Assembly: GCF_018304825.1 (NCBI RefSeq)
Contig: NZ_CP072648.1
Span: forward strand, 2,215,501-2,279,500
Direction of reading: 5' to 3'
From: Chloracidobacterium validum
GTDB taxonomy: Bacteria; Acidobacteriota; Blastocatellia; Chloracidobacteriales; Chloracidobacteriaceae
Length of the DNA: 64,000 bases
The notes beneath the pieces are model-generated. The model did not search any database. It was not told the DNA's origin and saw only the letters and a list, made by a program, of their open reading frames with translations. Positions 1-64,000 of this stretch are shown here, piece by piece (the stretch's first letter is position 1; each line of letters opens with the position of its first letter). Position numbers and translations under genes: made by a program.

Positions 1-112
1 TTGAAAGCCAAGTTGAGGCATCACGTCTGTGAGCTGCGCCGAGCGCATCCTGGCTTGAGTAACTAGGACTAATCCGTCTATATTCAATTTGACAATCATT
101 TTCAACAAGGAT
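1..112. other. Unassigned edge sequence
   Basis: The window opens with an open plus-strand frame from base 1 that ends at a TAG at 64-66. It could be the last 21 codons of a gene that begins outside the window, but the piece is too short to recognise. The rest, up to the frr terminator, holds no gene I can support. Confidence 0.15.
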
Positions 113-146
113 TTACAAAAAACGCCAGCGCTCAGGCCGCTGGCGT
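113..146 (-). terminator. Rho-independent terminator after frr
   Basis: A perfect 9-bp stem (122-130 pairing with 138-146, 7-nt loop) is followed on the minus strand by a run of six T. It lies just past the frr stop codon and closes the rplM-to-frr translation block. Confidence 0.85.
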
Positions 147-165
147 CTTGCCGCCTGACAACACA

Positions 166-726
166 TCAGACACGCATCAGTTCTTCTTCTTTGGCCTTGG
201 CGAGATCGTTGAGTTTTTGCGTGAAGGCGTCGGTGTGTTTCTGGATTTGATCAAGCACTGCCTTTTGCTCATCTTCCGAAACGAGCTTTTCTTTGAGTAA
301 CTTCTTGACATCCTCATTGGCATCACGGCGAATGTTGCGCAATCCCGTGCGATGCTCTTCGGCCGTGTCGCGGACAGTTCGGGCCAACTGCTTCCGCCGC
401 TCTTCGGTAAGCGGAGGAATGGGAAGGCGGACGATCTTGCCATCATTGGATGGCGTGATGCCAAGGTCTGACGATTGAATCGCCCGTTCAATAGCGCCGA
501 GCAAGGAAGTGTCCCACGGTTGAACGGTAATGAGCGCCGGTTCAGGAGCGCTGATCGTGGCCAACTGGTTGAGTGGCATCAGCGTGCCATAGGATTCAAC
601 CTGAATACCGTCCAGCAAGCTAACTGAAGCCCGCCCCGTCCGCAGCGCACTGAATCGGCGACGAGCATCTTCAAGCGTGGCTTCCATACGGTGAACGGTT
701 TCTTTTAGTATCTCCTGAGTTGTCAT
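166..726 (-). CDS. frr: Ribosome recycling factor
   Basis: Ribosome recycling factor, which with EF-G splits the post-termination ribosome in the cytoplasm. The 186-residue product matches the usual 185. It has the N-terminal helix with the RTGRAS motif (about residues 29-34), the beta domain in the middle and the charged C-terminal helix ending in KAKEEELMRV. An in-frame ATG seven codons upstream exists, but the ATG at 726 is preceded by GAGGA at 5-nt spacing and gives the family length. It is the last gene of the rplM-rpsI-rpsB-tsf-pyrH-frr series and is followed by a strong terminator. Confidence 0.96.
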   Translation of the reverse strand: MTTQEILKETVHRMEATLEDARRRFSALRTGRASVSLLDGIQVESYGTLMPLNQLATISAPEPALITVQPWDTSLLGAIERAIQSSDLGITPSNDGKIVRLPIPPLTEERRKQLARTVRDTAEEHRTGLRNIRRDANEDVKKLLKEKLVSEDEQKAVLDQIQKHTDAFTQKLNDLAKAKEEELMRV

Positions 727-848
727 CGGGTTCCTCGTTACAATCACAAGTTGTCGTCAGCTATGGGTTTTATCATGAGTGGCTGCCAGAGAAACCAACG
801 TGAGGCAGGGCCGGTCAAGTCGGGTGAACACGCACTACCTAGACGCGC

Positions 849-1634
849 TCAAGACGCGCAGGCAATTGCCGAAGGCGGAGTGATGCTGACCAGCGTGCCG
901 ATTGGCTCCCCGGTTACCACGCGGTAGATATTGCCTTTGGTAAGCAGGTCAAAAACAATGATGGGCAGTCCATTGTCTTTGCACAGGGCAATGGCCGAGG
1001 CATCCATGACATTAAGCCCCTGCTCTAAGACCTGCTGATAGGTGACATGGGTATAGCGCCGGGCGCTGGCATCCTTCGTCGGGTCAGCCGTATAAACACC
1101 GTCCACCTTGGTGGCCTTGAGCAACACATCAGCCTTGATTTCGCAGGCGCGGAGCGCGGCCGTGCTGTCAGTGGTGAAAAACGGGCTACCCGTTCCCCCG
1201 GCGAAAATGACGACGCGCCCTTTTTCGAGATGCCGGACGGCGCGACGTGGAATAAACGGCTCGGCAACCTGGCGCATTTCAATAGCCGAGACGACGCGCG
1301 TAGCCAGGCCAAGCTGCTCGAGGGCGTTTTGCAGCGCCAGGCTGTTGATGACCGTCGCCAGCATGCCCATGTAATCAGCCGAGGCCCGATCCATGCCAGC
1401 AGCGCTAGCCTCCGCGCCGCGCACGATATTTCCACCGCCGACCACCAGCGCCAGCTCGATGCCAAGCTGATGCACATCGCGCACTTGTTCGGCAACTTCC
1501 TGCACCGTGACTGGGTCAATACCAAAGTCGCGCTTCCCCTCGAGGAACTCACCACTCAACTTGAGCAGAATACGCTTGTAAGCTGGCAATGGAGGCGTTG
1601 CCAATGGGCGTGGCGAGGCTGGCAAGATATCCAT
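849..1634 (-). CDS. pyrH: UMP kinase
   Basis: Bacterial UMP kinase (amino-acid-kinase fold), making UDP from UMP and ATP for pyrimidine nucleotide synthesis. The [11 protein letters not shown] start of the core is at about residues 19-29, the glycine-rich [10 protein letters not shown] loop at about 64-73, and a TADPTKD segment follows. The 261 residues include about 18 more at the N-terminus than E. coli PyrH, so the true start could be slightly downstream; a GGAG 11 nt before the ATG supports the start given. It sits between tsf and frr, the usual order, but a terminator-like hairpin separates it from tsf. Confidence 0.95.
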
Positions 1635-1742
1635 AAGTGCAACTGCTCCAAAATCCTGGCCGAAGGTCTCGACTTACCGATTGACCAGTTTTCACTGCGA
1701 GACGTTCACGCCGTGGTCCTTGACTCTGCAAACCGACCTTAC

Positions 1743-1773
1743 AAAAAAAACGCCCCATTGGCATGGGGCGTTT
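1743..1773 (-). terminator. Rho-independent terminator between tsf and pyrH
   Basis: An 11-bp perfect stem (1748-1758 with 1763-1773, TGGC loop) is followed on the minus strand by an unbroken run of eight T at 1743-1750. It starts six bases after the tsf stop. It should end most rpsB-tsf transcripts or set a lower level for pyrH-frr. Confidence 0.9.
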
Positions 1774-1778
1774 GGTGT

Positions 1779-2447
1779 TCACTGCTTGGCCGTCATCGCC
1801 GCTACTTCACTGGCGAAATCATCGGTTTTCTTTTCGATGCCCTCGCCCATCTTGAAGCGAACGAACCGGCGAATACGAATGTTTTCACCCGTTTTAGCAA
1901 TCAGTTGCTTGACCAGTTCCGCAATGGTCACGCTCTGATCTTTGACGAATGGCTGTTCGAGCAGGCAGGTCTCCGCGCGAAATTTGCTGATGCGACTCTC
2001 GATAATGTTTTCGATGATGTTGGCCGGTTTATTGGCTGTCTTTGGATCGGCGGCCACTTGCACACGCGCAATCTCGCGTTCTCTCGCAAGGATGTCCGCT
2101 GGGATTTCATCGGCTGAAATGTAATCAGCGTTGAGCGCGCAGATTTGAAGCGCGACATCTCGGACGAAATCCTTGAAATCATCGCTCCGGGCAACAAAGT
2201 CAGTCTCGCAGTTGACTTCGACCAGAACGCCAATCCGCCCGCCGGTATGAATGTAGGCCTCGACGAGACCTTCCGCCGCCACACGGGATTCTTTTTTGCC
2301 CGCGATGTGTTTATTGCGTTCACGCAGGATAGTGATGGCTTTTTCCTCATTTCCCTGCGCTTCTTCAAGGGCTTTTTTGCATTCCATCATGCCGGCTCCG
2401 GTCTTCTCCCGAAGGGCTTTGACTGCCGCTGCGCTCACATCCGCCAT
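1779..2447 (-). CDS. tsf: Elongation factor Ts
   Basis: EF-Ts, the guanine-nucleotide exchange factor for EF-Tu. The UBA-like N-terminal domain with [16 protein letters not shown] is at residues 13-28 and the catalytic TDFVAR motif at about 82-87. At 222 residues it is the short form, near Thermus and cyanobacterial EF-Ts and well below the 283 residues of E. coli. The ATG at 2447 follows AGGGGAAG. It lies directly downstream of rpsB, the common arrangement, and ends at a strong terminator. Confidence 0.96.
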
Positions 2448-2506
2448 GAAAACTTCCCCTTAGAAAAGTGTATGTTAGATAAAGTGTACGTTGGCTAGCG
2501 CACGCC

Positions 2507-3346
2507 TTATGCTGGTACGGCTTCAACCGTGGCCGCCACCGGACCCGTCGCCGCTGGTGGCAGAGATTCACTCATCGCGCCTGCCCCAACAACTACACTG
2601 GCACCTGCGCCGAGGCTTGGATTGCTGACCTCAGCTTTACCGCCATCGCCTTTCTCGATACCCATCGTGCGCCCTTCAATCACTGCATCGGCAATCTTGG
2701 CACTGATCAGCCGCACCGAGCGAAGTGCATCGTCGTTGCCTGGAATGACGTAGTCAACCCCAAGCGGGGAGCAGTTGGTGTCCACCACCGCCACCACCGG
2801 AATACCAAGCCGGTTGGCTTCGGCAATCGCAATTTCTTCCTTCTTGGTGTCAATGATGAAAATGGCACTTGGGAGACGATTCATCGTGCGAATGCCAGAA
2901 AAGTTTCGCTCAAGCTTGGCAAACTCTTTCTCGCGCTGGAGCACCTCTTTCTTTGTCAGGGATTGATAACGCCCATCCGTGCGCATGGCTTCCAAGTCGC
3001 GCATGCGCTTCATCGAGCGCTGGATGGTCTGGAAGTTTGTGAGAAACCCACCTAGCCACCGTTGGTTGACATAAGGCATGCCGCAGCGGGTCGCTTCCTC
3101 GGCAATTGAGTCTTGGGCCTGGCGCTTCGTTCCGACAAACAGCACCGTTCCGCCTTCGGACGCAGTCTGCGTCACAAAGCGAACGGCGTCACGGAGCAAA
3201 CGCTGGGTTTTCTGGAGGTCAATGATATAGATACCGTTGCGCTCCCCAAAGATGTATTCCTTCATCTTGGGGTTCCATCGCCGCACCTGGTGCCCAAAGT
3301 GAACACCAGCTTCGAGCAATTCCTTCATCGTTACTGCAACTGCCAC
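2507..3346 (-). CDS. rpsB: 30S ribosomal protein S2
   Basis: Ribosomal protein S2 of the small subunit. The core begins [14 protein letters not shown] (from residue 7) and includes [13 protein letters not shown] and the IFIIDTKKE segment. A GTG start gives 279 residues. The last 45 or so are a low-complexity Ala/Val/Gly tail not needed for the S2 fold. The start is chosen because the core needs it in frame; a weak AGGCGG lies upstream. It shares its direction with rpsI upstream and tsf downstream. Confidence 0.95.
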
Positions 3347-3525
3347 TCGCTACCGCCTTTCTCATACAAGCCTGAGCCTGTGTGGTGGATGGTTGATGTA
3401 CTCGCCGCGCGAGACGCAAACTGATTGGCGTATCAGCTTGGAACACACCCATCGCGCGGCAATGAAATAGCGATGCAGCCACGGTGGACAGCCATCGCCG
3501 CTTGCCACAGTCATTTCGCCGTGGC

Positions 3526-3921
3526 TTACCGTTTCGAGAACTGGAAGCGCTTGCGCGCGCCCTTCTGCCCGTACTTTTTGCGCTCTTTCATGCGTGGGTC
3601 GCGCGTCAGAAAACCGGCTTTTTTCAGTCGGCGACGCAACTCGACATTGAACTGAAGCAGCGCCCGCGCAATCCCGTGCCGAACCGCCCCGGCCTGACCA
3701 GAAACGCCACCACCCGAAACACTCACGAGAACGTCAAACTTGCCCAATGTCTCTGTTACTTGGAGCGGCTGGCGAATGATCATTCGCAGGGTTTCGTTGG
3801 GAAAGTAGCCTTCAAACGTGCGCTTGTTGATTGTGATATTGCCGTCGCCCGGACGCAGATAAACGCGCGCCGTGGCTGTTTTGCGACGACCTGTTCCATA
3901 GTACTGAATGAGCATCCCCAC
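3526..3921 (-). CDS. rpsI: 30S ribosomal protein S9
   Basis: Ribosomal protein S9, whose C-terminal tail reaches the P-site tRNA. It shows [15 protein letters not shown] near the N-terminus, the conserved [19 protein letters not shown] segment, and the basic end [17 protein letters not shown]. The GTG at 3921 follows GAGG at 10 nt; an ATG two codons later is an alternative. The 131 residues are normal. It follows rplM, the near-universal L13-S9 pair. Confidence 0.95.
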
Positions 3922-4039
3922 GCTTTACTTACCTCATCTTCAAATCGCAATCATTCGCGTTTGCGTCACACATCCGCGCTTACTCGCCTGCCCGTCCCGG
4001 TTGGGACGATTTGGCTGAGGCTTGAAGCCACCCCCGAAA

Positions 4040-4618
4040 TTATGAAGCGCGAAGGGTGTCAAGCTTGAGCATTTCCGGTTGTTGCGCGCGGTGCGGGTGG
4101 TTCGGGCCAGCATAAATCCGAAGCTTTTTAGCCATTTGGCGTCCAAGCTTGGTCTTGGGCAACATGCCGACGATAGCATGTTGCAAAATTCGGTCAGGAA
4201 ACCTAACGAGTAAGTCTTTCGCCTTGATTTCGCGTAGCCCCCCCGGATAGCCACTGTGCCGTCGGTAGAGCTTTTGGTCCCACTTGTTGCCACGAAACAC
4301 CACTTTCTCGGCGTTGATGATGATAACGCCATCCCCCATATCCATGAACGTCGTGTAGCGTGGATGATGCTTGCCCATCAAAATTGGAGCAATCTGCGAT
4401 GCCAGCCGTCCGACCGTCAGCCCAGTCGCGTCAACCAGGAACCACTTGCGGTCTGGTTCGGGCAGTGGACCCTTGGGAACGAAGGTTTGCCCGGTATAGG
4501 CCTTGTGCGCGCGCCGACGCACTGTAAAGCGCGGCTCAGCAGTGGCTTCGGTCGGCACCGCCGGCGTCGTTTCGGTTGGTTCGGTTGCAGTTGTCGGCTC
4601 AGAGGTTGGTTCACTCAT
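4040..4618 (-). CDS. rplM: 50S ribosomal protein L13 with N-terminal extension
   Basis: Ribosomal protein L13, an early assembly protein of the large subunit. The core runs from about residue 57 (KWFLVDATGLTVGRLAS) and contains HHPRYTTFMDMGDGVIIINAEK and GMLPKTKLGRQMAKKLRIYAG. Bacterial L13 is usually about 142 residues. Here about 50 extra residues precede it, first a Thr/Pro/Glu-rich segment, then a basic one (VRRRAHKAYTGQ). The ATG is preceded by GAGGAG at 14 nt, so the extension seems real. First gene of the translation block, behind a clear promoter. Confidence 0.94.
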   Translation of the reverse strand: MSEPTSEPTTATEPTETTPAVPTEATAEPRFTVRRRAHKAYTGQTFVPKGPLPEPDRKWFLVDATGLTVGRLASQIAPILMGKHHPRYTTFMDMGDGVIIINAEKVVFRGNKWDQKLYRRHSGYPGGLREIKAKDLLVRFPDRILQHAIVGMLPKTKLGRQMAKKLRIYAGPNHPHRAQQPEMLKLDTLRAS

Positions 4619-4744
4619 GGCAAATCAAATAGTCTCCTCAACGGCACATCAGTCCCCGCCGCTTTCCGACGTATGGACTAGCACTCCAAGAGGTCAAAAA
4701 CTTACACCCAAAGCCCCTTGAAGTCGGAAGCAAAGCGAACGGAT

Positions 4745-4774
4745 AGACTACGGAACCGCGCGCTAGGCTGTCAA
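4745..4774 (-). promoter_or_regulatory. Sigma-70-type promoter of rplM-rpsI-rpsB
   Basis: On the minus strand a consensus TTGACA (4769-4774) is followed after 18 bp by TAGTCT (4745-4750). It lies about 125 bp ahead of the rplM start in the 200-bp gap between the terC-like gene and rplM, giving a leader of roughly 120 nt. Assigned by sequence only. Confidence 0.7.
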
Positions 4775-4818
4775 GGGTTTGAACTTCAGGTTGTAGGCTT
4801 CAAACGGGGAAAACCACC

Positions 4819-5865
4819 TCACTTGGAGATTTCACTGCCGACCTGCCCGGGCCTGACAAAGAGCGATGCCCCAACGCCCAGCGCCAGGAGTCCCAGGACC
4901 ACGCCTAGGCTCACGAGCGGTGGCAAATGAAACCAGTCAAAAGCCAGGGCCAACATTTTGACGCCGATGAAAGCAAGAATGATGAACACTGCCTTGTCGA
5001 GGTGAATGAGCATGCGTTTTGCCGCGGCCACGAGAAAGTACATCGAGCGCAAGCCCAGCACGGCAAAGATGTTGCTGGTATAAACCAGAAACGGGTCCTG
5101 CGTGACGGCAAAAATGGCCGGAACGCTGTCAAAGGCAAACATGATGTCGGAGGCTTCAATCACCAGGAGGCACAAAAAAGCCGGTGTCAACGCATGCCGA
5201 TGGTTGCCCTGACCATCCACGACCTTGGTGAGAAAGCGCCCGCGGTCAAGCTGGGTGGCGATCCGATTGGGGAAGAATTGGCGCAGGAAGAAAACTGCCC
5301 AGTGATTCGTGTAATCCGGGGCTTCCTCGGTCGTTCCCCGGTGACCTGCCCGAAAGAGCGCATAGACCGACCAGAGGATAACCAGACCAAAGAGGAAAAA
5401 GATGACGCGCTGAGGTTCAATCGGCAACCCAAACACGGTCAGTGTGCCTAGCGCGCCGGCCCCGAAAAGCAGCCCAACGCCCAGACCAATGAAAAGCGCC
5501 CGGAATAGCAGCGCGCCGATGATGCCCCAGTACAGAATGCGATGGTGTAGGTACTCTGGGATCGCAAAGGCTGAAAAAATCGCCATGAAGACAAAAAGGT
5601 TGTCCACGGCAAGGGATTTCTCCAGCGCGTAAGCCGTGATGAACAGCACCGCGTCGTCGTTCCCACGGGTAACCGCCACATACCCAGCAAATCCCAGCGA
5701 GACCGCAACCCAAATCACCGACCAGACCGCGGCTTTGGTCATCGAAACCGGTCGGTCACCTTGCCCAGAAGCCAGGTCAATCCAGAGAAAGACAATGACG
5801 AGGGTGATGAAGACGAGGAAATGGACTGAAGGGAACGTTCCAGAGAGCGCGAGGCACGGCAGCAT
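4819..5865 (-). CDS. TerC family integral membrane protein
   Basis: A TerC-family membrane protein. Family members are linked to tellurite resistance and, in better-studied cases, to manganese export or loading of exported metalloproteins. The 348-residue product has about nine hydrophobic segments and the two acidic family motifs: EKSLAVDNLFVF (82-93) and EASDIMFAFDSVPAIFAV (237-254), the likely metal-binding membrane residues. It is the last gene of the tgt-yajC series, 15 bp after yajC. The specific metal cannot be told from sequence. Confidence 0.9.
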   Translation of the reverse strand: MLPCLALSGTFPSVHFLVFITLVIVFLWIDLASGQGDRPVSMTKAAVWSVIWVAVSLGFAGYVAVTRGNDDAVLFITAYALEKSLAVDNLFVFMAIFSAFAIPEYLHHRILYWGIIGALLFRALFIGLGVGLLFGAGALGTLTVFGLPIEPQRVIFFLFGLVILWSVYALFRAGHRGTTEEAPDYTNHWAVFFLRQFFPNRIATQLDRGRFLTKVVDGQGNHRHALTPAFLCLLVIEASDIMFAFDSVPAIFAVTQDPFLVYTSNIFAVLGLRSMYFLVAAAKRMLIHLDKAVFIILAFIGVKMLALAFDWFHLPPLVSLGVVLGLLALGVGASLFVRPGQVGSEISK

Positions 5866-5880
5866 AGGGTTCGGTCTTTC

Positions 5881-6198
5881 TCAGTTTTCGCCTTCTTTGC
5901 GTGGCTGCTCCCGGAGACCAATGATGGCGTTTTTCGAGAACTCGATTTTGACCGATGGCGCAACGAGCAGGTGGATGGTGCTTTCTTTCTGATTGATGCC
6001 GGAGACCGTCCCGTAAATGCCCCCTTCGGTAATGACCCGGTCACCGTTCTTCAGGTTGTTGCGCATATGTTCGAGTTCTTTTTGGCGCTTGCGCTGCGGG
6101 GCAATGACCAGAAAGTAAAAAATAGCCACCATGGCCAGGATTGGGACAAGCTGAATGAGAAAGCCTCCGCCGCCACCCTGTGCCAAAACGATATTCAT
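5881..6198 (-). CDS. yajC: Preprotein translocase subunit YajC
   Basis: YajC, a small single-pass membrane protein of the SecDF-YajC accessory complex of the Sec translocon. A Gly run is followed by one hydrophobic segment (about residues 11-30), then the PQRKRQKE motif and the NGDRVITEGGIYGTV domain. The ATG at 6198 is favoured over an in-frame TTG at 6204: a GAGGAG inside the end of tgt lies 11 nt before the ATG. The tgt-yajC pairing is conserved in many bacteria, but no secD or secF follows here. Confidence 0.93.
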   Translation of the reverse strand: MNIVLAQGGGGGFLIQLVPILAMVAIFYFLVIAPQRKRQKELEHMRNNLKNGDRVITEGGIYGTVSGINQKESTIHLLVAPSVKIEFSKNAIIGLREQPRKEGEN

Positions 6199-6200
6199 GC

Positions 6201-8128
<1,928 letters not shown>

Positions 8129-8224
8129 GCCTGGGTCTTCCTCGCCATTACCAAACCATTTCAATCAACAAGGCTTCAGTCATTTGCCTAGATAGACTGG
8201 GTATGCCTGCACCGGGGCGGCTTG

Positions 8225-9208
<984 letters not shown>

Positions 9209-9263
9209 AGGGTTGTTGCCGTGGCGGCGTCAATGTCATTCACAGCTTTCGTGCGGGATTTGG

Positions 9264-10361
9264 CTACATGTCAAGCTCGAGCAAGGGGTCCTGGCCGGGT
9301 TCTGAAATGTTGGTCAGCGCTTTGGCGTCCTGTTGTTGCGCCGTGATCTGCATGGTTTCCAAGAGTGTATTGAGAATCGAAAGCGTGGTGTAGTGCGATG
9401 CCGGTACGGTGTCGAGCAGCTCGCGGACGGTTGGCTCCGCCGCGTGCAGGCGATACCAGATGTCATAGGCTATGGGCAGCAGTTGTTCCTCGCCATCCCA
9501 GCGTAGGTCGTCGCCCAGTGGACGGTAGGTTTGGTTGGCCGGAAATCGGCGCCGCAGCGCCCCGACTTCATCCTGCATGCGGACAGCTTCCATTAGCATC
9601 GTCATGCCGGGCAGGAGAATGTCGCAGCTTGCGCCTTCACTGACTTCGCGCTCACCGCCCTTGAACTCAAAAACACCTTCCGTCGGGGGCGGCTGAAAGA
9701 GTTGAAAGAACGCTTCGCTCCCGGTGAGATGACCCATGACCGAGCGGCAGAGGTGGCCGCTATCGAAGAAAATTTCAGCCAAGGTTATGCCCAGTGGATC
9801 GTCAACGCGAAGCGTGCCGGTCATGCCGGAGCCGATGATGGTCTGAATCACCGTGGGCAAGTCAAAGAACTGAAGGTTGCCGCTGAGCTGGCGTTGGCGT
9901 TCCTTGCGCATGTTGCGCACGGTGGATTCAAGCCGCTGCGCAAAAGTGAAGCACAGGCGAAGCGCAAGATCCGGGAAGCCGGCCACGACGCTGTGAAAGT
10001 TCTCACTGGAGATGCGAAACACCTCGCCGCCACCGGGGAGGCGGGCCGCCGAAGCGCGGGTGGACTTGGTGAACATGGCGACTTCGCCCAGCACATCTCC
10101 GGCGGCAATGTAGGCAACCGGGGTTAGCTCTTTCGCGCCTTCGGCCACGGGACGGCGAATTTCAACGACGCCTGACTTGATGACATAGAGGTAGTTGGCC
10201 GGATCGCCAATGTGAAACAGATCATCGCCAGGCTCAAAGTTCAGGACTTCTCCACGGAGGAAAAGCGCCTGCAAGGTCAGGTCAGAGAGCGACGAAAACA
10301 GTTCGCATTCGCGCAAGAAGGCAAAGGCCAAGGTCGTCGGGCGAGGGTCTGGCGAGGACAT
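9264..10361 (-). CDS. Cyclic-nucleotide-binding domain protein with PATAN/DUF4388-like domain
   Basis: Predicted cytoplasmic signalling protein of 365 residues. Residues about 18-140 form a cNMP-binding (CRP-like) domain, with the GDPANYLYVIKSGVVEI and GDVLGEVAMFT elements, but no DNA-binding helix-turn-helix follows. Residues about 160-260 (SGNLQFFDLPTVIQTI, SGMTGTLRV) resemble the PATAN/DUF4388 domain found in gliding and two-component systems. The C-terminus is helical with no named domain. It lies 95 bp downstream of bchD on the same strand and may share its transcript. The ligand is unknown. Confidence 0.82.
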   Translation of the reverse strand: MSSPDPRPTTLAFAFLRECELFSSLSDLTLQALFLRGEVLNFEPGDDLFHIGDPANYLYVIKSGVVEIRRPVAEGAKELTPVAYIAAGDVLGEVAMFTKSTRASAARLPGGGEVFRISSENFHSVVAGFPDLALRLCFTFAQRLESTVRNMRKERQRQLSGNLQFFDLPTVIQTIIGSGMTGTLRVDDPLGITLAEIFFDSGHLCRSVMGHLTGSEAFFQLFQPPPTEGVFEFKGGEREVSEGASCDILLPGMTMLMEAVRMQDEVGALRRRFPANQTYRPLGDDLRWDGEEQLLPIAYDIWYRLHAAEPTVRELLDTVPASHYTTLSILNTLLETMQITAQQQDAKALTNISEPGQDPLLELDM

Positions 10362-10456
10362 AGCGCTTCACAGCCAAGAAGCAAGCAAAGTTCCTGTGAG
10401 CTGTATTGTGCACAAGGTCGCCCGTTGCGGATAGGGGAATGCCGGGGATGTTCCCC

Positions 10457-12331
10457 TCACGCCCGACGCAGCTCGTGCTTGACGGCATCCGCGACCCCGG
10501 CGGATGACAACCGGGGCAAGTAAATGTAGCTGCCGCCGAATAACTCGGCCAGTTGCCTGGCTTCGCCGCGTGAAACAAAGCGGTTCTGCGTATCAAACAC
10601 CACCATGCGGATGCCACCGGCGACATAGAGGCGCGCCAAATCCTCCGTTTCACGCCGAATGAGGTCTGTTCGGGACAGGTTGGCTTCTGCTGGTTCGGGG
10701 GGGCGCGCCGGCACGTTGCCGCGACCGTCGCCGATGACGACCACCAGGGCTTCAGCATAAGCTCCGGCCCGCCGCACCTCTTCGATGAGCGCATGGGCCC
10801 GGCGCAGGGCATCGTTGAGCGGGGTCGCCCCGCCGGTTGGCAGGGTTTCGAGTTGGCGCTTGGCGGATTCGACGCTCTGGGTCGGCGCCAGCAACACCCG
10901 GCTTTCGTCGCCATAACACCCGATCAGAGCAACTTTGTCGCGGTTGACATAGGATTGACGCAGCAACTCAACCACTGCGCCTTTGGCTTGTCCCATGCGG
11001 TTGGCCGCCATGCTGCCCGAAGCGTCCACAATGAAAACAATGAGTGCACCGGTGCGTTGGCGTAACTTCTTGAGCCGAACGTCGTCCTTTTTTAGCAGCA
11101 CGCGCTCGACCGCTTGCCCGGCCGCCAGCGCCTGTTGGCGACGGGCCGGTTGGTGTGGGGCGGCCTGGCGCAACGTGGCTTCAATGGCGACACGCCCGCG
11201 CGTGGGTTCACCGGGGACGGAGCGAACATGCCGCCCAGACTGGAAGTTGTCCCGCTCGGAACGCTTCCCGTAGCGGCCCAGGCGAACCTTTTTGGCAAAC
11301 AGATCAAAGTCGGCGTCGAGCGTGGCTTCCTCGGCATCAAACACCAGCGCTAGGTCTTCGAGGTCTTCGAGGGGCGGTGGCTCGGCGCTATCGTCGGATT
11401 CATCCGAAGGCGGCGGCGGGGGTGGCGGCGGTGGCTCAGGCTCGCTTTCCGGGCGCTGGGTCGCCCGTGGGAGAAGAATGAAGAACTCGGCCGTTCGGCA
11501 ATCATCCTCGTTGACGGTTGCCCGTCCTTCAAGCGCAGCGTTTGCCCTGGCCGCCAGCGTGGCAAAGTATTCCGCTCGTTGCCCAACGGTCCCAAGCGCG
11601 GCGGCGCGGGCGCACAGCCAGTGGAGGGTGTCGTCAGAAAGGGCAATTTGGGGTAAGCGGTGACGCGCTTCGGCCAACAGACGCTGGAGGGCCGCCGTTT
11701 CATCGGCGTAGAGCGCCTGGAGCGCCTCCGGGTCGCGCTCGAAAGCGGCTACGGTTTCAATGACTTGCTGACGGGTTTCGAGGTCGGGCTGGCGCGGCGC
11801 GGCGACAATCAGCCCCAACCGGTCGAGGATGTGCCAGCGCACCCCGCCATCAGAGGGATTGAAGGCCGCAATCAGGCTGAAATCAGCCGGCGACACTAGG
11901 GAAACGCCTTCGCGTTCGACGCGCAACTGCCCGTTGTCCAGGCACGTGAGCAGCGCGTTCTCAACTTGAGTGGGAAGCAAGTTCAGGTTATCGGCAAAGA
12001 CATATCCGCCGTGAGCCTCGGCCAGGACGCCTGGGGCGAAGCGGCGCCGGCCGCCGGCCAGGGTCGCTTCGAGGTCGAGTCCGCCAAAGAGTCGGTCTTC
12101 GCCAATGTTGCCGGGCAAAACGATAAAGGGCGGGCGGCGGCCATCCACCTCCGGGACGATCTGCGCAAAACTGCGAACGAGGACCGATTTGGCGCTTCCC
12201 GTTGGAGCGGCAAAGGCAACGCCACGCAGCCGTGGCTCGATGGCAAGGAGCAAGAGCGCGCGTTTGACCGGAGCATGGCCGACGACGGCGACAAATGGGA
12301 GATTGACAGGTCGGTTGAACGTTTCAGGCAT
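10457..12331 (-). CDS. bchD: Magnesium chelatase subunit D
   Basis: BchD, the non-catalytic AAA+ partner of BchI in the complex that inserts Mg into protoporphyrin IX, the first committed step of bacteriochlorophyll synthesis. In numbering from an upstream GTG (12346), the AAA+ region is 20-290 with a degenerate P-loop APTGSAKS (47-54), as is usual for BchD. A proline run with an acidic stretch (304-335) links to a VWA domain with MIDAS motif DASGSM (441-446). The ATG at 12331 is preferred though no clear RBS is seen. bchI and bchH are not in the window. Confidence 0.93.
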   Translation of the reverse strand: MPETFNRPVNLPFVAVVGHAPVKRALLLLAIEPRLRGVAFAAPTGSAKSVLVRSFAQIVPEVDGRRPPFIVLPGNIGEDRLFGGLDLEATLAGGRRRFAPGVLAEAHGGYVFADNLNLLPTQVENALLTCLDNGQLRVEREGVSLVSPADFSLIAAFNPSDGGVRWHILDRLGLIVAAPRQPDLETRQQVIETVAAFERDPEALQALYADETAALQRLLAEARHRLPQIALSDDTLHWLCARAAALGTVGQRAEYFATLAARANAALEGRATVNEDDCRTAEFFILLPRATQRPESEPEPPPPPPPPPSDESDDSAEPPPLEDLEDLALVFDAEEATLDADFDLFAKKVRLGRYGKRSERDNFQSGRHVRSVPGEPTRGRVAIEATLRQAAPHQPARRQQALAAGQAVERVLLKKDDVRLKKLRQRTGALIVFIVDASGSMAANRMGQAKGAVVELLRQSYVNRDKVALIGCYGDESRVLLAPTQSVESAKRQLETLPTGGATPLNDALRRAHALIEEVRRAGAYAEALVVVIGDGRGNVPARPPEPAEANLSRTDLIRRETEDLARLYVAGGIRMVVFDTQNRFVSRGEARQLAELFGGSYIYLPRLSSAGVADAVKHELRRA

Positions 12332-12532
12332 GGAATGAACAACCAAGTGAGCAAGTATCGAGTCAAGGCAAGGCTAGGTCAGGCGATGGGCGACGACAGC
12401 TCCACTGGATAAAGACGCTGGCACGCCAGGCAGGGGTCTGAGGGTGAGCCGTCCCGCAGATGACCTGGGTGAGAAAATGCCGGTGTCACCTTGGGATGGT
12501 TTCAGACGCCTGCCAAGAGCCTTCGGAGGAAC

Positions 12533-13303
12533 TTACCTTTGGGGTGGGGGTGGGTCGGTGGTCGGCGGAAGCTGCACCGGTGGAGCGGACGTGTCGCCAG
12601 CTTCCGAGCTGTGCTTGGTGAGTCCAAGCCGGAGGAGCGCCGGGGCGGTGGGCGTACCGGTTTCCTTCAGTCCATTCGCACGTTGGAAGCTACGCATGGC
12701 TTCGCGGGTACTTTCATCGTACTGGCCCGTGATCTCGCCTTGGTAGAACCCAGCTTCCTTGAGTTTTTGCTGAATCTCACGGGCGCGCTCCTCTGGGATG
12801 ACCAGGCTTCGGGGCGCGCGGTATGGCGTAGCTTGTGGTGCGGTTGGGGTGGCGCGATAGGCGGAGGTGGCCCCCCCGTTGCGGCGGGCATAACGGCCAC
12901 CGCGCTGGCGCGCGTAGCGTCCGCCCCGGCGGCCGCGCACCCGGTAGCTGCGCCCGCTACGCCCGCGAACCACGCGCCCGCGCCGTGCACGGTAGCCACG
13001 CCCACGCGCGCTCCGTCCACGCGCTTGAGACACGCGCCCGCGGCCCCGCACGACACCCCCACGGCGACCACGCGCCGTGGCATTGCGGCCGCGCGCGCTC
13101 CGGCTACGTGTGCCGCGGCGGACCTGGCTTCGGTCACGCCGACGGCTTGTTGCACGCCGTTTCTGGGGCCGCGCGACCTCGGCGGCGGCTGGCTCAGCCG
13201 AGGCTGATTTGGCAAACGTGGGGGCCGGGAGTCCGGCTCCGAGCAATAAACCGATGACGATGAATGCCGCTTTGGCGTACAATATCCGACTCAAGCGCAG
13301 CAT
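12533..13303 (-). CDS. Exported Arg/Gly-rich protein with peptidoglycan-binding domain
   Basis: A 256-residue predicted exported protein. Residues 1-31 form a signal peptide ending near PTFA. Residues 45-141 are extremely basic: 40 of 97 are Arg, mostly in RGR, RGG and GRY steps. Residues about 173-227 match a PG_binding_1 fold (QQKLKEAGFYQGEITG, then AMRSFQRANGL), and the end is Pro-rich. AAGGA lies 8 nt before the ATG. The peptidoglycan role comes from the C-terminal domain; the Arg-rich part could bind anionic polymers, but that is inference. No enzymatic domain is visible. Confidence 0.8.
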   Translation of the reverse strand: MLRLSRILYAKAAFIVIGLLLGAGLPAPTFAKSASAEPAAAEVARPQKRRATSRRRDRSQVRRGTRSRSARGRNATARGRRGGVVRGRGRVSQARGRSARGRGYRARRGRVVRGRSGRSYRVRGRRGGRYARQRGGRYARRNGGATSAYRATPTAPQATPYRAPRSLVIPEERAREIQQKLKEAGFYQGEITGQYDESTREAMRSFQRANGLKETGTPTAPALLRLGLTKHSSEAGDTSAPPVQLPPTTDPPPPQR

Positions 13304-13380
13304 GAAAATGTCCTTTCAGAAAAATAAGCATGCCACCGGCGCTCGCCTGGGGCAGGTAGTGGGCACGATTGGCTGGTTAC

Positions 13381-15159
13381 TCAAGCCGTCCGTTTGATGA
13401 CGACGACCGTAATATCATCTTCTGGAATGGCTCCAGAGGCAAACGTCAGGGCTGTTTCAACAATCGCTTCACATATCTCGCGGGCTTGCAGGTGGGCGCA
13501 GCGGTGGATGGTGGCCTCTAGTCCATCGTAGCCAAAATAGCGCCCCGTGCGGTTTTTGAGTTCTGGGATGCCATCGCTGTACAGCACGAGCACATCGCAC
13601 GCGCCAAGCTGGTGGGTGCTCACCGGCAAGGGTCCCAGGGTGGGACGGACGCCCAGCGGGTAATGGTCGAGCGCGAGACTCTGAAGCGTCTGCTGGCTGG
13701 CGCTGTAGAGCAGTGGATAGGGATGCCCGGCATTGGCGACCGTGACCAGGCCGGTCGGAAGTTCAAGCAAGGCATAGCAGAACGTCATCAGGTCACGGCG
13801 TGTCCCATTCTCATGAATGAGCTTGTTCAGGGTTTGCATCACGCTGACGGGGTCGCACGCCATCCCAAGTTGATTGAACAACGCGCCTTTGGCCAGCGCC
13901 ATGAGCAAGCCCGACGACACGCCGTGGCCGGACGCATCCCCAATGACGACGGCCAGCCGCTCTTCACCAACCTTGATGTAGTCATAATAGTCGCCGCCAA
14001 TATCCTCGGCCGGCCGGGACAACCCGGCCACTTCAAATCCAGCCAAGTGCGGCTCGCACTGCGGGAGCATCGAAGCCTGGATGCGCGCCGCAAGGGCAAT
14101 TTCAGCTTGGAGGCGTTGCCGCTTCATTTGCTCTTCGAGCAAACGGAGATTCTCGATCTTGACCGCCGCCACGCTGGCGATGGTGGTCAGCACTTCGAGG
14201 TCATCCGGCGTGAAGCGGCGCACATAAGGGTTTTCAACGTAAATGAGTCCGTAGATCTGTTCGCAAAAGATCAACGGAACGCCCATCACCGAACGGATGT
14301 CGCCCAAAACAATGGATTGACTGCCGGCAAAGCGCGGGTCATGCCGGGCATCTGAAGTCAGCAAAGCCGACTTCGTTGTCATGACCTGTTCGGTGATGCT
14401 CTGGCAAACCATGACGTCTCCGAGCGGCAGCGGCCCGTCCTTGGTGCGCGCCAGGCGGCACTCCAGCTCGCGGGTATCGTGGTTGTACGTCAACAGGAAA
14501 CCCCGCTCGACCGGCAGCGACTCAAAAACGAGCGCCATGATCTCGCTCAAGGTCTCGTCGAGGCTGGCATTGGAAAGAAGCGTTACGCCAACCTTACTCA
14601 CCAGCGCAAGCAGGCCCGGGCGCTGGCGGCCAATTTTCGTCTCACCAAGGAAAGCGACGGCACCGGGTTGCCTTCCCAAGCCTGCCATTGGCTCTACCGG
14701 CGCATCTTCCGTGGCCGTTTGAACCGAGACTCCAGAGCTAAGCTCAACGGCGCGATTGACGATTTCATCAGTGGTGCGGACGTGTCCGAGTCCAATTTGG
14801 GCCTCTGGAACCGTGTTTGACGACGTCGTGAAGTAGGTCACGGACGGCGCCGCCACCTGCGTTGGGCGTTGTTCCAAGGCAAGTTCCAGGTTGGTTTCAC
14901 CGATCCGAAAGCAGTCACCAGTTTTGAGCAGAAGGGGCTTCTTGACCCGCTCTCCCTGATAGTAAGTGCCATTCGCGCTTTCGAGGTCTTCCAGGATGTA
15001 AGCCTTGCCATCGTGTTGAAGGACGGCATGAATACGCGAGGCAAAGGGATCGGCAACCATGATGTCAGCCCGGACGCTCCTCCCAAGCGTGTACCGGGGC
15101 TTGACAAGCAAAACCCGGTGGGGCGGCGCATTGGGTGAGTGGATGACGAGCGAATACAT
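13381..15159 (-). CDS. FHA-GAF-PP2C (SpoIIE/RsbU-type) serine phosphatase
   Basis: A 592-residue signalling phosphatase. Residues 1-97 are an FHA domain (TLGRS, SRIHA, SANGTYYQG) that should bind phosphothreonine. About 190-345 is a GAF sensor domain. About 345-370 is a helical linker, and 375-592 a PP2C/SpoIIE catalytic domain with metal-binding GGDYYDY, VVIGDASGHGVSSG, YSDGIPE and the terminal EDDITVVVIK. The likely target is a phosphorylated anti-anti-sigma factor or similar protein; none lies nearby. It is divergent from the membrane/thioredoxin gene. Confidence 0.9.
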   Translation of the reverse strand: MYSLVIHSPNAPPHRVLLVKPRYTLGRSVRADIMVADPFASRIHAVLQHDGKAYILEDLESANGTYYQGERVKKPLLLKTGDCFRIGETNLELALEQRPTQVAAPSVTYFTTSSNTVPEAQIGLGHVRTTDEIVNRAVELSSGVSVQTATEDAPVEPMAGLGRQPGAVAFLGETKIGRQRPGLLALVSKVGVTLLSNASLDETLSEIMALVFESLPVERGFLLTYNHDTRELECRLARTKDGPLPLGDVMVCQSITEQVMTTKSALLTSDARHDPRFAGSQSIVLGDIRSVMGVPLIFCEQIYGLIYVENPYVRRFTPDDLEVLTTIASVAAVKIENLRLLEEQMKRQRLQAEIALAARIQASMLPQCEPHLAGFEVAGLSRPAEDIGGDYYDYIKVGEERLAVVIGDASGHGVSSGLLMALAKGALFNQLGMACDPVSVMQTLNKLIHENGTRRDLMTFCYALLELPTGLVTVANAGHPYPLLYSASQQTLQSLALDHYPLGVRPTLGPLPVSTHQLGACDVLVLYSDGIPELKNRTGRYFGYDGLEATIHRCAHLQAREICEAIVETALTFASGAIPEDDITVVVIKRTA

Positions 15160-15374
15160 CAGGTTAGGTAAGTGATGAAACTAAGCGCACGCCAGTCGGC
15201 AAGCGGTGACAGCCGACCGACAACATAGGACGGCAACATAATCGAAAAGGCGTGGAGATGCCACTACTGGTCGAAACTAGGATACGCCATGACCTCCAAC
15301 ACCGTCCGCCGGGACGGGTCCACCGGCCAGCGCGCGTTGCTTCTTGGTGACCAGTGAATCACAATGTGGAATGT

Positions 15375-16583
15375 ATGTTTTTTCTCACTTTTGCGTTTCT
15401 CTTGGGCATGTTGGATGGGCTTTGGTCGCCGCCGCGCACTGGGCAGTGGTCCGGCAAGGTTGTACTCGGGCAGGCCTTGGCCCGGGTGATCTGGTGTGGC
15501 GCGCTGGGGGTCTTGGCCGGGCAGCTTGGCGCCTGGAGCGTGGAAGCGGCCTTTTTGCTGGGGCTGGGCCGGCAGGTGTTGTTCATTCCGGGCGGGATGC
15601 TGGCGCTCGTGGCGGTTGGTTGGCTGGGCTGGCGGTGGCATTTCCATCGCTTGCGGCCGTCCACCGCGCGCACTGGGCATCCGTTTGCCGTCGTCGTGCG
15701 CGTGTCTTCGCTACTCGTGGCCGCATTGACCTTGGCGGCGACAACCTGGGAAGTTCGCCAGGCCGCCGTCACGCTGTTGTGTTTTGCCTTTGGCGCACTG
15801 CCGTTTGAAGTTGCTTGGTCGCTGTTTCCAGACGCGAAACAGCTTGTCCGGTGGCGTCCGCTGTCCGCCTCCATTGCCGTCGGGCTGACGGCCTTTGCCG
15901 CCTTGGTCTTGGTCATGGCCGGGCTGGGTTACGATGTCTTCACAGGTCGCAGCCTAGGTGACGACCTGGATCACCTGGGGCACGTCGTTTCCAATGACGA
16001 CGCGACGATTGCCATTGGCGCGCCCGTCCCAGATGTCGTCTTCCGCGGACTCGACGGGCAACCCGTGCGCCTGAGTCAGTACCGTGGCAAGGTGGTCGTC
16101 TTGGCTGCCGTCGGAACCCGCTGCCCCTGCGTGGAGGCTTACCGGGCGCGGCTCAACGCGCTCGCCAGCGACTACGCCGCGCAGGGCGTTGTCTTTCTGG
16201 GCTTCAATCCCAATGCGAATGAATCGGTTGCCGAAATCGTTGCGCGCCAGGCAGCCAAACCTTTCGTCTTTCCGGTCGTGGTGGATGAAGCCTGCCAGGC
16301 GGCAGACACGCTGGGCGCCACCTGCATGACCGAGTGCTTCCTGGTGGATGCCCAGGGGCGCTTGCAGTACCACGGACGGATTGACGACAACACCTACCAT
16401 CCCGAACGGGTCACGGTTCACCTGCTGCGGGATGCCTTGGAGGCCGTACTTGCCGGGAAGCCGGTCAATGTCCTGTGCCGGCCGGCGATTGGATGCGCCA
16501 TCGTGCGCAAGAAGCCCGGCCCGCTCAACGCGGCCGATAGCGTCAGCACTACCGGTAACGTCAGCGCAACCAGTAAAGAATGA
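15375..16583 (+). CDS. Multi-pass membrane protein fused to a thioredoxin/AhpC-like domain
   Basis: In numbering from an in-frame GTG at 15354, residues about 8-195 hold five to six hydrophobic segments. Residues 220-375 form a redoxin domain (IGAPVPDVVFRGLDG, GKVVVLAAVGTRCPC, VFLGFNPNANESV, CFLVDAQGRLQYHGRIDD). The active site is CPC (257-259) rather than CxxC, as in a subset of redoxins that carry a TxCPxxxxY motif. The domain order suggests a membrane-tethered thiol protein; side of the membrane and partner are unknown. I chose the ATG at 15375 because the first membrane segment begins there. It overlaps the convergent UbiA gene by 23 bp. Confidence 0.78.
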   Translation: MFFLTFAFLLGMLDGLWSPPRTGQWSGKVVLGQALARVIWCGALGVLAGQLGAWSVEAAFLLGLGRQVLFIPGGMLALVAVGWLGWRWHFHRLRPSTARTGHPFAVVVRVSSLLVAALTLAATTWEVRQAAVTLLCFAFGALPFEVAWSLFPDAKQLVRWRPLSASIAVGLTAFAALVLVMAGLGYDVFTGRSLGDDLDHLGHVVSNDDATIAIGAPVPDVVFRGLDGQPVRLSQYRGKVVVLAAVGTRCPCVEAYRARLNALASDYAAQGVVFLGFNPNANESVAEIVARQAAKPFVFPVVVDEACQAADTLGATCMTECFLVDAQGRLQYHGRIDDNTYHPERVTVHLLRDALEAVLAGKPVNVLCRPAIGCAIVRKKPGPLNAADSVSTTGNVSATSKE

Positions 16584-17499
16584 TGACGGCCGTCAGCCCG
16601 TACAGCGCCAGGTTGACCAGTGAGGCGCCGTCATTGAGCAGGGCTTTTTCTGGACTGCCGCCGAGCTGCCGCCGGTGGATGAGATACAAATACCGAAAGA
16701 TGCCATAGAGCACGAACGGCACGGTCAGAACGAGCTTGGTCGTCCCAAACTTGGCCACCGTTTCAGGCGCGACCGTGTAAAAGGTGTAGCAGACGACCGT
16801 CGCCGCCGTGACAATGGAAATCATCTGGTCCAGCAGTTCGAGCGTGTACTCGCCAAGAATCCGCCGGTGCGCCGTGGCCCCTTCTTCGAGCAAAAGCAAC
16901 TCGTGCCGTCGCTTGCCGAGCGCCAGAAAGAGCGACAGCAGCATGGCGCAAATGAGCAGCCAGGAAGAAACCGTGACGGCAATGACTTGTCCTCCGGCTA
17001 CCGCCCGCAGCACGAACCCGGCAGCGATACAACCCACATCGAGGATCACCAGATGCTTGAGCCGTACCGTGTAGGCCACTTGCAACAGGAAATACGTCAC
17101 GGCCGTCCAGGCAAAGGGCGTCGAAAGCCAGAAGGCAGCAGCGAGTGAGCCAACCGACAACATGATGCAGGCCACAATGCCGACCGGGATGGGGAGCGTG
17201 CCTGACGCCAATGGACGGTGACGCTTGCTCGGATGGGCGCGGTCGCTTTCGATGTCGAGCAGGTCGTTGAGCAGGTACACGCCGCTACTGAGTAGGCAAA
17301 ACACCCCACAGGCCGCGCATACCAGCAGGGTCTCGCGCCAGCGAAAGAGGTTCTGGGAAAACAGCAGCGCTGGAAAGAGCAGGACGTTCTTTGTCCACTG
17401 CTGTGGACGCATGGCCTTGAGCAACGCCACAGGCCAGGAAACGACGGTTGGAGCAACGGCAGTCGGCATCGCCCGCGAATATAGCCAACTCTCGCGCAT
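16561..17499 (-). CDS. UbiA-family prenyltransferase, decaprenyl-phosphate phosphoribosyltransferase-like
   Basis: Integral membrane transferase with about eight to nine hydrophobic segments. The sequence MRPQQWTKNVLLFPALLFS, the Asp-rich NDLLDIESDRAHPSKRHRPLASG region and the second loop around LKHLVILDVGCIAAGFVLRA match enzymes that join phosphoribosyl pyrophosphate to a polyprenyl phosphate, as in mycobacterial arabinan synthesis. In this lineage the product would feed an unknown glycan. The ATG at 17499 has AAGGGG 10 nt upstream. Chlorophyll synthases (BchG) share the fold but not the WTKN start. Substrate is by family only. Confidence 0.82.
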   Translation of the reverse strand: MRESWLYSRAMPTAVAPTVVSWPVALLKAMRPQQWTKNVLLFPALLFSQNLFRWRETLLVCAACGVFCLLSSGVYLLNDLLDIESDRAHPSKRHRPLASGTLPIPVGIVACIMLSVGSLAAAFWLSTPFAWTAVTYFLLQVAYTVRLKHLVILDVGCIAAGFVLRAVAGGQVIAVTVSSWLLICAMLLSLFLALGKRRHELLLLEEGATAHRRILGEYTLELLDQMISIVTAATVVCYTFYTVAPETVAKFGTTKLVLTVPFVLYGIFRYLYLIHRRQLGGSPEKALLNDGASLVNLALYGLTAVIILYWLR

Positions 17500-17816
17500 G
17501 GGAGTAGCACCCCTTGCCGCAGCGTGTGCCTGAAACGTCGTTTTTGACCAGTCGTCGCGCAAGTGACGTATCGCATCCGGCTACAAGCCCATCAGGCGCC
17601 CATGTCTCACTTCACCTTCCACAATTCGCTTTCCGCACGGCCGCCCACCGGTGCGCGCTTGGCAGGAGCGTAGTTGGCTAGCAGAAAGCCGCCCTTCTGC
17701 GCTTCTATCCACATGCCTTGGCCAGTTGCCCAGAGGCATAAAATTAAGCAAGCTGTGGCGCGCTCTCCCCCATCGCGCGCTGATGACTGCCACTGTTCGC
17801 CTGCAAGGAAGTTGCC
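17500..17816. other. Divergent intergenic region, UbiA-type gene / M48 peptidase gene
   Basis: About 317 bp with no supported gene. A TAAAAT at 17739-17744 could be a -10 element for the plus-strand peptidase gene, but its -35 partner (TTGGCC, 15 bp away) is poor. AAGGA at 17805-17809 is the RBS of that gene. Confidence 0.35.
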
Positions 17817-18989
17817 ATGTCGCCTGACGATTCCCTTTCCAATGAACCAGAGCCAACCTCCGACGAACCGACCGCCCCAGCCGCTGCGGGCGATGACACG
17901 GAGGCCCTGCCGTCCGCTGGTGAGACCACCCCATCGGCCGATGGGGCGACGGCATCGAGTGCGGTTGTCACGGACGGGGTAGCGCCGGTCGCAAACGGCC
18001 TGCCACTGCGCGAAGTGCGCTGCCGCTACTGCGGCCAACGCAATCGCGTCCAGTCCGACTGGACGCCACGCGCCGGCGTGCGTTGTGGACGCTGCCGACT
18101 TCCGCTCGATGAACAACCGCACCGCAAGTTTCCGGGGCTTTCCCCGCATGAATACATCCACCCGCTTGACTCACAGGCGCTCAATACGCTCCAGGTCATT
18201 CCAGGCATTGATCCGTTGCTCAAAAAGGCGCTGGAGGTCACGGGTGAAAGTTACCTGCGGGTGATGTTTACCGCGAATGGCGTCAAGGTATCGGAAAAAC
18301 AGTGCGCGGATTTGCATGCAAAACTTGAAGTCGCCTGTCAAACCCTTGGGATTCAGGAACTACCAGAGCTTTATCTAAGCGTGACCAATCCACTTGGCGG
18401 TGGGGGGCTGGGGTTCAATGCCTTCACGAGCGGAGTTGAGCGTCCCTTTATCGTGCTTTTTACGCCACTGGTCGAACGGCTCGACGACATCGAGGTGCTG
18501 GCCGTCATCGCCCATGAACTGGGGCATATCCATTGCAGTCACCTGCTCTACAAGGTCGCAGCTGAGTTGCTGTTTCAACTCGGCAGCTATGCCCTGTCGC
18601 GCGCGCCACTGCCACCTGGGATTCCAGACCTGCTCACCTGGCCCATTCGGAGCGCGCTGCTGACGTGGTACCAAAAGGCTGAACTAAGTTGTGACCGGGC
18701 CGCCCAACTGGTCGTCCAGGAAACCCACGTCTTGACAAAGTTGATGATGAAACTGGCCGGCGGGGCCATGACCTCAAAGCTCAACCACGAAGAATTCATT
18801 ACCCAGGCCCGCGCTTTCGACCAGCGGAATGAAAGCAGTTTCGTTGATCGCTTCTGGACGTGGCAGATTGCCAGTGGACGGACGCACCCGTTCCCGGTTT
18901 GGCGGGTTTCAGAAATTCTCAAGTGGACAGATAGCGAAGAAGGCTACAAAAAGTTTATGAAGCCAGTCGCACTTGCCACGACATCCTAA
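17817..18989 (+). CDS. Zinc-ribbon M48-family metallopeptidase
   Basis: A 390-residue predicted metalloprotease. After an acidic/Ala-rich N-terminus of about 65 residues, four cysteines (C69, C72, C90, C93) form a zinc-ribbon. The M48 catalytic motif HELGH is at 233-237 with the third zinc ligand probably in KAELSCDRAAQ. Unlike HtpX there are no clear N-terminal membrane helices, so it looks cytoplasmic or peripheral. ATG with AAGGA 7 nt upstream. It leads a plus-strand group with an unknown protein and a glycosyltransferase. Substrates are unknown. Confidence 0.87.
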   Translation: MSPDDSLSNEPEPTSDEPTAPAAAGDDTEALPSAGETTPSADGATASSAVVTDGVAPVANGLPLREVRCRYCGQRNRVQSDWTPRAGVRCGRCRLPLDEQPHRKFPGLSPHEYIHPLDSQALNTLQVIPGIDPLLKKALEVTGESYLRVMFTANGVKVSEKQCADLHAKLEVACQTLGIQELPELYLSVTNPLGGGGLGFNAFTSGVERPFIVLFTPLVERLDDIEVLAVIAHELGHIHCSHLLYKVAAELLFQLGSYALSRAPLPPGIPDLLTWPIRSALLTWYQKAELSCDRAAQLVVQETHVLTKLMMKLAGGAMTSKLNHEEFITQARAFDQRNESSFVDRFWTWQIASGRTHPFPVWRVSEILKWTDSEEGYKKFMKPVALATTS

Positions 18990-19026
18990 CGAACAAAGGC
19001 TTGGGGCGCTCCCCAACGCGCGACGC

Positions 19027-19671
19027 ATGAGGGCACTTTCGGCTTCAACCCCACACGAACCACGACTTGACTTTCACGAATGGAAAACAGGAACGATCAT
19101 TGTTGAACGGACGGGTACGCGCCGTCCGCTGTTTTCACTTCGTCAAGCCGATCAGATACTGGCTCACCTGACTTGGCGGCGGCGGCGGGCCGGGCGCTAT
19201 GTCGCCCTGGCGGATGGGTTGACGCTCGATGTCACCGTCGGACGCATGGGCTATGAACTCACCATTCGGGATGACACTCAGGGACTCTCGCGCTTGCGCA
19301 TCAACCGGCGACGCAACCCGCACCGCGCGCGCATGACCATCGAGTTACCGGCCGGGCGCTTTCTGGTGACGCTGCGCCGCGATGGGCGGCAGCCAGGCGA
19401 CTTTTCACTCCATGTTCGGCGGGAGTTCTACAAACAAGACCTGCTCGAATTGCAGTTTGAGCGCGCCTATCTCAATACCCATCACGCCTCCCCATCGCGT
19501 CGCCTGCTGACCATTCAGGTGCATCCCGTCATGCGCTGGGAGGCGGTTCATTTTCACCATCTCGTGGCGCTTCTGGTGGGCTGTGTGGTGTTTGTCGGCG
19601 GCCATGATCAGTTTCGCTTCGACCCACGAGTCAACCCGTACATGGTCAAACGCCGTTCCCAGACGGTATGA
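19027..19671 (+). CDS. Hypothetical protein, possible C-terminal membrane segment
   Basis: I do not recognise a family. The frame is rich in Arg (TWRRRRAGRY, RINRRRNPHRAR). It is predicted mostly beta in the middle and has one hydrophobic stretch near the end (HHLVALLVGCVVFVGG). An upstream TTG at 18973 would overlap the peptidase gene; the ATG at 19027 is used here, with no strong RBS for either. The stop overlaps the glycosyltransferase ATG by 4 bp, so it is very likely translated and coupled to that gene. Confidence 0.6.
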   Translation: MRALSASTPHEPRLDFHEWKTGTIIVERTGTRRPLFSLRQADQILAHLTWRRRRAGRYVALADGLTLDVTVGRMGYELTIRDDTQGLSRLRINRRRNPHRARMTIELPAGRFLVTLRRDGRQPGDFSLHVRREFYKQDLLELQFERAYLNTHHASPSRRLLTIQVHPVMRWEAVHFHHLVALLVGCVVFVGGHDQFRFDPRVNPYMVKRRSQTV

Positions 19672-20795
19672 ATATCCTGCACTTGAGTTCTGGGCAGGCG
19701 TTCGGCGGTGGAGAGCGGCATGTCCTGGAACTCATCGCGGCGCTGGCAGCCCGTGGGCACGCCGTACACATCGCGGCCCCGGCACATAGCGCCCTGGCCA
19801 AGCGGCTTGGCCTGGTGAGTTTCAGCCATCACATCCACGCCCTTGCCGTGCGTCATGCGCTCGATGTCGGCGCGGCCTGGCGACTGGTGAAGCTGGTTCG
19901 ACACCATCAAATAGACATCCTGCATGCGCACTACGCCCGCGACTATCCCGTTGCGGCCGGTGTCGTCCGGTGGCAACGCTGGACGGCAGAGCGGCGGCCG
20001 GCGCTGTTCCTGACCCGTCATCACTACGCGCCACTCACGGGCAACTGGTTTTACCACCGGTGGCTCGGCGTCGCCGAGCGATTGATCGCCGTTTCCGACT
20101 ACGTGCGCGAACGGGCGCAAAACTCGCTTGGCTGGGACACCGGCCGGATCGTCACCATTCCCAACTGGGTAGATACCACGCGGTTTCACCAGCCATCTGC
20201 CCGGGCACGCCAGGACTGTCGGCGGCAACTCGGCCTGCCGGTCGAGGGCTTCATCGTTGGCTGTCTCAATCGCCTTGAACCGAGCAAGGGACAGGCAACG
20301 TTGCTGGGCGCGGTGGCGTTCACGCGCCGCCAAACGCCCCACCTTCACTTGGCGCTGGCTGGGAGCGGCCAGGCGGCCTACCTTGACCGGTTACGGCAGC
20401 AAGCCAGCCAAGCCGGCGTTGAGCGCCAAGTCACCTTCCTCGGTTTCATCGAAGATGCGCCTGGCTTTCTGGCGGCTTGTGACGTGATGGCCATTCCTTC
20501 GCACGATGAAGCATTTTCCCTGGGCGTGCTTGAAGCCTGGGCGGCCGGCGTGCCGGTTGTCGTTTCCGACGTGGGGGGGCTGGCAGAATTGGTCACACAC
20601 GAAAACAATGGACTCCGGGTGGCGCCCCGCGACCCGCTCGCCTGGGCAGCGGCCCTGCAGCGGATGGCAGCCGACGAGCAACTGCGCCGACGATTAGCCG
20701 CGGCCGGCCGGCAGTCGGTTGGCAGCTACACGCTTGACCACGCCGTAACAGCGGTTGAAACGCTTTACCAGACGGCGCTCATCCAGAAAAACTGA
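19668..20795 (+). CDS. Glycosyltransferase, GT4 family (GT-B fold)
   Basis: A retaining glycosyltransferase of the GT4 family, 375 residues, cytoplasmic or membrane-associated. It has the N-terminal GGGERHVLELIAAL loop for the acceptor and the C-terminal donor-binding ExxxxxxxE motif within DEAFSLGVLEAW, followed by GVPVVVSDVGGLAELV. The donor sugar cannot be assigned. The start overlaps the stop of the upstream hypothetical gene (ATGA). A weak hairpin with a T-run follows the stop. Confidence 0.9.
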   Translation: MNILHLSSGQAFGGGERHVLELIAALAARGHAVHIAAPAHSALAKRLGLVSFSHHIHALAVRHALDVGAAWRLVKLVRHHQIDILHAHYARDYPVAAGVVRWQRWTAERRPALFLTRHHYAPLTGNWFYHRWLGVAERLIAVSDYVRERAQNSLGWDTGRIVTIPNWVDTTRFHQPSARARQDCRRQLGLPVEGFIVGCLNRLEPSKGQATLLGAVAFTRRQTPHLHLALAGSGQAAYLDRLRQQASQAGVERQVTFLGFIEDAPGFLAACDVMAIPSHDEAFSLGVLEAWAAGVPVVVSDVGGLAELVTHENNGLRVAPRDPLAWAAALQRMAADEQLRRRLAAAGRQSVGSYTLDHAVTAVETLYQTALIQKN

Positions 20796-20799
20796 TACA

Positions 20800-20827
20800 C
20801 TCTCTGCAACGAGAGGCGCGCTTTTTT
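20800..20827 (+). terminator. Possible weak terminator after the glycosyltransferase gene
   Basis: A 5-bp stem (20800-20804 with 20811-20815) is followed by GCGCGC and then six T at 20822-20827. The stem is short, so this is only a candidate. Confidence 0.35.
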
Positions 20828-20869
20828 CGTCAAAGTGCTCGTCACACTTGCTGAACCGGGGATAGGCAC

Positions 20870-22162
20870 ATGAGAAATGCGAGGCGGATTGAGTCCCACA
20901 TCGCTCGTTGGGCACTGACGCTATTCATCGCGTTGGGTCTGGTTGCGTCACCGCTCGTGACACTGGCCCAGTCAGGCCGCCAAATCACGCGGCCACGGGT
21001 CGTTCCAACCCGCCCGCCGGCCGAGGCGACACCCCCAGATGACAACGCCAGTTCACCAACGCCACCGGAGCGCCCAACCCTGGGGCGGCGCGGCGGCAAT
21101 GTCCCTAGTCCGTCAGTTCCCGCGCCGGCCAGCGGCCAGGATGAAGACATCATTACCATCCAAGCGACGCTGGTCACGATTCCGGTCGTGGTCAGCGATG
21201 ATTACAACCGCTACTTGCCGTTCCTCAAGAAAAACGAATTTCGGTTGACCGAGGACAATGTCCCCCAGGAAATCACGTTTTTTACTTCAGAGAAAGTTCC
21301 CTTTCATGTCGCCCTGGTGCTCGATGTCAGTCGCAGTGCTTACCTGAGCATTGATGACATGCGCAGCGCGGCGGACGCTTTCATTGATCACCTTCGCCCC
21401 GACGACCGGGTGAGCGTGTTTACCTTCTCCGATAAGATCCGCCAACTTTGTCCCTTCATCAGTGACCAAGGTGAACTGCGTCGCGCGGTGGCGCGCGCCA
21501 AAATCGAGGGCGGCACGCGACTCTATGACGCGGCTTATCAGATTCTGGAAACCCACCTGGCGCCGATTGAGGGACGTAAGGCGCTAGTCCTGCTCACCGA
21601 CGGCGAAGATACAACGAGCCGAGCCTACAGGCCGCGGGACGTGCTCAACCGGGTCATCGAGTCGGATGTTTTGGTCTATACGTTGCAGTACCCGGCAGCC
21701 GACCCAAACCAACCGCAGATTCAGTTGCCCTTTCCCTTCCCTTTTCCGCTTCCACTTCCAACGCCCCGACGCGTTCCACGTCGCGGACCATTCTTTCCAC
21801 CAGATGGACGGACAACCCAGGTTCAAGGCTCACCAAGCCGCCAAGAACCGTCCGTGCTCGGGCTCGAGGAAACATTTCTGCAGGACCTTGCTACGGTCTC
21901 TGGCGGACTGCACAGTCCGTTCACCGATCTGGGCACGGCGCGCGCCCTGTTCAAATCCATCGCCGAGGATTTGCGCCATGTTTACGTCCTGGGCTATTAC
22001 CCAACCCGTGGCCTCGATGAGCCGGGTTATCGCCGCATCCGCGTTCGGGTCACGCGGCCGGAGGCCAGAGTCCGCGCTCGACCAGGTTATGTCGTAACGG
22101 CTGAGATGGCGCGCCGAAACGCGCCAACGGCAGCTCCGGTTCCAACCAACGCCCGTGACTGA
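20870..22162 (+). CDS. Secreted VWFA-domain protein, Acidobacteria type
   Basis: A 430-residue exported protein. Residues 1-34 look like a signal peptide (ALTLFIALGLVASPLVTLAQ), then a Pro-rich linker to about 90. The VWA domain runs about 95-390 and opens with VVVSDDYNRYLPFLKKNEFRL, typical of the VWFA-related domain (TIGR03436 type) expanded in Acidobacteria. The MIDAS motif is DVSRS (152-156). A proline-rich loop of PFPFP repeats (about 284-305) interrupts the domain. Likely a metal-dependent adhesion or assembly factor; ligand unknown. Its stop shares one base with the hisH start. Confidence 0.88.
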   Translation: MRNARRIESHIARWALTLFIALGLVASPLVTLAQSGRQITRPRVVPTRPPAEATPPDDNASSPTPPERPTLGRRGGNVPSPSVPAPASGQDEDIITIQATLVTIPVVVSDDYNRYLPFLKKNEFRLTEDNVPQEITFFTSEKVPFHVALVLDVSRSAYLSIDDMRSAADAFIDHLRPDDRVSVFTFSDKIRQLCPFISDQGELRRAVARAKIEGGTRLYDAAYQILETHLAPIEGRKALVLLTDGEDTTSRAYRPRDVLNRVIESDVLVYTLQYPAADPNQPQIQLPFPFPFPLPLPTPRRVPRRGPFFPPDGRTTQVQGSPSRQEPSVLGLEETFLQDLATVSGGLHSPFTDLGTARALFKSIAEDLRHVYVLGYYPTRGLDEPGYRRIRVRVTRPEARVRARPGYVVTAEMARRNAPTAAPVPTNARD

Positions 22163-22776
22163 TGCCCACTCGTAACCTCATCATCCTCGACTATGGCGTG
22201 GGCAATCTGCGCAATCTGGAGCGTGCCTTTGCCCAGGTAGGCGTGACGGCTCAAATTTCGTCCGATCCAGCCGTCGCGCACGAAGCAACGCACCTCGTCC
22301 TGCCAGGGGTCGGAGCCTTTGGCGCCGCCGTGGATGAGCTTCGGGCGCGCCGGCTCGACGACCTGCTTCAAGTCGCAGTGCGCAAGGGAACATGGCTTCT
22401 TGGCGTTTGCGTTGGGTTCCAAATGCTCTTTGAAACAAGTTACGAGTTTGGCCGCCATGCCGGGCTGGGGTTCTTGGTCGGAGACATCATCCGCTTCCCG
22501 TCAGATGTACGACCGGTTCCCCATGTCGGCTGGAACCAGGTGGAGCAAGCGCGCCCACACCCTCTGTGGAAAGACATCCCAGATGGCGCGTTCTTCTATT
22601 TTGTCCACTCCTACCACGCGGCTGCGACCGACCCGGAGGCCGTGATTGGGGTTACGGCGTATGGGCTGTCCTATGCCAGCGCCGTCGCGCGGGACAACAT
22701 CATGGGCGTACAGTTTCACCCTGAAAAAAGCCACCGGGTCGGCTTACAGCTTTTGCGCAATTTTGCCAGCTTGTGA
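22162..22776 (+). CDS. hisH: Imidazole glycerol phosphate synthase subunit HisH
   Basis: Glutaminase subunit of IGP synthase, releasing ammonia for HisF in histidine and AICAR formation. The class-I amidotransferase triad shows as Cys83 in GVCVGFQMLF and His/Glu in GVQFHPEKS near the end. The N-terminal IILDYGVGNLRNLERAF is the standard HisH start. At 204 residues the length is normal. It overlaps the VWFA gene by one base but has no his genes next to it; hisF must be elsewhere. Confidence 0.95.
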   Translation: MPTRNLIILDYGVGNLRNLERAFAQVGVTAQISSDPAVAHEATHLVLPGVGAFGAAVDELRARRLDDLLQVAVRKGTWLLGVCVGFQMLFETSYEFGRHAGLGFLVGDIIRFPSDVRPVPHVGWNQVEQARPHPLWKDIPDGAFFYFVHSYHAAATDPEAVIGVTAYGLSYASAVARDNIMGVQFHPEKSHRVGLQLLRNFASL

Positions 22777-22793
22777 CGCGCACCGTGGACGGA

Positions 22794-23483
22794 CTACCGG
22801 GATGTCATCTGTCGCCACAGGAACTCCGCCAGCGGTAAATCGTCTGGATGGGTAATTTTCAGATTCCAGCGCGGCCCAGGCACGATCCGGACCGGCACGC
22901 CCAATCGCTCAACCAGCATGGCGTCATCCGTGGCGCGAAATCCATCGGCTTCGGCCTGCGCATGGGCTTCACGTAGCAGTTCCGCCTCAAAGGCCTGTGG
23001 CGTCTGCACCGCGTAGAGCGTCAGACGTGGTGGCGTCGCGTATGCCAGTCCATCCCGAACCGTTTTGATGGTGTCAGTCGCCGGATGGCCGACGACAGCA
23101 GCGCGGTCAGCCTGGGCGGCAGCAATCGTGGCCGTCATCAAGTCCGTTGTGGCAAAGGGACGCACGGCGTCGTGAACAATGACGACCGTGGCGCTGGTTG
23201 GCGCCGCCGCCAGCGCCAACCGAACTGAATCCTGCCGCTCCGCGCCGCCGGTGACCGTCGTCAGTGGTTTTTCAATCGGGAAGTGCTCAATCAACCGCTC
23301 AAAGGCGGTGCACGCGATGGCAGGCAAGGCCACAATCACCTCGCTGATGGCAGGGCAAGCCGCCAGTCGCCGCAGGGTGTGGATGATGATGGGAACACCG
23401 GCCAGTTCAAGAAACTGCTTTGGCCGGTCAGCCCCAAAGCGCGTTCCCAAGCCACCGGCCGGAACAATGGCAACGGTCGTCAT
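22794..23483 (-). CDS. ispD: 2-C-methyl-D-erythritol 4-phosphate cytidylyltransferase
   Basis: IspD, making CDP-methylerythritol in the MEP isoprenoid pathway, which would supply phytyl or geranylgeranyl tails, carotenoids and quinones in a phototroph. The nucleotide-binding motif AAGG-type loop appears as VPAGGLGTRFGADRPKQFLEL (split by residue 17-18). VIVHDAVRPF and the SVAG-like end of the family are present. The 229 residues are normal. It is convergent with hisH and directly downstream of the P450 gene (7-bp gap). Confidence 0.94.
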   Translation of the reverse strand: MTTVAIVPAGGLGTRFGADRPKQFLELAGVPIIIHTLRRLAACPAISEVIVALPAIACTAFERLIEHFPIEKPLTTVTGGAERQDSVRLALAAAPTSATVVIVHDAVRPFATTDLMTATIAAAQADRAAVVGHPATDTIKTVRDGLAYATPPRLTLYAVQTPQAFEAELLREAHAQAEADGFRATDDAMLVERLGVPVRIVPGPRWNLKITHPDDLPLAEFLWRQMTSR

Positions 23484-23490
23484 AAGTGTG

Positions 23491-24834
23491 CTAGGCGCGA
23501 GCTTCGAGTTGCATTGGCATGCCGTATTTGGGCCGTAGGGTAATCAGCGGCTCCGGCACAATTCGGGCTTCTGGCGCAAGTCGCATGCGCCACTTCTGGG
23601 CAATCGTCGCCAGAATCAACACACCTTCCATCCACGCGAAGCCTTCGCCGATGCAGGCACGCGGGCCGCCGCCAAACGGAAAATAGGCAAATTTTGGCCG
23701 CTTTTCCTTTTCTTCGGGCGTCCAGCGTTCTGGGATAAAGCGTTCCGGGGCCGGATAAAAATCAGAGCGCCGCTGGACAACATACGGACTCATCAGCACC
23801 AGCGCCCGCCCCGGTAGCCGATAGTGACCAATCGAAAAGTCATCGAGCGCACGGCGGCCAAATACCCACGCCGGCGGATACAGCCGCATGCTTTCGGCAA
23901 AAACCATTTCGGTGTACTTGAGCTTGCCGTATTCGGCGACCGTTGGCAGTCGCCCGTCAAGAACGGCGTCAATTTCAGCGTGCATCTGGGCTTCGACCTC
24001 TGGGTGCTGCGACAGCAGATACCACGTCCAAGTGAGGGCGTTGGCCGTCGTTTCGTGACCAGCCAGGAAAATTGTCATGGCTTCGTCACGCAGTTGCTCG
24101 TCGGTCATGCCCGTCCCATCGCCTTCTTCGTCTTGGGCAATGAGGAGCATCGAGAGCAAATCCCCCCGGTCTCCGCCGGAGCGACGCCGTTCCTCGATGA
24201 TGCGATACACCGTCTCGTCCAGGCGCGCGCGGGCCGCTCGGAAACGATAGTTGAACGGCAGTGGGAGCTTCTCGATCAACTCGAAGAAAGGCAGCGTCAT
24301 CACTGCGGAAAACAGCTCGATGGTCGTCGTCAATGCCGCGCCGATTTCATCCATTTCACTCTTGACTTCGGCATCGAAAAGGGTCTTGGCGACCACTCGC
24401 AGCGTCAGGCGCATCATTTCCTTGGCCATGTCATGTTGTTCGCCGGGCTGCCAGGCATCGCGCATTTCGGCGGCATACTGCGCCATGACGCGCGCATAGG
24501 TCGCAATCCGTTCGCGATGAAAGGCCGGCTGCGATAACCGCCGCTGCCGTTTGTGAAACTCTCCTTCGCTCGTCAGCAAACCGTTGCCGAGGAACTTGCG
24601 CGCACGCTGTAGGCCACGTCCTTTGATGAAATTCTTGTGATTGGTCACAAGGATTTCCCGAATGTATTCGGGGTTGCTCACCATAAAGACCCGTTCGCTA
24701 CCCAGGCGAAACTGCACAACATCGCCATAGCGGCGATACATCCCCTGCAGGAGCCGCAGGGCATCGGTTCGGAAGCGGTAGATATTTGCGCCTGGCAACG
24801 TACGAGCGGCACGTGGAGCTTCGAGTTGAGCCAT
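23491..24834 (-). CDS. Cytochrome P450
   Basis: A soluble bacterial P450 monooxygenase. In numbering from a possible upstream start at 24894, the I-helix oxygen-binding motif AGHETT is at 278-283, the ExxR pair is E334/R337, and the heme-ligand loop [12 protein letters not shown] carries Cys414. The ATG at 24834 (MAQLEAPR) gives a normal length of 447. Closest in style to CYP110/CYP102-like enzymes acting on fatty acids or terpenoids. The 7-bp gap to ispD is compatible with an isoprenoid or carotenoid substrate, but that is inference. No ferredoxin or reductase gene is adjacent. Confidence 0.92.
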
Positions 24835-24977
24835 CATTGACAACAACCTTCCCAGCCGAAGAAATGTCGAGCGGCACGCAACAACCATCACCAAGTGCTG
24901 GCTTAGTGCGCTACAACGCCAGCTTCAAGTTTTACGCTGGAAGCAGTCGGGATGCAAACAGGAATATGAGCAAGACT

Positions 24978-25796
24978 TCAGGTTTTGCCGGATGACACCG
25001 ACACCCACCTTTTGCCGGTACGCCGCACAATAAGTTGTGCCAGTTCGATGCCGCTCACGTAGTCCGTTGGGTTGAAGCGAAGGCGCTCCCGCCCAACGAT
25101 GGTGTAGGTCAAGCGACGGCTATTGGGTCCGCGCCACTCGACCTGCAAATCGGTGACTTCTCTCCAAGGCAGGCTGACTTGCCGCCAGATGCCTTGATAC
25201 TCGATCTGGTGTGGGGTGATGGTGATGTTGACGCGGGCTAGACTCCACCCCAGGAGTAAGGCCAAAACACCAAGCGGCATCAGGAGAACCACCGACACTA
25301 GGCTCCCCAGCCAAAACGGCACCACCAGCCCAAGCAGCCCTACGCCGTAGATCGGAAAACGCAGGGTTGAACGCAATGGAAACTCGCAGATACCAAGGTG
25401 GTAAGTCTCACCCTGGATATTGCCGGCCCACGCCGTCGCTGACCAAGCCATGGTCACGCGCAGGCGTGGGCCGCCTGGCCCAAATTCGATGTCATCACCG
25501 TCACTGAGTTGGGCCTGGGTGATGCGGCAATTGTTAAGCCACGTCCCGTTGGTGCTACCCAAGTCTTCAACCCACAGTGTCTGGCCGTCGAACCAGAACC
25601 GGGCATGGCGGCCCGAGGCTTGCATGTCCTGCGGGTCAAGTTGAATGTCGCACTGGCGGGAACGCCCAATGACGGCCGGAAGCCGCGCGATCACCTGCTG
25701 TTTTCCAGCCAGCGCGCCGCACAGGTGTGTAACCGTCAGGGTGACGGGAGGTGGCTCTGGGGAAAAGGTTGCCGGCTCATTCTCCGTCGGCATCAT
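24978..25796 (-). CDS. FHA-domain membrane protein with PH-like C-terminal domain
   Basis: A 272-residue protein. Residues about 18-115 are an FHA domain (VIGRSRQCDIQL, SGRHARFWF, GSTNGTWLNN) for phosphothreonine peptides. About 145-190 hold two hydrophobic segments (GLLGLVVPFWLGSLV, LLMPLGVLALLLG). About 190-272 (ITITPHQIEYQGIWRQVSLPWREVTDLQVEW) resemble a bacterial PH domain. This combination is unusual. Its start lies inside the end of xseB (20-bp overlap, different frame), so it is probably co-transcribed with it. Function unknown beyond phosphopeptide binding. Confidence 0.82.
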   Translation of the reverse strand: MMPTENEPATFSPEPPPVTLTVTHLCGALAGKQQVIARLPAVIGRSRQCDIQLDPQDMQASGRHARFWFDGQTLWVEDLGSTNGTWLNNCRITQAQLSDGDDIEFGPGGPRLRVTMAWSATAWAGNIQGETYHLGICEFPLRSTLRFPIYGVGLLGLVVPFWLGSLVSVVLLMPLGVLALLLGWSLARVNITITPHQIEYQGIWRQVSLPWREVTDLQVEWRGPNSRRLTYTIVGRERLRFNPTDYVSGIELAQLIVRRTGKRWVSVSSGKT

Positions 25797-26040
25797 CGGC
25801 AGCGGGGGTCAAGGGGGCGATGACGACGTCGCCATCCGCTGATTTGAGAACAACCTCGATCCGCTGCTCGGCCGCCGTCAGGTGCTCCCGGCACAGACGA
25901 GCCAGCCGCATGCCACGCTCGAAGAGACCAATGGATTCTTCCAGCGGAAGGGTTCCATCTTCCATCTGGTGGACGATGCGCTCAAGCTCGGCGAGCGCAG
26001 CCTCATAGCTGACTGGTTCAGGCTCATTCGTGACCGACAT
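25777..26040 (-). CDS. xseB: Exodeoxyribonuclease VII small subunit
   Basis: Small subunit of exonuclease VII, which with XseA degrades single-stranded DNA. The 87 residues include the family core YEAALAELERIVHQMEDGTL with PLEESIGLFERGM and LCREHLTAAEQRI. The tail after about residue 68 is acidic and variable. xseA is not in the window. It lies just downstream of the cytochrome c gene (6-bp gap). Confidence 0.93.
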   Translation of the reverse strand: MSVTNEPEPVSYEAALAELERIVHQMEDGTLPLEESIGLFERGMRLARLCREHLTAAEQRIEVVLKSADGDVVIAPLTPAADDADGE

Positions 26041-26046
26041 ACCGAC

Positions 26047-26394
26047 TCATAACGTGCGCAAGTAGGCAATCAAATCGTTTAGTTGCTGGGCATCGTACTT
26101 GCTGCCAAAGGCCGGCATGCCGCCGCCGCCTTTCTGGATTTGCGCTTTGACGACGGCCACCGAAACTGGACGATTGGTAGCTGGCATTTTCTTTGCCTTG
26201 AAGAGACCTTGCAAGCCGGGTCCAACATTCGCGGTTTTGCTGGTGGCGCTGTGGCAGGGAGCGCAGGTTTGAGCAAAAAGCTGTTTTCCGTTCGTGGCAT
26301 CGCCGGCGGCTTTACCCTTTTGCACGGCTGAAGCGGTCCAGCCGGCCGCGACGGCACCAACCAGCGCCGTAGATAGCACGATAGGCTTGATCAT
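26047..26394 (-). CDS. Exported class I cytochrome c
   Basis: A small c-type cytochrome, 115 residues with the ATG at 26394. Residues 1-24 are a signal peptide, heme attachment CAPCH is at 44-48 and the axial Met93 is in GGGMPAFG. It is a soluble periplasmic or anchored electron carrier. A longer open frame runs upstream, but the signal peptide start and the terminator upstream fix the gene start. It follows the ferritin-like gene. It might carry electrons to the photosynthetic reaction centre or to oxidases; the partner is not shown by sequence. Confidence 0.92.
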   Translation of the reverse strand: MIKPIVLSTALVGAVAAGWTASAVQKGKAAGDATNGKQLFAQTCAPCHSATSKTANVGPGLQGLFKAKKMPATNRPVSVAVVKAQIQKGGGGMPAFGSKYDAQQLNDLIAYLRTL

Positions 26395-26411
26395 GGGGCA
26401 TCTCCACAGAT

Positions 26412-26450
26412 GAAAAAGCCCCTGCCAACGCTTTTGGTAGGCAGGGGACA
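26412..26450 (-). terminator. Rho-independent terminator after the ferritin-like gene
   Basis: An 8-bp perfect GC-rich stem (26419-26426 with 26440-26447) is followed on the minus strand by C and TTTTT. It lies between the ferritin-like stop and the cytochrome c start, so the cytochrome gene probably has its own promoter or receives readthrough. Confidence 0.8.
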
Positions 26451-26473
26451 TAAACTCAGTGCGTAAGTCCGCT

Positions 26474-27091
26474 TTACTTGACAACGGGTCCCTGAAGCAA
26501 CGGATTTTTTTGCAAAACAAAGCGCAGAAGCGCCGCGTGCTGGGCTTCGGCCGCACCGATGCCGGCCAGAACCGGAATGAGGTCTTTCTCTGAAAATGAG
26601 GTCAGGACGCCGATGTACGCGCCGGCCGCCTGCTCTTCCAGTGTAAGGGCGAATTCAAGAATGTCGGTGGCTGTCTTGATATTCGGGACGGCCTTGGCAA
26701 TGGCTTCGTATTCTTTAGGGTCTTGCTTTGGCTCGACAGGCGTCCCGCCAAACTTCTTGATGACGCCGATGAGTGCGTCACGGTGCGCTTCATGGTGGCT
26801 CATGAAGAGCTTGGCCGCTGCCAGCGCGGCGCCTTCCAGCAAGCCGGTGCCGGCGCCAACCCCATACGCGGCAATGGCTTGGTGTTCGAGATTGAGCGCC
26901 ACGTTGGCAATTTTGACATCGCCGGCTTTGTCAGCCCCAAGAGCAATGGATGGCGTCAGCAGTGAGCCGCCAAGCATCGTGAAGGCGCTGGCGCCAAGTC
27001 CGACCACGCCAGCTTTGAGCGCCGCGCGACGCCCGCGTTGAATCAGTTCACCAACCTCAAGGTATTTGTTGGTCAAGTCGCGTTCTTTCAT
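26474..27091 (-). CDS. Exported ferritin-like domain protein
   Basis: A 205-residue protein with a Tat-like signal: twin Arg in GRRAALKAG, then a hydrophobic stretch ending in SIALGA. The rest is a four-helix ferritin-like bundle with iron-ligand-type residues in NLEHQAIAAY, HHEAHRDAL, LEEQAAGAY and AAEAQHAALLR. It would sit in the periplasm as a di-iron or stress protein; the reaction is unknown. GGAGG lies 11 nt before the ATG at 27091; an upstream in-frame GTG is too close to that RBS. It is followed by a terminator and an exported cytochrome c gene. Confidence 0.85.
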   Translation of the reverse strand: MKERDLTNKYLEVGELIQRGRRAALKAGVVGLGASAFTMLGGSLLTPSIALGADKAGDVKIANVALNLEHQAIAAYGVGAGTGLLEGAALAAAKLFMSHHEAHRDALIGVIKKFGGTPVEPKQDPKEYEAIAKAVPNIKTATDILEFALTLEEQAAGAYIGVLTSFSEKDLIPVLAGIGAAEAQHAALLRFVLQKNPLLQGPVVK

Positions 27092-27458
27092 TGGAATCAC
27101 ATCCTCCGAAAATGTGAGAAAACCGTGTGTTGACGACGCCGAACAGCCGAAACATCACTGCACAGCGCATTAGCACGACATATACGCTTAGGTGCGTGTA
27201 TGTCGCACGCATACCATTTACGGCCTGTTGCTTGGGGTGGATGAGTATATTTTTGTTCATGACCGCGTTCAGGCCGCCGGATGTCTATTGCATCAAAGCT
27301 CAGGATGCAAGGCTTTGGTTGAGAAACCATGTCGCGCTCAAGTGTTGATCGCGCTGGGGAGAGCGAAGTTTTTCTATCACGCCAAACTGTGTGACTACTG
27401 GTTGCTACGATACTGACTTGGCGCGTCAGCTTGTTGAGTGAGACGGTTCGGGCGAAGC
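27092..27458. other. Intergenic region with an inverted repeat upstream of the ferritin-like gene
   Basis: About 367 bp with no supported gene. It contains an inverted repeat of two 12-bp arms (27176-27187 and 27194-27205, one mismatch, 6-nt loop) about 85 bp ahead of the ferritin-like start. A TATACT-type -10 candidate on the minus strand (27244-27249) has only a weak -35 partner 17 bp away. Confidence 0.4.
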
Positions 27459-28106
27459 TTACTTCAGAAACAAGCGCGTGCGGGCTATAACCTCTGGGCT
27501 GGCAGTTTCTGGCGTTCCGGCGTAAAACGGTGGCTGTGGAGCATACTCGATAAAGAGTTGGATGCATTCCGCCGTGGACTGATCGCACTCCAGCGCCGCC
27601 AGTGTCAAAGCCGCGTCTATCCCGGCTGAGACACCGGCGGCCGTGATGATTTTTCCCTGGCGCGTCACTCGCGCCCGGCTGGGCGTCACGCCAAAGCGGC
27701 GGAGGTGGTCACGCGCCGACCAGTGCGTCGCCGCCTCGCCGCCGGTGATGACGCCCGCGGCAGCCAGAATGAGCGAGCCGGTGCAGACGCTCAGTGTCCA
27801 GCGAGTTGTAGCGTGAATCTGGCGCAACCAAGCCAGCGCCGCCGGATTGCGCATCTGGGATGGGGCATTGCCACCCGGCACAACGAGAATGTCAGCCTGC
27901 TTGACCTCGTCCCAGCTTACATCGGCATGGAGTCGCAAAAATGTCGAATCCACGGTGACTGGGCCGCGCTCCTGCGCAACAAACTGGACGGTGGCGCCCG
28001 GCAGCCCACGCAAAATTTCATACGGACCAATCGCATCCAGCGCCGTCAACCCGGGATAGATGTACACCGCAATGGCGCGTGATGCTTCCACCAGATGATT
28101 TGACAT
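27459..28106 (-). CDS. DJ-1/PfpI family protein
   Basis: A 215-residue class-I amidotransferase-like protein of the DJ-1/PfpI superfamily. The start LDAIGPYEILRGLPG resembles the N-terminal half of isonitrile hydratase and AraC-type DJ-1 domains. The nucleophile elbow is SVCTGSLILAAAG with Cys108, followed by ATTHW-like AATHWSARDHL. No AraC DNA-binding domain is attached. The start MSNHL at 28106 trims 27 unlikely residues. Possible isonitrile hydratase-like enzyme; substrate unproven. Confidence 0.83.
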   Translation of the reverse strand: MSNHLVEASRAIAVYIYPGLTALDAIGPYEILRGLPGATVQFVAQERGPVTVDSTFLRLHADVSWDEVKQADILVVPGGNAPSQMRNPAALAWLRQIHATTRWTLSVCTGSLILAAAGVITGGEAATHWSARDHLRRFGVTPSRARVTRQGKIITAAGVSAGIDAALTLAALECDQSTAECIQLFIEYAPQPPFYAGTPETASPEVIARTRLFLK

Positions 28107-28158
28107 GCTCTTCCCTCTCATCACCAACCGTGGCCAAGCCAGGGGACAAAGCCCTGGT

Positions 28159-28187
28159 TTGACAGAACCCTGCGCCAAACATAGCAT
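28159..28187 (+). promoter_or_regulatory. Promoter of the amino-acid permease gene
   Basis: TTGACA (28159-28164), a 17-bp spacer, and TAGCAT (28182-28187) lie 45 bp ahead of the permease start, in the gap facing the divergent DJ-1 gene. Sequence-based call only. Confidence 0.65.
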
Positions 28188-28231
28188 CGGGTGGCTTTCC
28201 CAAACACACTTAACCTCATACGTTCAGGAAC

Positions 28232-30013
28232 ATGCCCTTACTCGCCCGTCTGTTCCGCACGAAATCCGTTGCCCGCATCCAGGCCGAGGCTGCCGCCGGC
28301 ATCAGCGATCATGAGTCTGGCAGTGCGTTGGCCAAGGAACTCACCACCTTTGACCTGACGGCACTAGGCATCGCGGCAGTCATCGGGGCCGGGATTTTCT
28401 CAACGGTTGGCAATGCCGCCTACAGCGGCGGCCCGGCGGTGTCGCTACTTTTTATTTTCACGGCCATTGCCTGTGGTTTTGCCGCGCTGTGCTACGCCGA
28501 ATTTGCCTCGATGATTCCGGTGGCAGGTTCAGCTTACACCTATGCCTACGCCAGCTTTGGGGAACTGATCGCCTGGATCATCGGCTGGGACCTCATTCTC
28601 GAATACGCGATTGGTAACATTGCGGTCGCCATCTCGTGGAGCGAGTACTTCTCAACCTTGCTCGAAGGGTGGGGTATGCCGATTCCGGCGTACTTCCGTA
28701 TGGACTTCCTCACCGCCAAGCGCGGCTTTGATGCCGTGACGGCGCTGCTCCACCAAGGACAAACCCTTGAGAGCATCCGTGGCCTCGACGGCATGGCGTC
28801 CCAGGTTCTGAGCTATGAAGCCTGGGTGAATGCGCCGCGGCTGGGATCGCTGCCGGTCGTTTGTAACCTGCCGGCCCTGGGAATCGTCATCCTCATCACA
28901 GTGCTGGTGTATGTCGGTATCCGTGAGTCGAAGCGCGTCTCGAACGCCATGGTGGTGTTCAAGGTGGCCGTCGTGCTGTTCGTGATCGTCGTCGGCGCGT
29001 TTTACATCAAGCCGGAAAACTGGACACCCTTTGCGCCCAATGGCGTGGCCGGCGTGCTGAACGGCGTCGCGGCCGTCTTTTTTGCTTACATTGGCTTCGA
29101 CGCCATTTCAACGACGGCCGAAGAATGCCGCAATCCACAGCACGATTTGCCCCGTGGGATCATCTACTCGCTCATCATCTGCACGGCGCTGTATGTCTTG
29201 GTCTCGTTGGTGCTGACCGGGATGGTATCCTACACCAAGCTGCAAGTGGCCGACCCAATGGCTTTTGTCTTTGGAAAAGAAGGCGCGAACCTACTTGTCA
29301 TTGAACGCATCGTTGCCGTCAGCGCAGTGGTGGCCACCACCACCGTGCTGCTGGTCTTTCAGATCGGCCAGCCGCGAATCTGGATGGCGATGTCGCGTGA
29401 TGGACTGCTCCCCAAAGTGTTTGCCAGCGTTCACCCGCGTTTCAAGACACCGGGCTTTGCCACCATCGTGGCTGGTCTCGTGGTAGCGATTCCATCGTTG
29501 TTCATGAATCTGACGGAAGTGACGGACCTCACCAGCATCGGCACGTTGTTTGCTTTCGTGCTGGTGTGCGGCGGCGTGCTCGTTCTGGAACAGACGGCAC
29601 CGGCTGCCGAGCGGAAGTTTCGAGTCCCGTACGTCAACGCCAAATACATCGTGCCGGCCGGCGTGGTGGTCGCGTGCCTGATCTTTACGCTTTATCCACC
29701 GGCGACGGCAGTAGCGCGGAACTTTCTGACCATCACCCCAGCCGAAGGCGAAAGCTGGCTGGGCGCGTTTTCGCACAAGATTCCATTCCTGGTCTTTGCC
29801 GTCGCCACACTGGTACTCGCCGGGCTGTGCTTTTTCAAGAACCTGTCGCTCATTCCCGTGCTTGGGTTGCTACTCTGTGGCTATCTGATGACGGAACTGG
29901 GCCTCGTCAACTGGCTTCGATTCCTGGGATGGCTGGCGGTGGGGCTGGCGATCTACTTTGGTTATGGTTTCTGGCATAGCCGCCTCGAAGCCGAGGCTCA
30001 ACAAGGCGACTGA
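28232..30013 (+). CDS. APC-superfamily amino-acid permease
   Basis: A 593-residue inner-membrane transporter with 12-14 hydrophobic segments, of the cationic amino-acid transporter (CAT) type within the APC superfamily. The first helix region reads GIAAVIGAGIFSTVGNAAY, the substrate-binding signature of APC carriers, and AGSAYTYAYASFGEL and GFDAISTTAEECRNPQ are also typical. Likely uptake of basic or other amino acids; specificity is not readable. A good promoter lies upstream. Its stop abuts the convergent DUF4350 gene with no space between. Confidence 0.92.
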   Translation: MPLLARLFRTKSVARIQAEAAAGISDHESGSALAKELTTFDLTALGIAAVIGAGIFSTVGNAAYSGGPAVSLLFIFTAIACGFAALCYAEFASMIPVAGSAYTYAYASFGELIAWIIGWDLILEYAIGNIAVAISWSEYFSTLLEGWGMPIPAYFRMDFLTAKRGFDAVTALLHQGQTLESIRGLDGMASQVLSYEAWVNAPRLGSLPVVCNLPALGIVILITVLVYVGIRESKRVSNAMVVFKVAVVLFVIVVGAFYIKPENWTPFAPNGVAGVLNGVAAVFFAYIGFDAISTTAEECRNPQHDLPRGIIYSLIICTALYVLVSLVLTGMVSYTKLQVADPMAFVFGKEGANLLVIERIVAVSAVVATTTVLLVFQIGQPRIWMAMSRDGLLPKVFASVHPRFKTPGFATIVAGLVVAIPSLFMNLTEVTDLTSIGTLFAFVLVCGGVLVLEQTAPAAERKFRVPYVNAKYIVPAGVVVACLIFTLYPPATAVARNFLTITPAEGESWLGAFSHKIPFLVFAVATLVLAGLCFFKNLSLIPVLGLLLCGYLMTELGLVNWLRFLGWLAVGLAIYFGYGFWHSRLEAEAQQGD

Positions 30014-31282
30014 TTACGCCGGGAGCAACCCTTCTAAGTCGCGCAGGCGTTGAGCCAGACGCAACAGTTCGGCGTCGGTCGTCGGCGCGCCGCCGATGAT
30101 GGATTGGCAGCGTTCCGTCACGGCGCGCCATTCACTTGCCGGCCGCCCAGAACGTTCGGCGGCGGCAGCGCACAGGTCGCCGAGCGGGGTGGTTGTCGGG
30201 AGGCCGGTGTAGCGACAAAGCCGCCGATGAAAGCGCCGGTAGAGGTTCTCAATCGCCAAATCGCGGCTCTCGGCCACCCGCTGGATGCGCGCCATCGCCG
30301 CGACAAACTCAAGCGCATTGGTGCGGGGCTTGACCGGCAAGCGGAGTGGTCGCCCAAAGCGGCGGCCCAGCGTATAGGCAACGAGCAGGCTCAGGGCCGC
30401 CACATGCCACACCATCCAGGGAATGGGCGTTCCCCGGAAGTAGCCGAGAAAGCCCAACAGCCCGCCGTTGGTTGTGCGATAGCCGTGATGGTAATCGTCA
30501 AAAACAATCCGCCCACCGGTCTGACCGGTGAACATACGCGCAAGGTTGACGACAAAACGCGCATTGTCGCCCTCGGCAATGCCCTGGTTGGCGATGATAA
30601 AGGGGTCGCCGACGAAAATGACGCACCCTGCGCCATAGCGTACGTCCACCACTGCCGGGGCGTCATTGACGCCAGCAAGTGGCACCAAACCGGCCGGTGA
30701 GATGCCGTCCCCGAAAAAGTCGTCATCCAGGCTCAGCTTAGGCATCGGACCGAGACTTACCGTCGTGGCATATTCAGAGCAACCCAGCCAAGTCACACCT
30801 TGAAAGAGGCTGCCCGGCTGCCATGGGACGAGGCGCTGTACCGGGACTTTGCCAAAAACCGAACCGGTCTCACCGACCGGCAAGGGCAAACTAGGCTTGA
30901 GCTGGTGGCGGCCCAGTTCGAGTGACCAGTGGCGCTCAAACAGGATGAACGTTCCGCCCTTTGCAATCCACTGAAGTAAAGCCCGCACCTGTTGCCTGTT
31001 GGGTTTGTCCCTTGGCTCAACGAAAATCAGGACACGCACATCCTGGGCATCGGCTAACGCGCGGTAATCTTGCTCCCATCGGCTCACACGCAGGCCTGAT
31101 TCTTGCAGCAGCAGATAGGCGCCCAGCGTGCCGTAAGGCCGCCCGGAGTAAGTCGAGCGGTCGGCGTACACCGGTGACTCTTCATCCGGCTCCGGCTTGA
31201 CGTAAAACAGCAGATTGATGGCGAACAGCAGGACCATCACCCCGATGACAATCAAGCTATTGGTGAAGGTCTGGCGATTCAT
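30014..31282 (-). CDS. DUF4350 domain membrane protein
   Basis: A 422-residue protein with an N-terminal membrane helix (LIVIGVMVLLFAINLLFYV), a DUF4350-type extracytoplasmic domain from about residue 40 (SGRPYGTLGAYLLLQESG), and a further hydrophobic segment near 305-320 before a cytoplasmic tail. DUF4350 genes usually accompany MoxR AAA+ ATPase, DUF58 and DUF4129 genes. Here only the DUF4129-like partner is present, 23 bp upstream. Function unknown; the usual context suggests surface or stress-related complex maturation. Confidence 0.82.
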   Translation of the reverse strand: MNRQTFTNSLIVIGVMVLLFAINLLFYVKPEPDEESPVYADRSTYSGRPYGTLGAYLLLQESGLRVSRWEQDYRALADAQDVRVLIFVEPRDKPNRQQVRALLQWIAKGGTFILFERHWSLELGRHQLKPSLPLPVGETGSVFGKVPVQRLVPWQPGSLFQGVTWLGCSEYATTVSLGPMPKLSLDDDFFGDGISPAGLVPLAGVNDAPAVVDVRYGAGCVIFVGDPFIIANQGIAEGDNARFVVNLARMFTGQTGGRIVFDDYHHGYRTTNGGLLGFLGYFRGTPIPWMVWHVAALSLLVAYTLGRRFGRPLRLPVKPRTNALEFVAAMARIQRVAESRDLAIENLYRRFHRRLCRYTGLPTTTPLGDLCAAAAERSGRPASEWRAVTERCQSIIGGAPTTDAELLRLAQRLRDLEGLLPA

Positions 31283-31305
31283 GGCGGGGTGGCGAACGTC
31301 GAATG

Positions 31306-32382
31306 TCAGGCGGCCGCGGGGACATCAGCCCGCGCTTCCCAGTAACGGGACAGGCAGCGCTCGTAATCCTCGCGGCTGCCCGGGTGCTGTCCGTACCACA
31401 ACCAGTCAAAGCGGTCGGTCAGTTCGCGCATGGCGGGATAGAGGCTGGATTGCGCGCGGACGGCGGCCAGGTATTCGTGGTTGGTCCAAGCTGGGTTGAG
31501 CGGCACAATGCCGCGCTTGTCGAGGTCATGGAGTAACGCAATGTAGATTTTGCGCACCCCCTGTCGCCAGTCACCAGCTTCGGCCGCCGCGCGCGCCTGT
31601 GCCAGGAGTTCGTCGGCATCCATATCGAGCGCAACCGGCTCACCCAAAATGATTCGCGCGCCTTCCTCTACCGACTTGGCTTGGCGTCGCAGGCGACGAA
31701 CGACCCACAAGCTCCCAGCAATCAGCAGCGCCGCGATGCCAATCCATATCCCACCTTGCGCCCACTGGTTCCAGGTACTGAGCCCACCATCCGACTGCCT
31801 ACTTCCCTTCGGGAGCAGCTTTTCCAGCAGTTGAAAAAACCACTCACGAAGCTGCTCCAGTGGGGTTTTGGTTTTTTTGATGGGCTGGAACGCATCACGC
31901 GCGAGAATTTCCTGGATATTCGCGGCGCTACCATCCACCGGTGCGGTCAGGTAACCTTGAACGATGTCGAGTTGGGCTTGCAGCTTAAGGAGATGCTCGC
32001 GCATTTCAGCTTTATCTTCGGAGGCGCACAGGGCATCGAGCGTTTCGCGCAGCGGTTGGTTTCGGACAACAACCTCGCCGGTTGGCGTCTGCACGATGCG
32101 CCGTTCCGGCAACCTGCGGTATAGCTCTTCCTGAAGAGACAGTGGCAGAATTTCCTCGACAGTGACATCTTCCGTCTCGAGCTTGAACCGTATTTCCCAA
32201 ATCTGTTCAACGACCTGTCCAACTTGAGACCGGTAGGCTTCAAGCGGCACGACATCTGAAGGATTCGTGGCAGCGTAGCCGGCGCTCAAGAAACAGGCCA
32301 GGACCAGCGCCGGCACGATTAGCCAACTCAGTCCGGGGTGCTGGCGTGCTCGTCGTGGCGGCTTGGTCATAACCATTGGCAT
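31306..32382 (-). CDS. DUF4129-like membrane protein
   Basis: A protein of about 358 residues. A hydrophobic segment near the start (LSWLIVPALVLACFLSAGY) is followed by a helical extracytoplasmic region, a second membrane segment (WIGIAALLIAGSLWVV) and a C-terminal DUF4129-like domain (WRQGVRKIYIALLHDLDKRG, then LTDRFDWLWYG). Three in-frame ATGs lie at 32382, 32376 and 32370; the first is used, 16 bp after the hbd stop. Paired with the DUF4350 gene. The upstream part of a longer frame overlaps hbd and is rejected. Confidence 0.75.
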   Translation of the reverse strand: MPMVMTKPPRRARQHPGLSWLIVPALVLACFLSAGYAATNPSDVVPLEAYRSQVGQVVEQIWEIRFKLETEDVTVEEILPLSLQEELYRRLPERRIVQTPTGEVVVRNQPLRETLDALCASEDKAEMREHLLKLQAQLDIVQGYLTAPVDGSAANIQEILARDAFQPIKKTKTPLEQLREWFFQLLEKLLPKGSRQSDGGLSTWNQWAQGGIWIGIAALLIAGSLWVVRRLRRQAKSVEEGARIILGEPVALDMDADELLAQARAAAEAGDWRQGVRKIYIALLHDLDKRGIVPLNPAWTNHEYLAAVRAQSSLYPAMRELTDRFDWLWYGQHPGSREDYERCLSRYWEARADVPAAA

Positions 32383-32398
32383 TGAGCGCGGAGGAGGG

Positions 32399-33241
32399 TC
32401 AATACTCATAGAACCCGCGTCCGGTTTTGCGGCCCAGCCAGCCGGCCGCGACATACTGGCGGAGCAGCGGGCAGGCGCGGTACTTTGGGTCGCCAAAGCC
32501 TTCGTAAAGCACATCTAGAATGGCCAGGCATACATCGAGTCCGATGAAGTCGGCCAGGGTCAGTGGCCCCATTGGATGGTTCATGCCAAGCTTCATGATG
32601 CCATCAATTGCCTCACGGGTCGCTACGCCTTCGTAAAGCGCGAACATGGCTTCGTTGAGCATGGGCATCAGGATGCGGTTGGAGACAAAACCCGGAAAAT
32701 CGTTGGCAATCAAACAGGTTTTGCCAAGCTTTGCGCCAAGCTCAAGGATGGCATTGGTGGTGGCGTCGCTTGTCGCGCGGCCACGAATCACCTCCACCAG
32801 TGGCATGACCGGCACCGGATTCATGAAGTGCATGCCAATGACTTGCGTGGGGCGCTTGGTCACGGCTCCAATTTTCGTAATCGAAATTGAAGATGTATTC
32901 GTCGCTAAAATCGCTTCAGGACGGGTCAAGGCATCGAGTTCACTGAAGAGCGCCGCCTTGGCCGCGAAGTTCTCGACGATGGCCTCCACAACGATTTCGG
33001 CGTCTTTGACAGCCGCCAACTCGGTCGTCGGATGAATCCGCGCCAGGATTTCGTCTTTTTGGGCCGGCGTGAGACGCTCTTTTTTGACATCCCGATCGAG
33101 ACTGGCCGCAATGGTCGTCAGGCCTCGGTCGAGGTATTCCGGCGCGACATCCCGCAAAACCACATCAAATCCGGCGCGGGCGGCCACTTGGGCAATGCCA
33201 CTGCCCATCGTTCCTGCGCCAATGACAGCGAATCTACCCAT
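32399..33241 (-). CDS. hbd: 3-hydroxybutyryl-CoA dehydrogenase
   Basis: NAD(P)-dependent 3-hydroxyacyl-CoA dehydrogenase, 280 residues, single-function short form as in butyrate or PHB metabolism. The Rossmann motif GAGTMGSG is at 8-15. NTSSI and the catalytic His138 in [10 protein letters not shown] are present, with [10 protein letters not shown] and [16 protein letters not shown] in the C-terminal domain. It catalyses the reversible 3-hydroxybutyryl-CoA/acetoacetyl-CoA step. Neighbours give no complete pathway. Confidence 0.94.
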
Positions 33242-33318
33242 GGTGTTTCCTCACCGTATCCAAGCTAAAACCGGCCGTGGCGAACGCCGATACCGCGCCG
33301 CCATCAACAGTGTAGCCA

Positions 33319-33543
33319 TCAATAGTAGCGGTCACGTTCATCATCCTCGTCATCGTAGTCGTCGTCGTAGTCGTCGTCTTCGTCATCATCCTCGTAGTCA
33401 GATTCGAGGTCGAGTTCAATGGGGTCGAGTCCGACTAAGCGCAGTACCGCGCCGCACTCGTCACACTCGATGATATCGCCTTTGTCGGCGTCTTCGTCCA
33501 CATGAACTGTTGCTTTGCACTCAGGACAGGTTCCCTGCGGCAT
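33319..33543 (-). CDS. LysW-like amino-group carrier protein with acidic C-terminal tail
   Basis: A 74-residue protein. Two CxxC pairs (C6/C9 and C27/C30) form a small zinc-binding fold, and the GTCPECKA and VGLDPIEL segments match LysW, the carrier to which LysX attaches alpha-aminoadipate or glutamate in lysine/arginine synthesis. LysW proteins end in EDWGE, the attachment site. Here residues 47-72 are instead almost all Asp/Glu with Tyr, ending DRYY. The ATG has AAGGAG 11 nt upstream. No lysX, argX or other lys genes are nearby. A relative with another role is likely. Confidence 0.82.
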   Translation of the reverse strand: MPQGTCPECKATVHVDEDADKGDIIECDECGAVLRLVGLDPIELDLESDYEDDDEDDDYDDDYDDEDDERDRYY

Positions 33544-34009
33544 GACCGTTGTTTCTCCTTCAGAAGTGGCAAATGCGCATAGCAAGTCGGGTTGAGGCGA
33601 ACGTAAACCAGCCAGCCCAACGCTGCAAGCCAGTCTTTCGTAGCAAAGGGTGGCACAGGCATTCCTGCCTGTAGCAAAGGGCGGCACAGCCATTCCTGCC
33701 TGTAGAAAGCGTGGCACAGGCATTCCTGCCTGTAGAAAGCGTGGCACAGGCATTCCTGCCTGTAGAAAGCGTGGCACAGGCATTCCTGCCTGTAGCAAAG
33801 CGTGGCACAGGCATTCCTGCCTGTAGCAAAGGGCGGCACAGCCATTCCTGCCTGTAGCAAAGCGTGCCACAGGCATTCCTGCCTGTAGCAAAGGGCGGCA
33901 CAGCCATTCCTGCCTGTAGCAAAGCGTGGCACAGGCATTCCTGCCTGTGGCAAAGGGCGGCAGGACACAGGCAAGAATGCCTGTGCTACCTTGTTCGCTT
34001 TAGATACCC
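33544..34009. other. Intergenic region largely filled by palindromic repeats
   Basis: 466 bp between the LysW-like gene and hpt. Apart from the repeat array at 33640-33990 I see no gene. Open frames span it in three minus-strand frames, but these are a by-product of a repeat unit without stop codons. Confidence 0.7.
33640..33990. repeat. Tandem array of about ten 30-31 bp palindromic repeats
   Basis: Ten consecutive units of 30 or 31 bp from 33640 to 33946, with no spacers, then a partial unit and one inverted divergent copy to about 33990. Each unit holds a hairpin core: ACAGGCA, loop TTCC, TGCCTGT. Two variants occur: type A (GCGTGGCACAGGC) and type B (GGGCGGCACAGCC, one stem mismatch). 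They alternate in units 6-10; units 3-5 are identical and one base shorter. The array could form a row of hairpins in the RNA between hpt and the LysW-like gene. Confidence 0.95.
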
Positions 34010-34549
34010 TCACAGGGACGGATTGAGAATGGCAACATAGGGCAGGTTGCGGTATCGCTCGGCATAATCCAGGCCAAACCCAACCACAAACTCGTTTGGA
34101 ATCGTGAAGCCCACATAGGTCACGTGCACCTCACGTTGCCGCCGTTCCGGCTTGTCGAGGAGGGCCGCCACGCGCACCGAAGCCGCGCCACGCCGGCGAA
34201 ACATATCGAGCAGGTAAGACAAGGTGAGTCCGGTATCCACGATGTCTTCAACAATGATGACTTCCTGCTCCCGGAGACTGGCGTCGAGGTCTTTGAGCAA
34301 GCGCACTTCGCCCGATGACTTGGTTGAAGCGCCATAGCTTGACACGGCGATGAAATCCATCGTCACGGCCAGGTCTATCGTCCGCACCAAGTCCGCGGCA
34401 AATGGCACCGCGCCCTTCAACACCACGACCAGCAACGGCGACCGTCCGGCGTAGTCAGCCGTAATGGCCGCCCCCAACGCTCGAATTCGAGCCTGAATCT
34501 GCTCGGCGGTGAACAAGACACTCAACTGCGGTTGGTCAAATTCCGACAT
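34010..34549 (-). CDS. hpt: Hypoxanthine phosphoribosyltransferase
   Basis: Purine salvage enzyme making IMP or GMP from hypoxanthine or guanine and PRPP. The 179 residues include the PRPP-binding motif VIIVEDIVDTGLT (97-109), LLVVVLKGAVPFAADLVR and the flexible loop SSYGASTKSSGEV. Also typical is the end VGFGLDYAERYRNLPYVAIL. It lies 31 bp downstream of the diguanylate cyclase gene. Confidence 0.95.
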   Translation of the reverse strand: MSEFDQPQLSVLFTAEQIQARIRALGAAITADYAGRSPLLVVVLKGAVPFAADLVRTIDLAVTMDFIAVSSYGASTKSSGEVRLLKDLDASLREQEVIIVEDIVDTGLTLSYLLDMFRRRGAASVRVAALLDKPERRQREVHVTYVGFTIPNEFVVGFGLDYAERYRNLPYVAILNPSL

Positions 34550-34580
34550 ACGTTATCTCCACGCAAAAGGTGAACCGTCA

Positions 34581-36491
34581 TCACCGATGCTCCGCCGGCA
34601 ACGAGGACTCTGGCTGTGACGCGACGGTGACTTGATTCCGTCCATTTCGCTTCGAGGCATAAAGTGCCTTGTCGGCTAGCTCGACCAGTCTGTCGGGGGT
34701 GGTGGCCGCGGAAGACGGTAGGGCCGCGACCCCAAAGCTCGCCGTGATACGGAGGTCGCCGGCCGCCGTGGGAACAGGGCGCGTCTCGATTTGGCGGCGC
34801 AGACGCTCGGCAACATCGCGCGCGCCCTGAACCGGCGTACTCGGCAAGATAACGATGAATTCCTCACCGCCATAGCGACCGGCAATATCGGCGTCACGCA
34901 GCTTACCGCGCACCATCTTGGCCAAGTGCTGCAAGACCTCATTCCCAACCTCATGGCCATAGGTGTCGTTGACTTTTTTGAAATGGTCAATGTCGAACAT
35001 GAGGACAGCCATCTGCCCATTCGCCGCGAGCGTCTTGGCAAATACTTCGGTGAGCTTCGCGCGGACAGTACGGGCGTTGAGCAGCCCAGTGAGGCCGTCC
35101 ACGGTCGCCAGCTCATAGAGCCGAGCCTTTTCCAGTGCGCCGACCAACTGTTGACCGAGCGCCCGTAACATTTCCTCATCTTGCTCTGAAAACGCCCGTG
35201 CCTGGTGGCTCGCCACGCTAATCACACCAAGGGCCTTCTTTTCGGCTTCAAGGGGCACGCCCATCCAGGAACGATAAGGCAGCCGCTCCGTCAGCCAGCG
35301 GTAGCCATAGGAGCCGGCTTCCCGTTCAACATCACTGATGCGCAGTGCCTGCTTATGCTGGATACACCACTCAGCTAGCCCAAGCGCATCCACTTCAGGA
35401 CGAGGAATCTCATGCTCACTGGTCGAGCTGCGCGATTGCCATTGCCCGCTTGGTTGAGCCTGAGCCTCGATTCCCCGGCGTTCAGCCTGTGGGCGATTCA
35501 CAGCGACCGACTGCCACTCCAGGACTTGGGGCTTGATGCTATCTTGTGGAAACAGGTACACCGCCAGTGAATCCGCGCGAAACAAGGCGCGCCCTTCTTC
35601 ATAAAGTGTTTTGAACAACTCGCGGCGTGTCTGGGCCGGATTGCTGAGCGCCCGCCCGACACCGACCAGAATTTTCATTTCGGCAATGGTCCGCTGTTGC
35701 CGTTCTGCCGCCTCACCCTGTTTGCTGAGCAAGGCGACTAGCGCCACCAGCACCGCGCACAAGGAAAAAACAGGGAGGAAGCCGGGCTGGGTGTACACCA
35801 CGGCAATCATTACAGACAAGACGACGGTGGCGAACTCCGCCAGAAAGGTAACGACGGATTGCCGGGCACGCGCTTCCTGTACAAAGACCGTCAGCGAGAT
35901 ACCGCGCACCCATAGGTAAAGGAAGGATATGCTGACCCGCATGACGAAGACAGAGAGGTATATCAGTGGGATGGTCACCAACTCCCGCAGACCATACTGC
36001 GGGTCGGTGTGCCACTCATGGAGATAGCCAGCCTGCTCGACGGTACTTCCAGTCACCCCAATAAATGCCGTCACCCCACCCTGAAACACCAACTCGCCAA
36101 GCACGACATACCAGCCTCCCACCGGCAAGCTACGCTGCACCCGCTCGGCTTGTTGGCTTACCGATTCGAGGATGCCGGCAATGCCAAGTAATGTCACCGT
36201 TACCTCGATGGGGAAGACCAGAATGATCATCACCATGAGACCGTCTTCGGCGAGCGTTGGTGCGTAGGCTTTTGACCGGCGCCGCAAGAAAGCGCAGACC
36301 ATGAGCAAAAGCAAGAAACCGGCCGCCGCCAAGCCATCCCGCTGAAGCCAGAAGCTAAAGGGGTTCCATCGCAGTTTCCCCGGCGTTTTTAGCTCAACGG
36401 CCAGGACGAGAAGCCATAGCAGCGTACCCAGCCCCCACAACAGCAGCCCATACGGTAAACCAAACGGCGTTCGACTAAGCCGGAACGGCAT
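34581..36491 (-). CDS. Membrane GAF-GGDEF diguanylate cyclase
   Basis: A 636-residue protein that should make cyclic di-GMP from two GTP. Residues about 1-250 hold seven to eight hydrophobic segments, a sensor I cannot place in a named family. About 270-450 is a GAF domain, and about 460-625 a GGDEF domain with an active-type GGEEF (541-545). The product-inhibition RxxD site is intact (R532 to D535, five residues before GGEEF). No EAL domain is attached. It is divergent from the mutase gene and upstream of hpt. Confidence 0.92.
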   Translation of the reverse strand: MPFRLSRTPFGLPYGLLLWGLGTLLWLLVLAVELKTPGKLRWNPFSFWLQRDGLAAAGFLLLLMVCAFLRRRSKAYAPTLAEDGLMVMIILVFPIEVTVTLLGIAGILESVSQQAERVQRSLPVGGWYVVLGELVFQGGVTAFIGVTGSTVEQAGYLHEWHTDPQYGLRELVTIPLIYLSVFVMRVSISFLYLWVRGISLTVFVQEARARQSVVTFLAEFATVVLSVMIAVVYTQPGFLPVFSLCAVLVALVALLSKQGEAAERQQRTIAEMKILVGVGRALSNPAQTRRELFKTLYEEGRALFRADSLAVYLFPQDSIKPQVLEWQSVAVNRPQAERRGIEAQAQPSGQWQSRSSTSEHEIPRPEVDALGLAEWCIQHKQALRISDVEREAGSYGYRWLTERLPYRSWMGVPLEAEKKALGVISVASHQARAFSEQDEEMLRALGQQLVGALEKARLYELATVDGLTGLLNARTVRAKLTEVFAKTLAANGQMAVLMFDIDHFKKVNDTYGHEVGNEVLQHLAKMVRGKLRDADIAGRYGGEEFIVILPSTPVQGARDVAERLRRQIETRPVPTAAGDLRITASFGVAALPSSAATTPDRLVELADKALYASKRNGRNQVTVASQPESSLPAEHR

Positions 36492-36696
36492 ACGTGAATT
36501 TCAGATGAGTGGATTCCTGGAGGTCGTGTCCAAAAAGTAACGTTGAAAAAGTAGCCTTGGAAAAGGCGATTGCCGCATCAGTAGGAGGAGAATGTAGCAA
36601 ACACGTCGTCAACAAACTATCATCTCACTACGCGCGTTCTTGCTCAGGGTAATTTCCACAACACGCCTCACCTTGGCGCATCCCCATTGCGGCACT

Positions 36697-38283
<1,587 letters not shown>

Positions 38284-38358
38284 TTGAGCCAAATTCTAGT
38301 TGCGCCAAACGCACTTTTCCGGTCATCGGCCGGTTCGCTCCGATGCACGCCCCTTACC

Positions 38359-39636
38359 ATGCTTGGACTTGATGTCATCCGCCAAAACTTTGAACTGGTC
38401 TGCCAGTCGCTCGTCAACCGTCGGGCCGATCTCACGCTTGATGCCTTCCGCGAACTCGACGTATCCCGCCGCCGCCTCATCGGCGAAGTCGAACAACACA
38501 AAGCGACATTGAATCGCATCAGTCCCCAGATTGGCGCGTTGCTCAAAGCTGGACAGCAAACCGAAGCCGAAGCCAAACGCGCCGAGATGCGCGAGCTGAA
38601 GTCCAGTATCGAAATGCTCGAAGCCGAGCTTGAAAGCGTCGAGCACCGCTTGCAGGAGATTGTCCGCATCATCCCCAATCCGCCCCATGCCTCCGTTCCG
38701 ATTGGCGACGAATCGGCCAACCAAGAAATCAGTCGGTGGGGTGAACCGCGTCAGTTTGATTTTCCTCCAAAGGATCACGTCGAGCTTGGCACGGCGCTGG
38801 GCATCCTGGACCTTGAACGTGCAGCCAAAATCTCCGGCGCGCGCTTCGCCGTGCTCAAAGGTGTTGGGGCCCGGCTCGAACGGGCGCTGATCAGCTTTAT
38901 GCTCGACCTTCACCTCGATGAGCATGGCTACACCGAAGTGCTTCCGCCCTTTCTCGTCAATGGGGATGCGTTATTTGGCACCGGGCAGCTTCCCAAGTTT
39001 GAAGCAGACCTCTTCAAGCTGACCGATGAACGGGGGCTTTATCTCATTCCGACAGCAGAAGTCCCGGTCACGAATTTACACCGCAGCGAAGTACTCGACA
39101 GCGCACAGTTACCGCTGCGGTATGTTGCCTATACGCCCTGTTTTCGGAGCGAAGCCGGCAGCTACGGACGCGATACGCGCGGACTCATTCGCCAACACCA
39201 ATTTGACAAGGTCGAACTGGTCGCCTTTGTCAAACCCGAAGAAAGTTACGCCGAACTCGAACGCCTGACGGCGCATGCCGAAGCCGTTTTGCAGCGCCTC
39301 GAGCTTCCCTACCGCAAGGTTGTCCTGGCGACCGGCGACCTGGGCTTTGCCTCAGCCAAGACCTACGATCTGGAAGTCTGGCTTCCCAGCCAGGGGATGT
39401 ATCGGGAAATTTCTTCCTGTAGCAACTTTGAAGCCTTCCAGGCGCGGCGGGCCGACATTCGGTTTCGACGGGCGGCAGGCGCAAAGCCGGAATTCGTTCA
39501 CACGCTCAACGGCTCGGGCCTGGCCGTTGGACGAACCTGGTTGGCGTTGCTCGAAAATCACCAGCAGCCGGATGGATCGGTGACGATTCCAACGGCGCTC
39601 CGCCCCTACTTGGGTGGGCTGGCGCAGATACCTTGA
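38359..39636 (+). CDS. serS: Seryl-tRNA synthetase
   Basis: Class II aminoacyl-tRNA synthetase charging tRNA-Ser. The ATG at 38359 gives 425 residues, the usual length, and begins [12 protein letters not shown]. The long helical tRNA-binding arm is at about 28-100. Class II motif 2 is around [22 protein letters not shown] and motif 3 around [22 protein letters not shown] (both interrupted here for length). An in-frame TTG at 38284 would add 25 residues and is rejected. It starts 76 bp after the mutase stop. Confidence 0.95.
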
Positions 39637-39675
39637 TGACCACATTGCCAAGGTGCTTACGCGATCAGGAAGGCT

Positions 39676-41826
39676 ATGGGCGAAGCTTCACCAATGCTGC
39701 CGGCGACCGATGAGCCGATGTTTCATGGCCGCCTGCATTACAAAATTCTCCTGACCACGCTGCTGTGCGCGGCGCCGCTCATTTTTGGCGTTGACTATCT
39801 GTTTTACCGCAATCTGCAACGTGACAAGATTGCCGAACAAAGTCGGCAGTTGCGACATATTGCGGCAACGACGGCAACACTGCTTGACATCACCGGACTC
39901 CCGATAGAACCACCAGGCGAAACACCATCAGGGGCAATGCCCGCGCTTGCCACCTTGACCGCACAGCTCTACGCCGTGCAGCGTGTCAACGAACTCGACC
40001 AGCCAATCGAGTTGTTTTACTGGCGGGAAGGTCATTTCACTCCGCTCGAAACAACGGTCGAGCGCCGACCACCGCGCCAACTCCGCCCAGAAGCTCACCA
40101 GGCCGTCCAGCGACGGGAGGCGCTGGCAACCGATGTGTACACCGACCTTCAGGGCACCTGGATTTCGGCCTATGCGCCGTTTCGTGGCACGTCCGATGCG
40201 TCAGTGATCGGCGTCGTCGCCATTCATGCCCGCGCCGACCGCATGAACCTGCTCATCGTTGATCACTTCAAAATGTTGTTTCTGGAAGTGACCCTGACGG
40301 GTTTGTTCATTGTTGTGTTCTTCTCGCTCATTCTACGCTACTTCGTCACCCAACCCCTGGGACGACTGCTGGCTGGCGTCCGTGCCATGGCGCGCCGCGA
40401 GTATGCTTACCCGATCTCAACCGCGGCCAACGATGAACTCGGCGCGCTGGCCCGGGCCTTTGTGCGTATGCGTGAAACGCTTCAGCACCATGTAGCGGAG
40501 CTGGAGTCGTTTGCCCAAACCCTTGAAGAAAAGGTCGAAGAGCGCTCGATTGACCTCATGAGCGCCAACCAGGAGCTTTTGCTGGCCAACTCTGAGCTGT
40601 ATGAAAATCAGCGCCAGCTTCGCAAAATCAACGAGGACTTACGCCGTGCCAACCTCGCCGTGATGGAAACCAACCGGCTCAAATCCGAGTTTGTGGCGAA
40701 TATGTCGCACGAACTTCGGACACCGCTCAACGCCATCATCGGCTACACATCCCTGTTGCAACGCGGACGTTACGGGACGCTCACCGACGCGCAAACCCGC
40801 GCACTGACGCGCATTTCCGAAAACTCAGCGAACCTCCTGGAGCTTATCAACACCTTCCTCGACTTCTCGAAGATCGCTGCTGGCAAGATGGAAGTCAACG
40901 TCAGTGAAGTTGACTTGGTGCAGTTCTTGTCCGAGACGATTGCGCCACTCGATGCGCTCGCGCGGGCCAAAGGTCTGACGCTCAACATCGAAGTGCCGCC
41001 CCAGATGCCGTCGGTGTCAACCGATCCGGTCCGTTTGCGGCAGGCGGTTACCAATCTCGTCTCCAATGCGCTCAAGTTTACGGAGCGTGGGAGCGTGACC
41101 ATTGCCCTACAGATAGAGCCTGGTGCGGAGACGTTCACCATCGAGGTTCGGGATACCGGTATCGGCATCGCCGAGAAAGACCTTCCCCACATCTTCGAGG
41201 AGTTTCGGCAGGTGGATGGCTCGTCCACACGCAAATACGGGGGCACTGGACTAGGGCTGTCCATTGCCAAGAAAAACGTCATGCTGCTCGATGGCGTCAT
41301 CGAAGTCGAAAGCGAGGAGGGCCGCGGTTCCACCTTTCGAGTGCGGCTGCCACTGCGCCTGCGCGAGCACGAGATGATGGAAGCCAGCGAAAAACCCGCG
41401 ATTCCCCTGCGGCCCTCCCCAGATAACCGCATCATCCTGTGCATTGATGATGAGCCGGACCTGACGCAGCAGTTGAAAAACTTGCTCGACCTGACCAACT
41501 ACACCGTCATCGGCGCGCGCAATGTCACCGAGGGGCTAGAACTCACCGCCGTGCTCCGGCCGCGGGTCGTGGTGCTCGATCTCATCCTGCCGGGCGCAAG
41601 CGGACTCGCATACCTTGAACGACTGGCCGAAGACCCAAACCTTCAGGGCATCCCAGTGATTGTCGTCAGTCAGGCGGACCGCCGAATGGCTCAGGCAGCA
41701 TTCGAGTTTCCAATGGTGATTGGCTACCATCCCAAGCCATTGGATCGGACGTGGCTGCTCAACAACCTCCGTAAGATTGAGCAAGAAACCTTGCACCGCT
41801 CACCAATGAGCCTTGCGACCGGGTAG
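39676..41826 (+). CDS. Hybrid sensor histidine kinase
   Basis: A 716-residue membrane kinase. Membrane segments at about 22-40 and 200-222 enclose an extracytoplasmic sensor of about 155 residues. Then come HAMP (about 223-275), a coiled coil (270-335), HisKA with phospho-acceptor His345 in ANMSHELRTPL, HATPase with N464, DTGIG (493-497) and GTGLG (523-527), and a C-terminal receiver domain with Asp635. It is followed by two receiver-only genes, so a phosphorelay is likely. The ligand is unknown. Confidence 0.94.
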   Translation: MGEASPMLPATDEPMFHGRLHYKILLTTLLCAAPLIFGVDYLFYRNLQRDKIAEQSRQLRHIAATTATLLDITGLPIEPPGETPSGAMPALATLTAQLYAVQRVNELDQPIELFYWREGHFTPLETTVERRPPRQLRPEAHQAVQRREALATDVYTDLQGTWISAYAPFRGTSDASVIGVVAIHARADRMNLLIVDHFKMLFLEVTLTGLFIVVFFSLILRYFVTQPLGRLLAGVRAMARREYAYPISTAANDELGALARAFVRMRETLQHHVAELESFAQTLEEKVEERSIDLMSANQELLLANSELYENQRQLRKINEDLRRANLAVMETNRLKSEFVANMSHELRTPLNAIIGYTSLLQRGRYGTLTDAQTRALTRISENSANLLELINTFLDFSKIAAGKMEVNVSEVDLVQFLSETIAPLDALARAKGLTLNIEVPPQMPSVSTDPVRLRQAVTNLVSNALKFTERGSVTIALQIEPGAETFTIEVRDTGIGIAEKDLPHIFEEFRQVDGSSTRKYGGTGLGLSIAKKNVMLLDGVIEVESEEGRGSTFRVRLPLRLREHEMMEASEKPAIPLRPSPDNRIILCIDDEPDLTQQLKNLLDLTNYTVIGARNVTEGLELTAVLRPRVVVLDLILPGASGLAYLERLAEDPNLQGIPVIVVSQADRRMAQAAFEFPMVIGYHPKPLDRTWLLNNLRKIEQETLHRSPMSLATG

Positions 41827-41838
41827 CCCAAAATCGCC

Positions 41839-42231
41839 ATGACGCGCATTCTGGTAGTTGAAGACAACATGGATAGCCGTGACATTCTCACCTTCGAACT
41901 CGAGGCTGAGGGCTACGCCGTACAAGCCGTGAGCGACGGACTTAGCGCAGTCGAAGCGGTTGCCAGTTTTCAGCCTGATCTGATCATCATGGATATTTCG
42001 CTGCCGACCATTGATGGGCTGGAGGCGACCAGGCGCATCAAGACGCAACCTGATTTCGCTGATATTCCGGTGTTGGCGCTTACCGCGCACGCGATGACCG
42101 AAGATGAAGCTCGTTTCCGGGCGGCGGGCTGCGACCACTATCTGGCCAAGCCGACCAGTCCCGAAGCGGTGCTCCGTACCGTCCGTCAGCTTTTGGCGCA
42201 ACCGCGCCCTGGGTCAGCTTCCGTCTGTTAA
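41839..42231 (+). CDS. Stand-alone response regulator receiver protein
   Basis: A 130-residue CheY-like protein with no output domain. The phospho-acceptor is Asp52 in IIMDISLP, the acidic pocket is in VVEDNMDS, and the switch residues are in ALTAHAM and AKPTSPE. It starts 12 bp after the histidine kinase stop and probably takes phosphate from that kinase. DivK-like proteins have this sequence style. Confidence 0.92.
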   Translation: MTRILVVEDNMDSRDILTFELEAEGYAVQAVSDGLSAVEAVASFQPDLIIMDISLPTIDGLEATRRIKTQPDFADIPVLALTAHAMTEDEARFRAAGCDHYLAKPTSPEAVLRTVRQLLAQPRPGSASVC

Positions 42232-42414
42232 GGGTTTCCAATCCAAGTAGCCGGCGCCATACAACCGGCTCGGCTACGGAACAGGCATCAAACTTTCAGG
42301 CATCAAACCTTTGCAGCAGAAGGCTGGACAAGCATCACTAAATCGTGGAAAGTGAACACGCAGGCCATCGCGCGTGGCGAGTCGGCGCAACTTCTGTCCC
42401 CTTTCGCAAGCTCC

Positions 42415-42864
42415 ATGGGACATTCTCCATCACAAAAGCCTCGCATTCTGGTCATAGATGACAACCAAGACGTACTCGACCTGCTCCACGACGAACTCAC
42501 CGCTGAGGGGTACGCAGTCGAAACAGCTTCTGACGGACTCGCTGGGCTGCGCGCGCTCAAGCGCTCCAAACCAGACTTGGTCATCATTGACATCATGATG
42601 CCACACGTTAGCGGGCCGGCCGTTATGACGCTCATTGGTGAGAAAGAGCACTACCGGGAGCTTCGAGACGTGCCCATGCTGATTATTTCAGCCCAGTCCA
42701 ACATCGAGTATGTTCGTGAGGAAGGGTTGCCATTGACCGAGTCAGACTACCTGACCAAGCCGATTGACTTTGACCGTCTGCACGAACTCATCCAGCGCAA
42801 GTTGGCTCAGAGTATCTCGGAGGATGCGCCTCGGCCTGATACTACCCATTGGGTACAGGCTTGA
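42415..42864 (+). CDS. Second receiver-domain protein
   Basis: A 149-residue receiver protein with the ATG at 42415; an upstream GTG at 42352 would add 21 residues. Acidic pocket VIDDNQD, phospho-acceptor Asp59 in IIDIMMP and Lys in YLTKPIDF are present. An insertion between about 75 and 95 (GEKEHYRELRDVPM) is longer than in CheY. No DNA-binding or enzyme output. Same strand as the kinase and the first regulator, after a 183-bp gap. Confidence 0.88.
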   Translation: MGHSPSQKPRILVIDDNQDVLDLLHDELTAEGYAVETASDGLAGLRALKRSKPDLVIIDIMMPHVSGPAVMTLIGEKEHYRELRDVPMLIISAQSNIEYVREEGLPLTESDYLTKPIDFDRLHELIQRKLAQSISEDAPRPDTTHWVQA

Positions 42865-43094
42865 TGCCACGCCTTTTGGGCGCGTATCTGAAAGCTCCCA
42901 ACCAGTGCGCTTTGGTTTAGCCTCCACGACTGAACACGCAAGCACGGATGCCGATAACCTTTAGCCACGTCCGTCAGGGCGTGAGGGCAGCGCCATTCCT
43001 GCTATCCTCAAGTCCTCCTATCCTCAAGGCGCAAAGCGCCGACGGAACAGCACCCTGCGCCTGCGGGGATGGCGCGAAACCCAATCGGGTCATC
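42865..43094. other. Gene-free stretch beside the hsdR remnant
   Basis: No supported gene. It holds short direct repeats of TCCTCAAG type around 43007-43027 and a small GGCGC/GCGCC hairpin at 43028-43040. Together with the hsdR fragment it looks like eroded sequence. Confidence 0.4.
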
Positions 43095-43275
43095 CCCCAA
43101 CTGTCGGTGTGTCGGCACCTCCTCCTGCGCTTAGGCGGGTAGCCATGCTTGCGGAGGAGGTGCTTGGACAAAACACGGAGCTTCGCCCGCGCGTTCTCGT
43201 GCAGCGTCCGTTTGACCGTCATGTGTTTGCGTCCCGTCTCGATTAGCTCTCGGGCAATGGCGCGTTGTTCGTCCA
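43095..43275 (-). pseudogene. hsdR: Decayed C-terminal fragment of a type I restriction enzyme subunit R
   Basis: The minus-strand translation from about 43273 to 43130 reads DEQRAIARELIETGRKH, then TLHENARAKLRVLSKHLLRK and HGYPP. This matches the conserved C-terminal region of HsdR (DUF3387 type), which ends in a KYGYPPDKQE-like motif. After HGYPPK the frame shifts: the expected QEE is in another frame. The rest of the roughly 1000-residue protein is absent, as are hsdM and hsdS. It is a remnant, not a working gene. Confidence 0.75.
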
Positions 43276-43384
43276 GCGGCGGCACGCCCACATCAGGTGG
43301 GGCGAAGCAGACCAACGTATTGCTTGCGGAGTGCGGAGACGACAAGCGAAGCTTGCTGGTGAAACCTCCCAATCAAAGCGAGTG

Positions 43385-43870
43385 TTAGCCTTCGATGTAT
43401 TCATCAATGCGCTTGTACTCTCGTTTTTTGCCCGAGAAGTGTTCGAAAAGCAGTCGGTGGCGGTGTAAGCCGTATTCGTCGGATCGGGTTTCGTATTCGC
43501 GGACCCAGGCAACCAAATTGGCTAACATCTCTTGCTGCTCCTTCTCAGTCGGGAATTTTTCTGGCTCCCACGGCCTCTTCAGGCAGTGGTCAACACATAC
43601 CTCAATGCCAGGGTTCAAGAACCGTAATTCCTCGCAGAAAGGCAGTGCCACCTCAACCAAGTCGCTATAGCAACCCTCAATAATCCAGTGCTCGTTGTCG
43701 TCTAGGAACTTGCGGAGAACTTGTACGCTTTCTTCAAAAGGCTTGCGTTCAGCGCCTTGTCCCCAAGCGATTTCGTCAAGAGAAAGGTGTGGAACCGACA
43801 GACCCTGCATCAACCGACGAGCCATCGTACTTTTTCCGGCTCCCGCATTACCCAAAAGGATGATTCTCAT
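43385..43870 (-). CDS. Small P-loop kinase-like ATPase
   Basis: A 161-residue cytoplasmic P-loop protein with Walker A GNAGAGKST (7-15), an adenylate- or shikimate-kinase-like layout (LSLDEIAWGQG, WIIEGCYSDLVE) and a Lys/Arg-rich lid. It resembles the AAA_18/topology-modulation-type small kinases found scattered in accessory regions. It appears intact, but it sits beside the hsdR remnant and a gene-free stretch. Its substrate is unknown. Confidence 0.8.
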   Translation of the reverse strand: MRIILLGNAGAGKSTMARRLMQGLSVPHLSLDEIAWGQGAERKPFEESVQVLRKFLDDNEHWIIEGCYSDLVEVALPFCEELRFLNPGIEVCVDHCLKRPWEPEKFPTEKEQQEMLANLVAWVREYETRSDEYGLHRHRLLFEHFSGKKREYKRIDEYIEG

Positions 43871-44555
43871 GGTTGGTTTCTGATAAGGCTAACGTGAGAT
43901 TGGGCTTATCAAAGCAGGGTGTGGCGTTAGGGATGGTGCCATGTAATGTGCTTCATGGGCCAACTTCAAGGCTTTATCTACCACATCATCTACCACATCG
44001 CCTCATATTGCCTTGTCGTTTGGCTGGTCATTACCGTCAGGATCATCGAAGTTCACACTAACCCTAAACGAGTAGCTGCTTTGAGGCTGGCGGCCGCCAC
44101 TGCTCGTAGCTGTCGCAGTCATTCGTTCACATACCTAAAGGCAGGCAAGGTACCAATCCCGGCTGAACGGTCGCTGACTCATGGCTGGACTCATGGCTGA
44201 TTGATATACGCCCGGTTGTATGACAAACGTACAGCCGCAAATCGAGGGAACAAGCCATTGAGATATTCTGCCCTGCGCGTATGCTCACTCACAAGATTGA
44301 GCTTTGCTCAACGGCGGCCCAAGCGTAGCGGCTGGCCAGGCCATGAGAGTGGCGCAGTCCGCCTGCGACCGGTCACTTGCCGAATAGAAATAGAAGAAGC
44401 GCCAATCACGGGGTTGAGCAACGGATGCGGCACACGTTGAGCCTACTGTTGGGCGGCTGTTGTCAGCCGCCGCTTGCCAACGACTAATGGGCTAAAACCC
44501 GGCGACGAAGCGGTAAAACCGTCGGCAAGAACGTACGCTCACATACAAAAGCCCA
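43871..44555. other. Gene-free accessory stretch before the sdh operon
   Basis: About 685 bp without a convincing gene. It holds a perfect 8-bp inverted repeat with a 4-nt loop (44452-44459 with 44464-44471). A short AAGCC/GGCTT pairing (44549-44553 with 44569-44573) lies at its right edge. Some short open frames (for instance 44201-44440) read like worn transposase tails, but I cannot name them. Confidence 0.4.
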
Positions 44556-44583
44556 TTGCAATCGTTTAGGCTTGTCCTATAAT
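44556..44583 (+). promoter_or_regulatory. Candidate promoter of the sdh operon
   Basis: TTGCAA (44556-44561), a 16-bp spacer and a perfect TATAAT (44578-44583) lie 173 bp ahead of sdhC. The -35 element is weak (4 of 6). If right, the mRNA leader is about 165 nt, pyrimidine-rich and without an obvious open frame. Confidence 0.55.
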
Positions 44584-44756
44584 CAACCCGGTTTTCCTCC
44601 TCCGGTGGTGCGCATTTCGGCGCTGGATTGCTTCCGCTGATGCCCCGCCGAGACTCGTCGCCGCCTTCCTCCCCCAAGTCGTCTTACTTCGCTTCGTGTG
44701 TTCGTGACGCGGGGTCGCTTGGGAAGCGCGTGCGCCACCTGGCTTACTGAGGTCTC

Positions 44757-45404
44757 ATGAGCATCGTCCTGAGTAACCACTTTCTTGCCCGTCGGCTGCA
44801 TTCGCTCAGTGGCGTTATCCCGATTGGGGCGTTTTTACTGGAACATCTTTACACCAACTTCCACGCCGTAGCCGGACCGGCAGCGTTCAATGAAGCCGTC
44901 AAAGGCATTCAGGAATTGCTACCAGGTCCGATGCTGCCACTGGCCGAGCTGTTTCTCATTGGACTGCCGATTGCCTTCCACGCCATTTACGGCATTTACA
45001 TTGCTTACACATCGAAAAACAATGTGTTGAGTTACAGCTATGCGCGTAACTGGAACTACTTGTTGCAGCGTGTAACAGGGGTCATCCTGTTGTTCTTCAT
45101 CACCGCGCATGTGCTGACGCTGCGCTTTGGGATAGGCGGTTTGGGGCTGGCGGTCGCGCACCATCCCGACCAGGCCTTCACCATCGTGCAATACTGGCTG
45201 GCACAGCCGATCTTCCTTGCCTTCTATGTGTTAGGCATTTTCTCGGCGGCTTTTCACCTAGCTAACGGTTTGTGGACGTTTGCTATCGTGTGGGGAATTA
45301 CCGTTAGCACGCGCTCCCAGCAGACGTTTTCCTATGCCTGTGCCGTTTTCGGGGTAGCGGTCTTTGCCGTTGGCGTCCGCGCCGCATTTGCCTTTGTTCC
45401 ATAG
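44757..45404 (+). CDS. sdhC: Succinate dehydrogenase cytochrome b subunit
   Basis: Membrane anchor of succinate:quinone reductase, the b558 family with one large subunit carrying two hemes, as in Bacillus and Bacteroidetes. The 215 residues hold five membrane segments with conserved His at RRLHSLSG, EHLYTNFH, AFHAIYG, ITAHVL and AAFHLANG. The ATG follows a GAGG at close spacing. It is the first gene of sdhC-A-(secreted protein)-B. There is no sdhD, as expected for this type. Confidence 0.94.
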   Translation: MSIVLSNHFLARRLHSLSGVIPIGAFLLEHLYTNFHAVAGPAAFNEAVKGIQELLPGPMLPLAELFLIGLPIAFHAIYGIYIAYTSKNNVLSYSYARNWNYLLQRVTGVILLFFITAHVLTLRFGIGGLGLAVAHHPDQAFTIVQYWLAQPIFLAFYVLGIFSAAFHLANGLWTFAIVWGITVSTRSQQTFSYACAVFGVAVFAVGVRAAFAFVP

Positions 45405-45450
45405 ACACTGTTCCACGGAACTGGCCTCCATTTCACGAATCAAAGCACCC

Positions 45451-47229
45451 ATGAGTAAAAAACCAAACATCATTGTCGTTGGGGGCGGGCTGGCCGGATT
45501 GATGACGACCATCAAAGCCTGCGAACTCGGTTACACCGTTGATCTGTTCTCACTCGTTCCCGTCAAGCGGTCCCATTCGGTCTGCGCCCAGGGTGGAATC
45601 AATGGGGCAGTCAACACCAAAGGCGAGGGCGATTCCACTTACGAGCACTTCGATGACACCGTTTACGGTGGTGACTTCCTCGCCGAGCAGCCACCGGTCA
45701 AAGCGATGTGCGATATGGCGCCAGACATCATTTACATGTTTGACCGCATGGGTGTGCCGTTCTCGCGTACCCGTGAAGGACTGATTGACTTTCGGCGGTT
45801 TGGCGGCACGAAGCACCATCGCACGGCGTTTGCTGGCGCAACCACCGGGCAGCAACTTCTCTACGCCCTTGACGAGCAGGTGCGCCGCTACGAAGCCGAA
45901 GGCAAGGTCTATAAGTACGAAGGGTGGGAGTTTTTGTCCGGCGTCATCGAAAATGGGCGCTGCTACGGCATTACGGCCATGAACCTCCAGTCGTTGGAAG
46001 TCAAGGCATTTGCCGGCGCCGCCGTCGTCATGGCGACCGGCGGGATTGGGGCGATTTTTGGTAAGTCCACGAACTCTGTCATCTGTACCGGGAGCGCCCA
46101 GGGCATGCTTTACCGGCAGGGCGTCAAGTACGCCAATGGGGAATTCATCCAGGTTCACCCAACGGCGATTCCCGGCGAAGACAAGCTCCGGTTGATGTCC
46201 GAAAGCGCCCGCGGTGAGGGCGGCCGCGTGTGGGTTCCGCGCACGCCGAAGGACCAGCGCGCGCCCAAGGACATTCCCACTTCTGAGCGGTGGTACTTCC
46301 TCGAAGAAAAGTATCCTGAGTATGGCAACCTTGTTCCGCGCGACATTGCCACCCGCGAAATTTTCCAGGTCTGTCTCGATGGCTATGGCGTTGGCGGTAA
46401 GTTCCAGGTTTACCTTGACCTCACCCACATCCCCCGCGAACAGCTCGACCGCAAACTGGGCGGCATTCTCGAAATTTATGAAATGTTTGTCGGCGACGAC
46501 CCACGCGAGACGCCTATGCGGGTGTTCCCCGGCATGCACTACACGATGGGTGGGCTGTGGGTGGACTACGAGCAACAAACCAACATTGCCGGACTCTACG
46601 CCGTTGGCGAGTGCGATTACTCCATTCACGGCGCAAATCGGTTGGGGGCAAACAGTCTGCTTTCCTGTGTGTACGCTGGCATCGTCGCTGGGCCAGCAGC
46701 GGTGAACTTCGCCAAAAATAACTCGACCAAAGACCCGCTTGATCCGATTTTTGAGCGCGAACGCGCGCGCCAGGCGGCGCTCAACGAAGCCATCAAAACC
46801 AAACGCGGCACGGAAAACCCGCGAGTCCTGCACGAAGAACTCGGTCGGATCATGACCGAAAACGTCACTGTGATTCGGTACAATGACCGCCTGCGCCAGA
46901 CGGATGAAAAGCTTCAGGAGCTGCTCGAACGTTATGAGCGGATCAACCTCAACGAGCAAAACTACTGGGCAACCCAAGCAATTCCGCATGCCCGGCAGCT
47001 AGAAAATATGCTGCACCTGGCGCGGGCCATTACGCTGGGCGCACTCAACCGGGACGAGTCGCGTGGCGCGCACTACAAACCAGACTTCCCGGAGCGGGAT
47101 GATGAGCGCTTCCTGAAAACGACCATTGCAACCTGGACACCAGAGGGGCCGCAGTTGACCTATGAGGATGTCAACGTAAGCCTTATCAAGCCGCGCAAGC
47201 GTGACTACTCGAAGAAAAAGGCGGCTTGA
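45451..47229 (+). CDS. sdhA: Succinate dehydrogenase flavoprotein subunit
   Basis: FAD-containing catalytic subunit that oxidises succinate to fumarate in the TCA cycle and passes electrons to SdhB. The FAD motif GGGLAGL is near the N-terminus, the flavin-linking His is in KRSHSVCAQGGINGA, and the active-site region HTMGGLW-like segment reads HYTMGGLWVDYE. The ATG at 45451 (MSKKPNIIVV) gives 592 residues; an earlier in-frame start overlaps sdhC and is rejected. The end KPRKRDYSKKKA is typical of the type-B enzyme. Confidence 0.96.
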   Translation: MSKKPNIIVVGGGLAGLMTTIKACELGYTVDLFSLVPVKRSHSVCAQGGINGAVNTKGEGDSTYEHFDDTVYGGDFLAEQPPVKAMCDMAPDIIYMFDRMGVPFSRTREGLIDFRRFGGTKHHRTAFAGATTGQQLLYALDEQVRRYEAEGKVYKYEGWEFLSGVIENGRCYGITAMNLQSLEVKAFAGAAVVMATGGIGAIFGKSTNSVICTGSAQGMLYRQGVKYANGEFIQVHPTAIPGEDKLRLMSESARGEGGRVWVPRTPKDQRAPKDIPTSERWYFLEEKYPEYGNLVPRDIATREIFQVCLDGYGVGGKFQVYLDLTHIPREQLDRKLGGILEIYEMFVGDDPRETPMRVFPGMHYTMGGLWVDYEQQTNIAGLYAVGECDYSIHGANRLGANSLLSCVYAGIVAGPAAVNFAKNNSTKDPLDPIFERERARQAALNEAIKTKRGTENPRVLHEELGRIMTENVTVIRYNDRLRQTDEKLQELLERYERINLNEQNYWATQAIPHARQLENMLHLARAITLGALNRDESRGAHYKPDFPERDDERFLKTTIATWTPEGPQLTYEDVNVSLIKPRKRDYSKKKAA

Positions 47230-47267
47230 GGTCACTGTCTATCGAACCAACCAGGAGCGAATCCAAC

Positions 47268-47957
47268 GTGAACCCCCCTCTAAACTACATATCCCTGATG
47301 GCAGGTCTCTGGTTTAGCTGGCTGTTGTCCCCGGCCTGGCTGGTCACGGCCCAGGCCAGTCCTGCGCCGCGTGGGCAGAAGATGTCCGTGACACCGGTTA
47401 CGAGTGTCCCAACCGGGATGCGCGGCTTGTTCAAAGGCAACTTCAGGTACGGTTTGCGCTGGACTGACCTCAGCGGTGATAACTGGCTTATCCTTACCCA
47501 AACCGGTGACTTTACACCGCCTGGACGGCGCCCCAGTCCAGATGAGCCGGACGAGTCACGCCATTCGGAGTTGTATGCTTACCGCTTTGTCAATGCGGCT
47601 GGTGTTTTTTCACCGGCCTGGCAAATCACAGACTTCGTACGCGACTGCCCGCTCGACATTACGGCTGAGTTCATTGTTCCGGCAACCGAGGTGACTGACC
47701 TCAACGGCAATGGCGTCGCCGAAGTGTGGGTTATGTATAAAACAGCTTGCCGGGGCGATGTCAGCCCGGCCACGCTCAAAATCATCATGTACGAAAGCAA
47801 CAAAAAGTATGCCATGCGAGGGAATGCCCGCATCCAACTGCCGGATTTCTCGGAGGGTGGTGACAAGAACCCGGACGCCGCACTCCGGGCCAACCGGACG
47901 TTTCTTCAGCACGCTGAGCGGAAGTGGCAGAAGTTCTGCAGGGAAACCTTTGAGTAA
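47268..47957 (+). CDS. Predicted secreted protein inside the sdh operon
   Basis: A 229-residue protein with a GTG start and AGGAG 11 nt upstream. A signal peptide (LMAGLWFSWLLSPAWLVTAQA) is followed by a soluble domain with LYAYRFVNAAG, FVRDCPLDITAEFI, TDLNGNGVAEVWVMYKTACRG and SPATLKIIMYESNKKYAMRG. This pattern resembles the family annotated as M949_RS01915 surface polysaccharide biosynthesis proteins; the match is from memory. It sits between sdhA and sdhB, all on one strand, and has no known link to succinate oxidation. Confidence 0.8.
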   Translation: MNPPLNYISLMAGLWFSWLLSPAWLVTAQASPAPRGQKMSVTPVTSVPTGMRGLFKGNFRYGLRWTDLSGDNWLILTQTGDFTPPGRRPSPDEPDESRHSELYAYRFVNAAGVFSPAWQITDFVRDCPLDITAEFIVPATEVTDLNGNGVAEVWVMYKTACRGDVSPATLKIIMYESNKKYAMRGNARIQLPDFSEGGDKNPDAALRANRTFLQHAERKWQKFCRETFE

Positions 47958-48061
47958 ACAGGCTTGGTGCCAGCAGCACCACATCGAATGTGATAGCGCC
48001 AGCCAAGTCTGCAAGTGATGTAAGTCAAGTGATGCCGCCCCCCGAACATGGAGATGGCCAG

Positions 48062-48814
48062 ATGACCCGTGAAAACATTGTCCTCAGAATCAAGCGTCAG
48101 GATGCCCCTGACAAACCGGCGCGGTGGGAAGAGTTCTCGCTTCCCTACCGCCCGAACATGAACATCATTAGTTGTTTGATGGAAGTGCAAAAACAACCTG
48201 TCACGGCGTCGGGGGAAGCCACGACACCTGTGGTCTGGGAATGCTGCTGTTTGGAGCACGTTTGTGGTTCCTGCTCGATGGTGATCAACGGCAAAGCCCG
48301 TCAATCGTGTAGCACGCTCGTGGACAAACTCGAAGAGGGGCCGATTACCCTTGAGCCGATGACCAAGTTTCCGGTCATCCGTGATTTGCAGGTTGACCGT
48401 TCGCGGCTCTTCAACGATCTCAAAAAGGTCAAAGCCTGGATTCCGCTCGATGGCACGTACGCCATGGGGCCTGGGCCGCGGCTCGACCAGAAAACCACTG
48501 AGATTCGCTACAAGCTTTCCACGTGCATGTCCTGCGCAGTGTGTATGGAAGTGTGCCCGCAATACAACGAGCGTTCGGCTTTTGTTGGTCCGTCAGTGCT
48601 CAATCAGGTGCGCTTGATGAACCTGCACCCAACTGGCAAGCTCAATCAAGACGAGCGGTTAGAAACCATCATGGGGGATGGGGGCATTACCGATTGTGGC
48701 AATGCCCAGAACTGCGTCAAAGCTTGTCCGAAGAACATCCCACTGACTGAATCCATTGCCGATCTTGGACGACAAACGACCATTCGTGGCTTGTTTGGTT
48801 GGCTCATGCCCTGA
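48062..48814 (+). CDS. sdhB: Succinate dehydrogenase iron-sulfur subunit
   Basis: Electron-transfer subunit of succinate dehydrogenase, 250 residues with the ATG at 48062 (GGAG 8 nt upstream). The [2Fe-2S] ligands lie in CCCLEHVCGSCSM and the later Cys of ARQSC. The [4Fe-4S] site is CMSCAVCMEVCP, and the [3Fe-4S] site is CGNAQNCVKACPKNIPL. This end motif is that of type-B enzymes. It is separated from sdhA by the secreted-protein gene. Confidence 0.96.
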   Translation: MTRENIVLRIKRQDAPDKPARWEEFSLPYRPNMNIISCLMEVQKQPVTASGEATTPVVWECCCLEHVCGSCSMVINGKARQSCSTLVDKLEEGPITLEPMTKFPVIRDLQVDRSRLFNDLKKVKAWIPLDGTYAMGPGPRLDQKTTEIRYKLSTCMSCAVCMEVCPQYNERSAFVGPSVLNQVRLMNLHPTGKLNQDERLETIMGDGGITDCGNAQNCVKACPKNIPLTESIADLGRQTTIRGLFGWLMP

Positions 48815-48839
48815 GCGTCCAAAGCCATGAAAAGCCGCT

Positions 48840-49166
48840 ATGACCGACATCCAGCACATCACGGCCACCGAACTCGCCCAACGTCTGGCAGATGGGCAGC
48901 CGGTCAACCTTCTGGATGTGCGCGAAGCCTGGGAGTACGACTTCAATCGCATTCCCGGCGGAACGTTACATCCGATGAGTGACATGGCAGATTGGGCCAC
49001 AAAACTTGATCCGGCGCAGGCATACGTCATTTATTGCCACCATGGCATTCGGAGCATGCACGCCTGCGCCTATCTGCGCAGGCGGGGCTTTACCCAACTT
49101 TTCAACTTGGTGGGCGGAATTGATGCTTGGTCGCGCGAGGTTGATCCAACCGTTCCACTTTACTAG
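48840..49166 (+). CDS. Rhodanese-like sulfurtransferase
   Basis: A single-domain rhodanese of 108 residues, likely cytoplasmic. It starts ITATELAQRLADGQPVNLLDVRE and has the active-site loop CHHGIRS with the catalytic Cys after YVIY, close to GlpE. It starts 26 bp after sdhB on the same strand and may be co-transcribed. Sulfur donor and acceptor are unknown. Confidence 0.9.
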   Translation: MTDIQHITATELAQRLADGQPVNLLDVREAWEYDFNRIPGGTLHPMSDMADWATKLDPAQAYVIYCHHGIRSMHACAYLRRRGFTQLFNLVGGIDAWSREVDPTVPLY

Positions 49167-49214
49167 CTTCCATAAATTCCATCGCTGCTCAATTATCGCC
49201 TTGTACGCAGGCAG

Positions 49215-50183
49215 CTACTGAGCGCGCAGGCGAGCGAGTTCAGCCTCAAGTTGGGTGCGAGCCTGGCGTTCCGCTTCAGCGCGGGCTTCAGCTTCCAAAC
49301 GGGCTTGCTGTTCCGCCTCTTTTGCTTGGCGTTCAGCTTCGGCACGCGCTTCAGCTTCAAGCTTTGCCTGGCGCTCGGCTTCGGCACGCGCTTCAGCTTC
49401 AAGCTTTGCCTGGCGCTCGGCTTCAGCGCGGGCTTCAGCTTCAAGCTTTGCCTGGCGCTCGGCTTCAGCGCGGGCTTCAGCCTCAAGCTTTGCCCGGCGC
49501 TCGGCTTCGGCACGAGACTCCGCTTCCAAGCGCGCTGCCTCCTCTGCCCATAACCGCTCCACCTCCGCACGGACCAGCTTACTCGCCGTCCCCCCTCCCA
49601 ACAGCGGCTCAACCTCAAACGTCGCGCCCCCCAACCCCTCTAACCCAAATGCCTCGCCCCGCCGATAAACCCTCACCTCCCCGTACTTCCCATCCTCTAC
49701 CACCGGACGCCGATGCACGACCACCTGCTCTTTCCCCACGTCCACAATCACGTACTCCCCAAGCCCACGCCGCGCATACTCCTCCAGCTTTACCACGTAG
49801 TCGTCCCGCCGATTCGTGCTCACTACTTCCACCGCTACCACCGCCGTATCCTGCGCCAGCCACACGATCCCACTCCGAGCATCCAACCCGGCACTTGCAT
49901 CTGCCAGTTTCTGATACACCAGCACGTCAGGTATTCGTATGGTATCCACTTCCGTCTGCAACCCGAGTTGTACGGCTTCGTACAGTAGTCCCCGCTCGGC
50001 AATCGCGCGGTTGAAGAGATGAAGCAGGGCCGTGATGATGAGTTGATGTCGTTCGCTCGGTGGAGGCATTTCAACGGGGATGCCGCGGACGAGTTCATAA
50101 CGGCGGTCGTCGTCCTGACCGTAGGTGAGAAACTCTTCAACCGTCAAGCGGCGGGGTGGCGCAGTTACGACAGGTGCAGACAC
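49215..50183 (-). CDS. Uma2-family endonuclease-like protein with repeat-built coiled coil
   Basis: Residues about 1-190 are a Uma2 (DUF820) domain, a PD-(D/E)xK-type nuclease fold common in cyanobacteria and Chloroflexi: [30 protein letters not shown] and [20 protein letters not shown]. The C-terminal third is a charged coiled coil built from a 14-residue unit ([14 protein letters not shown]). A GTG at 50183 is the likely start; the upstream part of a longer frame looks non-coding. The role of Uma2 proteins is not established. Convergent with the rhodanese gene. Confidence 0.85.
49262..49520. repeat. 42-bp in-frame tandem repeat in the Uma2-family gene
   Basis: Copies of a 42-bp unit begin near 49343, 49385, 49427 and 49469, with more divergent ones to about 49262. 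Each encodes 14 residues of coiled coil on the minus strand. The four central copies are nearly identical, so the number may vary between strains. Confidence 0.85.
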
Positions 50184-50315
50184 AGCGGCAGTTTCCCCCA
50201 AAAACAACCTCTGGCACAGACGCCAACACCAACCAGTGTGACCGAAACCAAAGGTTGACGGCAAGGTACGGGCCGAACCACAGACGAGTCAGCCCCAGCA
50301 TCACCTAGTACGCAC

Positions 50316-51161
50316 TCAGGATTGCCCCAAAGCTGCCTGGATGCCTCTGGTTAGAGATTCGCGTAGGTGCTGATATTCAGTCCAAGACCGGCCGGCAATG
50401 AGTCCGCCATCCACGACAAGCGCATGCCCATTGACGAATCGCGCATCGTCGCTGGCTAGCCAGAGCACAGCCTGCGCGATGTCCACGGGTTGGCCGGCGT
50501 GACGAAGTGGCTGCGCGTTGACTTGCATTGGGGCCATCAGTGGCGCAAGCGCGCGCGCCACCTCTGGTGGAAGTCCAAAAGCATTGCCGAAAATGCCGGT
50601 GGCAATGAAGCCCGGACAAACGCAGTTGACCCGGATGCCCTGCTCGCCCAATTCCATGGCGACGGAATGGGTCAGGTGGATGACGGCCGCTTTGCACGCA
50701 CTGTAGATGTGCGGCGCGTGGCCGGTGCGCAGCCCGGCTACGCTGGCGGTGCTCACGATGCTCCCAGCGCGGCGTGGCAGCATCACCCGCGCGGCATGCT
50801 TCATACCCAGAAAAACGCTCCGCAGAAGCAGGGCTATCGTCTGGTCAAAGCCTTCCGATGGGGTTTCAGCAATCGGACCCGAAACACCCTGCGCCCCGGC
50901 GTTGTTATACATGATGTCGAGTACGCCAAACTCAGCAACGGCAACATCCACGAGTGCGGCAATATCGTCCTCGCGGGTGACATCAGCTCGCTTGTAGATG
51001 GCGCGCTCGCCAAGTTCGGCCGCGATCTCCCGACCGCGCTCATCCTGAATGTCACTCAAAACGACGGCCGCGCCTTCGGCATGAAACAGCCGGGCCGTCG
51101 CCTCACCAATGCCGCTGGCCGCGCCCGTCACGACCGCAACCTTCCCGTCGAGTTTACCCAT
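50316..51161 (-). CDS. SDR-family oxidoreductase
   Basis: Classical SDR, 281 residues from the ATG at 51161, which has GGAG 6 nt upstream. Cofactor motif TGAASGIG, then NNAG, the Ser of STASVAG and YSACK, and the PGFIATGIFG segment are in place. An Asp after the second strand (LSDIQ) suggests NAD over NADP. It is close in style to cyclopentanol- and glucose-dehydrogenase-like SDRs, but the substrate is unknown. It is the last of a minus-strand run after a small hypothetical gene. Confidence 0.9.
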   Translation of the reverse strand: MGKLDGKVAVVTGAASGIGEATARLFHAEGAAVVLSDIQDERGREIAAELGERAIYKRADVTREDDIAALVDVAVAEFGVLDIMYNNAGAQGVSGPIAETPSEGFDQTIALLLRSVFLGMKHAARVMLPRRAGSIVSTASVAGLRTGHAPHIYSACKAAVIHLTHSVAMELGEQGIRVNCVCPGFIATGIFGNAFGLPPEVARALAPLMAPMQVNAQPLRHAGQPVDIAQAVLWLASDDARFVNGHALVVDGGLIAGRSWTEYQHLRESLTRGIQAALGQS

Positions 51162-51212
51162 AACTTGCTCCGTTGTGTTCAAGATATTGTGCGCTGATGG
51201 GTTGATTGATGG

Positions 51213-51503
51213 CTAGCCACCAAAGAAGCGCTTGATGCGCTCCCAGAAGGATGGCTTGGGAATATCGAATGGTTGATTGAACTCTGGGATTGGCGCCGGC
51301 TCTTGAAAGGCTTCAGGACTCCGCGACTCTCGCAGACGGCGGATACGGCTTGACATGGGTGTTTCGAGGTCGGATGGCGGCGAAGTCGTCTCCGCTGGGG
51401 GCATCACCGGCGCTAAGCCGGAGCGATTCGACCGCGCCACCTCACCGGATGCCGGGCGGCGTGCGCTATCACTGCGCAGGCGGGATGGGCTTTCATCTTC
51501 CAC
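51213..51503 (-). CDS. Small hypothetical protein
   Basis: A 96-residue protein with a GTG start and a strong GAGGAG 8 nt upstream, 30 bp after the ABC permease stop. The first 60 residues are polar and probably disordered (Ser, Arg, Pro rich). The end, FWERIKRFFGG, is an amphipathic or membrane-binding helix. I do not recognise a family. The RBS and position favour a real gene. Confidence 0.6.
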   Translation of the reverse strand: MEDESPSRLRSDSARRPASGEVARSNRSGLAPVMPPAETTSPPSDLETPMSSRIRRLRESRSPEAFQEPAPIPEFNQPFDIPKPSFWERIKRFFGG

Positions 51504-51533
51504 AGGACAAACTCCTCAAAAGAAACCGGCAGA

Positions 51534-52496
51534 TTATCGGTCCATGGCAATCCGTGGGTCAAGAAACCGGTAGAGCAGGTCGGTCAAGGTGTTGACCGTG
51601 ACATACGTCAACGCGATGGCAAGCAAGTTGGCCTGAACCTGATTATACTCGCGCTCATTGATGGCCCGCACCGTGAGGTCTCCGACGCCCGGCATCGAGA
51701 AGATGGTTTCGGTGACGATGGCTCCGGTGAGGATGATGCCAAACTGTAGCCCAATGATGGTGACGACCGGAATGAGGCTGTTTTTGAGAACGTGCTTGAA
51801 CAGCACGACCCGTTCTGGAAGCCCTTTGGCGCGTGCCGTCCGCACGTAATCCTCGCCTAACTCCTCGATGACGCTGGAGCGCACCAGGCGCGTCAAAATG
51901 GCGGCCATGGCCAGGCCAAGCGTTGTCGCCGGCAAGATGAAATGCTCGAAACCATCACTCCCTGAAACCGGCAGCCAATCCAGATAAACCGCAAAAACGA
52001 GAATGGACAGCGGCCCAATCACAAAGTTGGGAAGCGCAATGCCGCCCAGCGACACAACTGAGATGGATGTATCCAGCCAGCGTCCACGCGCAACGGCCGC
52101 CGCAATCCCCAGTGGTACGGCAATGATGACCGCGACCAGCATCGCCGCGCCCGCCAGCTTGAGCGTCGTCGGGTAACGTTTCAGCAACTCACGCATGACA
52201 TTTTTGCCACCGAACGTCTCACCCAAATCACCCCGCAGGATGCCACGGTGTTTGTCTGCGCCATCGGTCGTTGGTGCGCCAAACCAGAGCCGGTAATACT
52301 GCTGCCAAAGCGGCAAATCGAGGCCGTGCTTGTGACGCAGTGCCTGAATTTCTTCTGGGCGGGCGCTGTCGCCAAGGTACATCACGACAGGATCGCCGGG
52401 CACCAGGTGAATCAGCACAAACACCAGTGTCACGACCGCCCACATCACCGGCACGACTATCGCCATGCGCTTGAGAAAGGAAAGAACAACGACCAT
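51534..52496 (-). CDS. ABC transporter permease, dipeptide/oligopeptide type
   Basis: A DppB/OppB-type inner-membrane permease of 320 residues with six membrane segments. It starts with the HLVPGDPV motif. The EAA loop that contacts the ATPase shows in DYVRTARAKGLPERVVLFKHVLKNSLIPV, and the chain ends LDPRIAMDR, all typical of the family. The second permease, ATPases and binding protein are not adjacent, so it must work with subunits encoded elsewhere. Confidence 0.92.
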   Translation of the reverse strand: MVVVLSFLKRMAIVVPVMWAVVTLVFVLIHLVPGDPVVMYLGDSARPEEIQALRHKHGLDLPLWQQYYRLWFGAPTTDGADKHRGILRGDLGETFGGKNVMRELLKRYPTTLKLAGAAMLVAVIIAVPLGIAAAVARGRWLDTSISVVSLGGIALPNFVIGPLSILVFAVYLDWLPVSGSDGFEHFILPATTLGLAMAAILTRLVRSSVIEELGEDYVRTARAKGLPERVVLFKHVLKNSLIPVVTIIGLQFGIILTGAIVTETIFSMPGVGDLTVRAINEREYNQVQANLLAIALTYVTVNTLTDLLYRFLDPRIAMDR

Positions 52497-52585
52497 GACA
52501 AGTAGCGCGACGGTTGCCGCCCTGCCTTGGCGCGCATCACGGAGTCGGCACCCCGGCCAAGGAAGTCGCGGTTACGAAACCGGCG

Positions 52586-53107
52586 TTAGTTGAGCCGGCA
52601 TTGAAGGTTGCGGATGGCCTTCTTGGCGGCTGCATAGTCTGGATTATACGCCAATGCCGTCGTGTATTCGCGCATGGCGTCCAACCACCGTCCCTGGAAT
52701 TCCAGCACCCGGCCATAGTTGAAATGCGGGTAGAAATAGCATTCGTAGCGCTTGGCCTTCATGGCACGCTGCAACCAAAGCGTGGATGAAAGGGGGTCGT
52801 CACGCTCGATGAGATAGGCCCCAATGTCGTTGTAGGGATTGCCAAAGTCTGGATCGAGTTCAATCGCCCGGAGGCATTCAGCAATGGCGCGGTCGAGATC
52901 GCCCAGGAAGCTGTACGTCCAACCAAGAAAGGTGTGGGCTTCAGCCGTTGGGTGGAGTGCAATCGAACGTTCATAGAGCAAGATGGCTTCGTCGAGCTTG
53001 CCTTCCATCTGACGCTGATAAGCCGTTTGGAAGTAGTGCGTCGCTTCACGCTCGGCTAGATCATCTGTCGTATCGAGATGTTCAAAGTTATCGCGCGCGT
53101 CATTCAT
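52586..53107 (-). CDS. Tetratricopeptide-repeat protein
   Basis: A 173-residue soluble protein with about three TPR units between residues 20 and 165, seen as helix pairs such as AILLYERSIALHPTAEAHT, AIAECLRAIELDPDFGNPY and AMREYTTALAYNPDYAAA. It probably acts as a protein-binding scaffold; the partner is unknown. Its start overlaps the stop of the dnaQ-like gene by 4 bp (ATGA), so the two are coupled. Confidence 0.9.
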   Translation of the reverse strand: MNDARDNFEHLDTTDDLAEREATHYFQTAYQRQMEGKLDEAILLYERSIALHPTAEAHTFLGWTYSFLGDLDRAIAECLRAIELDPDFGNPYNDIGAYLIERDDPLSSTLWLQRAMKAKRYECYFYPHFNYGRVLEFQGRWLDAMREYTTALAYNPDYAAAKKAIRNLQCRLN

Positions 53108-53976
53108 AGTGATTCATCCTCGTTGGGAAGCCGAAGTCGTCGCTGGTTTGACCGCTGTCGTTTTGCCATGAGGGCAGTTGCCGCTTCAACCGTTGTGATA
53201 CCTTCGGCGACGAGCCGGTTCAACAATCGCAGGAAAAGCTGGGCGGTTGCAAGCGCGTCTCCCGATGCGCGGTGACGGGCTGGGTTGGAGATGCGGAAGT
53301 GGTCAGTCACGCAATCGAGGCGGTAGCTATCCAGTCCGGGGACGAGGCGGCGCGCGAGCTGAACCGTACACAGCGTCGGAGCCTCCCAAACGAAGGTTTC
53401 GTCAGCCCGCGTCAGCTCGGCCGTCAGAAAGCGCCGATCAAAGCTGGCATTATGGGCAACGACGACCGTCTGGACGAGACGCGCGCGAAGCTGCGGGGCA
53501 ATTGCCGCAAACGGCGGGGCATCGGCCACCATGGCGTCACTAATGCCAGTCAGCGCCGTGATGAGCGGCGGGATTGGCTCGCCTGGATTGACCAAACTGG
53601 TGAAGGTGTCCGTCATCTCACCGCGTTCGATCAGGACACAGGCGACTTCAGTAATCCGTCCGTGCCGGGAACTACGGCCGGTCGTTTCCACATCAATGAC
53701 GGCAAAGCGACTCTCCAGAAGCAACTGGGGCCAATCAGGCGTGGGGTGCGCCAGATAGGCTTGCCAGCGGATACAGTTGTCATCACCCAAAATGGCTTCT
53801 GGAATCTGCTCAAGGAACGGCAGCAGTATCCGGCGGACAAGCTCCGGTGATGCCTGCGGCGCTTTGAGCAGCTCACGCCCCAGCGTCGTTAGGGAAACCG
53901 GACCCGGCGCCGCTGACAGGCGGGCGCGCAGGGTTCTCAACAGGGTGGGTGAAGCGCCTACCGTTTCGTTCGCCAA
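53104..53976 (-). CDS. DnaQ-type 3'-5' exonuclease
   Basis: A DEDDh exonuclease. Motif I is DVETTG, motif II is in VVAHNASFDRRFL and motif III is HRASGDALATAQ. About 85 residues precede the nuclease domain and may form a winged-helix-like region (TTLGRELLKAPQASPELVRRI); they are not part of DNA polymerase III epsilon. The start is uncertain: a TTG at 53976 has GGAG 11 nt upstream, and a second TTG at 54009 is possible. It may act in repair or RNA trimming. Coupled to the TPR gene. Confidence 0.87.
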   Translation of the reverse strand: MANETVGASPTLLRTLRARLSAAPGPVSLTTLGRELLKAPQASPELVRRILLPFLEQIPEAILGDDNCIRWQAYLAHPTPDWPQLLLESRFAVIDVETTGRSSRHGRITEVACVLIERGEMTDTFTSLVNPGEPIPPLITALTGISDAMVADAPPFAAIAPQLRARLVQTVVVAHNASFDRRFLTAELTRADETFVWEAPTLCTVQLARRLVPGLDSYRLDCVTDHFRISNPARHRASGDALATAQLFLRLLNRLVAEGITTVEAATALMAKRQRSNQRRLRLPNEDESL

Positions 53977-54143
53977 GGTTTGGGCAACTCCGCAGAAAAG
54001 CCAGACCAAGCAGCCATCCCGACGGCGCGGCGCGGACTCGCAGGGGGCAGGATGGTGACCGTCATCTTGCTGAAAATCCCGGCTCTGTCGCGCTCAAAGA
54101 ACGTTTTCAGATACACGGTCGGGCAGGTTCAGGTTGGATGCGC

Positions 54144-54716
54144 TCAAGGAAGCGGCCGAAATGAATAGGCCAGCCGATCCGTCTGGTAACGCAGTGTATC
54201 GTGGAAGCGAGTTTCTCCCTCGAAGCGCAGGACCCAGATTGTTTGATCGTCTGTCTGCAAAAAATAGTAACGCCCGGTCATAGGCTTCCCGACCCGGCGG
54301 AAGGTAAAGGTCAGGAGCGTTCCACGCGCAATCGCCGTTGAAAAACGCTCTCGCTTTTTCAACTGAAAGTCCGGCCGAAACTGAAGGGAGGTTTCGGCTT
54401 CACGGTCGGCCAGGCAGCGGGCCGGTTCGTCGGCACAGTCTGCCGGTATGGTTTCACGCTTCACCTTGAGCAATGCCTGGCTGCGGTCGCGGTAAATGAT
54501 TTCAAGCACCCGCCGCCCATCATTCTCGATGGCGTTTTCCGAACGCCAGCCGGGTAGCAGTTCCAGCTCAAAGCCGGCCTCGGGATCGGCAAACTTGCGC
54601 ACTTCAGCCGTGCGCTCGCTGGTGGCGGACGACGGCGGCAGCGGAATCCCCTGGGCAGTAACCACCGCTGGCAGCCCCCCCAGCACGAGCCACCAGAGTG
54701 CAGTTCGGCAAGCCAT
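54144..54716 (-). CDS. Exported hypothetical protein
   Basis: A 190-residue protein with GGAGG 5 nt before the ATG at 54716. A signal peptide (ALWWLVLGGLPAVVTAQG) is followed by a compact domain. It contains FADPEAGFELELLPGW, a pattern seen in secreted proteins with a PsbP/LpqN-like or DUF1795-like fold, and RFHDTLRYQTDRLAYSFR near the end. Two Cys (ADCADEPARC) could pair. Function unknown. Confidence 0.75.
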   Translation of the reverse strand: MACRTALWWLVLGGLPAVVTAQGIPLPPSSATSERTAEVRKFADPEAGFELELLPGWRSENAIENDGRRVLEIIYRDRSQALLKVKRETIPADCADEPARCLADREAETSLQFRPDFQLKKRERFSTAIARGTLLTFTFRRVGKPMTGRYYFLQTDDQTIWVLRFEGETRFHDTLRYQTDRLAYSFRPLP

Positions 54717-54758
54717 GGCAACCTCCAAAAAACCAATCGGATATACGCGGCAGGCTGG

Positions 54759-55244
54759 TCAGGCGTCTAGTTCGGCGAGCGCCTGGAGCACTTGCGCATC
54801 ATGCCCCTCAACCTTGACCTTGGGAAAGATGCGCGCGATTCGCCCCTGCTCGTTGATGATGAAGGTCGCGCGGACGATGCCGAAATAGGTCTTGCCGTAG
54901 TTTTTTTTCTCCTGCCATACGCCGTACTGCTCGGCCACAATGTGGTCGGGATCGGACAATAGGGGAAAGTCGAGTCCAAACTTCGCGGCGAATTTCCCGT
55001 GGGAAGCCACACTGTCGGGACTAATCCCAATCACTTGCGCCCTGAGCGCCGCCAGCTTGTCGCGCACCGCGTTGAAGGCACAGGCCTCTTTGGTGCAACC
55101 CGGCGTGTTGTCACGCGGGTAGAAATAGAGGATGACCCGCTGTCCGGCAAAGTCCGTCAGGCTGACAGCCTGCCCATTGGCATCCGGGAGGGTGAATGTC
55201 GGGGCTTGATCGCCAACCGACAGCGAAGGACGATGAGAAGTCAT
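54759..55244 (-). CDS. bcp: Thiol peroxidase of the BCP/PrxQ family
   Basis: Thioredoxin-dependent peroxidase of 161 residues, cytoplasmic. The peroxidatic Cys50 is in DNTPGCTKEACAFN and the resolving Cys55 is five residues on, the BCP/PrxQ pattern; ILYFYPRDNT precedes it. It removes hydroperoxides, useful in a phototroph exposed to oxygen. Its start overlaps the plsX stop by 4 bp. Confidence 0.95.
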   Translation of the reverse strand: MTSHRPSLSVGDQAPTFTLPDANGQAVSLTDFAGQRVILYFYPRDNTPGCTKEACAFNAVRDKLAALRAQVIGISPDSVASHGKFAAKFGLDFPLLSDPDHIVAEQYGVWQEKKNYGKTYFGIVRATFIINEQGRIARIFPKVKVEGHDAQVLQALAELDA

Positions 55245-56302
55245 GCCAAGCTAGGTATGCTTGCGGTCGCTCCATTGCGATGTGGTGTCTGGAGCATTGC
55301 CACCACCGCCGGATCGGCCGCGATTTGATGGTTGAGGTGGCGCAGGTGCGCATCCCGCGCCACCCGGATGGCGTTACAAATCGCCTGGGGCGTCGAGCGA
55401 CCGTGACCAATGATGACTGGCTGCCGAATGCCAAGGAGTGGCGCACCGCCATACTCCGCATAGTCAAACCGCGCGCGCACCTGCTGCAACCCACTCAGCG
55501 CGTCGCGGGCACCCGCCGCCGAACCGAACGCCTGCTGAAGCAGCGTCAGCAGCGTCGTTGCCAGCCCTTCGCTCACCTTGAGCACGACATTGCCAGTAAA
55601 GCCATCACACACGATGACATCCACCACACCGGCATACACGTCCTTGCCCTCGACGTTGCCCACGAAGTCAAACGGACGGTGCGCGGCGTGTTGACGCAGC
55701 AACGCATGGGTTTCACGGGTCAGCTCATTGCCCTTGACGCTTTCTTCTCCGATGGAGAGGAGCCCGACCTGGGGGCGGGCAACCCCCAGGATGCGTTCGG
55801 CATAGGTAGCCCCCATGACGGCGAACTGATCCAGCATCGCCGGCTTGCAATCGGCATTGGCGCCAATATCGAGCAAGAGCGTGCCGCGGCCGTTGAGGGT
55901 CGGGAGGACCGTCGCCAGCGCCGGACGCGCAATGCCGGGGATGGTGCCTAACCAGAGTGTTGCCGCCGCAACCACTGCGCCAGTGTTCCCGGCGCTGACG
56001 AAGCCCACGGCCCGGCCTTGCTTGAGAGCTTCCAGGCCAACGCGCAGGGAGGAGTCACGCTTGGTGCGAACGGCGCGCGTCGCCGTCTCATCCATGGCAA
56101 CAACTTCGCTAGCGGGGAGAATTTCGATGGGTTCGGTCGTCCAGCCGGCTTCCTGAAGCGCGACTTGCAGCCGCTCCGGGCGACCGGCAAGCAGCACTTT
56201 CACGCCCAAGTCACGGGCCGCCATGAGCGCGCCTTCAACTTCTGGAACCGGCGCGGAGTCCCCACCCATGGCATCGAGAGCAATTTGCAGCATTGAGGTC
56301 AT
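55241..56302 (-). CDS. plsX: Phosphate acyltransferase PlsX
   Basis: Makes acyl-phosphate from acyl-ACP for phospholipid synthesis with PlsY. It has IALDAMGGDSAP, GFVSAGNTGAVVAAATLWLG and IGANADCKP, and the length is normal. ATGs at 56302 and 56293 and a TTG at 56326 are possible starts; the ATG at 56302 is used, with no strong RBS for any. It follows rpmF, the widespread rpmF-plsX pair, and is coupled to bcp. Confidence 0.93.
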   Translation of the reverse strand: MTSMLQIALDAMGGDSAPVPEVEGALMAARDLGVKVLLAGRPERLQVALQEAGWTTEPIEILPASEVVAMDETATRAVRTKRDSSLRVGLEALKQGRAVGFVSAGNTGAVVAAATLWLGTIPGIARPALATVLPTLNGRGTLLLDIGANADCKPAMLDQFAVMGATYAERILGVARPQVGLLSIGEESVKGNELTRETHALLRQHAAHRPFDFVGNVEGKDVYAGVVDVIVCDGFTGNVVLKVSEGLATTLLTLLQQAFGSAAGARDALSGLQQVRARFDYAEYGGAPLLGIRQPVIIGHGRSTPQAICNAIRVARDAHLRHLNHQIAADPAVVAMLQTPHRNGATASIPSLA

Positions 56303-56371
56303 GTCAGATTGCCGGGTACGTGGCAACCAACCCGGCCGCTCACCGGTTTCACCAACGTTCAGAACCAGTTC

Positions 56372-56566
56372 CTATTCTTCGGCGCCCTTTTGACGCACAA
56401 CGATCACCTGGCGACCACGGTAATAACCACATTCACCGCACACGCGATGCGGTAGGCGGGGTGCGCCACAGTTTTGACAGCGGACGATGGTCGGATTGAC
56501 TAATGCATCATGAGCGCGACGTTTACCGCGCCGCGATGAAGAATGGCGTCGTTTCGGATTTGGCAT
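56372..56566 (-). CDS. rpmF: 50S ribosomal protein L32
   Basis: A 64-residue L32 with the usual start MPNPKRRHSSSRRGKRRAH and a four-cysteine zinc site (C30, C33, C43, C46), the zinc-binding form of L32. It heads rpmF-plsX-bcp. AAAGG lies 11 nt before the ATG, with a perfect promoter upstream. Confidence 0.96.
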   Translation of the reverse strand: MPNPKRRHSSSRRGKRRAHDALVNPTIVRCQNCGAPRLPHRVCGECGYYRGRQVIVVRQKGAEE

Positions 56567-56866
56567 AAGCTTGATCGCCTTTCAAGAGCACGTTGATGAG
56601 CATTCGACGGAAATGCAAAAGCACAGGATTATAAGCTGACAAGGACGCTTGTCAATGTGCGGCAAGCCTAGGTAAAGCCCCCCAAACGGCTCGATGCGGT
56701 TTTGGATGGCGGCGGCGGTGTCCATTTTGTGAAAGCTGGAGGTCCTTCCGCTGGAAAGTCGCCACCCGCTTTACGTAGGCGCGGCTTTTGGTCATCCTTC
56801 GTCGCTGAAACACCACCTCCAGCCACAGGCAGGGACGGGCCTCTGCCGTGGGCAGCTTTATTTTCT
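56567..56866. other. Divergent intergenic region, rpmF / leuS
   Basis: About 300 bp between the divergent rpmF and leuS starts. It carries the rpmF promoter. Towards leuS the sequence is GC-rich and open in the leuS frame for 55 codons before the ATG, but reads as low-complexity sequence. I find no T-box pattern (no AGGGTGGNACCGCG). Confidence 0.5.
56628..56655 (-). promoter_or_regulatory. Consensus sigma-70-type promoter of rpmF-plsX-bcp
   Basis: On the minus strand a perfect TTGACA (56650-56655), 16-bp spacer and perfect TATAAT (56628-56633), about 62 bp ahead of the rpmF start codon. This is the best housekeeping promoter match noted in the window. Confidence 0.85.
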
Positions 56867-59401
56867 ATGCACGAGAAGTACCAACCGCACGTCATCGAAG
56901 AACAATGGCAACGGATTTGGCAGGAACGACAGACCTTCAAGGTTCGTGACGATGGCTCACGGCCGCGTTACTACATGCTGGAAATGCTTCCCTATCCGTC
57001 AGGGCGCATTCACTTGGGTCACGTTCGCAACTACAGCATTGGCGACGCCGTCGCCTGGTATAAGCGCCTGCGGGGCTATGACGTGCTGCACCCGATGGGC
57101 TGGGATGCCTTTGGGTTGCCGGCTGAAAATGCGGCCATCAAACATGGCGCGCGCCCCGACGAATGGACGTTCCAAAACATCGCCACCATGCGCGCTCAAC
57201 TCCAGCGGATGGGGTTCAGCTACGACTGGGGACGTGAAATTGCCACCTGCCACCCCGATTACTACCGGTGGAACCAGTGGATGTTCATCCAGCTCTTCAA
57301 ACGGGGGCTGGTCTATCGCAAGCGATCCGTTGTCAACTGGTGTCCGAAGTGCAACACGAGCCTTGCCAACGAACAGGCTGAAGGCGGCTTCTGCTGGCGA
57401 CACGAAGACACGCCGGTTGAGCAACGCGAGCTTGAACAGTGGTTCGTTCGCCAAACGCACTACGCCGAGGAACTCCTGGCCGGCATTGAAGGTAGCCTCC
57501 GGGATGGCTGGCCCGGACACGTTCTCAAACGCCAGCAAGATTGGATTGGCCGCAGCGAAGGCGCGGAGATTGATTTTACGCTGGCTGATGACCCAACGCT
57601 CAAACTGCGCATTTTTACGACTCGCCTGGATACCATTTACGGCGCCAACGCGGTTATCGTCGCCCCAGAGCATGGCCTCATGCCACAGTTGCTCGAACTG
57701 TCGCCGGTGCGCGATCAGGTTGAAGCCTTTGTCACCCACATCACCTCTCAGTCGCTCCGCGAGCGGACGGAGTCACGGGAAAAAGAAGGGGTGGATACGG
57801 GCCTTTATGCCATCAATCCATTCAATGCGGAGCGCTTGCCCGTCTGGACAGCCAACTTTGTCCTGGCGCAGTACGGCACGGGTGCGCTGATGAGCGTTCC
57901 GGCGCATGACGAACGTGACTTCGAGTTTTCGCGCAAGTACGGCCTGCCCATTCGGCGGGTCATCTGGGATGTCGTGCCGAGCGATCCGAAAACGACGCTG
58001 CGCATCTCGTCGTTGCCGTTTCTGGATGAAGGGCAACTCGGCGCCGACTGTGGCCCGTTTTCGGGTCTTTCTTCGGATGAGGCGCGCAGCGGCATGGCCC
58101 GGCAGGCTGAAGCGCAGGGCTTTGGAAAACGCACAACAACCTACCGGCTGCGCGATTGGGGCATCTCGCGGCAACGCGCCTGGGGAACCCCGATCCCCAT
58201 GATTCACTGTGAGGCCTGTGGCACGATTTCCCCGGAAGCTGAAGAAAACCTGCCGGTTCTGTTGCCACCCGACTTGGATTTTTCTACCGGCGCGCCCTTG
58301 GCCACGCATCCAACCTTCACCAAGGTCACTTGTCCCAACTGCGGCGCGCCGGCCCGACGCGACACCGATACCATGGACACGTTCGTGGACTCCAACTGGT
58401 ACTACTTCCGCTACTGCGACCCGCGCAATGCCGAGCGACCATTTAATCGGGAGGTCGTCCACCGCTGGACACCGGTGGATTTTTACATCGGCGGCGATGA
58501 GCACGCCGTCATGCACCTGATTTACACGCGGGCGTGGACAATGATGATGCGCGACATTGGGTTGGTTGATTTTGGCGAGCCGGTCAAACGGCTTCTCACC
58601 CAGGGCATGGTCATTCTCAATGGCGCGAAAATGTCAAAGTCGCTGGGCAATATCGTGGACCCAGACGAGATGATCCGGCGCTATGGCGCGGACGCCACCC
58701 GGCTATCCATCCTATTTGCGGCCCCGCCCGAACGGGAAGTAGATTGGAAACGGATTACGGATGAGCACGGCGAAGACGACTATCCGGCCGCCGAAGGCGC
58801 GATGCGGTATCTGGCTCGTGTCTGGCGGTTGGCGCACCGGTGGCACGACCGGTGCCGCGCCGTGACTGGTCTGCCCGAAACGACCTCACCGGCGGCAGAA
58901 GCCGCGCGGCGCGCTACACACCAGGCGCTGGCGCGGGCGACTGATGCGTTTGAAAACGGGCTCCGCCTCAACGTCGTGGTAGCCACCTGCATGGAACTGA
59001 CCAATGCGCTCTATGACTTTGACACCGCCGTTGGGGACACGACCGCCGTCACCGATGTCCAGACCATGCGGGAAGGCCTCGAAGCCCTCACCACCATGCT
59101 GGCCCCGCTGGCCCCGCACACGGCCGAAGCGCTTTGGCAAGCCCTTGGGCACGAAACCTCGCTTGCCGAAGCCAACTGGATGGACCCTGATCCCGACCTT
59201 GCCCGCGAACCACAGTTGGAAATTCCGGTGCAGGTCAACGGCAAGCTCAAAAGCAAGGTCTTGGTGGCGGCAGATAGTTCGGATGCGGACTTGGAAGCCG
59301 CCGCACTGGCCGACGCCAAGATTCAAGCGTTGACGGCGGACAAGACCATCGCCAAGGTCATCGTCGTTCCCAAGCGGCTGGTCAACGTGGTCATCCGGTA
59401 A
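56867..59401 (+). CDS. leuS: Leucyl-tRNA synthetase
   Basis: Class I synthetase charging tRNA-Leu, 844 residues from the ATG at 56867 (MHEKYQPHVI). The HIGH signature is HLGH (49-52), a CP1 editing domain follows, and KMSKS is in NGAKMSKSLGNIVDP near residue 590. The end VIVVPKRLVNVVI is the usual LeuRS tail. An upstream ATG at 56702 would add 55 low-complexity residues and is rejected. The RBS is weak. It is followed 48 bp later by bchC. Confidence 0.96.
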   Translation: MHEKYQPHVIEEQWQRIWQERQTFKVRDDGSRPRYYMLEMLPYPSGRIHLGHVRNYSIGDAVAWYKRLRGYDVLHPMGWDAFGLPAENAAIKHGARPDEWTFQNIATMRAQLQRMGFSYDWGREIATCHPDYYRWNQWMFIQLFKRGLVYRKRSVVNWCPKCNTSLANEQAEGGFCWRHEDTPVEQRELEQWFVRQTHYAEELLAGIEGSLRDGWPGHVLKRQQDWIGRSEGAEIDFTLADDPTLKLRIFTTRLDTIYGANAVIVAPEHGLMPQLLELSPVRDQVEAFVTHITSQSLRERTESREKEGVDTGLYAINPFNAERLPVWTANFVLAQYGTGALMSVPAHDERDFEFSRKYGLPIRRVIWDVVPSDPKTTLRISSLPFLDEGQLGADCGPFSGLSSDEARSGMARQAEAQGFGKRTTTYRLRDWGISRQRAWGTPIPMIHCEACGTISPEAEENLPVLLPPDLDFSTGAPLATHPTFTKVTCPNCGAPARRDTDTMDTFVDSNWYYFRYCDPRNAERPFNREVVHRWTPVDFYIGGDEHAVMHLIYTRAWTMMMRDIGLVDFGEPVKRLLTQGMVILNGAKMSKSLGNIVDPDEMIRRYGADATRLSILFAAPPEREVDWKRITDEHGEDDYPAAEGAMRYLARVWRLAHRWHDRCRAVTGLPETTSPAAEAARRATHQALARATDAFENGLRLNVVVATCMELTNALYDFDTAVGDTTAVTDVQTMREGLEALTTMLAPLAPHTAEALWQALGHETSLAEANWMDPDPDLAREPQLEIPVQVNGKLKSKVLVAADSSDADLEAAALADAKIQALTADKTIAKVIVVPKRLVNVVIR

Positions 59402-59449
59402 GCGACCCGGCTTGGTTGACGTTCTCTCACTTGAAAGGTCACTGCGTTT

Positions 59450-60397
59450 ATGAACGCCATTGTTTTTCACGCCCCGCACGAAATTGGATGGCAATCCATT
59501 GCCTTACCGCCTATGACCCCAACTTCGGTACGGGTTGCCACCAAACTCACCTCCATCAGCGCCGGGACAGAGCGCATGACACTCGAAGGACGACTGCCGG
59601 GGATGCCACAACTGCGCTATCCGCTTATCCCAGGGTATGAAAACGTCGGCGAAGTCGTCGAAGTCGGGGCAGATGTTGACCCGGCGCAGTTCAAGGTGGG
59701 CGACCGCGTGTTTCTCCCCGGCACGGTTCGCTACGAAGGCTTTTTTTCCGTTTTCGGCGGCCAGGTCTCGGAATCCATCAGTGAGGTTCAGCGCCCGATC
59801 AAAGTGCCGGACGGCATCTCGGATGAAACCGCGCTCCTGTTGGCACTTGGGGCCACGGCTCACCACGGCGTGCGCGATTTGGTACCCGCCGGCAACCAGC
59901 CCTCGGTTCTGGTCCTCGGTCAAGGTATCGTCGGACAACTGGCGGCCCGGATGCTCACTGAAGCCGGCGCAGAAGTTACCGTTGCCGATACGATTCCCTT
60001 TCGCGTCGGACTGGGCGAAGCTGACCACTTCATTGTTGTCAATCAGGAGAGCGACATCCCGTCTGATAGCTTTGATGTCGTCGTCGAAGCAACCGGCAAC
60101 GTGGCCTGCTTCGACACAGCCGTGCGCGCCCTCAAAAAACACGGACATCTGCGCTCACTCGGCTTTTACGAAGACATTCGGTTTGCTTTCGGTCCAGCCT
60201 TCATCAAAGAAATTCGGCTTGACATTGCCGGTGAATGGGATGCGCAAGACATAGCCGCAACTTGCCGGTTCCTCGCCGCGCAGGACGACGCCCTCCGGCA
60301 GCTCCTCACGCACCAGTTACCGGCCAGCGATCCGGTTCGGGCCTATGGCGTTGCCTTGCGTGATCCAGAGTGTTTGAAAATCGCACTCACATGGTAA
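59450..60397 (+). CDS. bchC: Bacteriochlorophyllide a dehydrogenase BchC
   Basis: BchC oxidises the 3-hydroxyethyl group of bacteriochlorophyllide to 3-acetyl late in bacteriochlorophyll a synthesis. It is a zinc-lacking medium-chain dehydrogenase type of 315 residues: ISAGTERMTLEGRLPGM, YPLIPGYENVGEVVEVG, VGDRVFLPG and a Rossmann segment VLVLGQGIVGQLAARML. AAAGG lies upstream of the ATG. The next gene on the same strand is bchZ, after a 144-bp gap with a hairpin. Confidence 0.93.
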   Translation: MNAIVFHAPHEIGWQSIALPPMTPTSVRVATKLTSISAGTERMTLEGRLPGMPQLRYPLIPGYENVGEVVEVGADVDPAQFKVGDRVFLPGTVRYEGFFSVFGGQVSESISEVQRPIKVPDGISDETALLLALGATAHHGVRDLVPAGNQPSVLVLGQGIVGQLAARMLTEAGAEVTVADTIPFRVGLGEADHFIVVNQESDIPSDSFDVVVEATGNVACFDTAVRALKKHGHLRSLGFYEDIRFAFGPAFIKEIRLDIAGEWDAQDIAATCRFLAAQDDALRQLLTHQLPASDPVRAYGVALRDPECLKIALTW

Positions 60398-60408
60398 GTT
60401 GAAAGTAA

Positions 60409-60446
60409 GGGTGAAGGCGATGGTCTTCACCCTGAAGTGTTTTTCC
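60409..60446 (+). terminator. Hairpin between bchC and bchZ, possible terminator or attenuator
   Basis: A perfect 8-bp stem (60409-60416 with 60425-60432, 8-nt loop) just after the bchC stop. A run of five T follows only about eight bases later (60440-60444), so it may end some transcripts or stabilise the bchC 3' end, not act as a strong terminator. Confidence 0.45.
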
Positions 60447-60541
60447 CATGGGCGACGTTCCCCAGCCCCTTGTTTTGACGCCGGCATCCGTGCCGCGCTG
60501 GTCTTCTCACCTTTCTCGCCTGATCGGGAGCGTCTCATCCT

Positions 60542-62107
60542 ATGCCACTCTCACAAGAAGTCGAACAGCTCACCCAAACGGCCCTACGCGCCGGACTCAC
60601 CCTCAACGTCAAACGTGACGTGGACACCAGCAATGCGTTTTGGGGGGCGTTGTTTACGTTTGGGTGCTTGCCTGACTTGCAGGTTGTCATCAACGGTCCG
60701 GTGGGATGCTACACGTTGCCGATCACCTCGATTCTCAACTACACCGACACGATTCCGAACCTGCCGAACGTCATTTCAACTGATTTCACCGAACGCGAAG
60801 TGACGCTCGACGGCACGAATCCCATTTTGCGCACGGCCCTTGATGGACGCTCCACGCTCAACCACCAGCGCCGCGCCACAGTTGTCTTGACGACACAGGA
60901 AAGCGAACTCATCAGCACCGATGGCTTTGAGTCCGGTTCAAGCGTTGCCGGGTCCGTCGCCCACTTTGAGAGTCGGGCGCTGCAAGACGACGAATGGCAA
61001 GGGCGCGATGCCGCGCTGCTTTACCTCTATGAACAGCGCGAATGGCTGCTGACATCTTCTGGTCATGACGCAAGAGCCTTACGGCAGGCCGCCGAGAACC
61101 GGACAAAGCCGCGCGTGACCATCATTGGCCCAACCTATGGCTGTTTCAACGGCTATGCCGATCTGGCCGAGATTGAGCGGCTCATCCGTGGCATCGGGGC
61201 GGAGGTCGGATGCGTCATGCCACTTCGGTCGCGGATCGCTGACCTAGCAACCCTGGACGCCTGCGACGCCTGTGTCGTCATGTACCAGGAGTTTGGGGCG
61301 AACCTCGCCGCGCGCCTGGGCAAGCCCTATCTCTATGCCCCATTTGGCATTCACGACACGACCGAGTTCGTGCGTGAACTTGGCCGGATGCTCGGTCTGC
61401 CGACGCAAGCCGAAGCCTTCATTCAGCAGGAAAAACAAACTACGCTCCGGGCTTTCTGGGACCTCTGGCGCAGCCCGCACCAGGATTTCTTTGGCACATC
61501 GAGCTTCGGCGTTGCCGCGGGCGAAACCTATACCCAAGGGATCCGGCGTGTGCTGCAGGATGAATTTGGCATGCGTCCGACGCTCGTGGCCTCGCGTCAG
61601 GCGAAATCCGGGCCGTTTGCTTACAGCGCGATTGACGTTCGGCAGACGCTCCTCGATGACCCACCGATGCTGCTGTTTGGCTCGATTAACGAGAAAATCT
61701 ACATCAGTGAGCTTGAACTGCTCACCGGTTACATTCCGGCGTCTTTTCCGGGGCCTGTGGTTCGGCGGTCAACCGGAACGCCGTTCATGGGTTACGCCGG
61801 GGTGGTCTATCTGGCGCAGGAAATCAGCAACTTCTTGTTTGAGATTTTGTTCCGCCACCTGCCCGTGGAAGGACTCGAACGCAAACAGGCGCAGGAAACG
61901 ACCATGGCCGTTCCAGATGCCGAAATCATCTGGAATCCCGACGCCATCGAACGCATGAATGTCGTCCTGAAAAAAGTGCCGTTCTTTGTGCGCATTTCCG
62001 CCAGTAAAAAACTGCGGATCGAAGCCGAGCGGGAAGCCATTCAGCGCCGGATTCGAGAAGTCACCCCGGACATCATTGACGACGTGGCCCGCCGATTTGC
62101 GCGCTAG
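60542..62107 (+). CDS. bchZ: Chlorophyllide a reductase subunit BchZ
   Basis: BchZ, one of the two nitrogenase-like NB-protein subunits of chlorophyllide a reductase (BchXYZ), which reduces the chlorin B ring to a bacteriochlorin. It has 521 residues. NGPVGCYTLP holds Cys56, matching the single cluster-ligand Cys of BchZ. YTDTIPNLP, VLTTQESELISTDGF, GPTYGCFNGYADLAEIERL and YLYAPFGIHDTTEF are also typical. GGGAG lies 10 nt before the ATG. bchX and bchY are not in the window. Confidence 0.93.
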   Translation: MPLSQEVEQLTQTALRAGLTLNVKRDVDTSNAFWGALFTFGCLPDLQVVINGPVGCYTLPITSILNYTDTIPNLPNVISTDFTEREVTLDGTNPILRTALDGRSTLNHQRRATVVLTTQESELISTDGFESGSSVAGSVAHFESRALQDDEWQGRDAALLYLYEQREWLLTSSGHDARALRQAAENRTKPRVTIIGPTYGCFNGYADLAEIERLIRGIGAEVGCVMPLRSRIADLATLDACDACVVMYQEFGANLAARLGKPYLYAPFGIHDTTEFVRELGRMLGLPTQAEAFIQQEKQTTLRAFWDLWRSPHQDFFGTSSFGVAAGETYTQGIRRVLQDEFGMRPTLVASRQAKSGPFAYSAIDVRQTLLDDPPMLLFGSINEKIYISELELLTGYIPASFPGPVVRRSTGTPFMGYAGVVYLAQEISNFLFEILFRHLPVEGLERKQAQETTMAVPDAEIIWNPDAIERMNVVLKKVPFFVRISASKKLRIEAEREAIQRRIREVTPDIIDDVARRFAR

Positions 62108-62115
62108 GGTATCAT

Positions 62116-63405
62116 TTGACGCAACCGAACCTTTCTGCGTCATGGGATGAAACCCACATGGATGACTATGCCGACTTTGCCCACGCTGTCTATGCGACCG
62201 GTGTGCTCTCCGACCCATGGTTGTGGGGCGAGCCGCGTTTTCGGTTGCAGGGAGCCATCATCTCACCGTCCCTTGCCAACCAGTTGGCCGAGGCGGCTGA
62301 AGCTGTGACCTACCTTCACCAGGCGCTGGTTGAAATCTTGCTGGATAAGCCAGAGTTCATCGCATCGTTTTATCAGCTCACCCCCTTCCAGCGCATGATG
62401 TGGCAGGCGGCTGGAGGGATGTGGCATGGCATGGCGCGGGCTGACCTGTTCCTGTGCGCCGATGGACGCATCCAGTGCTGTGAACTCAACAGCGATACGC
62501 CCTCGGGCCAACCCGAGGCCGTCTGGCTCAACCACCTCCGCCAAGCTGCCCACCCCGGCTGTCTTGACCCAAATCTGAACTTTCCGGCGCGATTTCTTGA
62601 ACTGCTGCGTGAAAGCCACGCCAAACGCACGGACACGCCACTGACCAAGGTCGGGATTGTCTATCCGACCGAGTTGACAGAAGACCTCTGCATGATCGCC
62701 GCCTTCTCACGGTGGCTGGAAGCTGAAGGGATACACGTCGTCACTGGCTCACCCTACAATCTCTGTCGAACACCAACCGGTGTCGCTTTGCTGGGCCAGC
62801 CGGTGGACTTAATTCTGCGCCATTACAAAACGGACTGGTGGGGGGAGCGCCTGCCGGTTTGGGCAGATGCCGAGGGCTACCCTGACGATGAACCACTCAC
62901 CGAGCCGCTGTTGGCCCTGCTAGATGCCGATGTGCAGGAACAGGTGACGGTCGTCAACCCATTCGGCGCGGTTGTGACCCAAAACAAGCTTTCATTGGCG
63001 TTCTTCTGGGAAGAAATGGAGCGCTTCACACCCGAAGCCCAGCAGCTCATTCGCCGCTTCATCCCTGAAACCTATCGTTTGACCCAAATTTCGCTTGACC
63101 GGCTATGTGATGAGCGCGAGCAGTGGGTTCTCAAAAGTGACTACGGCTGCGAGGGCGCGGAAACGGTTTGCGGCCCCTTTGTCACGCCGGAAGTGTGGGA
63201 GAAAGCCATCGAACTGGCCCTGCCAGAACACTTCGTGGCGCAGCGTTTCTTCGAGGTTCAAGCTGACAATGAAGGCTGGTTGCCTAACTATGGCGTGTTT
63301 GTGTTGGGCGGTGGGGCGGCCGGTTTCTTCACCCGCCTGTCGAAAAAGAGTACGGAATACAACGCGGTAACCGCGCCAACGTACATCAGTGGCACGCCAG
63401 CTTAG
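62116..63405 (+). CDS. ATP-grasp glutathionylspermidine-synthase-like protein
   Basis: A protein of up to 429 residues with the fold of the C-terminal synthetase domain of glutathionylspermidine synthase, which forms an amide bond using ATP. CELNSDTPSGQPEA, DLILRHYKTDWWGE, WVLKSDYGCEGAETV and GVFVLGGGAAGFFTRLS look like the ATP-grasp elements. No amidase domain is attached. A TTG start at 62116 has AGGG 6 nt upstream, overlapping the bchZ stop; an ATG at 62158 is an alternative. It lies 8 bp after bchZ. The substrate is unknown. Confidence 0.8.
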   Translation: MTQPNLSASWDETHMDDYADFAHAVYATGVLSDPWLWGEPRFRLQGAIISPSLANQLAEAAEAVTYLHQALVEILLDKPEFIASFYQLTPFQRMMWQAAGGMWHGMARADLFLCADGRIQCCELNSDTPSGQPEAVWLNHLRQAAHPGCLDPNLNFPARFLELLRESHAKRTDTPLTKVGIVYPTELTEDLCMIAAFSRWLEAEGIHVVTGSPYNLCRTPTGVALLGQPVDLILRHYKTDWWGERLPVWADAEGYPDDEPLTEPLLALLDADVQEQVTVVNPFGAVVTQNKLSLAFFWEEMERFTPEAQQLIRRFIPETYRLTQISLDRLCDEREQWVLKSDYGCEGAETVCGPFVTPEVWEKAIELALPEHFVAQRFFEVQADNEGWLPNYGVFVLGGGAAGFFTRLSKKSTEYNAVTAPTYISGTPA

Positions 63406-63413
63406 TCAGCGCT

Positions 63414-64000
63414 TTAGTCAGCGCTGGGCGCACGATTGGCGAAATATCGCAAGATGGAGACCCCATCGACCGGCGGGCAGTTCAGTACCTGACAGGCATC
63501 GGCCACGTACTGGGGCCGGCGCATGCCAACGAGCACACAACTCAACTCCGGCAGGCTGCGCAACGTATTGATGGCCATTTGGCTGAGGGATTGCTCCCGG
63601 CTTTCATAGCCAGCGCTAGAGAGCTGCTTCCGCACGGCGTCCGACTGGTGCTGGGCCTGTGCTGCGGCAAACTCGGCTACTGACGCCAGCGCAGCATTGG
63701 CCAACGCCATAAACTGTTCCTGCCAGGCAGTGAAAGCCACCGCATGGGGAGGTGCTGGTGGCGTAAGCTGCTCCAGCCATCGGCGAACCGGCAGGACGAC
63801 CAGCCGGTAGGCGTTCTGCTCCCAGGCAAACGGGGAGTCAAGCCGTGGCGCAAGCTGAAGCAGCCAATCGGTTAAGCCACCTTCGCCCATGAGCGGCAGC
63901 TTGAAATCAGCCGTCAGCCGCGTCTCGTGCTCACGCAGTGGTGACAACGCCGCCGCCAAGGCGTCGAGCGATGGTCGGCTGCCTGGGGGCAGGAAGTCGG
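63414..64000 (-). CDS. Aldo/keto reductase, C-terminal part
   Basis: The minus-strand frame is open to the window end, so only the C-terminal 195 or so residues are seen; the N-terminal TIM-barrel part with the catalytic Tyr lies outside. The visible part has QMAINTLRSLPELSCVLVGMRRPQYVADA, the usual end of the AKR barrel with the cofactor-binding loop, and a long helical insert before it. It is convergent with the ATP-grasp gene, 8 bp away. Its substrate is unknown. Confidence 0.75.
   Translation of the reverse strand, partial: DFLPPGSRPSLDALAAALSPLREHETRLTADFKLPLMGEGGLTDWLLQLAPRLDSPFAWEQNAYRLVVLPVRRWLEQLTPPAPPHAVAFTAWQEQFMALANAALASVAEFAAAQAQHQSDAVRKQLSSAGYESREQSLSQMAINTLRSLPELSCVLVGMRRPQYVADACQVLNCPPVDGVSILRYFANRAPSAD

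Follow-up and report, generated by a model that had tools for sequence, protein, structure and literature searches.

The carrier proteins LysW and ArgW (TIGR01206, NF041070; PDB 3wwl, 3wwn, 5eio, 3vpb, 5k2m) consist of a zinc ribbon with two CxxC pairs, followed by a VGLDP motif, and are acidic in character. According to the accessible part of PMC10433800, LysW is loaded at the gamma-carboxyl group of its terminal Glu, and the sequence EDWGE is recognized by LysX/ArgX. A carrier role has also been suggested for LysW-like proteins outside lysine synthesis, the AmCPs, which are encoded in natural-product clusters (PMC8346489, accessible part). In the accessible sections of the respective reports, Chloracidobacterium validum BV2-C is described as lacking lysine genes and requiring lysine (PMC12816986), and the same is described for C. 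thermophilum (PMC4376005).

A gene for a small LysW-like protein is present on the minus strand of a 64,000-nucleotide stretch of the C. validum genome, referred to here as the window. The encoded protein shares with LysW/ArgW the two-CxxC ribbon, VGLDP, the acidic character and, as judged from a model, the fold (0.9 A rmsd from 3wwn_B), but differs from them in lacking EDWGE and the terminal Glu, in carrying a long acidic tail, in the absence of LysX over cut-off from the genome and in scoring below the NCBIfam cut-offs. It differs from the natural-product AmCPs, as far as these are covered in the accessible part of PMC8346489, in that the genes directly beside it are hpt and hbd rather than those of a biosynthetic cluster, and in that it occurs in most of the sampled class. 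The features of the locus are as follows.

32399..33241, minus strand: 3-hydroxybutyryl-CoA dehydrogenase (hbd), downstream neighbour (NF004474, 443 bits; cluster c4)
33319..33543, minus strand: coding sequence of the LysW-like acidic-tailed protein, 74 aa (translation, PF21344, codon comparison)
33322..33408, minus strand: acidic tail, residues 46-74, 20/29 Asp/Glu, tip RDRYY (translation, low pLDDT, codons, period-3 tract)
33409..33543, minus strand: predicted zinc-ribbon core, residues 1-45, CPEC...CDEC and VGLDPIEL (PF21344, AlphaFold2 model and Foldseek)
34010..34549, minus strand: hypoxanthine phosphoribosyltransferase (hpt), upstream neighbour (TIGR01203, 209 bits)

The open reading frame starts with ATG at 33543, with GAAGGAG read directly in the sequence 5' of it, and ends with a stop codon at 33319-33321; the translation of 33543..33319 is MPQGTCPECKATVHVDEDADKGDIIECDECGAVLRLVGLDPIELDLESDYEDDDEDDDYDDDYDDEDDERDRYY. 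Residues 5-46 match PF21344 (Zn_ribbon_LysW) with 49.3 bits, above the gathering cut-off of 27, residues 4-49 match LysW of T. thermophilus (3wwl; phmmer 1.6e-9), and the four Cys form two CxxC pairs, in agreement with the initial annotation, in which the zinc-binding part and VGLDPIEL had been likened to LysW. The core would thus be a zinc ribbon of LysW type and presumably binds zinc. Matches of the protein to troponin and calmodulin in a sequence search of the PDB were set aside as due to acidic composition. EDWGE is absent from the window protein, the C-terminus of which is DERDRYY. The replacement of the C-terminal Glu and EDWGE by a mainly acidic tail, as initially claimed, is borne out by the 20 Asp/Glu among its 29 residues and the final Arg-Tyr-Tyr; the length then given, about 26 mainly acidic residues, needs correction, because 29 residues follow VGLDPIELD and the kept tip RDRYY is not mainly acidic.

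An AlphaFold2 model, built from an alignment of 7 sequences, contains five short strands, with pLDDT of 85-87 for residues 1-40 and 76 for residues 41-50, while the last 24 residues (51-74) are neither strand nor helix and have pLDDT of 50-56. In the Foldseek search against the PDB, ranks 1-6 were all LysW chains (E 1.6e-4 to 4.1e-2, below 0.001 for ranks 1-3), with rmsd of 0.9-1.6 A across 43-47 columns. By prediction, the window protein has the LysW fold. Rank 7 was ZitP (PDB 2nb9), presumably a zinc-finger hub protein, which is likewise a small zinc finger and matched weakly (E 0.21).

The DNA for the tail sits within a period-3 tract (33347-33399), and a spurious reading frame arising from a triplet repeat had to be considered. 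An acidic tail behind the same core was, however, identified in homologues from 7/7 Chloracidobacterium genomes sampled, C. validum included, and across 46 core codons of these seven the mean pairwise pS is 0.666 and pN 0.040. Since the core is kept through such heavy synonymous change, the frame is not a product of chance, and strong purifying selection acts on the core. The Chloracidobacterium tails vary by insertions and deletions but keep their acidity, and the tip is kept as RDRYY, RDQYY or QDRYY.

The score of the window protein was 37.8 bits with TIGR01206 (cut-off 53.2) and 37.4 bits with NF041070 (cut-off 75). Genome-wide searches of C. validum identified one PF21344 match and one match to the LysW model, both the same gene and the latter below cut-off, and thus no second LysW. 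For LysX no match over the cut-off was obtained (best 34.7 vs 275.6 bits); all six matches to the model were partial, within frames of 361-1086 aa, so that this model revealed no LysX-like ligase of full length. The initial annotation had noted no lys genes nearby; in these searches LysX over cut-off and a second LysW were missing from the whole genome, and the organism is a lysine auxotroph. In one other Blastocatellia genome, four adjoining LysX-like ATP-grasp matches, all below the LysX cut-off, lie on one strand (G005:C20:4348-7749).

PF21344 matches were obtained in 137 of 147 genomes of the class (134 over cut-off) and in 124 of 247 genomes of the phylum (103 over cut-off), some of the weaker ones sitting in long frames that belong to other proteins. 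Among the 137, 59 were read as sequence, C. validum included. After five of 140 extracted matches had been dropped as not LysW-like (L187, L189, L190, L191, L192), 135 LysW-like Acidobacteriota proteins were retained, and two CxxC pairs are present in each homologue read. These proteins fall into two kinds: 23 end with DWGE or DWGQ and 112 are without that end. Tailed homologues encoded together with LysX, which the initial annotation had named as the mark of an ordinary LysW, were looked for: LysX lies inside the fetched region, shorter than the full flank where a contig ends, for 21/23 proteins of the first kind vs 0/112 of the second. In the remaining two genomes with a DWGE/DWGQ protein, LysX is located elsewhere, about 4 kb away in G155 and on another contig in G176. 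The 28 of 247 phylum genomes with LysX over cut-off are those holding a DWGE/DWGQ protein (22 read, and six of family f52 assigned because LysX adjoins the match).

The acidic-tailed protein was counted in 81 of these 247 genomes, 12 of them (eight from family f4 and four from f16) by a PF21344 match over cut-off without LysX and not by reading of the sequence. It occurs in the greater part of the class genomes sampled and in roughly one third of the phylum sample, a wider distribution than that of LysX, and 74 of the 81 genomes lack LysX. The other seven hold LysX together with the acidic-tailed protein, and each also has a separate LysW of the DWGE/DWGQ kind. The protein is therefore not peculiar to C. 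validum, and some genomes contain both kinds, neither of which the initial annotation had noted. The gene can be absent, because no PF21344 match was found in the four sampled genomes of family f2, the sister family within the order of C. validum. A close homologue in a record titled Actinomycetota bacterium (L033; the scaffold name includes Acidobacteria) is the same protein as that at G045:C533 of family f1, the record probably being mislabelled. Two LysW-like matches, below 60% identity, were found on plasmids, in Deinococcus and Streptomyces; no match to the protein was found on viral contigs. Searches of defence and phage families gave no match in PADLOC and three weak ones in PHROGs (best E 0.0027).

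A plain misreading of an ordinary LysW of lysine or arginine synthesis can draw on the alignment of the core with LysW and on the behaviour of the NCBIfam models with ten relatives: TIGR01206 was passed by 2/3 DWGE proteins and 0/7 others, three of these seven falling about 1 to 4 bits short, and NF041070 by none, so that these cut-offs do not separate the two kinds cleanly. This reading is hardly credible, however, for a protein of 37.8 vs 53.2 bits without EDWGE or a terminal Glu, in a lysine auxotroph without LysX over cut-off, and was rejected. From the coincidence of the DWGE/DWGQ end (DWG[EQ]) with LysX, and from the lack of a second LysW and of LysX over cut-off in the genome, it follows that the window protein is a LysX-independent LysW paralogue without the acceptor motif.

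The C-termini were then compared, excluding two tails cut by contig ends. Tail length ranges from 8 to 55 residues by the counting measure used, and the mean Asp/Glu fraction is 0.66 in Blastocatellia as well as in the other classes (lowest 0.41). A terminal Tyr, Phe or Trp is present in 46 of the 57 Blastocatellia homologues other than the window protein, against a background of 22/238 neighbouring Blastocatellia proteins (at least 120 aa, clusters of at least three loci). This is not a general feature, because outside Blastocatellia 31/53 tails end with Glu and 3/53 with an aromatic residue; an acidic-plus-aromatic tip of SSB type was also considered and does not hold there. The five proteins read from family f3 end with EDWTE, EDWSE, EWEDE or DWEEE, near EDWGE, and EEEW and DEDEY are found among the other homologues. 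The C-terminal sequences suggest that the tail tip may descend from EDWGE.

These ends bear on the suggestion that the protein is still a carrier, in a pathway distinct from lysine and arginine synthesis, and that LysX is replaced as its loading enzyme by an ATP-grasp that went unrecognised or by a PP-loop enzyme with adenylating activity. The carriers proposed for natural-product clusters offer a precedent, and many tails outside Blastocatellia end with Glu, some as WxE. In the window protein, however, the last residue is Tyr, which makes a LysW-type linkage at the gamma-carboxyl of a terminal Glu impossible, and the carrier role considered in the initial annotation gains no support on this point. 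The aromatic ends of the other Blastocatellia homologues, the failure to find a full-length LysX-like ligase in C. validum (G000) with the LysX model, and hpt and hbd as the two nearest genes also speak against a carrier, which we consider unlikely here. In other classes a carrier role with another ligase would be conceivable, because 31/53 tails end with Glu and the f3 ends lie near EDWGE.

The neighbours hpt and hbd, as recognized at the outset, are not genes for lysine or arginine synthesis. hbd (cluster c4) is present in 7/7 Chloracidobacterium loci, with other reading frames intervening in some. In the nine other loci of family f1, the gene is flanked by a divergent accA; in C. validum accA is located at G000:C1:506685-507638, a rearrangement having likely displaced it and put hpt and a repeat array in its place. 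This tandem array (33640-33962), just upstream of the gene, has a 31-base unit in about 10.5 copies and holds the 18-mer GGCAGGAATGCCTGTGCC, for which 9 exact matches were obtained in C. validum but none in six further genomes of Chloracidobacterium. A VWA protein (TIGR03436) is convergent with the gene in 40/57 Blastocatellia loci (e.g., L087:4831-5826), and a CarboxypepD_reg protein lies beyond it in 23 orphan loci; these two and accA were each identified by a search with one representative. The divergent neighbour in family f16 was read as a rhomboid protease from sequence alone. These conserved neighbours (VWA, CarboxypepD_reg, accA and rhomboid-like gene) give no functional lead.

In 9 loci, spread over four families, a P-type ATPase is encoded upstream of the gene at a distance of 0.1-2.6 kb, in the same orientation, and one representative carries the motif SCPC, from which we take it to be of the zinc/cadmium type. 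Together with the paired CxxC motifs shared by all homologues read and the long carboxylate-rich tails, it would fit a metal protein, with zinc (or iron) bound by the ribbon and divalent metal buffered or handed on by the tail. The initial annotation had likewise suggested that the tail could bind metal or a basic protein, which stays a conjecture here. We nevertheless regard a metal protein as improbable: the gene adjoins hpt and hbd in C. validum, the translated tail contains neither His nor Cys, and in several of the 9 loci a divergent gene resembling those of response regulators is nearer than the ATPase.

Outside Blastocatellia, 24 of the 112 loci have larE downstream of the gene in the same orientation; they belong to eight families (24/29 loci there), and this association, too, goes beyond the initial annotation. 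The larE match starts less than 170 bases from the stop in 20 of these 24 loci and more than 300 bases off in four, and a possible in-frame larE start, as read from the sequence, overlaps the stop of the tailed gene by 1 or 4 bases in 12 loci (L135, L139, L145, L152, L163, L164, L174, L175, L182, L185, L186, L188). Such an overlap, if used, would constrain the last tail codon. LarE over cut-off is present in 76/81 genomes with the acidic-tailed protein vs 102/166 without it (Fisher 2e-8, kinship ignored). LarC was detected in 29 of the 30 genomes searched for it, among them C. validum. LarE of C. validum (TIGR00268, 298 bits) has the motifs SGGxDS and CxxC-C, which mark the [4Fe-4S] type of LarE described for Thermotoga maritima in the accessible part of PMC9283937. 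In the phylum, larE is the only conserved neighbour on the same strand for which an indication of coupling was found, and it is the best lead outside Blastocatellia.

The association raises the idea of a LarE helper: in nickel-pincer nucleotide synthesis, where LarE is the ATP-dependent sulfur insertase, the protein would be its partner or would relay sulfur or metal to it. Several observations make such a helper quite unlikely: larE at E 1e-20 was not found in the fetched regions of 57 Blastocatellia and 20 f16 loci; in C. validum both genes are distant, larC at a different place on the first contig and larE on the second, with hbd beside the tailed gene downstream; G159 has the coupled pair but no LarC match; and LarE occurs without the protein in the above 102 genomes. 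LarE is moreover unlikely to be the only client, because 5/81 genomes, and also Chloracidobacterium G037 (99% complete), have the acidic-tailed protein without LarE over cut-off. A wider version, which is speculative and again rather improbable, makes the tailed paralogue a new type of accessory protein for LarE-type PP-loop sulfur insertases, and perhaps for further ATP-using clients in genomes without LarE. By docking on these enzymes it would supply sulfur or metal, or hold a carboxylate that is to be activated. If this is true, the LysW fold was turned from carrying amino groups to assembling cofactors.

The explanation that we favour, with slightly less than even confidence, is a LysW paralogue that lost, or never had, carrier function and acts through docking. 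The zinc ribbon would dock on another protein in the way that LysW does on its enzymes, the flexible polyanionic tail would strengthen or tune this contact electrostatically, and the aromatic residue with which the tail mostly ends in Blastocatellia could serve as an anchor. In favour of this explanation are the predicted LysW fold, the separation from LysX across the phylum together with the lysine auxotrophy, the acidity kept by tails of varying length, the aromatic ends in Blastocatellia and the low pN of the core. That the docking fold was kept and the cargo was not is inferred from the missing terminal Glu and EDWGE and from the lack of a ligase over cut-off. Four observations count against docking: a tree of 131 cores, with 41 columns, leaves unsettled whether the tailed proteins arose once or several times; PF21344 found no such gene in the four sampled f2 genomes; 3/7 tailed proteins scanned fall short of the LysW cut-off by no more than about 4 bits; and outside Blastocatellia many tails end with Glu, those of f3 near EDWGE, and few with an aromatic residue.

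In the accessible parts of the literature searched (few subscription papers) on LysW, amino-group carriers, acidic-tailed zinc ribbons and Chloracidobacterium or Acidobacteria, the protein is not described; the "lysW" of PMC5584792 is, in the part available, a transporter sharing the name. The acidic-tailed protein probably does a job other than lysine carriage, one absent from the papers searched. A protein easily mistaken for the lysine carrier thus occurs in lysine auxotrophs and in most sampled genomes of the class, without the loading enzyme. Should it prove not to be a carrier, then LysW-type synthesis of lysine or arginine would be wrongly claimed for any genome in which the tailed protein is the basis of the claim, and Acidobacteriota would share a common protein without a known function, for which the coupling with larE in other classes provides a direct and testable lead.
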